Positions 1 to 58,871 of a DNA stretch of 58,871 nucleotides are shown here, one piece after another (the stretch's first letter is position 1; each line of letters opens with the position of its first letter). The stretch comes from Reyranella sp. (GTDB taxonomy: Bacteria > Pseudomonadota > Alphaproteobacteria > Reyranellales > Reyranellaceae), in contig JAIETA010000008.1 in the NCBI GenBank assembly GCA_019745575.1, positions 1 to 58,871 of the forward strand, read 5' to 3'. Below the pieces are notes generated by a model. That model saw nothing but the letters and a program-made list of their open reading frames with translations. It did no database searches and was not told the DNA's origin. The position numbers were made by a program, and so were the translations under genes.

Positions 1-78
1 GAGGCGGGCTTGCTGGTGCAGACCGGCGATAACGTCCGCGAGCCGCAGAACCGCCGCGTCGAGATCGTCATCCAGTAG
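1..78 (+). CDS. C-terminal fragment of an OmpA-family protein (truncated by window start)
   Basis: Reads EAGLLVQTGDNVREPQNRRVEIVIQ* in frame 1; the NRRVEI ending is typical of OmpA C-terminal domains. Confidence 0.75.
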   Translation, partial: EAGLLVQTGDNVREPQNRRVEIVIQ

Positions 79-120
79 GACGGCTCGAAGCGTCAGTCTT
101 CGCCTAAAAGTCTCAAGGGA

Positions 121-152
121 CGGCCGGGTAAATCCCGGCCGTTTCTTTTTTC
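121..152 (+). terminator. Rho-independent terminator of the OmpA-like gene
   Basis: CGGCCGGG-TAAAT-CCCGGCCG perfect 8-bp stem followed by TTTCTTTTTTC. Confidence 0.9.
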
Positions 153-237
153 GGGCCGGCTATTCCGCCGGGCCCGTGCTTTTCGGGTTGGCGCGGCCGG
201 GAGCGGCCTCTATATCCGGGCGCAGGAGAACGCATTC

Positions 238-888
238 ATGTCGCAAGTATTGATGCCCAAGGCGACCGCCGTCTGGCTGGTCGAGAACACGACCCTAACC
301 TTCGATCAGATCTCGGCCTTCACCGGCCTGCATCCGCTCGAGGTCCAGGCGATCGCCGACGGCGAGGTGGCGGGCGGGATGACCGGGTTCGACCCCACGA
401 CCAACGGCCAGCTCACCAAGGAAGAGATCAAGCGCGCCGAGGCCGACCCCGAGGCGCGGCTGAAGCTCACGCCGCGTGACGTGCCGATGCCGGTCGCCCG
501 CTCCAAGGGGCCGCGTTACACGCCGGTGGCCAAGCGGCAGGACCGGCCCGACGCCATCGCCTGGCTGCTCAAGGTCCATCCCGAGCTGCAGGATTCGCAG
601 GTCGCCAAGCTCGTCGGTTCGACCAAGAGCACCGTCCAGTCGGTGCGCGACCGCTCGCACTGGAACATGCAGAACGTCCGGCCGCGCGATCCGGTCACGC
701 TGGGCTTGTGCATGCTGAAGGACCTCAACGACGCCGTCGACAAGGCGCGCCGCAAGGCCGCCCGCGAGGATGCGGCCAGGAAGAAGGCGCAGGCCAAGGC
801 CGGTGCGGACAAGGAGTCGGCCAAGGCCGCCGCCCTCGATCCGGCCGAAGCCGACCAGCCCGACCTCGGCGAAGCGTCACAAGGCTGA
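238..888 (+). CDS. trcR: DUF1013 family cell-cycle transcriptional regulator (TrcR-like)
   Basis: MSQVLMPKATAVWLVENTTLTFDQISAFTGLHPLEVQAIADGEVA... matches the conserved DUF1013 N-terminus; Ala/Lys-rich C-terminal tail. Confidence 0.85.
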   Translation: MSQVLMPKATAVWLVENTTLTFDQISAFTGLHPLEVQAIADGEVAGGMTGFDPTTNGQLTKEEIKRAEADPEARLKLTPRDVPMPVARSKGPRYTPVAKRQDRPDAIAWLLKVHPELQDSQVAKLVGSTKSTVQSVRDRSHWNMQNVRPRDPVTLGLCMLKDLNDAVDKARRKAAREDAARKKAQAKAGADKESAKAAALDPAEADQPDLGEASQG

Positions 889-999
889 CGCCTCCGCCAA
901 CTTCGCGCTCGCCTTCCCGCGCGAAGATCGGCAGACTGCCGCCAGGTTGAACGGCGCCGGCAGCGCGCCGACCGACAAATGCGTGGAGGAGGGAACATC

Positions 1000-2025
1000 A
1001 TGACTCGACTGACGGGAGCTATTTTCGCGGCCGGCACATTCCTGGCCCTCGCGCTGGCGGGCGGCGCCGGTGCGCAGCAGGCCGCGACCGAACTTCGCTA
1101 TACCACCGGCGCGCCGGAGAAGACGCCGTGGGTGACGCCGCAGCTGCGCCGCTTCGAGCAGGACATTGTCGAGGAGAGCGGCGGCAAGCTCAAGATTTCG
1201 TCGTTCATCAACGCCCAGCTCGGCAACGAGCAGGATACGGTGCAGCAGGTGGCGCGCGGCCGCATCGACATGGGCGGCTTCTCCAACGGCGCCGTGGCGC
1301 TGCTGGCCCCCGAACTGGCGCTGCTCGGCCTGCCGTTCTTCTTCAAGTCGACCGCCGAGCAGGATTGCACGGTCGACGCTATGACCAAGCCGGTCTCGGA
1401 CCTGCTGGCCAAGAAGGGCGTGAAGTTCCTCGGCTGGACCGAGGTCGGCACCGCCGACATCGTCGGCAAGAAGCCGTTCCTCGTGCCGGCCGACGTCAAG
1501 GGACTGAAGGCCGCTTCGGCCGCCAACAAGGTGTCGGCGACGATGTGGGCGACGCTGGGCGCCAACCCGACGCCGATCGGCATCACCGAAATCGCCTCGG
1601 CCTTCCAGACCGGACTCACGGACGTCAACTCGACGGTCGTGACCTTCTACCTGCCGTCGGGCCTGGCCAAGGTGGCGCCCGTGCTGTCGCGCGTCGAACT
1701 CGCGGACGCGCCGGGCATCATCCTCATCAACAAGGGTGTCTACGACAAGCTGCCGGCCGCCGAGCGCGCCGCGCTCGACAAGGCGGTCGCCCGCCGCAGC
1801 GCCACGCAGTTGCGCCAGGAGATCCGCGGCTTCGAGGCCGCGCTGCGCGACATGCATGTGAAGGCCGGCGGCACCATCGCCACGCCGACGCCCGAGCAGC
1901 GCGAGCTGTGGCGCAAGGCGCTGCAGCCGGCCTGGCCCAAGATGGTGCAGGAGGTGGGCGGCGACGCTCCGAACTTCTACAAGCAGATGGAAGCCGCCCG
2001 CGCGAGTTGCGACAAGAAGAGCTAA
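1000..2025 (+). CDS. dctP: TRAP transporter substrate-binding protein (DctP family)
   Basis: Signal peptide MTRLTGAIFAAGTFLALALAGGAGAQQ; DctP-like fold; followed by DctQ and DctM. ATG at 1000 preceded by GGAGGAGGGA, so preferred over the ORF-track start at 979. Confidence 0.85.
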   Translation: MTRLTGAIFAAGTFLALALAGGAGAQQAATELRYTTGAPEKTPWVTPQLRRFEQDIVEESGGKLKISSFINAQLGNEQDTVQQVARGRIDMGGFSNGAVALLAPELALLGLPFFFKSTAEQDCTVDAMTKPVSDLLAKKGVKFLGWTEVGTADIVGKKPFLVPADVKGLKAASAANKVSATMWATLGANPTPIGITEIASAFQTGLTDVNSTVVTFYLPSGLAKVAPVLSRVELADAPGIILINKGVYDKLPAAERAALDKAVARRSATQLRQEIRGFEAALRDMHVKAGGTIATPTPEQRELWRKALQPAWPKMVQEVGGDAPNFYKQMEAARASCDKKS

Positions 2026-2034
2026 GCGCGTTCC

Positions 2035-2598
2035 GTGACCGACACGCCGATGGCAGCCGCGCCGCCCGCCGCGGTGCGGATGCTGGCGGTCTGGCACCGT
2101 GTCGAGTGCTGGCTCGCCGTCGTGTGCTTCTCGTTCATTGCGGTGATCCTCGTTCTCGACGTCCTGGGCCGCGAGGCGCTGGCGCCCTTCCTGAATTTGA
2201 TCGGCGTTGACATCGGACCGACCGGCATCTTCGCGTCGCAACGCTTTGCGATCTATGCCCTGGTCGTCGGCAGCTTTGCCGGTATCGGCATCGCCACTGC
2301 CACCGGCAGCCATCTGGTGCCGCGTGTCGCCTTCGGCTGGGTGCCGAAGGCGTTCGGTCCGACGATGGATCGGATCGCCGATCTGTTCACCGGCTGCTTC
2401 CTGGTCGCCGTCGCCTACTACGGCGTCAAGTTCGTCGAAGTGACCTACAGCATCGACCTGCGCGCGCCCGTCCTCGACTGGGTGGTGTGGCCGTTCCAGA
2501 TCGCCATTCCGCTCGGCTTCTTCTCAGCCGCCTGCCGCTACTTCATCTATGCGGTCTGGCCGGCACTCAGGCCCCAGCTGCCGGAGTTCCAGGAGTGA
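2035..2598 (+). CDS. dctQ: TRAP transporter small permease (DctQ)
   Basis: Four-TM small protein between DctP and DctM. Confidence 0.8.
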   Translation: MTDTPMAAAPPAAVRMLAVWHRVECWLAVVCFSFIAVILVLDVLGREALAPFLNLIGVDIGPTGIFASQRFAIYALVVGSFAGIGIATATGSHLVPRVAFGWVPKAFGPTMDRIADLFTGCFLVAVAYYGVKFVEVTYSIDLRAPVLDWVVWPFQIAIPLGFFSAACRYFIYAVWPALRPQLPEFQE

Positions 2599-3869
2599 AC
2601 ACGGTCCTCCTTCTTGGCATCGTTGGGCTGCTGCTTTTCCTGCGCCAGCCGCTGCTCGTCATCCTGCTGTCGGCGACCGCCTTCATCCATCTCGTCTGGG
2701 GCAAGGGCGACCTCGAGTACATCGTCGAGGACATGTGGATCGGCCTCGACAAGGAACTGATCCTGTCGATTCCGCTGTTCATCCTGTGCGGCAATGTCAT
2801 GACGCGCGGCTCGATCGCCCAGCGCCTGATCAACCTTTTGGCGGCGATCACGCGACCGTTGCCGGGCGGCATGGCCGTGGCCTGCGTGCTGGCCTGCGCC
2901 GTGTTCGCCGCCATCTCCGGCTCGTCGATCGTCACCATGCTGGCGATCGGATCGGTGATGTTCCCGGCGATGCGGCAGGCCGGCTACGATCTCAAGTTCA
3001 CCCTGGGCGCCATCATGTCGGGCGGAACGCTCGGCATCATCATCCCGCCGTCGATCCCGATGATCATCTATGGTCTCGTCACCGAGACGTCGATCGTCGA
3101 CCTGTTCGCCGCGGGCTTCGGGCCCGGCATCCTGCTGACGGTGGCGATGTCGGCCTACGCCATCTGGTTCAACCGCAAACGTCCCGCCGAATCCTTCAGT
3201 GTCGACGAGTTTATGACGGCTTTCGCGCGCGGCATCTGGGCGCTGATGATGCCGGTGATCATGCTGGGCGGCATCTACAGCGGCTTTTTCACCGCCACCG
3301 AGGCCGCCGCCGTGGCGCTGGCCTACGCCATGGTCGTCGAGATCTTCGTGCACAAGGAGCTGAAGTTCCGCGACTTCTACAATGTCGTGCTCGAGGCCTC
3401 AAAGCTCGGCGGCTCGCTGTTTCCCGTGCTGGCCGTGGCGCTCAGCCTCAACATCATCCTGATCGAGCACCGCGTCCCGCAGGGCATGGTGGCCTTCATG
3501 CAGGGCTACATCGACAGCCCGGTGATGTTCATGCTGATCATCAACGTCCTGCTGCTGATCGTCGGCTGCCTGATGACCACTGGCGAGGCCATTCTGGTGC
3601 TGGCGCCGCTGCTGGCGCCGGTCGCCGCCGCCTACGGCTACGACAAGGTGCTGTTCGGCGTGATCATGATCCTGAACCTCGAGATCGGCTATCTGACGCC
3701 GCCGGTCGGGCTCAACCTGATCGTGGCGATGAGCGCCTTCAAACAGCCGTTCGGCCTGCTGTGCCGCGCGGCCATCCCGTTCATCCTGATCATGATGGTC
3801 TGCCTGTTCATCGTCGTCTGGCAGCCCTGGATCGCGATGTATTTCGTGGACGGCAGGCTCTGGAACTGA
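2595..3869 (+). CDS. dctM: TRAP transporter large permease (DctM)
   Basis: IPLFILCGNVMTRG, GGTLGIIIPPSIPMIIYG motifs; GTG start at 2595 overlaps the DctQ stop (GTGA). Confidence 0.9.
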   Translation: MNTVLLLGIVGLLLFLRQPLLVILLSATAFIHLVWGKGDLEYIVEDMWIGLDKELILSIPLFILCGNVMTRGSIAQRLINLLAAITRPLPGGMAVACVLACAVFAAISGSSIVTMLAIGSVMFPAMRQAGYDLKFTLGAIMSGGTLGIIIPPSIPMIIYGLVTETSIVDLFAAGFGPGILLTVAMSAYAIWFNRKRPAESFSVDEFMTAFARGIWALMMPVIMLGGIYSGFFTATEAAAVALAYAMVVEIFVHKELKFRDFYNVVLEASKLGGSLFPVLAVALSLNIILIEHRVPQGMVAFMQGYIDSPVMFMLIINVLLLIVGCLMTTGEAILVLAPLLAPVAAAYGYDKVLFGVIMILNLEIGYLTPPVGLNLIVAMSAFKQPFGLLCRAAIPFILIMMVCLFIVVWQPWIAMYFVDGRLWN

Positions 3870-3870
3870 G

Positions 3871-4863
3871 CTAGACCGTCATCATCACCTTGCCGACATG
3901 ATCGGCGCGCTCCAGCTCGGCGTGCGCCGCCGCGGCCTCGCGCAGCGGGAAGGTCTTGTAGATGATGGGCTTCACCTGGCTGCTTTCGAGCAGCGGCCAG
4001 ACCTTGTCCTTGAGGCCCTGCGCCATGCGGGCCTTGTTGGCGACGCTCTGCGGCCGGAGCGTCGAGCCGGTGAGGGTAAGGCGATTGACCATCAGGATTC
4101 CGGCGCTGATCGTGGCGACAGGTCCGAGTTGGACGGCGATCACGACGCAGCGGCCGTCCTGCTTCAAGAGCTGGAGGTTCTTCGGCAGATAGTCGCCGGC
4201 CACCATGTCGAGCACGACGTCGACGCCGCCTGACAGCTTCTTCACCTCGGCCGCCCAGTCGTTGTCCTTGTAGAGCACGGCATGATCGGCGCCGAGTGCC
4301 GTCACGGCCGCCGCCTTCTCGGGGCTGCGCACGGTCGTGAAGACAGTGGCGCCAAAAGCCTTGGCGAGCTGGATCGCCGTCGTTCCGATGCCGCTGGCCC
4401 CGCCATGGATCAGCACCGCCTCGCCCGACTTGAGCTGGCCGCGCTCGAAGAGGTTGTGCCAGACGGTGAAGTAGTTCTCGGGCAGTGCCGCGGCCCGCAG
4501 CATGTCGAAGCCCTTGGGCACCGGCAGGCACTGCGGCGCGGGCGTGGTGCAGTATTCGGCGTAGGAGCCACCCGGTGTCAGCGCACAGACAGGGTCGCCC
4601 ACCTTCCAGCCGGTGACGCCCTCGCCGACGGCTGCGACGGTGCCGGCGGCCTCGAGGCCCGGCAGGTCGGAAGCGCCCGGCGGCGGCGGGTAGAGGCCAG
4701 CGCGCTGAGCAATGTCGGGTCGGTTGACGGCCGTCGCCGCGACCTTGATCAGGATCTCACCGGCCTTGGGAACGGGCAGCGGCCGCGTCGCCGGCACCAG
4801 CACTTCCGGCCCGCCCGGCTTGCTGATCTCGACGCAGGTCATGGTTGCGGGAAGAGCGCTCAT
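3871..4863 (-). CDS. NAD(P)H quinone oxidoreductase, PIG3/zinc-type MDR family
   Basis: MTCVEISKPGGPEVL, VLIHGGASGIGTTAIQLAKAFGATVFTTV nucleotide-binding motif. Confidence 0.88.
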   Translation of the reverse strand: MSALPATMTCVEISKPGGPEVLVPATRPLPVPKAGEILIKVAATAVNRPDIAQRAGLYPPPPGASDLPGLEAAGTVAAVGEGVTGWKVGDPVCALTPGGSYAEYCTTPAPQCLPVPKGFDMLRAAALPENYFTVWHNLFERGQLKSGEAVLIHGGASGIGTTAIQLAKAFGATVFTTVRSPEKAAAVTALGADHAVLYKDNDWAAEVKKLSGGVDVVLDMVAGDYLPKNLQLLKQDGRCVVIAVQLGPVATISAGILMVNRLTLTGSTLRPQSVANKARMAQGLKDKVWPLLESSQVKPIIYKTFPLREAAAAHAELERADHVGKVMMTV

Positions 4864-4929
4864 GGTCGGCCTTTCGAAGGGATGGGAGCAATGCTACGTC
4901 TCCCTTAGACGCTTCCGCGGAGCCGCGCC

Positions 4930-5118
4930 ATGGCCTTTGAGTTGGACGATCTCGATCCCCGGCAGAAGAAAACGCAACGCCTGAATCTCGACCCGCTGTC
5001 GATCGAGGAGCTTCGGGAGTATGTCGAAGCCTTGAAAGCCGAGATCGACCGGGTCGACGAGAAGATCAAGGCCAAGCAGAGCCATGCCGCCGCCGCCGCG
5101 TCGTTTTTCAAGAAGTGA
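4930..5118 (+). CDS. DUF1192 family small protein
   Basis: MAFELDDLDPRQKK...LDPLSIEELREYVEALKAEIDRV is DUF1192-like. Confidence 0.75.
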   Translation: MAFELDDLDPRQKKTQRLNLDPLSIEELREYVEALKAEIDRVDEKIKAKQSHAAAAASFFKK

Positions 5119-6422
5119 GGGCCGTCGTGGTCGATGCCAAGTTCCTGAGGCCCGATACGCTGGCGTTGCACGCCGGCCAGCATCCCGATCCCGTCACCGG
5201 GGCACGGGCCGTGCCGATCTACCAGACGACGTCGTTCGTCTTTCGCGATGTCGACCATGCCGCCAGCCTGTTCAACCTGGAGGTCGGTGGCCACATCTAT
5301 AGCCGTATCTCCAATCCGACCGTGGCCGTGTTCGAGGAGCGGGTCGCGGCGATGGAGGAGGGATCGGGGGCACTCGCCACGTCGAGCGGTCAGGCGGCGC
5401 TTCACATCGCCATTGCCACCCTGATGGGCGCCGGCGGCCACATCGTCGCCTCGACGTCGCTTTACGGCGGCACGCGCAACATGCTGGCGTTGACGCTGCC
5501 GCGCTTCGGCATCTCCACGACCTTCGTCCAGCCGAACGACCATGACGGCTTTGCCCGCGCGATCCGTCCGGAAACGCGGCTGGTATTGGGCGAGACCATT
5601 GGCAATCCGGGCGGCGAGGTACTCGATATACCGGCCATCGCGGCGATCGCCCATGCCGCCGGCGTGCCGCTCATGATCGACAACACCTTCGCCTCGCCGA
5701 TCCTCTGCCGGCCGCTGACGCTCGGCGCCGACATCGTCTTTCATTCTGCCACCAAGTTCATCGGTGGCCACGGCGTGGCGATCGGCGGCGTGATCGTCGA
5801 ATCGGGTCGCTTCGACTGGGAACGCTCCGGCAAGTTCCCGACTCTGACCGAGCCCTACGCGGGCTACCATGGCATCGACTTCGCCGAGGAGTTCGGCCCG
5901 CACGCCTTCATCATGCGGGCGCGGACCGAGGGCGTGCGCGATTTCGGTTGCTGCATGGCGCCGCAGACGGCGTTCTATCTGCTGCAGGGGCTGGAGACGT
6001 TGCCGCTGCGCGTCGCCCGGCACGTGGAGAACGCCCGCAAGGTTATGGCTTTTCTGAAGACCAATCCGGCGGTCGAGCGGATTGCCTCGCCGGAACTGCC
6101 CGGCCATCCCGACCATGCGCTGGCACAGAGACTGCTGCCCAAAGGCACCGGATCGATCTTCAGCTTCGACATCAAGGGCGGTCGCGACGCCGGCCGCCGG
6201 TTCATCGAGCGGCTAAAGCTCTTCTCCCATCTCGCCAACGTGGGCGACGCCAAGTCGCTGGTCATCCACCCGGCGACGACCACGCACGCCCAGCTCGACG
6301 CAGAAGCCCTGAAACAGGCCGGCATCGGCGAGGGCATGATCCGGCTCTCGGTCGGCCTGGAGGACCCGGACGATCTGCTGGACGATCTCGGGCAGGCGCT
6401 GCGCGCCGCACACAAGGCCTGA
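5115..6422 (+). CDS. O-acetylhomoserine aminocarboxypropyltransferase/sulfhydrylase-like PLP enzyme
   Basis: Cys/Met metabolism PLP family: TLALHAGQHPDPVTGARAVPIYQTTSFVF, SATKFIGGHG PLP-Lys motif. Confidence 0.85.
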   Translation: MRAVVVDAKFLRPDTLALHAGQHPDPVTGARAVPIYQTTSFVFRDVDHAASLFNLEVGGHIYSRISNPTVAVFEERVAAMEEGSGALATSSGQAALHIAIATLMGAGGHIVASTSLYGGTRNMLALTLPRFGISTTFVQPNDHDGFARAIRPETRLVLGETIGNPGGEVLDIPAIAAIAHAAGVPLMIDNTFASPILCRPLTLGADIVFHSATKFIGGHGVAIGGVIVESGRFDWERSGKFPTLTEPYAGYHGIDFAEEFGPHAFIMRARTEGVRDFGCCMAPQTAFYLLQGLETLPLRVARHVENARKVMAFLKTNPAVERIASPELPGHPDHALAQRLLPKGTGSIFSFDIKGGRDAGRRFIERLKLFSHLANVGDAKSLVIHPATTTHAQLDAEALKQAGIGEGMIRLSVGLEDPDDLLDDLGQALRAAHKA

Positions 6423-6424
6423 CC

Positions 6425-7213
6425 ATGAAACTCACAGTCGACGGCCGCGCCGTTTTTGCCACGACGGGCGGTGCTGCCTTCGATCCGGCGCGGCCGACGG
6501 TCGTCTTTCTTCATGGCGCCGGTTTCGACCGCACGGTCTGGCGCCTTCAGAGCCGCTGGTTCGCCCACCATGGCCGGAGCGTGCTCGCCGTCGATTTTCC
6601 CGGCCACGGCTGGTCCGACGGGCCGGCGCTGGCCGGTATCGCCGCCATGGCCGACTGGGTCGCCAAGGTGATCGAGGCCGCCGGGCTGGAAACGGCGGCG
6701 CTGGTTGGTCACTCGATGGGCGCTCTTGTGGCGCTCGACGCAGCGGCGCGCCATGCCGGCAAGGTACGCGCTCTGGCACTCTGCGGCGTCGCAACGGAGA
6801 TGCCGGTGCATCCGGAGATGCTGGAATCCGCCAGCGCCGGCACGCTCAAGGTCCAGCAACTGATGACCTTCTGGGGATTGGGCAACGCGTTGCACAAGGG
6901 CGGTATGGTCTCGCCGGGCCTGTGGCTGCGGGCCGAGTCGCTGGCCATCTTGTCGGCCAACAAGCCGGGCGTCATCCACACCGACCTGGCCGCCTGCAAC
7001 GTCTACAAGGACGCGCTGGCACGCGCTGGCGAGGTGAAGTGTCCAACGGCGTTGGTGCTGGGCGACAGCGATCTGATGACGCCTGCCGCCAAGGCCAAGG
7101 CCCTGGCCGCAGCCATCCCCGGCGCCAGGATCACCGTGATCGCCGACTGCGGGCACTTCATGATGGTCGAACGGCCCGACGAGACTCTGGAGGCATTGAA
7201 AGCCTGTGTCTGA
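6425..7213 (+). CDS. alpha/beta hydrolase
   Basis: FLHGAGFDRTVW, LVGHSMGALVAL nucleophile elbow, DCGHFMMVERPD. Confidence 0.85.
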   Translation: MKLTVDGRAVFATTGGAAFDPARPTVVFLHGAGFDRTVWRLQSRWFAHHGRSVLAVDFPGHGWSDGPALAGIAAMADWVAKVIEAAGLETAALVGHSMGALVALDAAARHAGKVRALALCGVATEMPVHPEMLESASAGTLKVQQLMTFWGLGNALHKGGMVSPGLWLRAESLAILSANKPGVIHTDLAACNVYKDALARAGEVKCPTALVLGDSDLMTPAAKAKALAAAIPGARITVIADCGHFMMVERPDETLEALKACV

Positions 7214-7958
7214 GCGCGTTGCCCAGTCAAGAGTGGCGCTCGTCACCGGCTCGACCTCGGGCATCGGTGAGGCCATCGCCCGGCGCCTGGCCCGCGACGG
7301 CTACCGTCTGGCGGTGCATGGCCGCCGGTCGGCCGACGCCGGGGCCAAGCTCGCGGCCGAGCTGCCGGGCGCCAGTCACCACCAGGCGGATCTCGCCGAT
7401 GTGGCGCGCGCCGGCGAACTGGTGCGGGCCGTGATTGCCCATCACGGCCGCCTCGACGTGCTGGTGAACAATGCCGGCGAGGCGGCACGGTTTCCGCACG
7501 CCGACCTCAAGGCCGCGACGCCCGAAGTCTGGCGACGCATGATGGACGTCAACCTGATCGCGCCCTGGATGCTGATCGCCGAGGCCGAAGTGGCGCTGCG
7601 GCAATCGGCGGAGAGCGGCCGGCCGGCCGCCATCGTCAACATCGGCACCCATGCCGCAGTGCGACCCAAGGGCTCGTCGATCCCCTATGCCGCCGCCAAG
7701 GCCGCCCTGCATCATACCACGCGCCTGCTCGCCCTGACGCTCGGCCCCGCCATCCGGGTCAACTGCGTGGCGCCGGGCCTTGTCGACACACCGATGAGCG
7801 CCGGCTGGGAAGCGGCCTATGAACTGTGGAACACCCGATCGCCGATGAGGCGTCCGGCCCGGCCGGAGGATATTGCCGATCTGGTGGCCGCCCTCGTCGC
7901 CAACGACTACGTTACCGGAGAGATCGTCATCGCCGACGGTGGGTTGAACCTCACCTAG
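7206..7958 (+). CDS. SDR family oxidoreductase
   Basis: ALVTGSTSGIGEAIARRL; NNAGEA; PYAAAKAAL; GTG start overlapping the upstream gene. Confidence 0.88.
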   Translation: MSERVAQSRVALVTGSTSGIGEAIARRLARDGYRLAVHGRRSADAGAKLAAELPGASHHQADLADVARAGELVRAVIAHHGRLDVLVNNAGEAARFPHADLKAATPEVWRRMMDVNLIAPWMLIAEAEVALRQSAESGRPAAIVNIGTHAAVRPKGSSIPYAAAKAALHHTTRLLALTLGPAIRVNCVAPGLVDTPMSAGWEAAYELWNTRSPMRRPARPEDIADLVAALVANDYVTGEIVIADGGLNLT

Positions 7959-7976
7959 CCAGACACGGAGGAAGCC

Positions 7977-8804
7977 ATGAACGTCCAGACCTTGCCGCCC
8001 GGCTACAAGACCGCGCCGTGGACTCCGCCGGAGAAGATCACCGGCGCCATGCTCGCCGAGGCGTCGGCCAAGTTGATCGAGCTGCTGCGCATCCGCACCA
8101 ACCCGATCGGCATGCGCCTGTTCGAGGACCCGAAAGACATGGAGAAGATCCAGGGCCTGCGCAGGCCGACCGAGGGTTTCAAGTTCACCATGTGCCAGAT
8201 GGTGACGCAGTCGCGCTGGTACGGCTTCACCCTCGGCATCACCGTCGACAATACCCGCGGCGGTAATTGCGGTGGCGTGGTCGGCCTCAATCATCCCGGC
8301 GAGGGGTTCCTGTCGGGCGATCACATGAACGGCGTCTGGTTCGGCAACAAGGAGGCCTCGGCCGCGCATCAGGCGCAGATGCCGCGTGTGCCGGACGGCA
8401 AGTACAATGGCCTGGTCGTCTCGCCGCTGCGTTCGGCCCGGCTCGACCCGCCGGACATCTGCATGTTCTACGGCACGCCGGGGCAAATGATCTATTTCAT
8501 CAACGGCCTGCAGTATCACCGCTATCGTCGTTACGATTTCACGGTCACCGGCGAGAGTGCCTGTGCCGACTCGTGGGGCCGAGCGCTGGCGACCCGCCAG
8601 ACCTCGCTGTCGCTGCCCTGCTTCGCCGAGCGTCGCTATGGCGGCGTGGCCGACGACGAGCTGCTGATGGCCTGCCCGCCGGACGAGTTCCTGCGAGCCA
8701 TCGAGGGCATGGGGCATCTCGGCAAGAACGGGCTGCGCTATCCGTTCCCGCCCTACGGCGCGGTCATGGACCCGGCGCTCGGCATGGCCAAGAGCTACAG
8801 TTGA
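7977..8804 (+). CDS. DUF169 family protein
   Basis: C-rich DUF169-like sequence (MCQMV, NCGGVVGL, PPDICMFYGTPGQMIYFING, ESACAD, LPCFAERR). Confidence 0.65.
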   Translation: MNVQTLPPGYKTAPWTPPEKITGAMLAEASAKLIELLRIRTNPIGMRLFEDPKDMEKIQGLRRPTEGFKFTMCQMVTQSRWYGFTLGITVDNTRGGNCGGVVGLNHPGEGFLSGDHMNGVWFGNKEASAAHQAQMPRVPDGKYNGLVVSPLRSARLDPPDICMFYGTPGQMIYFINGLQYHRYRRYDFTVTGESACADSWGRALATRQTSLSLPCFAERRYGGVADDELLMACPPDEFLRAIEGMGHLGKNGLRYPFPPYGAVMDPALGMAKSYS

Positions 8805-8805
8805 G

Positions 8806-9288
8806 ATGCTCTACGTCGTCGCTTGGCCGGTTCTGGCCGAGGCCGATGACGTCGCCTTGAGGCGCCTGCGCGCGCAGTATCACCCCACGCAGGCGGACAT
8901 GATCGGTCCGCATTTCACGCTGGTGTTCGGCGTGCCGCTCGAGCATGAGGTGGCATTGCGCGCGGCGCTGGAGGCGGTCGAGCGCCGGCCGTTCTGGTTC
9001 ATGATCGACCGCATCGTGCGCAACGATCTCCATCTTTTCGCCGAGCCGTCCGACGGTGCCGCGGAACTGACCGAATTGTACGAGACTCTCAACTCGGTGC
9101 CGGGGACCATACCTTTTCAGCCGCACATCACGCTGGGCCTGTTCAGCCACGCCGCCGAGGCGGAGCAGGTGGCGCGCATCGTCGGCCGCCAGCATCTGCC
9201 GATCCGCGGCCGGATCGCGGAGCTCGCGCTGCTGCGCCTAGAGGGTGAAAGGGTCGACACCCTCGCCACCCGCCGCCTCGCTGCATGA
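8806..9288 (+). CDS. 2'-5' RNA ligase/cyclic phosphodiesterase superfamily protein
   Basis: Two HxT-type motifs: PHFTLVFG and PHITLGLF. Confidence 0.8.
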   Translation: MLYVVAWPVLAEADDVALRRLRAQYHPTQADMIGPHFTLVFGVPLEHEVALRAALEAVERRPFWFMIDRIVRNDLHLFAEPSDGAAELTELYETLNSVPGTIPFQPHITLGLFSHAAEAEQVARIVGRQHLPIRGRIAELALLRLEGERVDTLATRRLAA

Positions 9289-10394
9289 AGACGCCACGCC
9301 GGTTGGCGATCGGCTTGGCTGTCGCGGTGGCGCTGGTCCTGACGTTCGGCCGGCCGGTGACGTGGGTGCAGGCGGCACTGGTCATGTGGGATGTGGCCGC
9401 CGGTGGCGCGCCGACCCTGTGGCAGGAGGTCACCGATCCGCCGCGCGAGTATCCGACGCGTTGGGAGAGCGGAGAAGGCGATCTCTATCTGCCGGCCGGC
9501 GGCGTGCGGGCGGCCATGGTGCTGGTACCCGGTGCCGCCGTGCTGGGCCGCGACGAGCCGCGGCTGCAGGCGCTGGCCCGTACCTTCGCCCGCGCGGGCT
9601 TTGCCGTGCTTGTGCCCGAACTGCCCGAGGTGCGTCAGCTCACGCTGTCGCGGGCCGATGGCGAGCGGGTGGCAGGCGCGCTGCGGCAGCTGCATAAGTG
9701 GCAACCGGACGCCCCGCTTGGCGTGGCGGCCATCTCCTATGCCGTCGGGCCGGCGATCATCGCCGCCCTGGAGGCCGACCTCACGCCCCGGATTGCTTTC
9801 CTGGTCGGCATCGGCGGCTATCACGACATCACCGCAGCCATCCGGTTCATGACGACCGGCAGCTTCCGTCCGATGGGCGACAGCCGGGAACTCCGGCGTG
9901 AACCCAACGCCTACGGCCGCTGGGCGTTCCTTCACGCCAACGCCGGCCGCCTCGACAATGCTGCCGACGCCCGCCTTCTGCAGGAGATCGCGCAACGCCG
10001 TTTCCGCGATGCCGAAGCCGATATCGCGCCGCTGGCGGCGTCGCTCGGAGCGCAGGGGCGTGCCGTGCTGGCGGTGGTCGATAACCGCGACCCCGACCTC
10101 GTGCCGGCCCTGATCGCGGCGCTGCCGGAGCGCGTCCGTCGCGAAATAGACGGCCTCAACCTCGCGCTTTACGACCTCTCGAAGCTGCGCGGCCGGCTCA
10201 TCCTGGTTCATGGCCGGAGTGATCCGATGGTACCCTACAGCGAGAGCCAGAGCCTGGCGGCGTCGGCATCGGGCGCTCACGTCTCGCTTTTCCTGATCGA
10301 CGACATCGGGCACGTCGAATTCAACGCCGTCAACGCGGCCAACGCCTGGACGATGTGGCGGGCCATTGTCGTCCTGTTGGGTGAGCGGCGCTAA
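9285..10394 (+). CDS. Membrane-anchored alpha/beta hydrolase-like protein
   Basis: N-terminal TM; GRLILVHGRSDPMVPYSES late Asp strand and IGHVEF His region. Confidence 0.6.
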   Translation: MKTPRRLAIGLAVAVALVLTFGRPVTWVQAALVMWDVAAGGAPTLWQEVTDPPREYPTRWESGEGDLYLPAGGVRAAMVLVPGAAVLGRDEPRLQALARTFARAGFAVLVPELPEVRQLTLSRADGERVAGALRQLHKWQPDAPLGVAAISYAVGPAIIAALEADLTPRIAFLVGIGGYHDITAAIRFMTTGSFRPMGDSRELRREPNAYGRWAFLHANAGRLDNAADARLLQEIAQRRFRDAEADIAPLAASLGAQGRAVLAVVDNRDPDLVPALIAALPERVRREIDGLNLALYDLSKLRGRLILVHGRSDPMVPYSESQSLAASASGAHVSLFLIDDIGHVEFNAVNAANAWTMWRAIVVLLGERR

Positions 10395-12148
10395 CGCCAG
10401 AGCGGTGGCAGCGGCGGCAGGCGGACGTTGCCGGGGCGCGCCACGATGCCGATCCGGACCAGCGCCTCGCGGACCTCGCGCGGGGCGCGCACCGTCGGTC
10501 CGGCGGCGACGCCGACCATCCGGAACAAGCGCTCGGCCAGGCGTTGCCAGCGGTCTTGGTCGTCGGGGTAGTGGCGGACTTCGATCGGGCGGGTCTCGTC
10601 AATCCCCGCCTTGGCTTTGGCGATACTGAACGCCAGTTGCAGGCCGCCCAGTTCGTCGACCAGCCCGGCACGCTGGGCATCGACTCCGCTGAAGACCCGG
10701 CCACGGGCGGCGGCGTTGAGCCGACCGGCGTCGAGCTTGCGCGCTTCGCCGACCTGACGCGTGAACTCCCGATAGACGGTGTCGAGATCGCGCGAGACGG
10801 CGGCGCGCTGCGCCGGCGTCGGCGCCTGGAAGGAGGAGTACATGCCGGCATTGGTGCCGACCGAGAGCCGTTCGACGCGGACACCCAGCGAGGTCAGCAG
10901 ATCGGAGGCGACCGGCCAGACCGTGAAAACGCCGATCGAGGCCGTGATCGTGGTGGGCTGTGCCACGACGACGTCGGCGCGAACCGCGGCAAGGTAGCCG
11001 CCGGAGGCCGCAACATCTCCCATCGAGGCGATCACCGGCTTGCCGCTGGCGCGGGCGCGGCCGACCGCATCGGCGATGGCGTCGGCAGCGGGATAGGTAC
11101 CGCCCGGCGAGTCGATGCGCAGCACGATGGCGCGTACGTCCTTCGCCCGCGCTGCGGCATCGAGGGCATCGACGATGTCTTCGGAGGCGGCCAGCGAGTC
11201 CTCATCGAGGAAGCCGCCTTCCTTGGGTCCGGAGACGATCGGACCGTTCACCCGGATCAGGGCGATCACGTCGCCACGCGGCGTGGGCCGCTCCTCATCG
11301 GTGGCGTAATCCGACAGGGAAACGAGGTCGCGCACGGCGCCGGCGCGCTGCCAGACCTCGTCCATGGCGTCGGCGCGATAGCCCAGTCGGTCGACCAGCC
11401 CCGCCTCGCGCGCCCGCTCTGCGTCGAATGGCGCCGAGTCGACAAGACGGCGCAGTTGTGCCGGTTCGAGGCGGCGATCGCGGGCGACATCGGCGACGAA
11501 CTGGCCGAACAGGCTATCGAGGAGCTGCTGCAGGTTTTCGCGGGCCGGCGCGGTATAGCCCGTCTCCAGAAAACTGTCCGGCGCGCTCTTGTACTCGTAG
11601 CGCTTGCCGCCCTCGATCTGGACACCGAGCCGGTCCAGGCCGGTCTTAAGGAAGGGCGTCTCGACGGCAATCCCCGCGACGCCGAAGCCGCCGCTCGGCT
11701 GCAGCCAGATCTGTTCCAGGGCTGCCGCGAGATAGTAGTCGCCGAAGTGGCTGCCGCCGCTTCCCAGCTGCTCGGCAAAGCCCACGGTGAACTTTCCCTT
11801 GCCGCGGAAATACGCGATCGCCTGGCGCAACTCCTGGACACGGGCGAGGCCCGCCTGCTCGTCGCCAACCTCGACGAACAGGCCGACGACCCGCGGATCG
11901 TCGGCAGCCTGCCGCAGCAGCTGCACGACGTTGACGATGTCGCGCGAGCCGCGGAACAGGCCGCCATGGAGAAGATCGGTCGATGCCGTCTCCGGCGGCA
12001 CGCTGCGCAGGTCGAGCGACAGCACCATCGACTTCGGTAGCGGTTTGGGCGCGAACGGTGCGGAGGCCAGCAGGACGGCACCGCCGGCCAGGGCCAGAAG
12101 GGTGAGCGTGCCAACGGTGGCGAGAAGGCCAACGATGTAGCGTCGCAT
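10391..12148 (-). CDS. sppA: Signal peptide peptidase SppA, 67K type
   Basis: IRVNGPIV, RIDSPGG, GDVAASGGYLAAVRADVVVAQPTTITASIGV serine motif; N-terminal TM. Confidence 0.9.
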   Translation of the reverse strand: MRRYIVGLLATVGTLTLLALAGGAVLLASAPFAPKPLPKSMVLSLDLRSVPPETASTDLLHGGLFRGSRDIVNVVQLLRQAADDPRVVGLFVEVGDEQAGLARVQELRQAIAYFRGKGKFTVGFAEQLGSGGSHFGDYYLAAALEQIWLQPSGGFGVAGIAVETPFLKTGLDRLGVQIEGGKRYEYKSAPDSFLETGYTAPARENLQQLLDSLFGQFVADVARDRRLEPAQLRRLVDSAPFDAERAREAGLVDRLGYRADAMDEVWQRAGAVRDLVSLSDYATDEERPTPRGDVIALIRVNGPIVSGPKEGGFLDEDSLAASEDIVDALDAAARAKDVRAIVLRIDSPGGTYPAADAIADAVGRARASGKPVIASMGDVAASGGYLAAVRADVVVAQPTTITASIGVFTVWPVASDLLTSLGVRVERLSVGTNAGMYSSFQAPTPAQRAAVSRDLDTVYREFTRQVGEARKLDAGRLNAAARGRVFSGVDAQRAGLVDELGGLQLAFSIAKAKAGIDETRPIEVRHYPDDQDRWQRLAERLFRMVGVAAGPTVRAPREVREALVRIGIVARPGNVRLPPLPPLWR

Positions 12149-12168
12149 GGCTGGTCTCCGTTCAGGTC

Positions 12169-12705
12169 CTACGATTTGACGAGGTTCGGCCGAAACTTCC
12201 CGACGGCATCGAGCATGGCTGACGAGGTGACGTCCAGCCCGTTGTCGCGAACCAGGACGGCCGCGGGCACCCCGCGGATCGGACGCAGGCTGTCATCGAG
12301 ATTAAACAGAGACAGCCTGAGGTCGGCGGCTACGAAGGTTTCCGGGCGCACGCCGATCTGCAGCTGCGGCCGCAATGCCAGGCGGCGCAGCCGGACCCAT
12401 TCGATGTCGTCCCATGCGAGGCGGCGGTTGCGACCGAAACCCAGCACGATGCCGTCGCGGTCGATGACAATCTGCGGCCGGCGGTCGACGTAGCGGCTGA
12501 CGCCGAGAAAAATGTAGTAGGCCATCGCCAGGGCGATGACCGAGAACAATACGAACCGCGGATCGTTGAGCGAAAATGTCGGGGCGTGCTGAGAATTCGT
12601 GGCGAAGTGGATGATCGCGCCGACGATCATGGCGACGGCGATCGCCGCCATGCCGAGGTTGTGCAGCGCGCTGTAGCGTGCCTCGACAGATTTCGCGGGC
12701 GCCAT
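12169..12705 (-). CDS. Membrane protein with two TMs and a PH-like domain
   Basis: Hydrophobic segments followed by IVIDRDGIVLGFGRNRRLAWDDIEWVRL. Confidence 0.5.
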   Translation of the reverse strand: MAPAKSVEARYSALHNLGMAAIAVAMIVGAIIHFATNSQHAPTFSLNDPRFVLFSVIALAMAYYIFLGVSRYVDRRPQIVIDRDGIVLGFGRNRRLAWDDIEWVRLRRLALRPQLQIGVRPETFVAADLRLSLFNLDDSLRPIRGVPAAVLVRDNGLDVTSSAMLDAVGKFRPNLVKS

Positions 12706-12715
12706 CGTGCCGCCG

Positions 12716-13786
12716 TCAGCCGCACTGGGCGCGGTGCCGCATCAGATGATCGGCCAACACGCAGGCGACCATCGCCTCGGCCACCGGCGTGGCGCGGATG
12801 CCGACGCAGGGATCGTGACGGCCCTTGGTCCGCAGTTCGATCTCGTTGCCGAAGCGGTCGATGCTGCGTACCGCCGAAAGGATGGAGCTGGTGGGTTTCA
12901 CGGCCAGGCGACAGACGACGTCCTGGCCAGTCGAAATGCCGCCCAGGATGCCGCCGGCGTGGTTGCTGAGGAAGGCCACCTGGCCGTCCCGCATGCGCAT
13001 CTCGTCGGCGTTTTCCTCGCCGCTCATGGCCGCCGTCGCAAAGCCGTCGCCGATCTCCACGCCCTTGACCGCGTTGACGCTCATCAGGGCCCTGGCCAGG
13101 TCGGCGTCGAGCTTGTCGTAGACTGGATTGCCGAGGCCCGCCGGCAATCCGGACGCCACGACTTCGATCACCGCACCGCACGAACTGCCGCGCTTGCGCA
13201 CGTCGTCGAGATAGCCCTCCCAGCCCTGCGCCGCCTGCCGGTCGGGACACCAGAAGGGGTTGTCGGCAGTGGCCGCCCAGTCCCAGTTGGCGCGGTCGAT
13301 CTTCTGCGTGCCGATCTGGATCACGGCCCCTCGTATGGAAACGCCATCACCCAGGATCTTGCGCGCGATGGCGCCGGCGGCGACGCGCACCGCCGTCTCG
13401 CGCGCCGACTGCCGGCCGCCGCCGCGGTAGTCGCGCACGCCGTACTTCTTGAAGTAGGTGTAGTCGGCGTGGGACGGCCGGAACTGGTCCTTGATCTCGC
13501 CGTAGTCGCGGCTGCGCTGGTCGACGTTGTCGATATGCAGGGCGATCGGCGTGCCGGTGGTGACGCCGTCGAACACGCCGGACAGGATTTTCACCGTGTC
13601 CGGTTCCTGGCGTTGGGTGACGAAGCGCGACTGGCCGGGCCGGCGCTTGTCCATCCAGACCTGGATGTCGGGCTCGGCGAGCGGGATGCGCGGCGGCGTG
13701 CCGTCGACCACGCAGCCGATCGCCGGACCGTGGCTTTCGCCCCAGCTCGTGAACCGGAAAAGCGTGCCGAAGCTGTTGCCGGCCAT
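12716..13786 (-). CDS. aroC: Chorismate synthase
   Basis: [65 protein letters not shown]. Confidence 0.97.
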
Positions 13787-13796
13787 GGCCGCCGGC

Positions 13797-14633
13797 CTAC
13801 TCGCCCTCGAAATTGCCGAGCAGTTCGGCGATCTGCTTGGCCGACGAGGTCTTGATCATGCCGACGACATGGTAGCCGCCATCGACATGCATCACTTCAC
13901 CGGTCATGCCGGTGCCGAGGTCGGACAGCAAGTAGAGGGCGGCGTTGCCGACTTCCTCCTGCGTGATATTACGCTTGAGCGGCGAGTTGAGCTCGTTCCA
14001 CTTCAATATGTAGCGGCCGTCGTTGATGCCGGCGAAGGCCAGCGTCTTGATCGGACCGGCCGAGATGGCGTTGACGCGGATCTTCTGCTCGCCGAGATCG
14101 GCCGCCAGATAGCGCACGCTTGCCTCCAGCGCGGCCTTGGCAACGCCCATGACGTTGTAGTGCGGGATGACGCGCTCGGCGCCGTAGTAGGTGAGGGTGA
14201 GCAGGCTGCCGCCGTTCTTCATCAGCGGCACGGCGCGCTGCGCCACCGCGGTCAGGGAGTAGCAGCTCACGTTCATGGTGAGCTGGAAGTTGTCCGGCGT
14301 GGTATCGAGATAGCGGCCGCGCAGTTCATCCTTGTTGGAGAACGCGATGGCGTGGACCAGGAAATCGAGGTGGCCCCAGCGCTTGCCGATCTCGGCGAAC
14401 GTGGCGTCGATACTGGCTGCGTTGGTGACGTCGCAGGGCAGGATGATATCGCTGCCGATCGACGTGGCGAGCGGCCGGACCCGCCTTTCCAGGGCCTCGC
14501 CCTGGAAGGTGAAGGCGACCTCGGCGCCATGGTCATGGCAGGTCTTGGCGATACCCCAAGCGATCGAGCGCTCGTTGGCGACGCCCATGATCAGGCCCTT
14601 CTTGCCGGCCATCAACTTTGCAGCAGCGGTCAT
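13797..14633 (-). CDS. fabI: Enoyl-[acyl-carrier-protein] reductase (NADH)
   Basis: [57 protein letters not shown]. Confidence 0.96.
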
Positions 14634-14713
14634 CCCTCGTTCTTAGCGGGGGATCGGCATTGGGACAAGATGCCGGTGGTGGAAGGCTTTGGCAGCCCCT
14701 TATATTGTGGGTC

Positions 14714-15307
14714 ATGATCCGCGAGAAACCAGACCCCCTGGCGCTGTTCGGCGACTGGTATGCCGAGGCCGGCAAGAGCGAGCCCAACGACCCGGAGGCG
14801 GTGGCGCTGGCCACGGTCGGGCCCGACGGCACGCCGTCGGTCCGCATGGTGCTGCTCAAGGGCTACGATCCGTCGGGCTTCGTCTTCTACACCAACTACG
14901 AAAGCCGCAAGGGCCAGCATTTGCTGGCTCATCCCAAGGCGGCGCTGCTGTTCCACTGGAAGTCCCTGCGCCGCCAGGTTCGCCTGGAAGGACCCGTCTC
15001 GCAGACCACGCCGGAGGAGGCGGACGCCTATTTCGCGACGCGCGCCCGCGGCAGCCAGATCGGCGCCTGGGCGTCGGCGCAGTCGCGACCGCTGGAGGGG
15101 CGCTTTTCCCTGGAAAGACGGGTGGCCGAGGTCACCGCCCGGCATGCTGTGGGCAAGGTGCCGCGGCCGCCCTACTGGTCGGGATTCCGCCTGACGCCCC
15201 TGCTGATCGAATTTTGGCAGGACGGCGCGTTCCGCCTGCACGACCGCCTCGAGTATAGTCGCGGCGCGCCCGGCGACTCCTGGACGACGCGGACGCTTTT
15301 TCCGTGA
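14714..15307 (+). CDS. pdxH: Pyridoxamine 5'-phosphate oxidase
   Basis: [13 protein letters not shown]...[27 protein letters not shown]; ends [15 protein letters not shown]-like. ATG at 14714. Confidence 0.94.
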
Positions 15308-15311
15308 GGCG

Positions 15312-16211
15312 ATGATGGCCGCCGATCTTCCACGCCTGATGCGGGCTGCGACCGTGGCCTCGATGGTCGTGGCGGTCATTCTGATCGGCGCCAAGACGGC
15401 GGCATGGCTGATCACCGAGTCGGTCAGCATGTTGTCGTCGCTGGTCGATTCGTCGCTCGACTTCCTTGCCTCCCTGATCACTTTCCTGGCCGTCCGCCAG
15501 GCGCTGACGCCGGCCGACGCCGACCACCGCTTCGGACACGGCAAGGCCGAAGCGCTGGCCGGCCTCACCCAGGCGGGCTTCATTGCCGCTTCGGGCGGCG
15601 GCCTGCTGCTGACGGTGGGTGACCGCCTGCTGCACCCGCACCAGATCCAGCGCGAGGGCATCGGCGTGGCGATCAGCCTGCTCGCCGTCGCGCTCACGCT
15701 TGCGCTGGTGGCGTTCCAGAACTACGTGGTGCGCCGCACCGGCTCGATCGCCATCGGCGCCGACAAGGCCCACTACAAGACCGACCTTGTGAGCAATGTC
15801 GCCGTCGGCGCGGCGCTGTTCCTGTCGGGGCGCTTCGACCAGCCGTTGATCGACGCCGGCATGGCGGCTCTGGTGGCGCTCTACCTGCTGCACGGCGCAT
15901 GGGAGGTCGGTCGAGGCTCGCTCGACGTGCTGATGGACCGCGAGCTGCCGGATGCCGACCGGCTGCGCATCGTCGACATCGCCAAGCGTCACCCCGAGGT
16001 GCAGGACATCCACGATCTGCGCACCCGTTCCTCGGGCCTCACCAAGTTCATCCAGCTCCATATCGAACTCGATCCCGCTCTGTCGCTCACGCGGGCGCAC
16101 GAGATCGGCGACCAGGTCGAGGCAGATATCCAGGGGGCATTCCCGGATGCCGAGATCATCCTCCACGTCGATCCCTACGGCGTCGAGGAGAGACGCGTCG
16201 GCTTCGCCTGA
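15312..16211 (+). CDS. Cation diffusion facilitator (CDF) transporter
   Basis: SMLSSLVDSSLDFLASL, DHRFGHGKAEALAGL metal-site motif. Confidence 0.9.
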   Translation: MMAADLPRLMRAATVASMVVAVILIGAKTAAWLITESVSMLSSLVDSSLDFLASLITFLAVRQALTPADADHRFGHGKAEALAGLTQAGFIAASGGGLLLTVGDRLLHPHQIQREGIGVAISLLAVALTLALVAFQNYVVRRTGSIAIGADKAHYKTDLVSNVAVGAALFLSGRFDQPLIDAGMAALVALYLLHGAWEVGRGSLDVLMDRELPDADRLRIVDIAKRHPEVQDIHDLRTRSSGLTKFIQLHIELDPALSLTRAHEIGDQVEADIQGAFPDAEIILHVDPYGVEERRVGFA

Positions 16212-16214
16212 TCC

Positions 16215-17714
16215 GTGACCGCCCGGCCCTCCTTCGTCGTCGAGGACCAGTCGGAGGTCATCGCCTTCCTGGCGGCCAGGCTGGCGCCGGCCCGACGCAT
16301 CGACACCCATGGCGCCGTGGTGTTCCTGTCGGGCGTCCGGGCCTACAAGCTGAAGCGCGCCGTGAAGTTCCCCTACATGGACTTCTCGACGTCGGCGCGG
16401 CGGGCCGCCATGTGTGCCGCCGAGATCGAGATCAACCGCCGGCTCGCGCCCGAGATCTATCTCGGCGTGGCGCCGATCCGGCGCGACCGCGGCGGCGAGC
16501 TGGTGCTGGGCGAGCCGGGCGAGACGGCGGCCGGCGCCGTCGACTGGCTGGTGGTCATGCGCCGCTTCGACGAAGAAGGGCTGCTCGGCCGCATGGCGGC
16601 GCGTGGCGTGCTGACGCCGCAGCTGATGACGGCGCTGGGTGCGCGCATCGCGCGCTTCCATGACGGTCTGCCGGCCATCGTCGCGGGGTTCGGCGGCCCG
16701 GACGACTACCGCCATTCCGTCGCGGCCGACGTGCGTCAGATGCGCGAGGCGGGCGAGCGGCTCGATCCGGCGGCCAGTGAGGCGCTGGCCGAGGCGATGC
16801 CGCGGGCGCTGGAACCGTTCGTCGATCTCGTGGCGCGACGGGCGGCGGCCGGCGCGGTGCGGCGCTGTCACGGCGACCTCCACCTGCGCAACATCGTGAT
16901 GCTGGCCGGCGCACCGGTGCCGTTCGACGCCATCGAGTTCTCGGACAGGATCGCCAACATCGACGTGCTCTACGATCTCGCCTTCACGCTGATGGATCTC
17001 GCCCGGCAGGGCCTGCATGGGCTGGCCAACCGGCTGCTGAACGAGTGGCTGTGGCGGATCGCCGAGCTGCCGGCGGCGCCGCACGACGAGGCGTTGGCCC
17101 TGCTGCCGCTGTTCCTGTCGCGTCGCGCCGCGATCCGCGCCTATGTCGACTCGGCGATGACCGCCGTCAGCGGCGCCGACAACGCCCCGGCGCGGGCCTA
17201 CCAGCGCGCCGCCCTGGGCTTCCTGCAGCCGGCGCCGCCGCGCCTGCTGGCGGTGGGCGGGCTGTCAGGCAGCGGCAAGACCACGCTGGCGCTGAAGCTC
17301 GCGCCGGAGGTCGGACGAGCGCCTGGTGCCGTCGTGGTGCGCAGCGACGTCGAGCGCAAGCGCGAGGCAGGCGTCGCGCTGGAGGAACGCATGCCCGCCG
17401 GCAGCTACACAGCCGAGGCGTCCGCCAAGGTCTACGCGGCTTTCATGGCGCGCACCGAGCGCGTGCTGCGCGCCGGCCACAGCGTCGTCCTCGATGCGGT
17501 CTTCGCCAAACCGGCCGAACGTGCCGCCGCCGAGGCTCTGGCGCGGAAGGTCGGCGTGCCGTTCCAGGGCATCTGGCTCGATGTGCCCAAGCAGGTGGCG
17601 CAGGAGAGGGTGGCAGCCCGCACGGGCGACGCCTCGGACGCCACGCCGGCCGTGGTCGAGCGCCAGTTTGGCTACGACTTGGGGGCCATTGATTGGGAGC
17701 GGCGACCGGCTTGA
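16215..17714 (+). CDS. Bifunctional aminoglycoside phosphotransferase-like / P-loop kinase protein
   Basis: CHGDLHLRNIVML (APH Brenner motif) plus [15 protein letters not shown] Walker A; GTG start. Confidence 0.85.
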   Translation: MTARPSFVVEDQSEVIAFLAARLAPARRIDTHGAVVFLSGVRAYKLKRAVKFPYMDFSTSARRAAMCAAEIEINRRLAPEIYLGVAPIRRDRGGELVLGEPGETAAGAVDWLVVMRRFDEEGLLGRMAARGVLTPQLMTALGARIARFHDGLPAIVAGFGGPDDYRHSVAADVRQMREAGERLDPAASEALAEAMPRALEPFVDLVARRAAAGAVRRCHGDLHLRNIVMLAGAPVPFDAIEFSDRIANIDVLYDLAFTLMDLARQGLHGLANRLLNEWLWRIAELPAAPHDEALALLPLFLSRRAAIRAYVDSAMTAVSGADNAPARAYQRAALGFLQPAPPRLLAVGGLSGSGKTTLALKLAPEVGRAPGAVVVRSDVERKREAGVALEERMPAGSYTAEASAKVYAAFMARTERVLRAGHSVVLDAVFAKPAERAAAEALARKVGVPFQGIWLDVPKQVAQERVAARTGDASDATPAVVERQFGYDLGAIDWERRPA

Positions 17715-17739
17715 CTTTAGAAAAATAAGTGAGTAATCA
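17711..17739 (+). promoter_or_regulatory. Putative sigma70 promoter of the Ntn-hydrolase gene
   Basis: TTGACT (17711-17716), 17-nt spacer, TAATCA (17734-17739). Confidence 0.5.
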
Positions 17740-17746
17740 CTTATTT
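17723..17746. promoter_or_regulatory. Perfect inverted-repeat operator, TetR-type
   Basis: AAATAAGTGA-GTAA-TCACTTATTT: perfect 10-bp arms, 4-nt spacer, AT-rich island in a GC-rich genome. Confidence 0.75.
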
Positions 17747-18750
17747 ATGCTTTCCGTCATACCACTCGTCGAGGCCTCGGCCGCGACCGCCGTCACGAAC
17801 CGGGAGCGTGCGCTGGCCGTCCGCGCGGCCTGCCTCGGCTGGCTGCCCCTGGGCGGCCTGCTAGCGCGTCTGGCCGATCCTGTGGTTCGCCACTGGATGC
17901 AGCGCTCGGGGACGCCGTACCTGGGCGAAATCGAGACCGTCGCCCGTGCGATCGGACAGCCCGGGATCTGGCTGTTGCACGGCGCCTACCTGCTCGGCTG
18001 CACAGCACTTGCCGACGAGGGACCGGATGGGCCGCGGCTGCGCCGAACGCTCGATTGGCCGTTCCCCGGGCTCGGCCGGCTGGTCGAGGTGGTGCGCCGA
18101 CACGGGACCGCGGGCGACTATCTCAATGTCACCTGGCCGGGGTTCGTTGGGGTGCTGACCGCCGTCGCGCCCAGACGGTTCGCCGCCTCGATCAACCAGG
18201 CGCCGATGCGTCGCCGCTGGCGGAGCACGATGCTGCTGTGGCTCGACTATGCGCTGAACGCGCTCGCCGGCCTGCGTGGCAGCGGACGTCTGCCGCCGGA
18301 GCATCTGCTGCGCCGTGTCTTCGAGACCTGCGCGAGCTTCGATGAGGCGCGGCGCACGCTGGAGACGACGCCCGTCGCGCGGCCCGTGCTCTTCGTGCTG
18401 GTCGGATGCAAGGCCGGCGAGCGTGTCGTGATCGAGCGCGAAGGCGACATCGTTCGCAGCATTCCGGACGAGACCGTCGTTGCCAACGATTGGCGTCGCC
18501 GGTCGGACAACTGGCGGCCGCGTGCCTGTGGCGACGGCGCGCCGGTCGAGAACAACCGCCGCCGCGTCGCCGCGCTCGAAGCGTGGCGCGGGCGCGATGT
18601 CGAGGGCTTTGGTTGGGCGACGGCGCCTGTGCTCAACGTCTGCACGCGGCTAACGGTCGAAATGTGCCCGGCCAGCGGCACGCTGAAGGTCGCGGGTTGG
18701 GAAGACGACGGACGGGGCGGAGCCGTCCGTGTCACCGACCATGCCGAATT

Positions 18751-18754
<4 letters not shown>
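17747..18754 (+). CDS. Acid ceramidase/NAAA-like Ntn-hydrolase (linear amide C-N hydrolase)
   Basis: [31 protein letters not shown] resembles the CTS...R-x-LD-[YW]-PF nucleophile region of acid ceramidase/NAAA. ORF-track start is GTG 17729; ATG 17747 lies just after the operator. Confidence 0.65.
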
Positions 18755-21651
<2,897 letters not shown>

Positions 21652-21736
21652 GGGGACCGGAGAATGGCGATGCGCGGGACGATCGCATATGGCGATTAAC
21701 CCCCAGGCTCGCCAGAGGCGACCCTCGGTTCCGGCC

Positions 21737-22981
21737 TCAGGCCGCCGCTGTCTGCCCGGCCAGCACCCGGTCGGTTGGCCGATCGTTCATCAGGAGTTGC
21801 ATGGTGCCGGCAATCAGTCCGATCAGGACGCCGATCTTCCAGGCAAGATCGTAGGAGCCCATCAGGTCGAAGAGGTATCCGCCGCCCCACGCACCCAGGA
21901 ACGAGCCGGCCTGATGACTTAGAAAGGCAATGCCGGTCAACGTCGACAGAAAGCGCAGGCCGAAGATCTGCACCACCAGCCCGTTGACCAGCGGGATGAC
22001 GCCCAGCCACAGCACGCCCATGGCGGCACCGAACAACACGACGCTGAGCGGCGTCGGCGGAAAGGCGAAGAACAGCGCCAGGGCCACCGAGCGCAGCAGA
22101 TAGATGCCGCCCAGCAACAGGCGCTTGGGGTAGCGGTCGCCCAGCCAACCGAACAGCCAGGAACTCACGATGTTGAAGCCGCCGATCAGCATCAGGGCGA
22201 TGGCGCTGTAGGACGCATCCATGCCGCACTGCGCGAGGTAGGTCGGCAGGTGGGTCGTCAGGAACACGAGTTGCAGACCGCACACGAAGAAGGCGATCGC
22301 CATGACAACGTAGCCGCTGTGGCGGCGGGCCTCGTCGAGGGCGCCCATCAAGGTGAGATCGCGATCGGTCGGCAGGCTGTTGGGCAGCTTGTCGGCACGG
22401 CTGCCGATCCAGGCAGCCGGCAGCATGGCGAAGGCCAGAATGACGAAGGCCCAGACCGCCGCCCGCCAGCCGTCGGTGTTCAGGAGGTAGGCAGCGATCG
22501 GCGCCGTCAGCATGGTGCCAACGGAGCCGGCGGCCGAGACGATGCCGAAGGCGAGCGTCCGCCGGCTCGGCGTTACCACCCGGGCGGCGATGTTGGCGGT
22601 GATGCCCGAGGTCGTGCAGGCCAACGCAACGCCGATCAGCACGCCGGCGCCGATCACGATCGGTAGCGCGCTCTGGGCCGTTGCGGTCAGCCAGATTCCC
22701 AGGATGAACAGGGCGCTGCCGATCAGCGCCACCCAGCGCGTGCCGTACTTGTCGGCGAACACGCCGGCAATCGGCTGGCTGAGCCCCCAGGCGACCTGCT
22801 GCACCGAGATGGCCAGCGCGAAGTCCGAAATGGCGATGCCCAGTTCCTTGGAAGCCGGCGCCTGGAAAAGGCCGAGGTTCTGCCGGATGCCCATCGCCAG
22901 GGTCATCATCAGCGCCGCGCCGCCCAACATAGCGTAGGCCTGGCTGCGGGAGACCTCGGAAACGTGGAAGGATTTGCTCAT
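21737..22981 (-). CDS. MFS transporter
   Basis: 12-TM pattern; [21 protein letters not shown] loops. Start chosen at [19 protein letters not shown] (22981). Confidence 0.82.
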
Positions 22982-23171
22982 GGATCGAGGATAGGGGTGG
23001 AGCCGCTTGCACGGCCAATGAATTGTCGGAGGGTCGGCATGAGCGAAGCTCACGCCTGGCCGTTGGGGCACAACCCAAAATTGGTGGCTGCCCACAGGCC
23101 GCCGGGTCTAGTTTGCTTGTCGTGAGGTAGGTGCCGCAGCCCGCGGCACCGGGAAAGCGAAGGAGGCCCCT

Positions 23172-23660
23172 ATGGCGGGCAGTGTCAATAAAGTCATCCT
23201 GGTCGGCAATCTCGGCCGCGACCCCGAAGTGAAGTCGATGCAGGATGGCCGCTCGATGGTGAACATGTCGGTGGCCACCTCGGACACCTGGCGGGACCGT
23301 CAGAGCGGCGAGCGCAAGGAGCGCACCGAGTGGCACCGGGTCGTCATCTTCAACGAGAAGCTGGCTGAAGTGGCGCAGAAGTTCGTCCGCAAGGGCTCAA
23401 AAGTCTATGTTGAGGGCCAGCTGTCCACACGCAAATGGACCGACCAGAGCGGCCAGGAGCGTTACACGACCGAGGTCGTGATTCCGCGCTTCGGGGGTGC
23501 GCTCACCATGCTGGATGGCCGTGGCGGCGAAGGCGGTGGTGCGGCGGGCGGCGGCGGCATGGAGAGCGACATGGGCGGTGGCGCCCCGCCATCGAGTGGC
23601 GGCGGACGGCCGGCCGCCCGCGGCGGCAAGGCGGAGCTCGACGACGACATTCCGTTCTAG
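23172..23660 (+). CDS. ssb: Single-stranded DNA-binding protein
   Basis: [28 protein letters not shown] fold, Gly-rich linker, DDDIPF acidic tip. Confidence 0.97.
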
Positions 23661-23669
23661 GCCGGACCG

Positions 23670-24674
23670 ATGCGCCGGAGGATCACGGTCGAGGAAGCTT
23701 TCATCACCCCGGCCATTCTGGACGGCTGGAAGGCCGTTCTGAATGGCAAGAACGTCGAGCCCGGCTTTGCCGCGATGGGCAAGTGCCTGCTCGGGCCGGC
23801 GGGCAAGCCGCTTTTCGACAGGCTCCTCGACCTGGGTCCCGCCCGCATCGCCCACATGGACTCGGTCGGGATCGACATGCAGGTTCTGTCGCTGACCGCG
23901 CCGGGGGTACAGGTGTTCGACCCGGCGCAGGGCGCAAAATTGGCGGCCGACTCGAACGACGTGCTTGCGGAGGCCGTAAAAGCCTATCCGACCCGCTTTG
24001 CCGGTCTGACGGCGGTGGCGCCGCAGGACCCCGGGGTGGCCGTCCGCGAGATCGAGCGCGGCGCCAAAATCCTCGGCATGCATGGTGTGATCATCAACTC
24101 CCACACCAGCGGCGAATATCTCGATCTGCCGAAGTACTGGCCGATCCTCGAGGCGGCTGAAGCACTCAATATGCCCATCTATCTGCACCCGCGAGAGCCG
24201 GGGCCGGCGATGGTTGCGCCGTTCCTCGACTATGGCCTCTACTTTGCGACGTGGGGCTTCTCGGCGGAAACCGGCCTCCATGCCATGCGCCTGATCATGT
24301 CAGGCGCGCTGGACCGATTTCCCCGGCTCAGGATCGTGCTCGGCCATCTCGGCGAGGGCATTCCCTATTATCTGCCGCGTATCGACAATCGCTACGCTCT
24401 GCAGGTCCGACTGGGCGCGACGGCCAAGTTGCCGAAGAAGCCCAGCGAGTACTTCAAGGAGAGCTTCTACGTCACCACCGCCGGCATCACGTTCCTGGGG
24501 TCGTTGCGTCTGTGTCTCGACGAGCTCGGCCCGGAACGCGTGCTGCTCGCTGCGGACTACCCCTATGAAGATGACGGCGAATCGGTGCGCTTCATCAATG
24601 ACACGGCCCTCACTGTCACCGAGCGCCAGCTGATATGCGAGAGCAATGCCGTGCGTGTCTTCGGACTTTCCTAG
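23670..24674 (+). CDS. Amidohydrolase family protein, ACMSD/gamma-resorcylate decarboxylase-like
   Basis: ITVEEAFITP, IYLHPREPG, IVLGHLGEGIPYYLPRIDNR, LLAADYPYED. Confidence 0.8.
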   Translation: MRRRITVEEAFITPAILDGWKAVLNGKNVEPGFAAMGKCLLGPAGKPLFDRLLDLGPARIAHMDSVGIDMQVLSLTAPGVQVFDPAQGAKLAADSNDVLAEAVKAYPTRFAGLTAVAPQDPGVAVREIERGAKILGMHGVIINSHTSGEYLDLPKYWPILEAAEALNMPIYLHPREPGPAMVAPFLDYGLYFATWGFSAETGLHAMRLIMSGALDRFPRLRIVLGHLGEGIPYYLPRIDNRYALQVRLGATAKLPKKPSEYFKESFYVTTAGITFLGSLRLCLDELGPERVLLAADYPYEDDGESVRFINDTALTVTERQLICESNAVRVFGLS

Positions 24675-25288
24675 ACCGGGAAGGCCATCGCACGTAGCGC
24701 CCGCGCGGTGTCGGCGGCCGAGCGATGATGGATCGCACTCATGCCAAACGCTCGCGCGCCCTCGACGTTTGTCAGGACGTCATCGATAAAGACCGCGTCA
24801 GCTGGCTGAAAGCGGCCGGCGCGACAGACGAGATCGTAGATCTCGGGTTGCGGTTTGGAGCAGCCCACGGCCCCCGACACCACGTAGTCGCGGAAGCGCC
24901 CGAGGAAGGGATGGCGGTCGTGGGCCGGCCCGCGCAACCAGGCGTCGAGGAAACCAGGGGCGTTGGACAGAAGATAAAGGGGCGTCCCCACGCGGTGTAG
25001 CCGCTCGACCAGATCGGCCATTTCCGGAAAGGCGTGGTCGCACATCTCGTCGAACCGGTCGTAAAAGGCTGCGATCAAAGTCTCGTGACCCGGATTTTCG
25101 GCCTGCAAGCGGCGCGTCGATTCCATGGGGTCGCCGCCATGGTCCTGGACCTGGTGCCATTGAGAAGTGGTCACCGTGGCGAGGAAATGTTCCATTTCCG
25201 CAGCATCGGGGATCAGCTTGCGGTAGAGGTGGCGCGGGTTCCAGTCGAGCAGCACGCCGCCCATGTCGAAAACCACGACCGAGGGCAT
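24671..25288 (-). CDS. HAD-superfamily hydrolase
   Basis: VVVFDMGGVLLDWNPRHLY; LLSNAP; GCSKPQPEIY; FIDDVLTNVEGARAFGM. An alternative start at 25312 is possible. Confidence 0.85.
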   Translation of the reverse strand: MPSVVVFDMGGVLLDWNPRHLYRKLIPDAAEMEHFLATVTTSQWHQVQDHGGDPMESTRRLQAENPGHETLIAAFYDRFDEMCDHAFPEMADLVERLHRVGTPLYLLSNAPGFLDAWLRGPAHDRHPFLGRFRDYVVSGAVGCSKPQPEIYDLVCRAGRFQPADAVFIDDVLTNVEGARAFGMSAIHHRSAADTARALRAMAFPV

Positions 25289-25444
25289 TCGGGAGGCTGT
25301 TTCTGGGGGCAATTCGCGACCTTTCCGGGGGCCATTTTCGACGACGATTTACTCAATAAAATCAATCAGTTAAAGACCAGTTTCCGAGACGTTTTTTGTT
25401 GGTGTTCCGGGACGAGTTTGGTAGGGTGCCGCCTTGTTCCGCCG

Positions 25445-25461
25445 GGCCCTCTGGCAGGGCC
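25445..25461 (+). promoter_or_regulatory. Short stem-loop in the gyrA leader
   Basis: GGCCCT-CTGGC-AGGGCC, 28 nt upstream of the inferred GTG start at 25489. Confidence 0.35.
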
Positions 25462-25488
25462 AAAATAACGAGTAAAATTCAGGTTTCC

Positions 25489-28266
25489 GTGAGCGACGAA
25501 ACGACCCTTCCGCCGCCGCCGCCCTCCGACGCGCCTCCGCCGCAGCAGCCCACGCACGACATAGAGCCCATCACGATCGAAGAGGAGATGCGTCGCTCCT
25601 ACCTCGATTATGCGATGAGCGTGATCGTGGCGCGCGCGTTGCCCGACGCCCGCGACGGGCTGAAGCCGGTGCAGCGGCGCATCCTGCATGCCATGAAGGA
25701 AAGTGGCTACGACTCGACGCACGCCTTCCGCAAGTCGGCGCGCATCGTGGGCGACGTGATGGGCAAATATCACCCGCACGGCGATCAGTCGATCTACGAC
25801 GCATTGGTGCGCATGGCGCAGGACTTCTCCATGCGTCTGCCGCTGATCGCGGGCCAGGGAAATTTCGGCTCGATGGACGCCGATCCGCCGGCGGCGATGC
25901 GCTATACCGAAGCGCGGCTCGCTCGTGTTGCCGAGACGCTGCTGGCCGACATCGACAAGGATACGGTCGACTTCCAGGCGAACTACGACGAAACCACGCT
26001 GGAGCCGACGGTCCTGCCGGCGGCGTTCCCCAATCTTCTCGCCAATGGCGCGGGTGGCATCGCCGTCGGCATGGCCACCAACATTCCGCCGCACAACCTC
26101 GGCGAGCTGATCGATGCCTGCTGCGCGCTGATCGACAATCCCGAGCTCACCGTCGCGCAGGTGATGGAACATGTGCCGGGTCCGGACTTCCCGACCGGTG
26201 GTGCCATTCTTGGCCGCAACGGCATCCGGGCGGCCTACGAGCTCGGTCGTGGGTCGCTGATCATGCGGGCCAAGACACGGATCGAGGAGGGCCGCGGCGG
26301 CCGCGAGTCGATCATCGTCTCCGAGATTCCGTACCAGGAGAACAAGGCCCGGCTGCACGAGCGGATCGCCGAGGTGGTGCGCGACAAGCGGGTTGAGGGC
26401 ATTGCCGAGGTGCGCGACGAGAGCGACCGCGACGGTGTGCGCCTGGTCATCGAGCTGAAGCGCGACGCGATGTCGGACGTGGTGCTGAACCAGCTCTACC
26501 GGTTCACGCCGCTGCAGACCTCGTTCGGCGTCAACGCGCTGGCGCTCGACGGTGGCCGACCGCGCCTGATGAGCCTCAAGGAGCTGCTGGAGGCGTTCAT
26601 CCGCTTCCGTGCCGAGGTCATCACGCGGCGCACCAAGTTCGAGCTCAAGCACGCCCGCGACCGCGCCCACGTGCTGGTCGGCCTCGCCATCGCCGTCGCC
26701 AACATCGACGAGGTGATCGAGATGATCCGTCGTTCGCCCGACCCGGTGGTTGCGCGCGAGCGCCTGATGGCCAAAGACTGGCCGGCCTCCGATGTGGCGC
26801 CGCTGATCGCCTTGATCGCCGAACCCGGACGCGAGGTCTCGGGGGAGGGTACCTACAAGCTCTCCGAAGCGCAGGCCCGCGCCATCCTCGAACTGCGCTT
26901 GCAGCGCCTGACCGGCCTTGAGCGCGACAAGATCGCCGAAGAACTGGGCGAAGTCGCCAAGCTGATCGAGGGGTATCTCGAGCTGCTGGGTGACCGCGAC
27001 AAGCTCTTCGCGCTGATGCGCAGGGAGCTGCTCGAGATCAAAGAGCAGTTCGCAACGCCGCGCCGGACCGAGATTCTCGACAACGAGTTCGAGCAGGATG
27101 TCGAGGACTTGATCCAGCGCGAGGACATGGTGGTCACCGTTACCCATGGCGGCTACGTCAAGCGTGTGCCGGTGTCGGCCTACCGCGCCCAGCGACGTGG
27201 CGGCAAGGGGCGCTCGGGCATGGCGACGCGCGAGGACGATTTCGTCTCGAGCCTGTTCATCGCCAACACGCACACGCCGGTACTGTTCTTTTCCAGTCGC
27301 GGCATCGTCTACAAGCTCAAAGTGTGGCGGCTGCCGCTGGGCGCGCCGCAGGCGCGCGGCAAGGCCTTCGTCAATCTGCTGCCGCTCGACGAAGGCGAGA
27401 CGATCAGCGCCGTCATGCCAATGCCTGAGGACGAGGCGAGCTGGTCGACGCTGCACGTCATGTTCGCGACGGCGCGCGGCGGCGTCCGGCGCAATGAACT
27501 CAGTGATTTTGTCAGCGTCAATCAGAGCGGCAAGATCGCCATGAAGTTCGAGGGCGAGGATGCCGGCGATCGGCTGATCGGCGTCAGCGTCTGCAGCGAG
27601 GACCAGGACGTTCTGTTGGCGAGCCGGCAGGGACGGTCGATGCGCTTCCCGGTGGCGACGGTGCGGGTGTTCCAGAGTCGCGCGTCGACCGGCGTGCGCG
27701 GCATTGCGCTGGCCGAAGGCGATGAAGTCATCTCGATGTCGCTGTTCGACAGCGGCAAAGGCATCACGACCGAGGAACGCGATGCCTACCTCCGGCAGTC
27801 GCGGGCGCTCCGCCAGGCCGAGAATGCCGAGGAGGAGACGGTGAACGGCGAGGAGCAGGCGGCGGTCGCCACGACCCTGTCGCCGGAGCGTTTTGCAGAG
27901 CTCAAGGCCAAGGAAGAGTTCGTCCTCACCGTGGCTTCGTCGGGCTTCGGCAAGCGCACGTCGGCCTACGAGTACCGGGTGACCGGTCGCGGCGGCAAGG
28001 GCGTCGAGCTTATGAACCTGGCCAAAGGCGGCGAGATCGTCGCCGCTTTCCCGGTGCTCGACAGTGACCAGGTCATGCTGGTCACCGACGGCGGTACGCT
28101 GATCCGCTGCCCGGTCGACGGAATCCACATTGCAGGACGGGCGACGCGCGGCGTGCGCATCGTCAACGTGAGCGATGGCGAGCGAGTAGTTTCCGCCGTC
28201 CGGATCGGCGAAGACGACGCGGGCAACGGCAATGGCGAGAGCCATGCCGAAACAAACGGTGGATAA
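25489..28266 (+). CDS. gyrA: DNA gyrase subunit A
   Basis: [36 protein letters not shown]; GyrA box [16 protein letters not shown] start at 25489 ([12 protein letters not shown]...) preferred over 25396. Confidence 0.96.
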
Positions 28267-28321
28267 GGATCGCCCGTGTCGCTAAGACTTTGCCGCCGAA
28301 TCTGGCGCACAAGGGGGAGAC

Positions 28322-28828
28322 ATGGCCTCAGAACGCACCGGGGTCTATCCGGGCACGTTCGATCCGGTTACCAGCGGACACATGGAAGTGATGCGCCGCT
28401 CGTTGCGGCTTGTCGATCGGCTGGTGATCGGATGCGCGATCAACATCGGCAAGGGGCCGTTGTTCTCGCTCGAAGAGCGGATGGAGATCGTCAAGGAGGA
28501 CATCGCGGACTTCCCGGCGGCCGACCGCGAGCGCATCGTTGTGGTGCCGTTCGAGGGATTGTTGATCCACTTCGCGCGCGAGGTCGGCGCGTCGGTCATT
28601 ATCCGCGGTCTGCGGGCGGTATCGGACTTCGAGTACGAAATCCAGATGGCCAACATGAACGCTCGTATGGAGCCGAACATAGAGACCATCTTCCTGATGG
28701 CTTCCGACAGGCACCAGTTCATCGCCTCGTCGCTGGTAAAGGACATCGCGCGGCTGGGCGGGGATACCTCGCAGTTCGTCTCCAAACGCGTGTTCCAGCG
28801 GCTCAAGGCGAAATTCGCCAAGTCCTGA
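28322..28828 (+). CDS. coaD: Phosphopantetheine adenylyltransferase
   Basis: GVYPGTFDPVTSGHMEVMRRS; ASVIIRGLRAVSDFEYEIQMANMN. Confidence 0.96.
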   Translation: MASERTGVYPGTFDPVTSGHMEVMRRSLRLVDRLVIGCAINIGKGPLFSLEERMEIVKEDIADFPAADRERIVVVPFEGLLIHFAREVGASVIIRGLRAVSDFEYEIQMANMNARMEPNIETIFLMASDRHQFIASSLVKDIARLGGDTSQFVSKRVFQRLKAKFAKS

Positions 28829-28854
28829 CGCCGGTTCCGGCTGCCGCCCCCGCG

Positions 28855-28883
28855 TTGACCATGGGGCCGGCGCACCTTATACG
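28855..28883 (+). promoter_or_regulatory. Sigma70 promoter for tRNA-Lys
   Basis: TTGACC (28855-28860), 17-nt spacer, TATACG (28878-28883). Confidence 0.75.
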
Positions 28884-28924
28884 GGCGCCGCGCGGGGTTT
28901 CGGCCTGCAGCGCGACGCCGGAGC

Positions 28925-28999
28925 GAGCCCGTAGCTCAGCGGTAGAGCATCTGACTTTTAATCAGAGGGTCGTGGGATCGTACCCCACCGGGCTCACCA
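28925..28999 (+). tRNA. tRNA-Lys (anticodon TTT), encoded CCA
   Basis: GAGCCCG/CGGGCTC acceptor, GCTC/GAGC D stem, TCTGA-CTTTTAA-TCAGA anticodon arm, GTGGG-ATCGTAC-CCCAC T arm, A+CCA. Confidence 0.95.
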
Positions 29000-29027
29000 C
29001 TGGTCCAGAGAAGGAGAATTGCGGCTC

Positions 29028-29903
29028 ATGCCGTCGGTGAAAGTCGTGAACGGCAAGCAGATCGTGGTCGAGAACCTCGGCCCGCTCGGCCGCGCCTCCC
29101 GGTTCGTCACGAGGCCTTTCGAACAGATGGTGCAGCATCAGGATCTGATCGCCGCCATCCTTCGCCGCGAGATCCGCGAGCGCTTCAAGGGATCGGTCGC
29201 CGGCTGGATCTGGGCGGTGGTTGCGCCGCTGCTTGCCATCACCGTCTATTCCTTCGCCTTTTCCACGAACCTGAAACTGCCGGGCTCGGAAGGCGATGGC
29301 CCGATCGTCACCTACTCGCTGTTCATCTTCAGCGGCATCATCGTCTTCAATTTCTGGTCCGAGATGGCGTTTCGCGCGCCGATGCTGCTCCACGAGTACA
29401 CGCACTTCATCAAGCAGACGATCTTTCCCAGCGACATGCTGGCCGTGATCTCGACCCTGCGAGCGACGGCCTACACTCTGATCTCGATCGGCGTCATGCT
29501 GATCTTTCAGCTCGCCGTCACGGGCAGTCTGCCGTGGACCGTGTTGCTGATGCCGCTGATCTTCATCCCCTTCATGGCCTTCCTGATCGGAATGTCGTGG
29601 TTTTTGTGCGCGATCGGCGCCTTCACCCGCGACGCCGGCTATTTCATGATCAACGTGGTGCCGTTGTTCATGTTCGCCACGCCGATCTTCTACCAGCACG
29701 GCACGCTGCCGGCGCCGTTCGATTTCTGGATCTATGCCAATGCGCTCACCGGCTATGTCGAGGTCATGCGTGACATCGTGCTGCTGGGAAAGGTGCCGAA
29801 CCTGATCGTCTACGGGTGGACCCTGTTCACTTCGGTCTTCACTTTCTATTTCGGCTATTGGTTCTTCGACAGGTACCGCAATGTCATCGTCGACGTCATC
29901 TGA
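29028..29903 (+). CDS. ABC-2 type polysaccharide/LPS export permease (Wzm-like)
   Basis: LIAAILRREIRERFKGSVAGWIWAVVAPLLAITVYSFAF; six hydrophobic segments; paired with a Wzt-like ATPase. ATG at 29028 with SD AAGGAG. Confidence 0.87.
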   Translation: MPSVKVVNGKQIVVENLGPLGRASRFVTRPFEQMVQHQDLIAAILRREIRERFKGSVAGWIWAVVAPLLAITVYSFAFSTNLKLPGSEGDGPIVTYSLFIFSGIIVFNFWSEMAFRAPMLLHEYTHFIKQTIFPSDMLAVISTLRATAYTLISIGVMLIFQLAVTGSLPWTVLLMPLIFIPFMAFLIGMSWFLCAIGAFTRDAGYFMINVVPLFMFATPIFYQHGTLPAPFDFWIYANALTGYVEVMRDIVLLGKVPNLIVYGWTLFTSVFTFYFGYWFFDRYRNVIVDVI

Positions 29904-30669
29904 CATCGTTGTCGAGGCAAAGCACCTCGGCAAGGCCTATCAGCTTTATGCTCACCGCAACGACTGGCTGAAGCAGGTCCTGTTCGGCTGGTGGAAAGCC
30001 TATTTCAAGCCGTTCTGGGTGCTGCGCGATATCGATCTCCACGTGAAGCGCGGCGAGAGCATCGGTGTGCTCGGCCGCAACGGTTGCGGCAAGTCCACGT
30101 TGTTGCAGGTCATCTGTGGCATGACTCTGCCCAGCCACGGCGAACTCCGTGTCACCGGACGGATCGCGCCGGTGCTGGCGCTCGGGTCGACCTTCGATCA
30201 GGAACTGACAGGTCGCGAGAACGTCCTGATCGGTGGCGCCGTGCTCGGCCTCAAGCGCGCCGAGGTCCTGCGGAAATTCAACTCCATCGCCGAGTTCGCC
30301 GGAATCGGCGACTACATGGATCAGCCGGTCAAACACTACTCGATGGGCATGCGCACACGCCTGGCGTTCTCAATCTGCGCCCACGTCGAGGCCGAGATCC
30401 TGGTGGTCGACGAGGCGTTGTCGGTCGGCGATGCGGCCTTCCAGCGGAAGTGCCTCGACTGGATCGACAGCTTTCGCAAGACAGGCACTCTCCTGTTCGT
30501 GTCGCATTCCATGGCCGAAGTCAGACGGCTGTGTACGCGCGCGATCTGGATCGAGGATGGCCGCATTCGCGAGCAGGGCGACCCCAACGAGGTTATCCGG
30601 TCCTATCATCGCGCCCTGTTGGTCGAGAAGGACGATGTTCACCGCTTCTCGGCGGGCGGCGAGAGATGA
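29881..30669 (+). CDS. ABC polysaccharide export ATPase (short Wzt/KpsT-like)
   Basis: GVLGRNGCGKSTLLQVICGM Walker A; YSMGMRTRLAFSICAHVEAEILVVDEALSVGDAAFQRKC. 262 aa, so no C-terminal carbohydrate-binding domain. Confidence 0.9.
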   Translation: MSSSTSSDIVVEAKHLGKAYQLYAHRNDWLKQVLFGWWKAYFKPFWVLRDIDLHVKRGESIGVLGRNGCGKSTLLQVICGMTLPSHGELRVTGRIAPVLALGSTFDQELTGRENVLIGGAVLGLKRAEVLRKFNSIAEFAGIGDYMDQPVKHYSMGMRTRLAFSICAHVEAEILVVDEALSVGDAAFQRKCLDWIDSFRKTGTLLFVSHSMAEVRRLCTRAIWIEDGRIREQGDPNEVIRSYHRALLVEKDDVHRFSAGGER

Positions 30670-30672
30670 CGC

Positions 30673-31815
30673 ATGGAGGCTGCCGCCCCCGTCTATTTCG
30701 GGCTTGGCTGGTGGGCATTCGGCTCGGCCGTGCATTGGGCAAGCGCCGCACTCGGCCGCTGGCCTAGGCCCAGGATGGTGGTCCGGCACACTGCCGCCGA
30801 TTTCAGCATCGTCGCACCGATGAATGGCGCGAGCGACGCGTCCGCCATCTATATCCAGGCGCTGGCTGGTCTTGCTCGTGCCGGCGCCGAAGTGCTGATC
30901 TGCGTCGCTGATCCCGACGACGGCGCCATTGCACCGACCCGCGCTCTGTGGCCGGACGCGACGATCCTCGTCGGCAAGGACGATACGTTCAACCCGAAGA
31001 TGAACAATGTGCGCAAGGGCCTCGAGGCGGCCGGCCGGCCGATCGTGGCGCTGTGTGACGCAGGTGTCGTGCTGGGCGTCGAAGACCTTTGCCGGGCAGC
31101 CGCGCCCCTGTCCGAGACCGTGGGCCTCGTGCTGGCACTCAAGGCTGCGGCCGACCCGCAGGGCTTCGCCGCTGAAATGGAGCGAGCCTACATCAACGGC
31201 CATCAGGCGAGATTCCTTTTGGCCGCGGACCGGCTTGGCCTTGCCGTCGCATCCGGCGGCGTGACGCTCCTGTCGCACGAGACGCTGCAGCGTATTGGCA
31301 ATTGGCGCGGCTTCAACCGCTGGATCGCCGACGACTACTCGGTTGTCCGCTCCGTGCGTGAACTCGGCCTGGCAACGCGCCTGGGCGACTTCATGCCGCG
31401 TCTGCCGCTGGCTCGCCGGCAGTGGAGCGCGGTGTGGCAGCGGCAGGTTCGTTGGGCGCGCACCCGGCTGCGCCTGCCGGTATGGCCTCTGGTCCTCTGG
31501 GAGCCCGCGATCGGCTGGCTGGTCTGCGGCGCCGCGGGGAGCGCCGCGCTGGCCGCGGCCGGCGCCGGAACAGGTGTCGTCGCGGCCGCGATCGTCGCCC
31601 ACACCGTGGCGTGGCTGGCCGGCGAGAAATGGTTCGCCAGCGGACGAGGATTGGCATTCGGGCCGCGGGCGGCGGCGGCGGCACTGCTGCGCGAGGCACT
31701 GGGGCCGGTGCTGATGGCAAGCGCGCTCGGCAGTCGGGCCATTCACTGGCGTGGCACTGACCTTGGGGGACAATGGCGCTCCCAGGGGGATGGGGCGGCA
31801 GGGAAGTCCGTATGA
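30673..31815 (+). CDS. GT21/ceramide glucosyltransferase-like family 2 glycosyltransferase
   Basis: SIVAPMNG, LCDAGVVL, IADDYSVVRSVRELGL, RQVRWART: GT21-type D-x-x, (A)DD and QxxRW motifs; terminal hydrophobic segments. Confidence 0.72.
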   Translation: MEAAAPVYFGLGWWAFGSAVHWASAALGRWPRPRMVVRHTAADFSIVAPMNGASDASAIYIQALAGLARAGAEVLICVADPDDGAIAPTRALWPDATILVGKDDTFNPKMNNVRKGLEAAGRPIVALCDAGVVLGVEDLCRAAAPLSETVGLVLALKAAADPQGFAAEMERAYINGHQARFLLAADRLGLAVASGGVTLLSHETLQRIGNWRGFNRWIADDYSVVRSVRELGLATRLGDFMPRLPLARRQWSAVWQRQVRWARTRLRLPVWPLVLWEPAIGWLVCGAAGSAALAAAGAGTGVVAAAIVAHTVAWLAGEKWFASGRGLAFGPRAAAAALLREALGPVLMASALGSRAIHWRGTDLGGQWRSQGDGAAGKSV

Positions 31816-32186
31816 GCGAGGCGAGAGCGGAGGAAGCCATTGCCACGATCATGCTGCCGGAGCGTGTTGATTCGTCGACTTCGGAGTCGGTCGAAAAGTC
31901 GATGCTGGCGGCCCTGGGGCCAGGTGCACGGGTGATTGTCGACGGCAGCGCGGTTGGCTACATGAGCGCCGCCGGCGTGCGTGCTCTGGCCGTTGTCCTG
32001 CATCGGGCCGCCGAGCAGTCGGCCCGCATCGTCTTTTGCTCGTTCAGTGGCCCGGCAGCCGATTGCCTGCTGGTCAGTGGGTTTTCGCAACTGTTTGACG
32101 TCGCTAATTCGACCGAAGAGGCCGTCTTGAGGCTGCGTCCGAAGCCCGCAGGGGCCCCTGGCGGGCCGCTTGCACCCGCAGGGTAG
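31812..32186 (+). CDS. STAS-domain protein
   Basis: VDGSAVGYMSAAGVRALAVVLHRAAEQSARIVFCSFSG is STAS/anti-anti-sigma-like; ATG overlaps the upstream stop (ATGA). Confidence 0.72.
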   Translation: MSEARAEEAIATIMLPERVDSSTSESVEKSMLAALGPGARVIVDGSAVGYMSAAGVRALAVVLHRAAEQSARIVFCSFSGPAADCLLVSGFSQLFDVANSTEEAVLRLRPKPAGAPGGPLAPAG

Positions 32187-32198
32187 CACGGGTTAATT
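32170..32198 (+). promoter_or_regulatory. Possible internal promoter upstream of the Wza-like gene
   Basis: TTGCAC (32170-32175), 17-nt spacer, TTAATT (32193-32198), before the only long gap in the operon. Confidence 0.3.
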
Positions 32199-32244
32199 AG
32201 GTGGTAGGCTGAGGCAAGATCATGACAAGGGACGAGGCGCGGCC

Positions 32245-32256
32245 CGCAACGTTGCG
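32245..32256. promoter_or_regulatory. 12-bp perfect palindrome upstream of the Wza-like gene
   Basis: CGCAACGTTGCG. Confidence 0.35.
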
Positions 32257-32280
32257 ACCGTTCCCGACGGAGATCGGAAT

Positions 32281-33435
32281 TTGACAATTTGGAGCTGGCT
32301 GCGCGCTGTCGCGCGACCTACCGCCATTGTCCTCGGCTTGGGTATTGGCGTTGCTGCCTGCACGGCGCTGCCCGGCGATGGCCCTTGGATGGGTGGTGCG
32401 CCAGGGACGAGTACCGAGGCGCTGCCGTTCGATGTCATCGACCTCACGCCGACCACCATCGCGGCGTACCGTCAGCCGGTCGCCATCGATCGTCCATCGA
32501 CCACCAGTTCGCTGTCCGCCGGCGGCCGTGTTGCCGTCGCGCCCGGCGATGCCATCAAGGTTCGCATCTTCGAGCCCTACGAAGGCAGCATCTTTCCGAC
32601 CATCCAGAAGCCTGGTGCCGATTTTGGCGTCCAGCGCGTCACCGACGACGGAACCATCAAAATTCCGTTCGTGGGCACTGTGCGGGTGGCCGGGCTTGAT
32701 CTGTCCCAGATCGAGCGCCGCATCGCCGACCAGCTGGCTGGCAAGGCGCAGGACCCTCAGGTGATCGTCGAGTTCGTGGCTGACCGGACTCATACGGTAA
32801 TGGTTTCGGGCGACGTCAAGAACCCCGGCCGGATCTCCATTCTCGAAGGCGTGAGATCGGTCGTCGAGGCGATCAACCGGGCTGGTGGCCCGGCCGGCAG
32901 CGCCGCGCCGGGCGGTGGAGTAGGCGCGGCCCAGGTCGAGGTCGTCGTGCGTCGGCAGGGCCAAGTGATCCTGACGGCGCAATTTTCGGAACTCCTCGCC
33001 GGTGGCGATATCGGCATCCAGAAAGGCGACGAGATCGTCGTCCGGCCCAATTCCCGACTATACACAGTCCTCGGCGCCGTGGCTAAGTCCGGAAATGTCG
33101 AGATGAACAGCCGCAACGTGACGCTTCTGGAGGCGTTGGGCCAGGTCGGCGGCCTGAACGACATCCGCGCCAACAAAACGGGCGTTTATTTGTTCAGAAT
33201 GGGGGATTTGCAGACCAATCCCACCGCCCGGGCCCGTGTTTTTCGACTGGACCTGATGCAGCCGGTGTCTATCTTCGTCGCCCAGCAGTTCGGGATGCAG
33301 CCTCGTGACGTCATCTATGTCACGAACGCTCCGCTCTATGAGTACGACAAGGTCTTGAGGTCTATTTACAGCACCTTCTCGCTGTATGGAGTCGTCAGGA
33401 GCAGTGGTACGGTCGCGCTACCCTCAGCGTTCTGA
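32281..33435 (+). CDS. Polysaccharide export outer-membrane lipoprotein (Wza/OPX family)
   Basis: Lipobox VAAC; VAPGDAIKVRIFEPYEG, GTIKIPFVGTVRVAGLDLSQIERRIADQL, VSGDVKNPGRISILEG SLBB-type repeats. TTG start. Confidence 0.87.
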   Translation: MTIWSWLRAVARPTAIVLGLGIGVAACTALPGDGPWMGGAPGTSTEALPFDVIDLTPTTIAAYRQPVAIDRPSTTSSLSAGGRVAVAPGDAIKVRIFEPYEGSIFPTIQKPGADFGVQRVTDDGTIKIPFVGTVRVAGLDLSQIERRIADQLAGKAQDPQVIVEFVADRTHTVMVSGDVKNPGRISILEGVRSVVEAINRAGGPAGSAAPGGGVGAAQVEVVVRRQGQVILTAQFSELLAGGDIGIQKGDEIVVRPNSRLYTVLGAVAKSGNVEMNSRNVTLLEALGQVGGLNDIRANKTGVYLFRMGDLQTNPTARARVFRLDLMQPVSIFVAQQFGMQPRDVIYVTNAPLYEYDKVLRSIYSTFSLYGVVRSSGTVALPSAF

Positions 33436-33479
33436 CGAACCTGGCGGGCGGCCAAGGGAAAAGTTTGGTACAAAGAGAC

Positions 33480-34478
33480 ATGGCGCGCACAAGAAAACTC
33501 ACCTGGAGTGCGGTGGGCGTGGCGGCTTTGGTCGTCGTCGCCATCGTCGCCATGTGGGTCACTCCCAGTCGCCAGACGAGCAGCGCCCAAGACGGTGCTC
33601 GGCAGGCGGCGCCCCTTATCTCGCGCGGCTACACCGATGCGCCGGCCGGCACGGCGGTCATCGCTGGCGACCCTACGGGCGGTGCGGTGATTATCGAACT
33701 CCGCATCACGGACGGCCAGCGGGTGAAGCGCGACGACATCATTGCGGTCCTCTCCAACTACCCTAAGGCCGATGTTGCGGTCCGTTCGGCTGAGGCGGAG
33801 CTGGCAAAGGCAAAGCAGCAGCGCGAGGCCATGATTTCCGGGTTCCGGACGGCCGAGATCGCCATGCAGGAAGTCGTCGTCAAATCGGAGACCGAGTCCA
33901 ACAAGCTGAAGGCGCTCCAGATGCAGCGATCGGGTCTGCCGCCCGACCAGAAGCAGCTGGAGATCAGCATCGCCCAGCAGAACCTCGAGCGCGAGCAGGC
34001 CAAGTTGCGCGTTCAGAAGGAGACGTTGGCCACCGATCTCGCGCAGATCGAGACCGACATCAACATCATCACGGCCAAGCTCGACAACGCGCAGACCACG
34101 CGCGAGCAAGCCTTGGTTCGTTCGCCGCTCGACGGTGTAGTGGTGCAGATCTACTCGCGGCAAGGCGAGCGCGTTTCCGGCAGCGGCATTGCCAAGATCG
34201 TCGACCTGAGCCAGTTGCGCATCCTGGCCGATGTCGACGAGTTGCATGTCGGCCGAGTACTGCCGGGCGGCAAAGTCGAGGTCACGTTCCGCGGCAGCAC
34301 GACCGTGTACAAAGGCAAGATCACCCGCGTCGCACCGACTGTGAAGCGGATGCAGCGGGTTGAGCCAGATGGCGGCTCGTCGACTGACGGCCGTGTGGTC
34401 CAAGTCGAAATCGAACTCGACGACCCGGCGAGCATGCCGCAAGTCTTGGGACGCGAGACGCGCGTCACCTTCCTCTAA
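33480..34478 (+). CDS. HlyD/DevB-like periplasmic adaptor
   Basis: N-terminal TM, lipoyl halves (GGAVIIELRITDGQRVKRDDIIAVL ... VRSPLDGVVVQIYSRQGERV), coiled-coil. Confidence 0.85.
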   Translation: MARTRKLTWSAVGVAALVVVAIVAMWVTPSRQTSSAQDGARQAAPLISRGYTDAPAGTAVIAGDPTGGAVIIELRITDGQRVKRDDIIAVLSNYPKADVAVRSAEAELAKAKQQREAMISGFRTAEIAMQEVVVKSETESNKLKALQMQRSGLPPDQKQLEISIAQQNLEREQAKLRVQKETLATDLAQIETDINIITAKLDNAQTTREQALVRSPLDGVVVQIYSRQGERVSGSGIAKIVDLSQLRILADVDELHVGRVLPGGKVEVTFRGSTTVYKGKITRVAPTVKRMQRVEPDGGSSTDGRVVQVEIELDDPASMPQVLGRETRVTFL

Positions 34479-35749
34479 TGGCGCTGACCCTGCCTGACGT
34501 CCCGGCGCTGCGACTGCGGCTGCGCGGATGGAAGCCGCAGTTTTCGCTGGCCCGCCTGCGCGCGGCAGCCAGAACGGCCACCGCGATGCCGCTGGGTGCC
34601 CAGCAACTCAAGCGCCAGCGCACCAGTACACTTCTGTCGCTGGCCGGCGTCACCGCCAGTCTGCTGGTGATCTTCGCCCAGCTCGGCATCGAACGAGCAG
34701 TCTATGACTCGGCGATCCGTCTTCATCGCACCGTGGCCGCCGACCTGGTCCTGGTGCCCTACGGCTTCAAGTCGCTGCAGCTCCATGCCGAGGTCCCGGT
34801 CGCCATGACCGACATCGTATCGGCCAATCCTTCGGTGGCGGGTACGATGCCCCTGTGGTTCGGCGTCATGTCGATGAGTCACGCCGGCATGCCGACGGCC
34901 CGCCGGATCGCGTGGTATGCCATCGACGTCGAGCGACCGGCGATCGACGTGCCGGGGCTGCGTGAAAACCTCTTCAAGCTGCGCGAGGCGAGGCGGCTTC
35001 TGTACGATCGCGAATCGCGTCCCTACTTCGGCGACCTCGGCGAGATTGCCCAGAATACCCCGGAAGTACCGGTGCTCGGCCCGCCCGACAATCGCGGCCT
35101 GCTGCGGCAACTCTATGTCGTTGGTACGTTTGCCGTTGGGCCCAACGTTCTCAATGACGGCGCGATCATGATGTCCGAGGCGACCATGGCCGAAATTTTC
35201 GGCGCCTGGTGGTCGGACCGGCCGGCCTTCATCGCCATCCGGCTCGCCGCCGGTGCCGACGCGACTGCAGTTCGGCAGGAGCTCAATCGAGCCCTGGCCG
35301 GCCGCGGCGAGGTGATCTCGATCCCTGAGTTGGAGCAGCGCGAGCGTACCTACTGGTCACGCGAGACGCCCGTCGGCTACATCACGGACCTCGGCTTCGT
35401 GATGGGCTTGATGATCGGCATGGTGTTCATCTACTACGCCCAGTATCAGATCATCCGGTTCTATCTGCCGGAGTACGCCATCCTGAAGAGTCTGGGCTAC
35501 GACTGGTGGTTCTTCCTTTTCATGATCGGCCAGATCGGCGCTGCCATCATCACGCCAGCCTTCTTGGTGTCATTCACGCTGGGCCGTTTCGTCTACGGCG
35601 CGACGGAGGCGGCGATGCATCTCGGCATGTCGATGGGCCTGCGGGAAATGGTCGTCGCTCTCGTCGCCTGCGTGGTCATGACGGTCGTGTCCAGCCTGTT
35701 CGCGATCCGGCGGCTCTGGAAGGTCGACCCGATCATGCTGTTCGAATGA
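34478..35749 (+). CDS. DevC-like ABC transporter permease (MacB/FtsX superfamily)
   Basis: PLGAQQLKRQRTSTLLSLAGVTASLLVIFAQLGIERAVYDSAIRLHRTVAADLVLV; PEYAILKSLGYDWWFF typical of DevC. Confidence 0.83.
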   Translation: MALTLPDVPALRLRLRGWKPQFSLARLRAAARTATAMPLGAQQLKRQRTSTLLSLAGVTASLLVIFAQLGIERAVYDSAIRLHRTVAADLVLVPYGFKSLQLHAEVPVAMTDIVSANPSVAGTMPLWFGVMSMSHAGMPTARRIAWYAIDVERPAIDVPGLRENLFKLREARRLLYDRESRPYFGDLGEIAQNTPEVPVLGPPDNRGLLRQLYVVGTFAVGPNVLNDGAIMMSEATMAEIFGAWWSDRPAFIAIRLAAGADATAVRQELNRALAGRGEVISIPELEQRERTYWSRETPVGYITDLGFVMGLMIGMVFIYYAQYQIIRFYLPEYAILKSLGYDWWFFLFMIGQIGAAIITPAFLVSFTLGRFVYGATEAAMHLGMSMGLREMVVALVACVVMTVVSSLFAIRRLWKVDPIMLFE

Positions 35750-36468
35750 CCATGTCGGCCGACGCCCACGGCTTCGGGCCGCCAGTCGTGGAAGCGGTGA
35801 ACGTCCATCACCACTACGGCGATGGGCCACAACGCGTCGACGTGTTGTTCGACATCAACATGCAGGTGCGCGAGGGCGAGCTAGTGATCGTCACCGGCCC
35901 GTCCGGCTCCGGCAAGACGACGCTGCTGACCATCCTCGGGACCATGCGCCGGCCCTCCGAGGGCAAGCTCCGTTTGCTGGGGACTGATCTCGTGGGGCTC
36001 GGTGGCTCCGAACTGGACGTCCTGCGCAACCGCGTGCGCTTCCTGTTCCAGAAGCGCAATCTTCTGTCTTCGCTTACGGCTCTGCAGAACGTGATCGCAG
36101 GCGTCTCCACGACGCCTCTGTCGGATGTTGCCTGGGACGAGCCGCGCGCCCGCCATCTGCTCGGCCTGCTGGGGCTTGCCGACAAGGCCGATGCCTGGCC
36201 GGACGAGTTGTCGGGCGGCCAGCAACAGCGCGTCGCCATCGCCCGCGTCATGATCGGGCTGCCCGACCTCATTATCGCCGATGAACCGACGTCTGCCCTC
36301 GATCGCGTGGCCGGGCGCCTGGTCGTCGATCAGCTCAAGGATCTCGCCATGCGCGCCAAGTGCGCGGTGGTGCTGTCGACGCACGACGAGCGTATCTTCG
36401 ACGTGGCGTCGCGCCGCCTTCACATTGAGGACGGCCGCTGCTTCGAAGTGCCGATCCACTACCACTGA
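35746..36468 (+). CDS. DevA/LolD/MacB-like ABC transporter ATPase
   Basis: [51 protein letters not shown]. Confidence 0.92.
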
Positions 36469-36484
36469 TCGCGGAACAGGTGCG

Positions 36485-37726
36485 TTGCTCTTCGTTGTGG
36501 ATCTTGTCGTAGTCTTCTCGCTGGCCGTGCAGTTCGCCATTGCCGGCTATTTTCTCTATCTGCTCTACTGGTTGGCCAATCTGCCGTCGGTTGTTCCGGC
36601 GGCCCCGGCGCCGATATCCGAGCCGCCCAGGGTACTTGTGCAGATTCCGGTCTACAACGAACCGCTCGTGGTCGAGCGTGCGCTTCTGGCGGCGGCGGCA
36701 CTCGATTGGCCGCTCGATCGGCTGACGATCCAGCTCCTCGACGACAGCACGGACATCACGTCGGACATTGCCGTCCACGCCGTAACGCGGCTGCGGCGCG
36801 AAGGCGTTGCGGTGGAGCATGTGCGCCGCACCGAGCGAAGCGGCTTCAAGGCCGGTGCGCTTGCCGCCGGCATGGCGCTTTGCGACGCGCCCTTCATTGC
36901 AGTGTTCGATGCCGACTTCGTGCCGCCGGCCGACTGGCTTCGCCGCGCCATGGCGGCCATGCTCGCCAGTCCGGAGGCAGCCTTCGTGCAGACCCGTATC
37001 GAATGGGGCAACGGCGGGCGCAACTGGCTGACGCGTGCCCAGCGCCTTATGCAGGACGCCCACTTCGCCGTTGAGCAGGACATCAGAGCTCGACGCAGTG
37101 TGCCTTTCCAGTTCAACGGCACGGGCGGCATCTGGCGGCGCGCAGCGATAGAAGAAGCCGGTGGCTGGTCGCACGACACGCTGTCGGAGGATCTCGATCT
37201 GGTGCTGCGCACCCATCTCAAAGGCTGGACTGGCGTCTTTCTGATGGAGCCACACGTCGTGGGCGAACTGCCGCAGAAAATCGACGCCTTCAGCGCCCAG
37301 CAGAGCCGCTGGTCGAAGGGATTTGTCCAGGTGGCACGCAAGCTGCTCGGCCCGATCTGGAAGTCCGACTGGTCGGCCGAGGCCAAGTTCGTGACGACTG
37401 TCCAGCTGGGTCAGCAGCTCGTCTTTCCGGTTCTGCTGGTCGGTGCAGCGGCGCTTGGCCTGTCGATCCTGGGCCACGGGCATTTGCTCGGCGGATACCG
37501 CTTTTGCCTCTGGCTGTGGCTGGTGACGATGCTGGCCGTCCTGGTCGGCATGACATGGGGGGCCTATCGCCGCCTCGGTCGCGGCAGTGTCGTAGACTAC
37601 GTCGCGACAGCGGCAAGCGTACCGGCTCTGATCATCTATCTCGCGTTCGCCAACGCCGGCGCAATCGTCGGGGCTGGCTTCGGCAAGAAGACCGAGTTCA
37701 ATCGCACGCCCAAGACAGGCGGCTGA
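36485..37726 (+). CDS. BcsA-like membrane glycosyltransferase, family 2 (copy A)
   Basis: VQIPVYNEPLVVER, LLDDSTD, FDADFVPP, EDLDL, QQSRWSKG. Start uncertain (TTG 36485 or GTG 36497). Confidence 0.85.
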   Translation: MLFVVDLVVVFSLAVQFAIAGYFLYLLYWLANLPSVVPAAPAPISEPPRVLVQIPVYNEPLVVERALLAAAALDWPLDRLTIQLLDDSTDITSDIAVHAVTRLRREGVAVEHVRRTERSGFKAGALAAGMALCDAPFIAVFDADFVPPADWLRRAMAAMLASPEAAFVQTRIEWGNGGRNWLTRAQRLMQDAHFAVEQDIRARRSVPFQFNGTGGIWRRAAIEEAGGWSHDTLSEDLDLVLRTHLKGWTGVFLMEPHVVGELPQKIDAFSAQQSRWSKGFVQVARKLLGPIWKSDWSAEAKFVTTVQLGQQLVFPVLLVGAAALGLSILGHGHLLGGYRFCLWLWLVTMLAVLVGMTWGAYRRLGRGSVVDYVATAASVPALIIYLAFANAGAIVGAGFGKKTEFNRTPKTGG

Positions 37727-37733
37727 CCCACCG

Positions 37734-39032
37734 ATGGCCATCCTCGCCACCCTGGCTCTCCTGTTCGCCATCGTGTTCATGGTCTGCTGCGCGCTGTTGG
37801 CCGCCTTCATCGGCAGCCTGCTCTACATGGTTGTTCTGCACCATCGCCTGAAAGAGGCCGGGCTGCGCCGCGAGGCGTTGTTGCTGGCTACACCCTTGCC
37901 GGCCGATTCCGACCTGCCCCATGTCGTCGTGCAGATCCCGTCCTTCAACGAGGGGGCCGTCGTTCGTCGCGGCGCCGAGTCGGCGGCCGCCCTCGATTGG
38001 CCGCGCGACAAGCTTCATATCCAGCTCCTGGATGACAGCACCGATGAGACGGCCGACATGGTTCGTGCCGTGGCGACGGAACTCAGGGGCCAGGGCTTCG
38101 ACGTCGTGGCCCTGCAGCGTACCGACCGCAGCGGCTACAAGGGCGGCGCACTGCATGAGGCGATGCAGAAAACGCCCTACGACTTCTTCGCGATCTTCGA
38201 CGTCGACTATGTGCCGCCGGCCGACTTCCTGCGTGTCTGCATGCGGCCCTTCTTTGCCGAGCCCAGGACGGCTTTCGTGCAGGCCCGGTTCGACTTCCTC
38301 AATCCGCATGAGAATGCCCTGACGGAAATGCAGATGGTCACGCTCGACGCCCATCTCGGCATCGAGCAGGCGACCCGCTGCTGGGCCGGTCATCCGCTGC
38401 CCTTCAACGGCACCTGCGGCATCTGGCAGCGCGCCGCGATCGAGGCCGGCGGTGGTTGGAAAGGCGACACCGTCACCGAGGATCTCGATCTCACCTACCG
38501 CGGCTGGGTGAAAGGCTGGCGTGCCTTGTTCCTGACGAGTGTGGGCGTGCCAGGCGAGCTGCCCGCCGACACCAAGACCTGGCTGCGCCAGCAGCAGCGC
38601 TGGCAGGACGGATTCCGCCACGTCTCCTTCCGGATGTTTCCCGAGATACTGAAAAGCCGCGACATCACGCCGTCGGCCAAGGTGGCGGCCCTGCTGCATC
38701 TCTGCATGTCGCTGAACCAGCCCGTGCTGCTGGTGGGCGTGGCGTCGGGCCTCCTGGCGGGCCTATTGGCGCCGCAGCTCGTGCCGCTGCTGTTGACGCT
38801 TTTCGTCGTCACGGTGGCCTGGGTGTTGTTCTGCGCCACGACCTTCCTGCGCGCCGGCCACAATTTCATCCGGGGTGGCGCGATCCCGCCGTTGGCGTTC
38901 GGCGTCGTACTGCTGCGCTTTGCCGGCGGTCAGGTCGCCACCGTCGTCCGGTCGCTGGGCGTGCACATCAAGAAGGCGTTCAGCAAGCCCAAGCCGGTCG
39001 TGTTTGACCGCACCCCGAAGAAGGGCGCCTAG
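37734..39032 (+). CDS. BcsA-like membrane glycosyltransferase, family 2 (copy B)
   Basis: VQIPSFNEGAVVRR, LLDDSTDETADM, FDVDYVPP, EDLDLTYRGW, RQQQRWQDG. Confidence 0.87.
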   Translation: MAILATLALLFAIVFMVCCALLAAFIGSLLYMVVLHHRLKEAGLRREALLLATPLPADSDLPHVVVQIPSFNEGAVVRRGAESAAALDWPRDKLHIQLLDDSTDETADMVRAVATELRGQGFDVVALQRTDRSGYKGGALHEAMQKTPYDFFAIFDVDYVPPADFLRVCMRPFFAEPRTAFVQARFDFLNPHENALTEMQMVTLDAHLGIEQATRCWAGHPLPFNGTCGIWQRAAIEAGGGWKGDTVTEDLDLTYRGWVKGWRALFLTSVGVPGELPADTKTWLRQQQRWQDGFRHVSFRMFPEILKSRDITPSAKVAALLHLCMSLNQPVLLVGVASGLLAGLLAPQLVPLLLTLFVVTVAWVLFCATTFLRAGHNFIRGGAIPPLAFGVVLLRFAGGQVATVVRSLGVHIKKAFSKPKPVVFDRTPKKGA

Positions 39033-39991
39033 GCCAGCACACTTTCCCGCAGCAGCGGATGATGGGCGCAGCGCAGACCGCCGCCGGTGCTGATCGGACC
39101 ATCAAAGGGCAGCGGGATGACGTCGACCTTGCGCTTGCGCAGCTCTCCGATCACGCGGGCGTTGCCAGCGTCGATGATGACGCGGCCTTCCTCGAGCACC
39201 AGGCCATTGGTTGCCAGCAGGTTCGCTTCGTCCCTGGAGACGGTGACCGCATCCCAGTCCCGGAGCGACATCGGCAGGCCATCAATGAACTTTTCCGGGC
39301 ACCAGATGAGCAGACCCGGCTTGATCAACGCCAGGGCGCAGTCGAGATGGAGCACGTCCGACTTCATGGCGACGGGAATGACCCGGTAGCTATCGCCCAG
39401 CAGCGCCTGTAGCCAGTCGACGCCGGCGAGATCGGAGGCGCAGCCGGAAATGCCGACATAGATCTCGTAGCCGTTCAGCAGGGTATCGCCGCCTTCGAGG
39501 AACGGGCCGTCCACGCAAGCCGGCGAGCCCAAGGGCACGCTCGACCAGTGCGCGCCGCGCTGTTGAACGACCTGCTGAATGATCGGCCGCAGTCCATAGC
39601 GTTCGCGTTGCCGGCACTTCAGGCGGAGCGAGGCGTCGATGACGTGGTTGCCGATCACGATCATGCCGTCGCGTGGAAAAAGCTGGGCGCCTTCGCCATT
39701 GGGGGCGAGGAACGTGCGCTCGTCGCCCTTCAGGCGTTCCGGCCGGTGCACTGTGACGCCCTCGCGGGCGACCAGCTCGGCCAGCGTGTCTGCCTGGCGC
39801 TCGATGCGCATAGCCCACTCGGGATCGATATCGATCAGGCGGCGCCCTGCATGCTGCCGGCTGAATGCGTCGCTGGGCGGGATCAGCCAGCGCTGCGACG
39901 CTTCGTGGAAGACGACGAAGTCCTCGGCGGGCGAGATGCCGATGACGACTTCGCGGAGCCTGCCCCACTCGTGGTGTACGCCGAACAGCAC
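39029..39991 (-). CDS. Amidinotransferase-superfamily protein (GATM/arginine deiminase-like)
   Basis: FLEGGD, VLHLDCALALIKPGLLIW (H-x-D), GGGLRCAHHPLLR (catalytic Cys region). Confidence 0.8.
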   Translation of the reverse strand: MLFGVHHEWGRLREVVIGISPAEDFVVFHEASQRWLIPPSDAFSRQHAGRRLIDIDPEWAMRIERQADTLAELVAREGVTVHRPERLKGDERTFLAPNGEGAQLFPRDGMIVIGNHVIDASLRLKCRQRERYGLRPIIQQVVQQRGAHWSSVPLGSPACVDGPFLEGGDTLLNGYEIYVGISGCASDLAGVDWLQALLGDSYRVIPVAMKSDVLHLDCALALIKPGLLIWCPEKFIDGLPMSLRDWDAVTVSRDEANLLATNGLVLEEGRVIIDAGNARVIGELRKRKVDVIPLPFDGPISTGGGLRCAHHPLLRESVLA

Positions 39992-39993
39992 GC

Positions 39994-41400
39994 TCAGACC
40001 CGCGCGTAGATGTCCTCGTAGCGTACGATATCGTCCTCCTCGACATAATCGCCGGTCTGGACTTCGACCACTTCCAGCAATTCGGTGCCGGGGTTGGCGA
40101 GGCGATGGATGCCACCGATCGGGATGTAGGTCGATTCATTCTCGTGCAGGGTCATGATCTGGCCGTCGAGCGTCACCTCGGCGATGCCCTTCACGACCAC
40201 CCAATGCTCGGCGCGCCGGTTGTGGCTCTGCAGGCTGAGCTTGGCGCCGGGCTTGACCGTGAGCCGCTTGGCGCGGAAACGCTCGCCGCGGTCGATATCC
40301 TGATAGCTGCCCCAGGGCCGGTGCATCACGGCATGCTCGGTCGCGGCGCGATGCTTGCCATCCGACATGCGCTGCACGACGTCCTTCAGGCGCGGGAGGT
40401 TGTCGCGATGGCCGACCAGCACGGCATCGTTCATCGACACGACGACGACGTCCTCGACGCCGATCACGGCCGTCAGCGGGCCGTCGGAGCGGATGTAGGA
40501 ATTGCGCACATGGTCGATCTCGACCGGACCTTCGGTGACGTTGCCGGCGCTGTCGGCCTCGCCAATGTCGAGCAGCGCGTCCCAGGTACCGAGGTCGGAC
40601 CAACGGAACTTGGCCGGCACCACCCAGCATTTGTCGGTGCGCTCCATCACGGCGTAGTCGATCGACTTGGCCGGCGCCTTGGCGAAGGCCTCGGCGTCGA
40701 GGAAAACGGTCGAGCCGGTCTTCTTCGCCTTGGTCACGGCCTCTTCGGCGGCGGCGGCCATGGCGGGCTCGAAGCGCGCCATCTCGGAGAGCAGCAGGTC
40801 GGGCGGAAACAGGAAGTTGCCGCTGTTCCACAGCAGGCCCTCGGCGATGTAGCGCAATGCCGTCTGGGCGTTGGGCTTCTCGACGAAGGCCGCGACCTTG
40901 TGCACCGCGCCGATGTGCTCGCTGCCGATCCGGATATAGCCGTAGTCGGTTTTCGGCTCCGTCGGCGGAATGCCGAAGGTGACGATGCCGCCCTGGTGGA
41001 CGGCGGCAAGGCCTTCGCGGCAGCCGGCGAGGAATTCCCCGATGCCGATCACCAGATGATCCGACGCCAGCGCCAGTACGGCCTTGGCGCCGAGTCCACG
41101 CGTGTAGGCGGCGGCGGCGGCCATGGCAGGGCCTGAATCACGGCGTGACGGTTCGACCAGGATGTCGATCTCGACGCCGATGTCCTTGGCCTGGCTTTCG
41201 CACATGAAGCGATAGGCGTCGTTGGTCGCGATCACGGGCCGTGCGAACAGGTCGCGGTCGGCCACGCGCTCCAGGGTCTGCTGAAAGGTCGATTGCTTGC
41301 CGAGAAGCGGCACGAACTGCTTGGGCATGCTCTCGCGCGATAGCGGCCACAGCCGCTTGCCGGAGCCTCCGACCAGAATGACGGGTGTGATGAGGGACAT
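39994..41400 (-). CDS. manC: Mannose-1-phosphate guanylyltransferase/mannose-6-phosphate isomerase
   Basis: PVILVGGSGKRLWPLSRESMPKQFVPL; C-terminal cupin RPWGSYQDIDRGERFRAKRLTVKPGAKLSLQSHNRRAEHWVVVKG. Confidence 0.95.
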   Translation of the reverse strand: MSLITPVILVGGSGKRLWPLSRESMPKQFVPLLGKQSTFQQTLERVADRDLFARPVIATNDAYRFMCESQAKDIGVEIDILVEPSRRDSGPAMAAAAAYTRGLGAKAVLALASDHLVIGIGEFLAGCREGLAAVHQGGIVTFGIPPTEPKTDYGYIRIGSEHIGAVHKVAAFVEKPNAQTALRYIAEGLLWNSGNFLFPPDLLLSEMARFEPAMAAAAEEAVTKAKKTGSTVFLDAEAFAKAPAKSIDYAVMERTDKCWVVPAKFRWSDLGTWDALLDIGEADSAGNVTEGPVEIDHVRNSYIRSDGPLTAVIGVEDVVVVSMNDAVLVGHRDNLPRLKDVVQRMSDGKHRAATEHAVMHRPWGSYQDIDRGERFRAKRLTVKPGAKLSLQSHNRRAEHWVVVKGIAEVTLDGQIMTLHENESTYIPIGGIHRLANPGTELLEVVEVQTGDYVEEDDIVRYEDIYARV

Positions 41401-41428
41401 TCGGACGGCTTTCCTTGACGTGTGGCGT

Positions 41429-43117
41429 TCAGCGGTCGGACGAGGCGGCGTGTCGAGCCGCGATATAGCCGAAGGTAAGGGCTGGGCCAATGGTGATGCC
41501 AGCCCCCGGATAGGTGCCGCCCATCACGCTGGTCATGTCGTTCCCGGCGGCATAGAGGCCGGTGATGGGGATGCCCCGATCATCGAGCACCCGGGCATGG
41601 CCGTCGACCCGCAATCCCAGGAAGGTGCCGATATCGCCCGGGATCAGTTTCATGGCGTAGTAGGGCGCTCGCGTCAGTGGCGCCAGGCACGGGTTGGGTT
41701 GGTGCGTGGGGTCGCCGTTGAAGCGATGATAGGCATCGGTGCCCTTGCCGAAGTCCGGGTCTTCGCCTTTTGCGGCATTGACGTTGAAACGCTGGACGGT
41801 TGCCTGCAGGGCCCCTGCATCGATCCCCATGCGGGCGGCGAGTTCCGGCCAGCTCCCGGCGGCCGTCAGATACCCGCTTCTGAGATGCGGGCCAAGCGGC
41901 AGTGGTGCCGGCCCAATCGCGCCCATGCCGTAGCGGCGGATGGCGCGGTGATCGCACACCAGCCAGCAGCTCGTCTCGAGCTGGTCACGGCAGGCCTCGA
42001 CCATTGCCGGCACGAAATCATGGTAGGATGCCGACTCGTTGGTGAAACGCCGGCCGGTGGCATCGACGGCGATATAGCCGGGCTTGCCGCGCTCATAGAA
42101 GTGCGGAAAGGGCAGGGTCGAGCCGTCGGGCTGCGGCACCAGCGAGACCGGGACCCAGGCCGCAGCGTAGGCGACATCCTCGGCCAGGGCGCCGCCTGCC
42201 GTCTGGCCGAGCCGGATGCCATCGCCGCGGTTGCCCGGTGGGGGCGCCGACCGATGCCGGCGACCGTCGCGTACATGGCCGTAGTACCGGCGTTTCAGTT
42301 CGTCATCAGCCGGGAAGCCACCGCAGGCCAGCACGACGCCGCGCCGTGCCCTGATTTCCTCACGCTGTCCGTCACGTTGCACGACCGCACCGACGACGGC
42401 ACCGGCATTCTGGATCAACTCGACGACCGGGCTGGAGAGCCAGAGGTCGATGCCGCGTTCTTCCGCCGACAGCGCCAGCGCCGCGATCAGGGCGTTGCCG
42501 TTGGCGAGCCGGGTGCCGCGGGGGTGGTTCACGCGGTCCATTGCGTAGCGCACGGTCATGCCCGCGACATGCAGCGCCGATCGCACGGAGCGCGTCATCC
42601 TGAACACATGGGGCAGGTCGCCGCGGCCCAGCATCATGCCGCCGAACGCCATCATGGTCTTGAGCGGAGCCCGCAGGTCGGCAAAGCGCCGGCCGAGCCG
42701 TCGCCCGTCGAACGGCAGCGGCAGCAGTGACCGGCCGCCCTGGGCGGCGCCCGGCTTGGTCGGATGATAGTCGGCCCAGACCGGCACCGCTTCGTAGCGT
42801 ACATACGTGTTGCTCTCGATGAACTCGACGGCCGGATTGCAGTTGTCCAGGAAGGCGTTCGCCAGCTCGAGGTTCAGGCGATTGCCGGCCTCCTGCTGCA
42901 GGTAAGTCAGTGCCTCGTCCTTGGAATCGGCGATGCCCAAGGCGCGGCCGTGGCGGTTGCCGGGGATCCAGATCACGCCGGCCGAATAGGCCGTCGAGCC
43001 GCCGAACTGCGGTTCCTTCTCGACCATCAGCACGCCCAGCCCGGCATGCGACGCGGCAAGCGCCGCGGCGAACCCGGCAGCTCCGGAGCCCACCACCAGC
43101 AGATCCGTTTCAATCAT
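41429..43117 (-). CDS. FAD-dependent oxidoreductase, 3-ketosteroid dehydrogenase/fumarate reductase-like
   Basis: DLLVVGSGAAGFAAALAASHAGLGVLMVEKEPQFGGSTAYSAGVIWIPGN; C-terminal GLYAAGNDMTSVMGGTYPGAGITIGPALTFGYIAARHA. Confidence 0.85.
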   Translation of the reverse strand: MIETDLLVVGSGAAGFAAALAASHAGLGVLMVEKEPQFGGSTAYSAGVIWIPGNRHGRALGIADSKDEALTYLQQEAGNRLNLELANAFLDNCNPAVEFIESNTYVRYEAVPVWADYHPTKPGAAQGGRSLLPLPFDGRRLGRRFADLRAPLKTMMAFGGMMLGRGDLPHVFRMTRSVRSALHVAGMTVRYAMDRVNHPRGTRLANGNALIAALALSAEERGIDLWLSSPVVELIQNAGAVVGAVVQRDGQREEIRARRGVVLACGGFPADDELKRRYYGHVRDGRRHRSAPPPGNRGDGIRLGQTAGGALAEDVAYAAAWVPVSLVPQPDGSTLPFPHFYERGKPGYIAVDATGRRFTNESASYHDFVPAMVEACRDQLETSCWLVCDHRAIRRYGMGAIGPAPLPLGPHLRSGYLTAAGSWPELAARMGIDAGALQATVQRFNVNAAKGEDPDFGKGTDAYHRFNGDPTHQPNPCLAPLTRAPYYAMKLIPGDIGTFLGLRVDGHARVLDDRGIPITGLYAAGNDMTSVMGGTYPGAGITIGPALTFGYIAARHAASSDR

Positions 43118-44307
43118 CGCCTGGGCTCGTCCTTCGTCCGTTCGATATTCTCCTCACGCCGCCGCTTGGCCTCGACCTCGACTGCCTGGGCCAAGGCGGG
43201 GATGCGCGAGGCGATCTCGTAGAAATCGCTGGCATACAGCACCAGCAGCGTGGTCGGCCGCGACGTCGCCACGGTGGCGGATCTCGGTTGGCGCTCCAGA
43301 AGCGACATTTCCCCGAAGAATGCGCCCTCGCCGAGCTTCACGGTGCCGCCGGTTGGGAGGCGGACTTCGCACTCGCCACTGGAGATGAAGAACATCGAGT
43401 CGCCGGGATCTCCGCGCCTCATGATAACCACACGCGAGGGGTAGTAGCGGGTTCGCAACTTGCCCACGATTTCCGACAGGGTGACGACACCCAGGGCGGC
43501 AAATATCGGCACGCGCGCCACCAATTCCCAGACCTTGAGATACTCGCGCCGCCGTTCTTCCTGCGCGAAGCCTGTCGCGAGCACACCGGTCATGATGGCA
43601 AGCACCGAGATTCCGCTGATCATCAGGACCGATCCGACAAGGCGCCCTCCTGCCGTAAGCGGCACGACGTCGCCGTAGCCGGTCGTGGTCAAGGTCACCA
43701 CCGCCCACCACAGGGCGTTGGGCAGGCTGCCGAAGGCCTCGGGCTGGCGTTCGCGCTCGAGCAGATGCGCGACCGTCGCGGCCATTACGAGAACGATGAA
43801 GAAGAGGGCAAGTACGCCGGCGATGGGGGAGCGCTCGTTCGACACGACACGGGCCAGCGTGCCGAGTGCCGGCGCATGCAGGCCTAGCTTCATGACCCAG
43901 AGAACGCAGAAAATCGAGGCAGTGTCGGAATCGACGATGCGATAGCCTGCCAATCGCATGAACACCGGCACGGTCGCGAGAAGGGCGACCAGGCCAGGCA
44001 ACGATATCGCCCATCGAAGCCGGGCGATCATGGGAGGAAACTCGCGGTAGCGTGCCTCCTCCGGCGCGCCCCACAGCCTTATGAGATATTCGACGAAGAA
44101 CAGGACGGCGACGAGCCATATCGTGTAGCGCAAGCCGTCTCGCACATCTAGTGGGAGCCCATCGACCGACAGCAGGATCACGGCAAGCAGGCCGATGACG
44201 AGCAGGCATATGTGCGCCAGCCGCCATGGCCGGCCCGCCTCGCTCGGGTCGGCGAAATTCAGCAACGCATGAATGCGCGCACGGAGACCAGGGGGCGGAG
44301 CCGTCAC
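43114..44307 (-). CDS. Cyclic-nucleotide-binding-domain potassium channel (MloK1-like architecture)
   Basis: WWAVVTLTTTGYGDVVPLT selectivity filter; C-terminal CNBD MFFISSGECEVRL...LGEGAFFGEMSLLERQPRSATVATSRPTTLLVL. Start at GTG 44307 is an inference. Confidence 0.85.
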   Translation of the reverse strand: MTAPPPGLRARIHALLNFADPSEAGRPWRLAHICLLVIGLLAVILLSVDGLPLDVRDGLRYTIWLVAVLFFVEYLIRLWGAPEEARYREFPPMIARLRWAISLPGLVALLATVPVFMRLAGYRIVDSDTASIFCVLWVMKLGLHAPALGTLARVVSNERSPIAGVLALFFIVLVMAATVAHLLERERQPEAFGSLPNALWWAVVTLTTTGYGDVVPLTAGGRLVGSVLMISGISVLAIMTGVLATGFAQEERRREYLKVWELVARVPIFAALGVVTLSEIVGKLRTRYYPSRVVIMRRGDPGDSMFFISSGECEVRLPTGGTVKLGEGAFFGEMSLLERQPRSATVATSRPTTLLVLYASDFYEIASRIPALAQAVEVEAKRRREENIERTKDEPRR

Positions 44308-44402
44308 GCCATGACCATAGGCGGGCTGGCCTCTGAATTGCAACGCGGGGGAGGCCGGTCTACGGTCGCGCCCGTCACGAAGGTCCGGGGTTGGGAGCAG
44401 CG

Positions 44403-46481
44403 GTGGTCAGCGATTTGCGCATTGCCGTCGACATTGGCGGCACGTTCACGGATGTTGTTCTGGAGGAAGGCGGTCGACGGCTGACGCGCAAGCTGCTGAC
44501 GACGCCGCAACGGCCGGAGGAGGCGGTCCTCGAGGGCGTGCGCCTGATCCTGACCGATGCCGGTCGCGGCTTCAGCGACATCGCAGTGTTCGTGCATGGC
44601 ACGACTCTGGCGACCAACGCCGTGATCGAGCGCCGCGGCGCGCGTACCGCCCTGATCGCCACCGAAGGATTTCGCGACGTCCTCGATATCGCCAATGAAA
44701 GCCGCTACGACCAATACGACCTGACGATCGAGAAGCCGAAGCCGTTGGTGCCGCGGGTCCTTCGCTTCACTGTGCCGGAGCGCCTGGACGTACACGGCAA
44801 GATCCGGCTGCGGCTTGACGAGGAGGCGGTCGGCGTCGTGGCAGGCAAGCTGGCCGCCGCCGGCATCGAGAGCGTTGCCGTGGCCTTCATGCATTCCTAC
44901 GTCAATCCAGTGCACGAGCGTCGCGTCCGGGAGATTCTCAAGGTCGGACTGCCGGATCTTCGGGTCACGCTGTCGAGCGAGGTTTGCCCCGAGGTGCGCG
45001 AATACGAGCGAACGTCGACGGCGGTGGCCAACGCCTACGTGCAGCCGCTAATGGACTCCTATCTGGCCCGCATGCAGGCAGCCCTTGCGGCCGAGCGATT
45101 CGTCGGCACGATCTATCTCGTAACGTCGGGCGGCGGCCTGACCGCCATCGAGACGGCGCGGCGATTTCCCGTGCGGCTGATCGAGTCGGGTCCGGCCGGC
45201 GGCGCGATTTTTGCAGCGCAGGTGGCGGCCCGCGCCGGCGAGAAGCGGGCGTTGAGCTACGATATGGGGGGCACCACGGCCAAGATCTGCCTGATCGACG
45301 ACTTCACGCCGCATACCGCGCGACTGTTCGAGGTCGACCGCGCAGCCCGGTTCCTGAAAGGCTCCGGGTTGCCAGTGCGCATTCCGGTGATCGAGATGGT
45401 CGAGATCGGGGCAGGCGGCGGATCGATCGCCCGCCTCGACGCCCTGAAGCGCGTGACGGTGGGGCCGGAAAGCGCCGGCGCCGAGCCCGGCCCCGCCTGC
45501 TATGGCCGCGGCGGCCGCCATCCTGCTGTGACCGACGCCAATGTCGTCCTGGGCACGATCGACCCCGCCGATTTCGCCGGCGGCACCATTCCGCTCGACC
45601 TGGCCGCGGCACGGGCGGCGCTCCAGCGCGACGTCGGCGAGGGCCTCGGGCTCCCGACCGAGATGGCGGCCTATGCCGTCTACGAGATGGTATCGGAAAA
45701 CATGGCAAGCGCCGCCCGCGTGCATGCCGTCGAGCGCGGCGCCGTGGTCAACCAGTACAATCTCATCGCCTTCGGGGGCGGCGCACCGCTGCATGCCGCG
45801 CGGGTTGCCGAAAAGATCGGCGTACGGCGCGTGATCGTGCCGCCCAATGCCGGGGTGGGTTCCGCCGTGGGCTTCCTGGCGGCGCCCGTGTCCTTCGAGT
45901 TGGTGCGCAGCCGCTACATGCGGCTCGACCGGTTCGATGCGGCGTCGGCGTCGGAGCTTCTCGCCGAGATGAGCGCCGAGGCGACCGCCTTGGTGGCCCC
46001 AGGCGCCCGTGGTCAGGCGACCTTCGAGCGGCGCGTCGCTTTCATGCGCTATGTCGGCCAGGGCCACGAGATCATGGTCGTCCTGCCGCAACGGCCGCTG
46101 GTGGCGGGCGATGCCGACGCGTTGCGCGCGTCTTACGAGCGTGACTATGCTGTGCTGTTCGAACGGCACATCCCCAATGCCGCCATCGAGATCCTGAGCT
46201 GGTCGGTCCAGGTCTCGACCGAGACGCCGTTGCCGGCGCAGCAGAGCGCGGCACCGGCCACGCAGGCGCCCGTCCCATCCGGTCGCCGCCCGGTGTTCGA
46301 CGGCCGCAGCGGGCGCACGACCGATGTGCCGGTCTATCGGCGCGAGGCCCTGCCGCCGGGCAGCGCCTTTGCCGGACCGGCCATTGTGGCCGAGGCCGAG
46401 ACATCGACCTACATTTCGGCAAGTTTTACCGCGCACATCGATGCTTCCGGCTGTATCGTCATGGATCGCCGGGCAGGGTGA
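44403..46481 (+). CDS. hyuA: Hydantoinase/oxoprolinase subunit A
   Basis: RIAVDIGGTFTDVVLEEG; VHGTTLATNAVIERRGARTALIATEGFRDVL; SYDMGGTTAKICLI. Confidence 0.9.
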   Translation: MVSDLRIAVDIGGTFTDVVLEEGGRRLTRKLLTTPQRPEEAVLEGVRLILTDAGRGFSDIAVFVHGTTLATNAVIERRGARTALIATEGFRDVLDIANESRYDQYDLTIEKPKPLVPRVLRFTVPERLDVHGKIRLRLDEEAVGVVAGKLAAAGIESVAVAFMHSYVNPVHERRVREILKVGLPDLRVTLSSEVCPEVREYERTSTAVANAYVQPLMDSYLARMQAALAAERFVGTIYLVTSGGGLTAIETARRFPVRLIESGPAGGAIFAAQVAARAGEKRALSYDMGGTTAKICLIDDFTPHTARLFEVDRAARFLKGSGLPVRIPVIEMVEIGAGGGSIARLDALKRVTVGPESAGAEPGPACYGRGGRHPAVTDANVVLGTIDPADFAGGTIPLDLAAARAALQRDVGEGLGLPTEMAAYAVYEMVSENMASAARVHAVERGAVVNQYNLIAFGGGAPLHAARVAEKIGVRRVIVPPNAGVGSAVGFLAAPVSFELVRSRYMRLDRFDAASASELLAEMSAEATALVAPGARGQATFERRVAFMRYVGQGHEIMVVLPQRPLVAGDADALRASYERDYAVLFERHIPNAAIEILSWSVQVSTETPLPAQQSAAPATQAPVPSGRRPVFDGRSGRTTDVPVYRREALPPGSAFAGPAIVAEAETSTYISASFTAHIDASGCIVMDRRAG

Positions 46482-46491
46482 GGAGAGGATC

Positions 46492-48165
46492 ATGAGCCAG
46501 TCCAATAGCGTCGGGCTGATCGACCTGCAGATCATGTGGAACCGCCTGATCGCCGTGGTCGAGGAGCAAGCCCAGACCCTGATGCGCACCGCCTTCAGCC
46601 CGATCGTGCGCGAGGCCGGCGACCTCTCGGCCGGCATCTTCGACCTTCAGGGCCGCATGCTGGCCCAGGCCATCACCGGCACGCCGGGCCATGTGAATTC
46701 GATGGCCGAGTCGGTGAAGCATTTTCTCCGATACTTCCCGGTCGAGACCATGGAGCCGGGCGACGCCTACATCACCAACGACCCCTGGATGGGCACCGGC
46801 CATCTCAACGACTTCGTCATCACCACGCCCTGCTTCCGCAACGGCAAGCTGGTGGCCCTGTTCTCCTGCACAAGCCACCTCATGGACATCGGCGGCATCG
46901 GCTTCGGCCCCGATGCCACCGACGTGTTCATGGAGGGCCTGTACATCCCGATGCTGAAGCTGTTCGACCGCGGCAAGGTGAACGAGACCCTGATGGCGAT
47001 GATCCGTGCCAACACGCGGCAGCCGGTCGACACCGAGGGCGACGTCTACTCGCTCGCCGGCTGCAATGACGTCGGCGGCCGCCGCTTGGTCGAGATGATG
47101 GATGAGTTCGGCATCGACACGCTGGATCAGCTCGGCGACCACATCATCGCCCGCTCACGCGAGGCGGTGTTGGTCGAGATCGCCAAGCTGCCCAAGGGCA
47201 CCTGGCACAACACCATGACGGTGGACGGCTACGACGAGCCGGTGACTCTCAAGGCCGCGCTCACCGTTTCCGACAACGGCATCCATGTCGACTACACGGG
47301 GACCAGCGGTGTTTCGAAACGCGGCATAAACGTGCCGCACGCCTACACGACGGCCTACACCGTGTTCGGGCTGGGCTGTGTGGTGGCCACGCATATTCCC
47401 AACAATGCCGGCTCGCTCGAACCCTTGACGGTGTCGGCGCCGGCCGATGCCATCCTGAACGCGCCGAAGCCGACGGCCGTTGCCTCGCGGCACGTCATTG
47501 GTCAGATGTTGCCGGACGTCGTGTTCGGCTGCCTGCGCCAGATCATCCCCGATCGCGTGCCGGCTGAAGGCACGTCGTGCCTGTGGAACATCAACGTACG
47601 CGGCCATGTGAAGGGTGGAGAAGGCGGCAACTACGGCTTCGGCATGGCCATCACTTCCAACGGCGGCACTGGCGCCCGTCCCGACAAGGACGGGCTCTCG
47701 GCCACCGCGTATCCCAGCGGGGTGCGTGGTACGCCGGTCGAGATCGCCGAGACCCAGACGCCGCTCATCTTCTGGCGCAAGGAATTCCGCCCGGACTCAG
47801 GCGGTGCCGGCCGCTCGCGCGGGGGCCTCGGGCAGATCATGGAAATCGAAAGCGGCATAGCCGAGCCGTTCGACCTGCTCGCGGCTTTCGACCGGATCGA
47901 CCATCCGGCGCGCGGCCGCGATGGCGGTGGCAATGGCGAGGCGGGTTTCGTGGCTCTGAAGTCGGGCAAGACGCTGAAGGGCAAGGGCTTCCAGCTCATC
48001 CCGCCCGGCGACCGGCTCATCGTCATGACGCCGGGTGGTGGCGGCATAGGCGCGCCGGCCGAGCGCGAGCGCACGCAGGTGGCCAACGATCTCGCTGACG
48101 AGCTGATTTCGCCGGACAGTGCAGACAGACTTTACGCGTACAAGCCGCCGCAGGCGGCCGAGTAG
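46492..48165 (+). CDS. hyuB: Hydantoinase/oxoprolinase subunit B
   Basis: LQIMWNRLIAVVEEQAQTLMRTAFSPIVREAGDLSAGIFD; GDAYITNDPWMGTGHLNDF. Confidence 0.92.
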   Translation: MSQSNSVGLIDLQIMWNRLIAVVEEQAQTLMRTAFSPIVREAGDLSAGIFDLQGRMLAQAITGTPGHVNSMAESVKHFLRYFPVETMEPGDAYITNDPWMGTGHLNDFVITTPCFRNGKLVALFSCTSHLMDIGGIGFGPDATDVFMEGLYIPMLKLFDRGKVNETLMAMIRANTRQPVDTEGDVYSLAGCNDVGGRRLVEMMDEFGIDTLDQLGDHIIARSREAVLVEIAKLPKGTWHNTMTVDGYDEPVTLKAALTVSDNGIHVDYTGTSGVSKRGINVPHAYTTAYTVFGLGCVVATHIPNNAGSLEPLTVSAPADAILNAPKPTAVASRHVIGQMLPDVVFGCLRQIIPDRVPAEGTSCLWNINVRGHVKGGEGGNYGFGMAITSNGGTGARPDKDGLSATAYPSGVRGTPVEIAETQTPLIFWRKEFRPDSGGAGRSRGGLGQIMEIESGIAEPFDLLAAFDRIDHPARGRDGGGNGEAGFVALKSGKTLKGKGFQLIPPGDRLIVMTPGGGGIGAPAERERTQVANDLADELISPDSADRLYAYKPPQAAE

Positions 48166-48201
48166 TTCTAGCAACGGATCAACGAGCGAATGGGGGCTAT
48201 C

Positions 48202-49218
48202 ATGAGACTGGGACGCAGGACGGCCTTGAAGGCAGGCGTGGGAGCGGGCGCGGCGGCAGTGATCGGTGTGCCTTCGATGGCAGGCGCGCAGGCGCCGATG
48301 AAGCTCGATCTGGCGACTGTCTGGCCGGACGGCAACTTTCACACCAAGAACGCCAAGCAGTTCGCGGAGGAGGTTGCAAAGGCGACCAACGGCCAGGTGG
48401 TGATTACCGTGCATTCCGGCGGTTCGCTTGGCTACAAGGGGCCGGAGCAGCTGAACGCCGTGCGCGACGGCCTCGTGCCGATGGCCGATATCCTCAACAT
48501 CCAGCAGGTCGGCGATGCGCCGCTGCTGGGCATCGAGGGCGTGCCGTTCCTGGTCGGCAATCCGGAAGAGCTGAAGGTCCTGCAGAAGTACGCTCGGCCA
48601 GAGTTCGACAAGATCGCCACCAGATTCAACCAGACGATCCTCTACACCGTGCCGTGGCCGACCCAGTATCTGCACACCAAGACGAAGTCCGACACGCTGG
48701 ACGGCCTGAAGGGACTCAAGATCCGCGTGCCTGACCGGCAGGCCGGCGACATGGTGAACGCACTCGGCATGGCGGCTGTCCAGATCCCCTGGGGCGAGAC
48801 CGTGCCGGCGCTGGCGTCCGGCGCCGTGGTCGGCGTCACGACGTCGTCGGTGTCGGGCGTCGACGGCAAGTTCTGGGAATTCCTGAAATACTTCTACAAG
48901 ACCAACCATGTCTGGAGCTCGCAGATCGTTACTATCAACAACGACACCTGGAAGAAGATCTCGCCGGCCAACCAGAAGATCATCAAGGACCTCGCGGCCA
49001 AGCTCGAGCCCGAGTTCTGGAAGGTTGCAAGCGATGCTGATGCGAGCAGTGCCAAGCGCCTGACCGAGGGTGGCATGGAAATGATCGTGGTGCCGCCGGC
49101 GATGCTGAAGGAAATGCGCGAGAAGACTGTCGGCCTCGAGAAGGCCTTCATCGATCGCGCCGGCCCGACAGCCGCCGAGATCATCGCCAAGTACAAGAAG
49201 GACCTGGGGCGCAGCTGA
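48202..49218 (+). CDS. dctP: TRAP transporter substrate-binding protein (DctP) with putative Tat signal
   Basis: MRLGRRTALKAGVGAGAAAVIGVPSMAGAQA; DctP features; DctQ and DctM downstream. Confidence 0.87.
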   Translation: MRLGRRTALKAGVGAGAAAVIGVPSMAGAQAPMKLDLATVWPDGNFHTKNAKQFAEEVAKATNGQVVITVHSGGSLGYKGPEQLNAVRDGLVPMADILNIQQVGDAPLLGIEGVPFLVGNPEELKVLQKYARPEFDKIATRFNQTILYTVPWPTQYLHTKTKSDTLDGLKGLKIRVPDRQAGDMVNALGMAAVQIPWGETVPALASGAVVGVTTSSVSGVDGKFWEFLKYFYKTNHVWSSQIVTINNDTWKKISPANQKIIKDLAAKLEPEFWKVASDADASSAKRLTEGGMEMIVVPPAMLKEMREKTVGLEKAFIDRAGPTAAEIIAKYKKDLGRS

Positions 49219-49220
49219 TC

Positions 49221-49781
49221 GTGTCCCTCGCCTCGGCTCGACGCCCGCCCGATCCGATCGGGCGGGTGCTCGATGCCGTCGACAGGCTGTCCCTGTGGGG
49301 TGCATGGGCATCGGCCGCGTGCGTGGTGGCGATCCTCGGCCTCATCGTGGCCGAGGTTGCCGGCCGCAATCTGTTCAACGTCAGCCTCTATTTCGCGTGG
49401 GAATTCAGCGCCTACTTCATGGGGGCCGCCTTCATGATGGGCGCGGCCTATACGTTGCGGGCGGGGGCCCAGATCCGCGTCAACGTTCTGTTGGAGAACG
49501 TGCCAAGGCCTCTTGCGCGCGCCTTCGACCTGTTCTCGACGCTGTGCGGACTTGTCATCGGGGCGTATCTGACGTGGGCGTTGGGCGAGATGACCTGGCT
49601 GTCGTGGGTGCGCGAATCCCGGTCACCGGAGAAGAGCGAGCTGTTGCGCTGGATTGCGCAGTTCCCGCTGGCGCTCGGGTCGCTTCTGTTCACCCTTCAG
49701 GTCGCGGCCCGCATGGCGCGCCTGCTGCGCGGCGAGGCCGGCGACGATGCCAGCCTGCGCATCGGCCAGGACATCGAGTGA
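49221..49781 (+). CDS. dctQ: TRAP transporter small permease (DctQ)
   Basis: Four hydrophobic segments; AEVAGRNLFNVSLYFAWEFSAYFMGAAFMMGAAYTLRAGAQIRVNVLLE. Confidence 0.82.
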   Translation: MSLASARRPPDPIGRVLDAVDRLSLWGAWASAACVVAILGLIVAEVAGRNLFNVSLYFAWEFSAYFMGAAFMMGAAYTLRAGAQIRVNVLLENVPRPLARAFDLFSTLCGLVIGAYLTWALGEMTWLSWVRESRSPEKSELLRWIAQFPLALGSLLFTLQVAARMARLLRGEAGDDASLRIGQDIE

Positions 49782-49785
49782 GAGC

Positions 49786-51087
49786 ATGAGCGCCATCCTC
49801 ACCTGGCTGATGGTCCTGATGGTGGCGACGCTCTGCGCCGGCATCTGGATCGGCCCCGCCTTGATCGCCACGGCCGTCGTCCTGCTCGAGATGTTCACCA
49901 GCCTGCCGACGCACAAGCTGATCGGCAATTGGGCCTTTAACGTGCTGACGTCGTCGGACATCGTCTCGCTGCCACTGTTCATCCTGATGGGCGAGCTGCT
50001 GTTCCGTACTCGGCTGTCGCAGTCGCTGTTCTCCGGCATCGCCCCCTGGATGAGCTTCCTGCCCGGCCGTCTGTTCCACACCACGGTGATCGGCTGCTCG
50101 ATGTTCGCCGCCATTTCGGGCTCGTCGGCCGCAACCACGCAGGTCGTCGGCCGCATCACGCTGACCGAGCTGCTGAAGCGCGGTTACGACAAGGGCCTGG
50201 CGGTCGGCAGCCTGGCGGGCGCGGGCACGCTGGGCTTTCTCATTCCGCCGTCGATTCCGATGATCATCTATGCCGTGTTGGCCGAGGAGTCGCTGCTGCG
50301 CCTGTTCACGGCTGGCTTCCTGCCGGGGTTTGCGCTTGCCAGTTGCTTCATGGGCTATATGGCGCTTCGGGCAGTCCTGGACCCCAGGCTGGTGCCGGCC
50401 GACGACCACACGACCTGGACCTGGGGCGACCGGTTCAGGAGCCTGATCGAGTTGGGGCCGGTTGCCTTCCTGATTCTGACCGTGCTCGGCACCATGTACG
50501 CCGGTATCGCCAGCCCCTCCGAGGCCTCCGCGATCGGCGTGCTAGGGGCGATCGCGGTCGCCGCTTTTCAGAAGACACTGAACTGGAAGGGCATTCGCGG
50601 CGCCCTGCTAGGGTCTGTCCAGACGACCTGCATGATCGGCCTCATCGTGCTGGGCGCCTTCACGGTCGGCACGGTCCTGGCCAACCTGCGGGTGCCGCAG
50701 TTCGTGTCGGCGACCATAACGTCATGGCAGCTCTCGCCGTTCGTGCTGATCATGTTCCTGATGGTCTTCTACATCCTGCTCGGCACGGTGCTGGAAGGCT
50801 TCTCCATGATCGTCCTGACCTTGCCGATCGTGTTGCCGGTCGTGTTGGCGGCGGGTTTCGACAAGCTGTGGTTCGGCATCTTCCTGATCCTCACCATCGA
50901 GATGGCCCAGATCAGCCCGCCCGTGGCGTTCAATCTGTTCGTGATCCAGAACATCACCGGCGATTCGCAAACCTATGTCGCCTGGAAAGTCGTCCCATTC
51001 TTCCTGATCATGATGGTCTTCACCGCCCTCCTGACCGTCTTCCCCAGCCTGGTCACCTGGCCGGTCGATTTCATACTGTCGAGATAG
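49786..51087 (+). CDS. dctM: TRAP transporter large permease (DctM)
   Basis: LPLFILMGELLFRT; AGAGTLGFLIPPSIPMIIYAVLAEES. Confidence 0.9.
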   Translation: MSAILTWLMVLMVATLCAGIWIGPALIATAVVLLEMFTSLPTHKLIGNWAFNVLTSSDIVSLPLFILMGELLFRTRLSQSLFSGIAPWMSFLPGRLFHTTVIGCSMFAAISGSSAATTQVVGRITLTELLKRGYDKGLAVGSLAGAGTLGFLIPPSIPMIIYAVLAEESLLRLFTAGFLPGFALASCFMGYMALRAVLDPRLVPADDHTTWTWGDRFRSLIELGPVAFLILTVLGTMYAGIASPSEASAIGVLGAIAVAAFQKTLNWKGIRGALLGSVQTTCMIGLIVLGAFTVGTVLANLRVPQFVSATITSWQLSPFVLIMFLMVFYILLGTVLEGFSMIVLTLPIVLPVVLAAGFDKLWFGIFLILTIEMAQISPPVAFNLFVIQNITGDSQTYVAWKVVPFFLIMMVFTALLTVFPSLVTWPVDFILSR

Positions 51088-51135
51088 ACGGGCCTCTGAC
51101 AGACTGGGGAAAGTGGAAGTCAATCGGGGGACGGC

Positions 51136-52500
51136 ATGGATCCGCGCCAGGTCAAGACGGCGGCTGATGCCCGCAAGATCGTCAAGGAACGGGGGCTGAC
51201 CCACGTAAAAGTCGGCGTTCACGACATCGACGGCATCCTGCGCGGCAAGTACATCCACGTCGACAAGTTCCACTCCGCGCTGGATGGCGGCTTCGGCTTC
51301 TGCGACGTGGTCCTGGGCTGGGATTCCAACGACCAGCTCTACGACAACGTCGCCTATACCGGATGGCACACCGCCTATCCCGACGCCAACGTCCGCATCT
51401 TGCCGGACACCTGCCGCGAGATCGCCACCGAGCCCGGCAACCTGATGTTCCTCTGCGAGTTCGTCGGCAAGGCGGAGGAGATCTGTCCGCGGGGCGTCTT
51501 GCGGCGCGTGCTGGCGCGGGCCGCGAAGATGGGCTTCGAGGTCAAGGTCGGCTTCGAGTACGAGTTCTTCGTCTTTGCCGAGACCGCCTTCTCGATTCGC
51601 GAGAAGGGATTTCGCAACCTGAAGCCGATTTCGCCGGGCTTCTTTGGCTATTCGGTGCTGCGCAACTCGGTTCTCTCCGACTGGTACCAAGACCTGCTGG
51701 CCATGTGCGAGACCATGGATATGGGCATCGAGGGCCTGCACACGGAAACCGGCGCTGGCGTGCTCGAAGCGGCGCTGCGGGTCGGCGATGCGCTGCCGTC
51801 GGCCGATCGGGCGGCGCTGTTCAAGCTCTTCACCAAGGTGCTGGCGCAGCGACGCGACTGGCTCGCCACCTTCATGGCCAAGTGGTCGAAGGATTGGCCG
51901 GGCTGCGGCGGCCACATGCACATGTCCTTGTGGAAGGCGGGCAAGTCGGCCTTCTATGACGAGAAGGCGCCCCACCGCATGAGCGCGACGATGCGCCACT
52001 TCGTCGGTGGCCAGCAGGCGCTGATGCCGGAAATGCTGGCGATGGTCGCCTCGACTGTGAACGCCTATCGGCGGCTCATTCCGGGCTTCTGGGCGCCGAC
52101 CGACGCGACGTGGGGCGTCGAGAATAGAACCACGGCGCTCAGGGTCATCCCGGGGTCGGCCAAGTCGACCCGCGTGGAATACCGGGTCGCTGCCGCCGAC
52201 GCCAATCCCTACCTGGCGCTCGCCGCCGCGGTCGGTGCCGGCCTCTGGGGTGTCGAGAACAAGATCGATCCGGGCCAGCCGATCACCGGCAACTCGTATG
52301 CCCGCAAGCATCCGGCGAAGGCGCAGCTGCCGCGCACCCTGATGGAGGCAGCCGGCCGGCTGAAAGCATCGAAGCCGGCGCGTGGTCTGTTCGGCGATGC
52401 CTTCGTCGATCACTATTCGGCGACGCGTGAGTGGGAAGAGCGGGAGTTCCGCAAGGCCATCACGGATTGGGAACTCGAACGCTACATGGAAATCATCTGA
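51136..52500 (+). CDS. Glutamine synthetase-family gamma-glutamyl-amine ligase
   Basis: GFEYEFFVF, TETGAGVLEAAL, GCGGHMHMSLW, STRVEYRVAAADANPYLALAA; N-terminal DIDGILRGKY typical of GS-like ligases. Confidence 0.87.
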   Translation: MDPRQVKTAADARKIVKERGLTHVKVGVHDIDGILRGKYIHVDKFHSALDGGFGFCDVVLGWDSNDQLYDNVAYTGWHTAYPDANVRILPDTCREIATEPGNLMFLCEFVGKAEEICPRGVLRRVLARAAKMGFEVKVGFEYEFFVFAETAFSIREKGFRNLKPISPGFFGYSVLRNSVLSDWYQDLLAMCETMDMGIEGLHTETGAGVLEAALRVGDALPSADRAALFKLFTKVLAQRRDWLATFMAKWSKDWPGCGGHMHMSLWKAGKSAFYDEKAPHRMSATMRHFVGGQQALMPEMLAMVASTVNAYRRLIPGFWAPTDATWGVENRTTALRVIPGSAKSTRVEYRVAAADANPYLALAAAVGAGLWGVENKIDPGQPITGNSYARKHPAKAQLPRTLMEAAGRLKASKPARGLFGDAFVDHYSATREWEEREFRKAITDWELERYMEII

Positions 52501-53672
52501 TGGCTGCGTCCTCTCCGCTCACCGGCAACTGGAGCTATCCGACCTCGATCCGCTTCGGCGCCGGCCGCATCCGCGAGCTGCCGGAAGCCTGCAAGGCGGT
52601 CGGCCTGACGCGACCGCTGCTCGTGACCGATCCCGGGCTGGCGAAGCTTCCGATGATCGCCGACGCCTTGGTCTCACTGCGCAAGGCGGGCCTCGAGGTC
52701 GCGCTGTTCAGTGAGGTGAAGCCCAATCCGGTCGCCGCCAATGTCGAGGCCGGCATCCGCGTGCTGCGCGCCGGCAAGCATGACGGCGTGATCGCCTGGG
52801 GTGGCGGGTCGGGTATCGATGCCGCCAAGGCGATTGCCTTCATGGCGGGCCAGACCCGGCCGATGTGGGATTTCGAGGATATCGGCGACTGGTGGACGCG
52901 CGCCAATCCGGCCGGCATCTACCCGTCGATCGCCGTGCCGACCACGGCGGGTACCGGCTCGGAAACCGGTCGCGCGTCGGTCATCACCGACGAGAAGACG
53001 CATACCAAGAAGGTGATCTTTCATCCGAAGATGATGCCCCAGGTGGTGATCGCCGACCCGGAGCTCACGGTCGGCCTGTCGGCGAAGCTCACGGCAGGCA
53101 CCGGCATGGACGCCTTCATCCATTGCTTCGAGGCCTATTGCGCACCTGGCTATCACCCTTACGCGGAAGGCATCGCCGTCGAAGGCATGCGGCTCGTGAA
53201 GGAGAATCTGGCGCGCGCCGTGAAGGACGGCCGCGATGTCGAAGCCCGCGGCCATATGCTGGCCGCCTCGCAGATGGGTTCGACGGCCTTCCAGAAGGGC
53301 CTGGGTGCCATCCATTCGCTGTCGCATCCGGTCGGTGCGGTGCTCGATACCCATCACGGCCTCACCAATGCCGTCGCCATGCCCTACGTCGTGAAGTTCA
53401 ACCGTCCTGCGATCGAAGGGAAGGTCGTGCGCCTTGCGCGCTGGCTCGACCTTCGCAGCCCGACCTTCGACGGCTTCATGCAGTGGACGCTCGATCTTCG
53501 CCGTGAGATCGGCATCCCGCATACGCTGGCCGAGCTCGGCGTGAAGGCCGAGCATCTCGACAAGTTCGCCGAGATGGCCGCGGTCGATCCCACGGCCGGC
53601 GGCAATCCGGTGAAGGCAGGTGTTGCCGAAATGCGCAGGATGTACGAAGCCGCCTTGAGCGGGAGACTCTGA
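52500..53672 (+). CDS. Iron-containing alcohol dehydrogenase
   Basis: FGAGRIREL, GGGSGIDAAKAIAF, IAVPTTAGTGSETGRASVI, GAIHSLSHPVGAVLDTHHGLTNAVAMPYV. Confidence 0.93.
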   Translation: MAASSPLTGNWSYPTSIRFGAGRIRELPEACKAVGLTRPLLVTDPGLAKLPMIADALVSLRKAGLEVALFSEVKPNPVAANVEAGIRVLRAGKHDGVIAWGGGSGIDAAKAIAFMAGQTRPMWDFEDIGDWWTRANPAGIYPSIAVPTTAGTGSETGRASVITDEKTHTKKVIFHPKMMPQVVIADPELTVGLSAKLTAGTGMDAFIHCFEAYCAPGYHPYAEGIAVEGMRLVKENLARAVKDGRDVEARGHMLAASQMGSTAFQKGLGAIHSLSHPVGAVLDTHHGLTNAVAMPYVVKFNRPAIEGKVVRLARWLDLRSPTFDGFMQWTLDLRREIGIPHTLAELGVKAEHLDKFAEMAAVDPTAGGNPVKAGVAEMRRMYEAALSGRL

Positions 53673-53673
53673 C

Positions 53674-56139
53674 ATGACGGCCAACTTCCCCACCCAGGCG
53701 CGGGTCGTCATCATCGGCGGCGGCATCATGGGCTGTTCGACCGCCTATCATCTGGCCAAGCTCGGCTGGAAGGACGTGGTGCTGCTCGAACAGGGCCGGC
53801 TGAGCGGCGGCACGACCTGGCACGCCGCCGGACTGGTGGGCCAGTTGCGCAGCTACCAGAACCTGACGCGGCTGATCCGCTACAGCACCGACCTGTACGC
53901 GAAGCTCGAGGCCGAAACCGGACTGGCCACCGGCTGGAAACAATGCGGCTCGCTGTCGGTCGCGCGCACCGAGGAGCGCATGGTGCTGCTGCGCCGCTCC
54001 GCCGCCATGGCGAACGCCCAGGGCGTCGCCTGCGAGCCGCTGACGGCGCGGCAGGCTGGCGACAAGTATCCCATCATGCGGACCGACGATCTCGTCGGCG
54101 CGGTGTGGTTGCCGGGCGACGGCAAAGCCAATCCGGCCGACATCACCCAGGCGCTGGCCAAGGGCGCGCGCAACGGCGGTGTCCGCATTTTCGAGAAGAC
54201 GCGCGTGACGTCTATCGAGACCGAGGACGGCCCGAGTGGCCGGCGAGTCACCGGCGTTCAGACCACCGAAGGGCCCATCACGGCAGAGATCGTGGTCAAC
54301 TGCGGCGGCCAGTGGGCGCGCCAGGTCGGGCGCATGGTCGGCGTCACGGTGCCGCTCTATTCCTGCGAGCACATGTACATCGTCACCGAGAAGATGGAGG
54401 GCGTGCCGCGCGACCTGCCGGTGATGCGCGATCCCGACGGCTACATCTACTTCAAGGAGGAGGTCGGCGGCCTGCTGATGGGCGGCTTCGAGCCGGATGC
54501 CAAGCCGTGGAACAAGGACGTCATTCCCGACGATTTCGAGTTCGGTATGCTGCCGGACGACTGGGACCAGTTCCAGATCCTGATGGACAACGCCCTGATC
54601 CGGGTGCCGTCGCTGGACAAAGTCGGCATCAAGACCTTCATGAACGGCCCGGAGAGCTTTACGCCCGACCTGAACTACATCCTGGGCGAAGCGCCGGGCC
54701 TGAGGGGCTTCTTCGTGGGCGCCGGCTTCAATTCGATGGGCATCGCGAGTTCGGGCGGCGCCGGGATGGCGCTTGCCGAGTGGATCGTGGCCGGCGAGCC
54801 GACGATGGATCTCTGGCCGGTCGACATCCGCCGCTTTGCGGGCTTCCACGGCAACGATTCGTGGCTGCGGGCGCGGGTCGCCGAGACGCTGGGCCTGCAC
54901 TACAAGATGCCGTGGCCGCAGCGCGAGCACGAGAGCGGCCGGCCGTTCCGCCGCTCGCCGCTCTATGACCGGCTCAAGGCGCGCGGCGCCTGGTTCGGCA
55001 ACAAGATGGGCTGGGAGCGACCCAACTGGTTCGCCGGCACCGGCAAGACGCCCGACATGCAGTATGGCTGGGGCCGGGGCGAGTGGTTCGACCACGTCGC
55101 GGCCGAGCATCGCGCCACCCGCGAGGGCGTCACCGTCGTGGACGAGACGTCGTTCGGCAAGCTCCTGATGCAGGGGCGCGATGCCGAGAAGGTGCTGCAG
55201 CACCTATCCGCCAACGACGTCGCCGTGCCGGTCGGCCGCACCGTCTATACCGGCCTGCTGAACGACCGTGGCACCTTCGAGAGCGACCTCACCATTGCCC
55301 GGCTGGCTCGCGACAGGTTCATGATCATCACCGGGTCGGCGCAGGCCACGCGCGACGCCGACTGGATCGGCCGCCATATGCCGCCGGAGGCGCATGCCAC
55401 GCTGACCGACGTGACGTCGGGCTGGACCGTGCTGTCGGTCATGGGCCCGCGCAGCCGGGCTTTGCTGCAGAAGGTGAGCCGCGCCGACTTCTCGAACGAG
55501 GGGTTTCCGTTCGCCACCATCCGCGAGGTCGGCCTTGGCTACGCCACGGTCCTGGCCTCGCGCCGTACCTACATGGGCGAGCTTGGCTGGGAGCTCTACG
55601 TGCCTGTCGAGTTCGCGGTGACGGTGTTCGAGACCCTACATGAGGCGGGAGTCGAGTTCGGCCTGCGCGACGCCGGCTACTACGCCGTCGAAACGCTGCG
55701 CCTGGAAAAGGGCTATCGCGCCTGGGGCCGGGAGCTCACGCCCGACGACAATCCCTTCCAGGCCGGCCTCGGCTGGGCGGTGAAGCTCGACAAGCCGGGC
55801 GGCTTCATCGGCCACAAGGCGCTGATAGAGGCCAAGGCCAAGCCTCTGACGCGGCGGCTGGTGACGGTGGTGCTGGCCGACGGCGAACCGCTGCTGTGGG
55901 GCGGCGAGGCGCTGCTGCGCGACGGCAAGCCCGTCGGCGATCTCACCTCCGCCGGTTATGGCCACACGATCGGCGCATCGATCGGGATGGGCTACGCCAA
56001 ACGCGACGACGGTGCCGCCATCGATGCCGCCTGGCTCGAGGGCGGCCGCTTCGAGGTCGATCTCGCCGGCACGCGCCTTGCTGCCAAGGTGTCGCTGCGC
56101 TGCCCCTACGATCCCACGGGGGCACGCATCAAGGGTTGA
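53674..56139 (+). CDS. Dimethylglycine/sarcosine dehydrogenase-like FAD oxidoreductase fused to a GcvT domain
   Basis: VVIIGGGIMGCSTAYHLAKLGWKDVVLLEQGRLSGGTTWHAAGLVGQLR (His-FAD motif); C-terminal aminomethyltransferase domain. Confidence 0.9.
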   Translation: MTANFPTQARVVIIGGGIMGCSTAYHLAKLGWKDVVLLEQGRLSGGTTWHAAGLVGQLRSYQNLTRLIRYSTDLYAKLEAETGLATGWKQCGSLSVARTEERMVLLRRSAAMANAQGVACEPLTARQAGDKYPIMRTDDLVGAVWLPGDGKANPADITQALAKGARNGGVRIFEKTRVTSIETEDGPSGRRVTGVQTTEGPITAEIVVNCGGQWARQVGRMVGVTVPLYSCEHMYIVTEKMEGVPRDLPVMRDPDGYIYFKEEVGGLLMGGFEPDAKPWNKDVIPDDFEFGMLPDDWDQFQILMDNALIRVPSLDKVGIKTFMNGPESFTPDLNYILGEAPGLRGFFVGAGFNSMGIASSGGAGMALAEWIVAGEPTMDLWPVDIRRFAGFHGNDSWLRARVAETLGLHYKMPWPQREHESGRPFRRSPLYDRLKARGAWFGNKMGWERPNWFAGTGKTPDMQYGWGRGEWFDHVAAEHRATREGVTVVDETSFGKLLMQGRDAEKVLQHLSANDVAVPVGRTVYTGLLNDRGTFESDLTIARLARDRFMIITGSAQATRDADWIGRHMPPEAHATLTDVTSGWTVLSVMGPRSRALLQKVSRADFSNEGFPFATIREVGLGYATVLASRRTYMGELGWELYVPVEFAVTVFETLHEAGVEFGLRDAGYYAVETLRLEKGYRAWGRELTPDDNPFQAGLGWAVKLDKPGGFIGHKALIEAKAKPLTRRLVTVVLADGEPLLWGGEALLRDGKPVGDLTSAGYGHTIGASIGMGYAKRDDGAAIDAAWLEGGRFEVDLAGTRLAAKVSLRCPYDPTGARIKG

Positions 56140-57785
56140 GCCTCCTTGAGGCGCGTGTCGGCAAGCTCGCCGGCGGCCTCGAGGATGGGATAGGCGACCG
56201 ACGTCAGGTGGCCGTTGATGCGCTTGAAGTCGCGGATCACGTCCATGTGGATCGAGCTGGTCTCGATCGACTCGGCGCGTCCTTCGCGCAGGCGGGCGAA
56301 ATGGCTGTCGGCGGCCCGCGATTCGGCTTCGCGCATGGCGGTCTTCTCGGCGACCAGGCGGCGCGCCAGCGTGATGTCGCGGGTGGTGAAAACGTTGAGC
56401 GCCAGCTGCAGGTTTTCCAGCACGCGGGCGTGGAAGGCCCTGAGCTCGGCCGTGCCTTCTGGCGAGAAGGCGTAGCGGTTCCTGATCTTCTTGGCCGCGA
56501 GCTCCATCAGGTTCTTGTCGACGATGTCGCCAACGTGCTCGAGGTTGGTCGTGAAGGTCAGGATCTCGACGTAGCGCTTGCCGTCCTCTTCACCCAGTTC
56601 GTTGCGCGAGGTCTGGATGAGGTAGAGCTTGATCGCCTCGTAGAGTCTGTCGACCGCGTCGTCGGCGGCTTCGATCGCCTTCACCGCCTTGGGATCGTTG
56701 CGCTCGAAGACGTCCATCGTCTTGCGCAGCATGTCGGCCACGCGGTCGCCGAGGTTCAGTGTTTCGCGCAGCGCGCAGCCCAGCGCCTCGGCGGGGCTGT
56801 CCAGGACGTTGGGATCGAGGTGGCGGGGCTTGCCGGGATCGTCCAGCCGCGGCTTGGCGGGCAACAGGCGCACGCAGAGGGCGGCGACCACGTCGGTCAG
56901 CGGCAGGAAGACGATGGCGACAGCGAGGTTGAAGGCGGTGTGGAAGTTGACGGCGAGGCGCGTCGCCGACGGGTCGAGGATCGTCAAGACCTGCAGCACG
57001 GGCTCGAGGAACGGCAGGACAGCGATGGCCATCAGCCCGCGGGTGATCAGGTTGGCCAGAGGCACGCGCCGCGCCTCGACCTCGGCGCCGGCCTGAGCCA
57101 TGTAGGGCGCCAGCGCGCCGCCGACGTTGGCGCCGATCACCAGGGCCAAGGCCAGCTTGGGCTCGACGATCCCGCCGCCGGCGAACGACATGACCAGCAG
57201 CACGACCGACAGACTGGAATGGACGAACCAGGTGGCGAGCGTCGCCAGGATGACCGCGATGACGTACTCGTTCTGGAGACCCTGCAGCGCGGCCATGAAG
57301 GAGGGCGAGGCGCGCAGCGGCTCGGTGGCATGGCCCAGCAGCTTGAGCGACAGCAGCATCAGGCCGAGGCCGATGGCGACCCGGCCGAGGTGGCGCGACC
57401 TGTCCTGCTCGCTCGACAGGAAGGCGATAACGCCGGCGCCGATCAGCAGCGGCGACACCCAAGCAAGATCGAACGACAGGACCTGGGCGGCGATTGTGGT
57501 GCCGACGTCGGCGCCCAGCATGACGGCGAGGGCGATCGACAGCGGAATGAGGCCGCGGCCGGCGAAGGAGGAGAGCAGCAGCGCCGTGGCGGTGCTCGAC
57601 TGCAACAGCCCGGTAACGGCAAGGCCGCCGGCGAAGGCGGTGAACCGGTTGCGCGAGCAGGCGGCGATGGCGCGGCGCAGCGTGGCACCGAAGGCACGCG
57701 TCAGGCCGGTGCGGACCATGCGCACGCCCCAGAGCAGTAAGGCCACGCTGCCCAGAACGTTCAGGATCGTCTCGACGCCCTGCAT
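56106..57785 (-). CDS. Na/Pi cotransporter family protein with PhoU-like C-terminus
   Basis: GLLQSSTATALLLSSFAGRGLIPLSIALAVMLGADVGTTIAAQVLSF; PhoU-like helical C-terminus. Confidence 0.9.
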   Translation of the reverse strand: MQGVETILNVLGSVALLLWGVRMVRTGLTRAFGATLRRAIAACSRNRFTAFAGGLAVTGLLQSSTATALLLSSFAGRGLIPLSIALAVMLGADVGTTIAAQVLSFDLAWVSPLLIGAGVIAFLSSEQDRSRHLGRVAIGLGLMLLSLKLLGHATEPLRASPSFMAALQGLQNEYVIAVILATLATWFVHSSLSVVLLVMSFAGGGIVEPKLALALVIGANVGGALAPYMAQAGAEVEARRVPLANLITRGLMAIAVLPFLEPVLQVLTILDPSATRLAVNFHTAFNLAVAIVFLPLTDVVAALCVRLLPAKPRLDDPGKPRHLDPNVLDSPAEALGCALRETLNLGDRVADMLRKTMDVFERNDPKAVKAIEAADDAVDRLYEAIKLYLIQTSRNELGEEDGKRYVEILTFTTNLEHVGDIVDKNLMELAAKKIRNRYAFSPEGTAELRAFHARVLENLQLALNVFTTRDITLARRLVAEKTAMREAESRAADSHFARLREGRAESIETSSIHMDVIRDFKRINGHLTSVAYPILEAAGELADTRLKEAQPLMRAPVGS

Positions 57786-57840
57786 GATCGTCAGAGCCTA
57801 CGCCTCAGCCTGCAGCGATTAAAGTTTTTTGACGAATTTG

Positions 57841-58707
57841 TTACGATGCCAGGTGCGTTGCCTCTTCCATGAAGGCGCGAACCAGCGCGACGCGGCGGCG
57901 CTCCTGCAGGCAAAGGGCATACTCCGCCACCGCGAGATCGCTGTCGGCCACGGCGATGTGGCGAAAGCGGCGATCCTCGCCAAGCTCGCTGGCGAAGACG
58001 GCACCGACGCCGAAGCCCGCGGCCACCGCCTCACGCACGCCCTCGCGGGTCTGCACCTCGACGATGGAACCCGGCCGCACATCGGCCGCGGCCATGGCCT
58101 GTTCCAGCACCTCGCGTGTGATCGAGCCGCGCTCGCGCAGCACCAGTTCCTGGCCGTTGAGGGCGGCGAGTGGAGCACGGCCGCGCTTGGCGAGCGGATG
58201 GCGAGCCGGCGCAAAAAGCACCACCCGGTCGGTGCGCAGCCGCACGGCATGCAGGCGGGGGTCCGACACGCTCTTGGCCATCACCGCGACGTCGGCCTCG
58301 TGGCGCAGCAGGCGTTCCAGCACGACGGCGGAGTTGTCGATCGACAGCGCGAAAGTAAGACCGCCGGCGCGCTTCCGGAGCGCCGCCATGATCGGCACCA
58401 CGTGGTGGGCCGAGTCGGCGGCGATCCGGAGATGGCCGCGGGTCAGGGCCTGCTCGCCGGCCAGCAGGGCGCGTGCCTCCTCCTGCAGGGCAAAGAGCCG
58501 GGTCGTGACGCCGTGCAGCTGCCGGCCGGTTTCGGTCGGGGTGACGCTGCGGCCGCGGCGGTCGAACAGGTGTACGCCATAGGCCTTCTCCAGGGCCGTC
58601 ACCTGGCCCGACAGGTTGGGCTGGCTGAGGCCCGAGGCGCGGGCGGCGGCGGAGAAGGAGCCCGATTCGGCCACGAGATGGAAGGCGCGGAGCTGGGTGG
58701 GCGTCAT
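57841..58707 (-). CDS. LysR-family transcriptional regulator
   Basis: MTPTQLRAFHLVAESGSFSAAARASGLSQPNLSGQVTALEKAYGVHLFDRRGRSVTPTETGRQL wHTH; divergent from a phnW-like gene. Confidence 0.92.
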   Translation of the reverse strand: MTPTQLRAFHLVAESGSFSAAARASGLSQPNLSGQVTALEKAYGVHLFDRRGRSVTPTETGRQLHGVTTRLFALQEEARALLAGEQALTRGHLRIAADSAHHVVPIMAALRKRAGGLTFALSIDNSAVVLERLLRHEADVAVMAKSVSDPRLHAVRLRTDRVVLFAPARHPLAKRGRAPLAALNGQELVLRERGSITREVLEQAMAAADVRPGSIVEVQTREGVREAVAAGFGVGAVFASELGEDRRFRHIAVADSDLAVAEYALCLQERRRVALVRAFMEEATHLAS

Positions 58708-58711
58708 ATAT

Positions 58712-58732
58712 GTGAAACCTATAGGTAGCATA
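58712..58732. promoter_or_regulatory. Dyad-symmetric LysR-type operator in the divergent region
   Basis: ACCTATAGGT (58717-58726) is a perfect 10-bp palindrome inside a wider imperfect dyad TGaaACCTATAGGTagCA. Confidence 0.5.
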
Positions 58733-58780
58733 TGGAATATATACTGGACGGATAGAAGACGCGAGCCGATCATCGCCGCC

Positions 58781-58871
58781 ATGACCACCAAGAAGCCTGC
58801 CGCCTCCGAAACCGGTGATCCGCTGCTGCTGACGCCGGGTCCGCTCACCACCTCGGCCAGCGTGAAGCAGG
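58781..58871 (+). CDS. phnW: N-terminus of 2-aminoethylphosphonate:pyruvate aminotransferase (truncated by window end)
   Basis: MTTKKPAASETGDPLLLTPGPLTTSASVKQ; LLLTPGPLTTS..VK is the PhnW N-terminal motif. Confidence 0.75.
   Translation, partial: MTTKKPAASETGDPLLLTPGPLTTSASVKQ

Follow-up and report, generated by a model that had tools for sequence, protein, structure and literature searches.

Methylated forms of 2-aminoethylphosphonate (AEP) are common natural phosphonates, and the route known for trimethyl-AEP is oxygenase cleavage by TmpAB. N-methyl-AEP is known to be oxidised directly to phosphonoacetaldehyde by PbfB, PbfC and PbfD, of which the latter two carry non-covalent FAD, with methylamine and phosphonoacetaldehyde as products (PMC10590968). 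Ethanolamine can be degraded by gamma-glutamylation, a route made up of EtoXVW, ETAGA, GAADDH, GETADH and GGAH and described in Chromohalobacter, Agrobacterium and Phaeobacter, with ethanolamine bound by the C. salexigens receptor homologue (PMC10132767); a parallel in Streptomyces involves GlnA4 with an SDR, an ALDH and an amidotransferase (PMC6529630). In the superfamily that includes caprolactamase, N-methylhydantoinase and 5-oxoprolinase, the ATP-site and metal-ligand residues have been defined for CapAB (PMC8453981). Among TRAP receptors, two Bordetella DctP structures have been solved with pyroglutamate bound (PMC5812351).

An operon joined to an AEP locus

The window, a stretch of 58,871 nucleotides from a Reyranella genome (contig C362 of a 4.9 Mb assembly in 364 contigs, 90.7% complete), carries eight tightly spaced genes on the + strand at 44403-56139. 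In order these encode HyuA, HyuB, the TRAP components DctP, DctQ and DctM, a glutamine synthetase-like (GS-like) ligase, an Fe-ADH and a flavoenzyme with a GcvT domain, DMGDH1, separated by 10, 36, 2, 4, 48, -1 and 1 bp. The cluster had been picked out by a sequence-only reading, and Pfam confirms that it is real. Gene order is kept in most Reyranella loci with sufficient flank and is therefore not a product of chance. The closest named records of the GS protein, 88-94% identical, come from Reyranella MAGs. Scans for promoters, terminators, repeats and RNA families yielded nothing informative. Upstream of the operon, at 39029-39991 on the - strand, lies a gene with weak likeness to arginine deiminase/dimethylargininase.

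These eight genes make up the left arm of a longer locus for AEP (PhnW-PhnY-PhnA), which runs beyond the cluster first described. Downstream in the window come, on the - strand, a Na/Pi cotransporter with a PhoU domain (56106-57785), the same neighbour as in the AEP loci of S. meliloti and Aminobacter, and a LysR regulator of the AEP-catabolism type (57841-58707; TIGR03339, E 8e-84, 281 bits, under the cut-off of 341). The 5' end of phnW (AEP-pyruvate transaminase; 58784-58871, + strand) begins 88 bases before the window end, which cuts it after about 29 codons. Contig C274, whose end shares exactly 25 bp with that of the window, supplies the remainder of PhnW, then PhnA and PhnY, so that all three are present in the two contigs combined. 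Relatives continue past DMGDH1 in the same way, with the Na/Pi cotransporter, an AEP-type LysR, and then PhnW, PhnA and PhnY. This layout is found in several genera of the host family, whose core reads GS-(ALDH)-FeADH-DMGDH1, (Na/Pi), LysR, PhnW-A-Y; in several family genomes a convergent second DMGDH (DMGDH2), a partner gene and an AEP ABC transporter come next. On Sinorhizobium meliloti pSymB, which bears a hydrolytic PhnW-PhnY-PhnA pathway, and on an Aminobacter plasmid, a 66%-identical DMGDH1 homologue stands in one stretch with LysR, the Na/Pi cotransporter, PhnW, PhnA and PhnY. Unlike the pSymB locus, that of Reyranella is joined to an ethanolamine module and HyuAB-TRAP, and its MAG lacks the AEP receptor.

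Further genes accompany these loci. On C274 the AEP permease is adjoined by a SolA-like FAD oxidase (378 aa) and by a methyltransferase similar to sarcosine/dimethylglycine N-methyltransferase (L109:586-2531); the oxidase also adjoins HyuAB-TRAP in L216. Between PhnY and DMGDH2 (L109:5637-12919) are two PEP-mutase/isocitrate-lyase-like genes, a TctC receptor, an FMO-like gene and an FAA-hydrolase-like gene. A class III aminotransferase, possibly PbfA-like, recurs in AEP loci (L070:8654-9940, L131, L058).

What would such an operon do? Gene content, synteny, continuation onto a second contig and clade-level co-occurrence were observed directly, and all substrates named below we infer. The reading favoured here, which seems reasonably likely, is that this left arm scavenges amino head groups, with the ligase and Fe-ADH acting on ethanolamine, DMGDH1 acting as an N-demethylase, and HyuAB-TRAP as an added module.

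The ligase and Fe-ADH pair

The GS-like ligase (51136-52500; PF00120, Gln-synt_C) and the Fe-ADH (52500-53672; PF00465) occupy 51136-53672 with a 1-bp overlap, and Fe-ADH is the neighbour of GS in most loci. The window GS is 73% identical to that of locus L075, where it is flanked by a 4uab-type ethanolamine TRAP receptor, an ALDH, an Fe-ADH and a GATase. The L075 receptor matches 4uab, which we take to be the C. salexigens receptor with ethanolamine bound, at E 2e-145. The usual triad in the 39 GS loci whose 10-kb flanks are complete is GS, ALDH and Fe-ADH, and some GS loci also carry a class-I glutamine amidotransferase, a 4uab-matching TRAP receptor or an ethanolamine-permease-type gene (called by TIGR00908 at scores just under its cut-off). 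In the 24 HyuA-negative loci with full flanks, ALDH is present in 22, the permease-type gene in 7, GATase in 6 and an EtoX-type receptor in 4. The sequence-only reading had suggested that the two enzymes gamma-glutamylate and oxidise an amino alcohol, and this is supported: they probably belong to the published gamma-glutamylethanolamide route, as an ethanolamine gamma-glutamylase (ETAGA) and a gamma-glutamylethanolamide dehydrogenase. The ligase would join glutamate to ethanolamine and the Fe-ADH would oxidise gamma-glutamylethanolamide, leaving an ALDH and a hydrolase to complete the route.

The usual genes for these last two steps, ALDH (GAADDH) and GATase (GGAH), are missing from this locus, and the MAG holds no close copy of either, its best matches being 32-33% and 31% identical, respectively. 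With both orthologues absent, the ethanolamine route is incomplete as annotated in this MAG. The window shares with the Eto/ETAGA route an orthologous-looking ligase and adjoining Fe-ADH, and relatives share ALDH, GATase and EtoX as well, whereas the window itself has none of these three, and its ligase and Fe-ADH are embedded among AEP genes together with DMGDH1 and HyuAB-TRAP. A methylamine ligase is a less likely identity for the GS-like protein, because ALDH, Fe-ADH and transporters for ethanolamine are the partners of its relatives, and 9qur, a methylamine ligase of solved structure, gives a far lower score. Identity to PDB entries was uninformative on specificity, since 5dm3 and 11zs are the top matches of the window GS and of its L075 counterpart alike, with modest scores that differ little.

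Candidate substrates of DMGDH1

DMGDH1 (53674-56139, + strand; DAO+FAO_M+GCV_T+GCV_T_C) has the domain order, the covalent-FAD His and the GcvT Asp of DMGDH, DMGO and 4-methylaminobutyrate oxidase, and differs from them in its phosphonate/ethanolamine genomic context. In alignment His50 (covalent FAD), His233, Tyr259 and Asp538 are conserved, the last at a position that is Asp in 1pj5 and is changed to Ala in the DMGO entry 3gsi. Because these key residues do not separate DMGDH1 from other DMGDHs, a substrate can be assigned to it from context only. A tree built from 93 related sequences unites the DMGDH1 genes linked to AEP or GS, that of the window included, in one clade (SH-aLRT 99 for 20 rows, 93 for 24), with the exception of L058, which falls outside; the DMGDH2 paralogue of AEP loci is placed elsewhere. 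Members from separate families have AEP genes as neighbours. PhnA is present in 12 of the 13 genomes that carry the clade against 49/387 overall (p 5e-11), and outside the host family in 7/8 carriers against 31/112 other DMGDH-bearing genomes (p 0.001), these p values being only partly corrected for relatedness and genome size.

From this context DMGDH1 is probably a folate-linked demethylase of N-methyl-AEP or of N-methylethanolamine. Using covalent FAD, it would oxidise the N-methyl group of either or both and pass the carbon to tetrahydrofolate, so that PhnW would receive AEP or the ligase ethanolamine. A literature search found no paper linking a DMGDH to AEP. Like PbfB/C/D (PMC10590968), DMGDH1 is a PF01266 flavoenzyme of AEP clusters with a role in broadening substrate range; by architecture and description it differs in its GcvT fusion and its conserved WH motif for covalent FAD. 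It would be Pbf-like in role, and its architecture argues against membership of PbfB/C/D.

The methylated substrate could be N-methylethanolamine, as some DMGDH1 relatives stand beside ethanolamine genes only. Taken further, this becomes a reading in which DMGDH1 acts on choline-derived N-methylated ethanolamines and not on phosphonates. It would then produce ethanolamine for gamma-glutamylation, with the AEP genes as mere neighbours serving a related diet. DMGDH1 directly follows Fe-ADH in the window and in L129, L130 and L082, where no PhnW is nearby, and GS and PhnA co-occur broadly (32/64 GS-bearing genomes have PhnA). However, the DMGDH1 orthologues of Sinorhizobium, Aminobacter, G096 and G375 have AEP genes as neighbours but no GS in the stretch examined, and G316 and G441, where it lies by GS only, have PhnA elsewhere in the genome. 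We consider activity on N-methylated ethanolamines alone possible, if somewhat unlikely.

The partner of DMGDH2 in the longer AEP loci bears on methylated substrates as well. It encodes a Rieske oxygenase with kinship to the monooxygenase of glycine betaine (GbcA; NF058607, 341 bits, under the cut-off of 670), and it adjoins DMGDH2 in every locus examined (e.g. L125:8278-9555, L196-L205). The gene occurs in 9/387 genomes of the class, of which 8 have PhnA (p 3e-7, with relatedness and genome size only partly corrected) and 4 have the DMGDH1 clade. In Reyranellaceae and in G252 (L196) the neighbour of the pair is the AEP receptor; elsewhere it lies by unrelated genes, sometimes with a GcvA-type LysR, so that glycine betaine may also be a substrate. 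The constant pairing, its position beside the AEP transporter in some loci and the presence of PhnA in most Rieske-bearing genomes nonetheless suggest that trimethyl-AEP is N-demethylated step by step, as betaine is, and that ethanolamine from the same membrane-lipid diet is used alongside it, an idea that must stay tentative and for which no description was found in a literature search. The Rieske monooxygenase would take the first methyl group, DMGDH2 the second and DMGDH1 the third, the two flavoenzymes passing methyl carbon to tetrahydrofolate and AEP going to PhnW-PhnY-PhnA. In this MAG only the last step would remain, because it has no Rieske gene and little of DMGDH2: a junction on C274 (L109:4942-4949) with 8-bp microhomology lacks about 4.7 kb relative to L205. 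Gone with this segment are the whole of the Rieske gene and of the AEP receptor, two thirds of DMGDH2 from its start, and half of the AEP ATPase. The receptor was not found elsewhere in the MAG, and the AEP ABC transporter is thus not intact. The junction is possibly a real deletion, possibly a misassembly.

It is unlikely that DMGDH1 is an ordinary dimethylglycine/sarcosine dehydrogenase of betaine breakdown that is here by chance. Among structures it matches mammalian DMGDH (E 5e-150) and the DMGO of Arthrobacter best, and its key catalytic residues are identical to those of other DMGDHs, but it belongs to a separate, well-supported clade with repeated AEP linkage and fourteen clade-fixed positions, for example Lys151 in place of Gln, at which other sequences differ. 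That the enzyme oxidises some N-methyl amine, as proposed in the sequence-only reading, is plausible; a sarcosine route is unsupported, the clade tracking phosphonate genes instead.

The HyuAB-TRAP module and the diet of the locus

HyuA (44403-46481, + strand; PF05378/PF01968/PF19278) and HyuB (46492-48165, + strand; PF02538) are the alpha and beta subunits of an enzyme of the ATP-dependent cyclic-amide hydrolase superfamily. The nearest structures to HyuA, at low identity, are 7hk5 (called N-methylhydantoinase), closest by score at E 8e-115, and the caprolactamase 6yra. As in CapAB, N-methylhydantoinase and 5-oxoprolinase there are two subunits with ATP and metal sites kept: in alignments HyuA retains the CapA residues Asp11 and Asp295, and HyuB the CapB metal ligands. 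HyuAB differs from these enzymes in its low identity, its TRAP partner and a Lys, within the motif DMGGTTAK, at the position of CapA Asp302, a conserved Asp near the substrate that 7hk5 also has. The motif is common to all retrieved HyuA homologues above 54% identity, one of which reads DVGGTTAK; remoter paralogues (such as L001, L002 and L208) have Asp at the Lys position. Scores against the NCBIfam caprolactamase equivalog stay under its cut-off (480 and 206 bits against 1000).

The accompanying transporter consists of DctP (48202-49218; PF03480), the small permease DctQ (49221-49781; PF04290) and the large permease DctM (49786-51087; PF06808, TIGR00786), all on the + strand. HyuAB and its TRAP form a portable module of their own, inserted upstream of GS, since HyuAB-DctPQM is found without GS in L215 and L216, while L226, L229 and L230 have it with diverged copies of the TRAP genes. 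Across Reyranella genomes two diverged TRAP versions (DctP ~65%, DctQ ~35% and DctM ~56% identical) share one slot, the window having one at 48202-51087 and L016, L031 and L120 the other. G023 has no HyuAB upstream of GS; there, another HyuAB pair directly follows the AEP ABC transporter (L208:13374-17223).

The neighbourhoods of HyuAB in 20 relatives gave no clue to its substrate. The window DctP does not look like the ethanolamine-receptor type, as 4uab is not among the best 60 of its 95 PDB matches. Nearest are 2pfy and 2pfz (E 1e-35 and 3e-34, ~30% identity), presumably the two Bordetella pyroglutamate receptors. Because the nearest solved relatives bind pyroglutamate, 5-oxoproline is the best guess for the substrate, for which ~30% identity offers a lead only. 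The module would then import a carboxylated cyclic amide and open it at the expense of ATP, in the case of 5-oxoproline supplying the glutamate.

A related and rather doubtful possibility is that HyuAB, as an ATP-dependent 5-oxoprolinase, closes a small gamma-glutamyl cycle in place of the missing amidotransferase, a cyclotransferase splitting the gamma-glutamyl product to 5-oxoproline and HyuAB returning glutamate. The likeness of DctP to pyroglutamate receptors fits, as does gene content, with GATase in 0/23 and ALDH in 2/23 HyuA-positive loci against ALDH in 22/24 HyuA-negative ones. However, the HyuA-positive loci are nearly all from one genus and this scarcity may be a single evolutionary event, no cyclotransferase was seen, and the TRAP importer suggests a substrate from outside. 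A route through N-methylpyrrolidone or another N-methyl-lactam, with HyuAB followed by a 4-methylaminobutyrate-oxidase-like enzyme, was dropped because HyuAB and DMGDH1 are separable: each, HyuAB with its TRAP, is found without the other in relatives. Small-carboxylate uptake, as the sequence-only reading had it, stays plausible, but its central proposal, that HyuAB opens N-methylhydantoin to N-carbamoylsarcosine and a DMGDH-like enzyme oxidises the sarcosine, is very improbable, for all that 7hk5 heads the HyuA matches and the operon includes such an enzyme, given the low identity, the lost Asp, the absence of an amidase from the locus, the separable modules and the phosphonate-linked DMGDH clade.

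Under the favoured reading of head-group scavenging, AEP and ethanolamine are likely the membrane-lipid head groups that this locus uses as food, and the proposed folate-linked N-demethylation step looks new. If true, methylated AEPs would have a third route beside PbfB-D and TmpAB, in which a demethylase linked to folate supplies PhnW, and their methyl carbon would enter one-carbon metabolism. A clade of DMGDHs would gain a function, and its member on pSymB of Sinorhizobium meliloti would offer a tractable model. With ethanolamine use encoded in the same locus, the real diet would seem to be membrane head groups.
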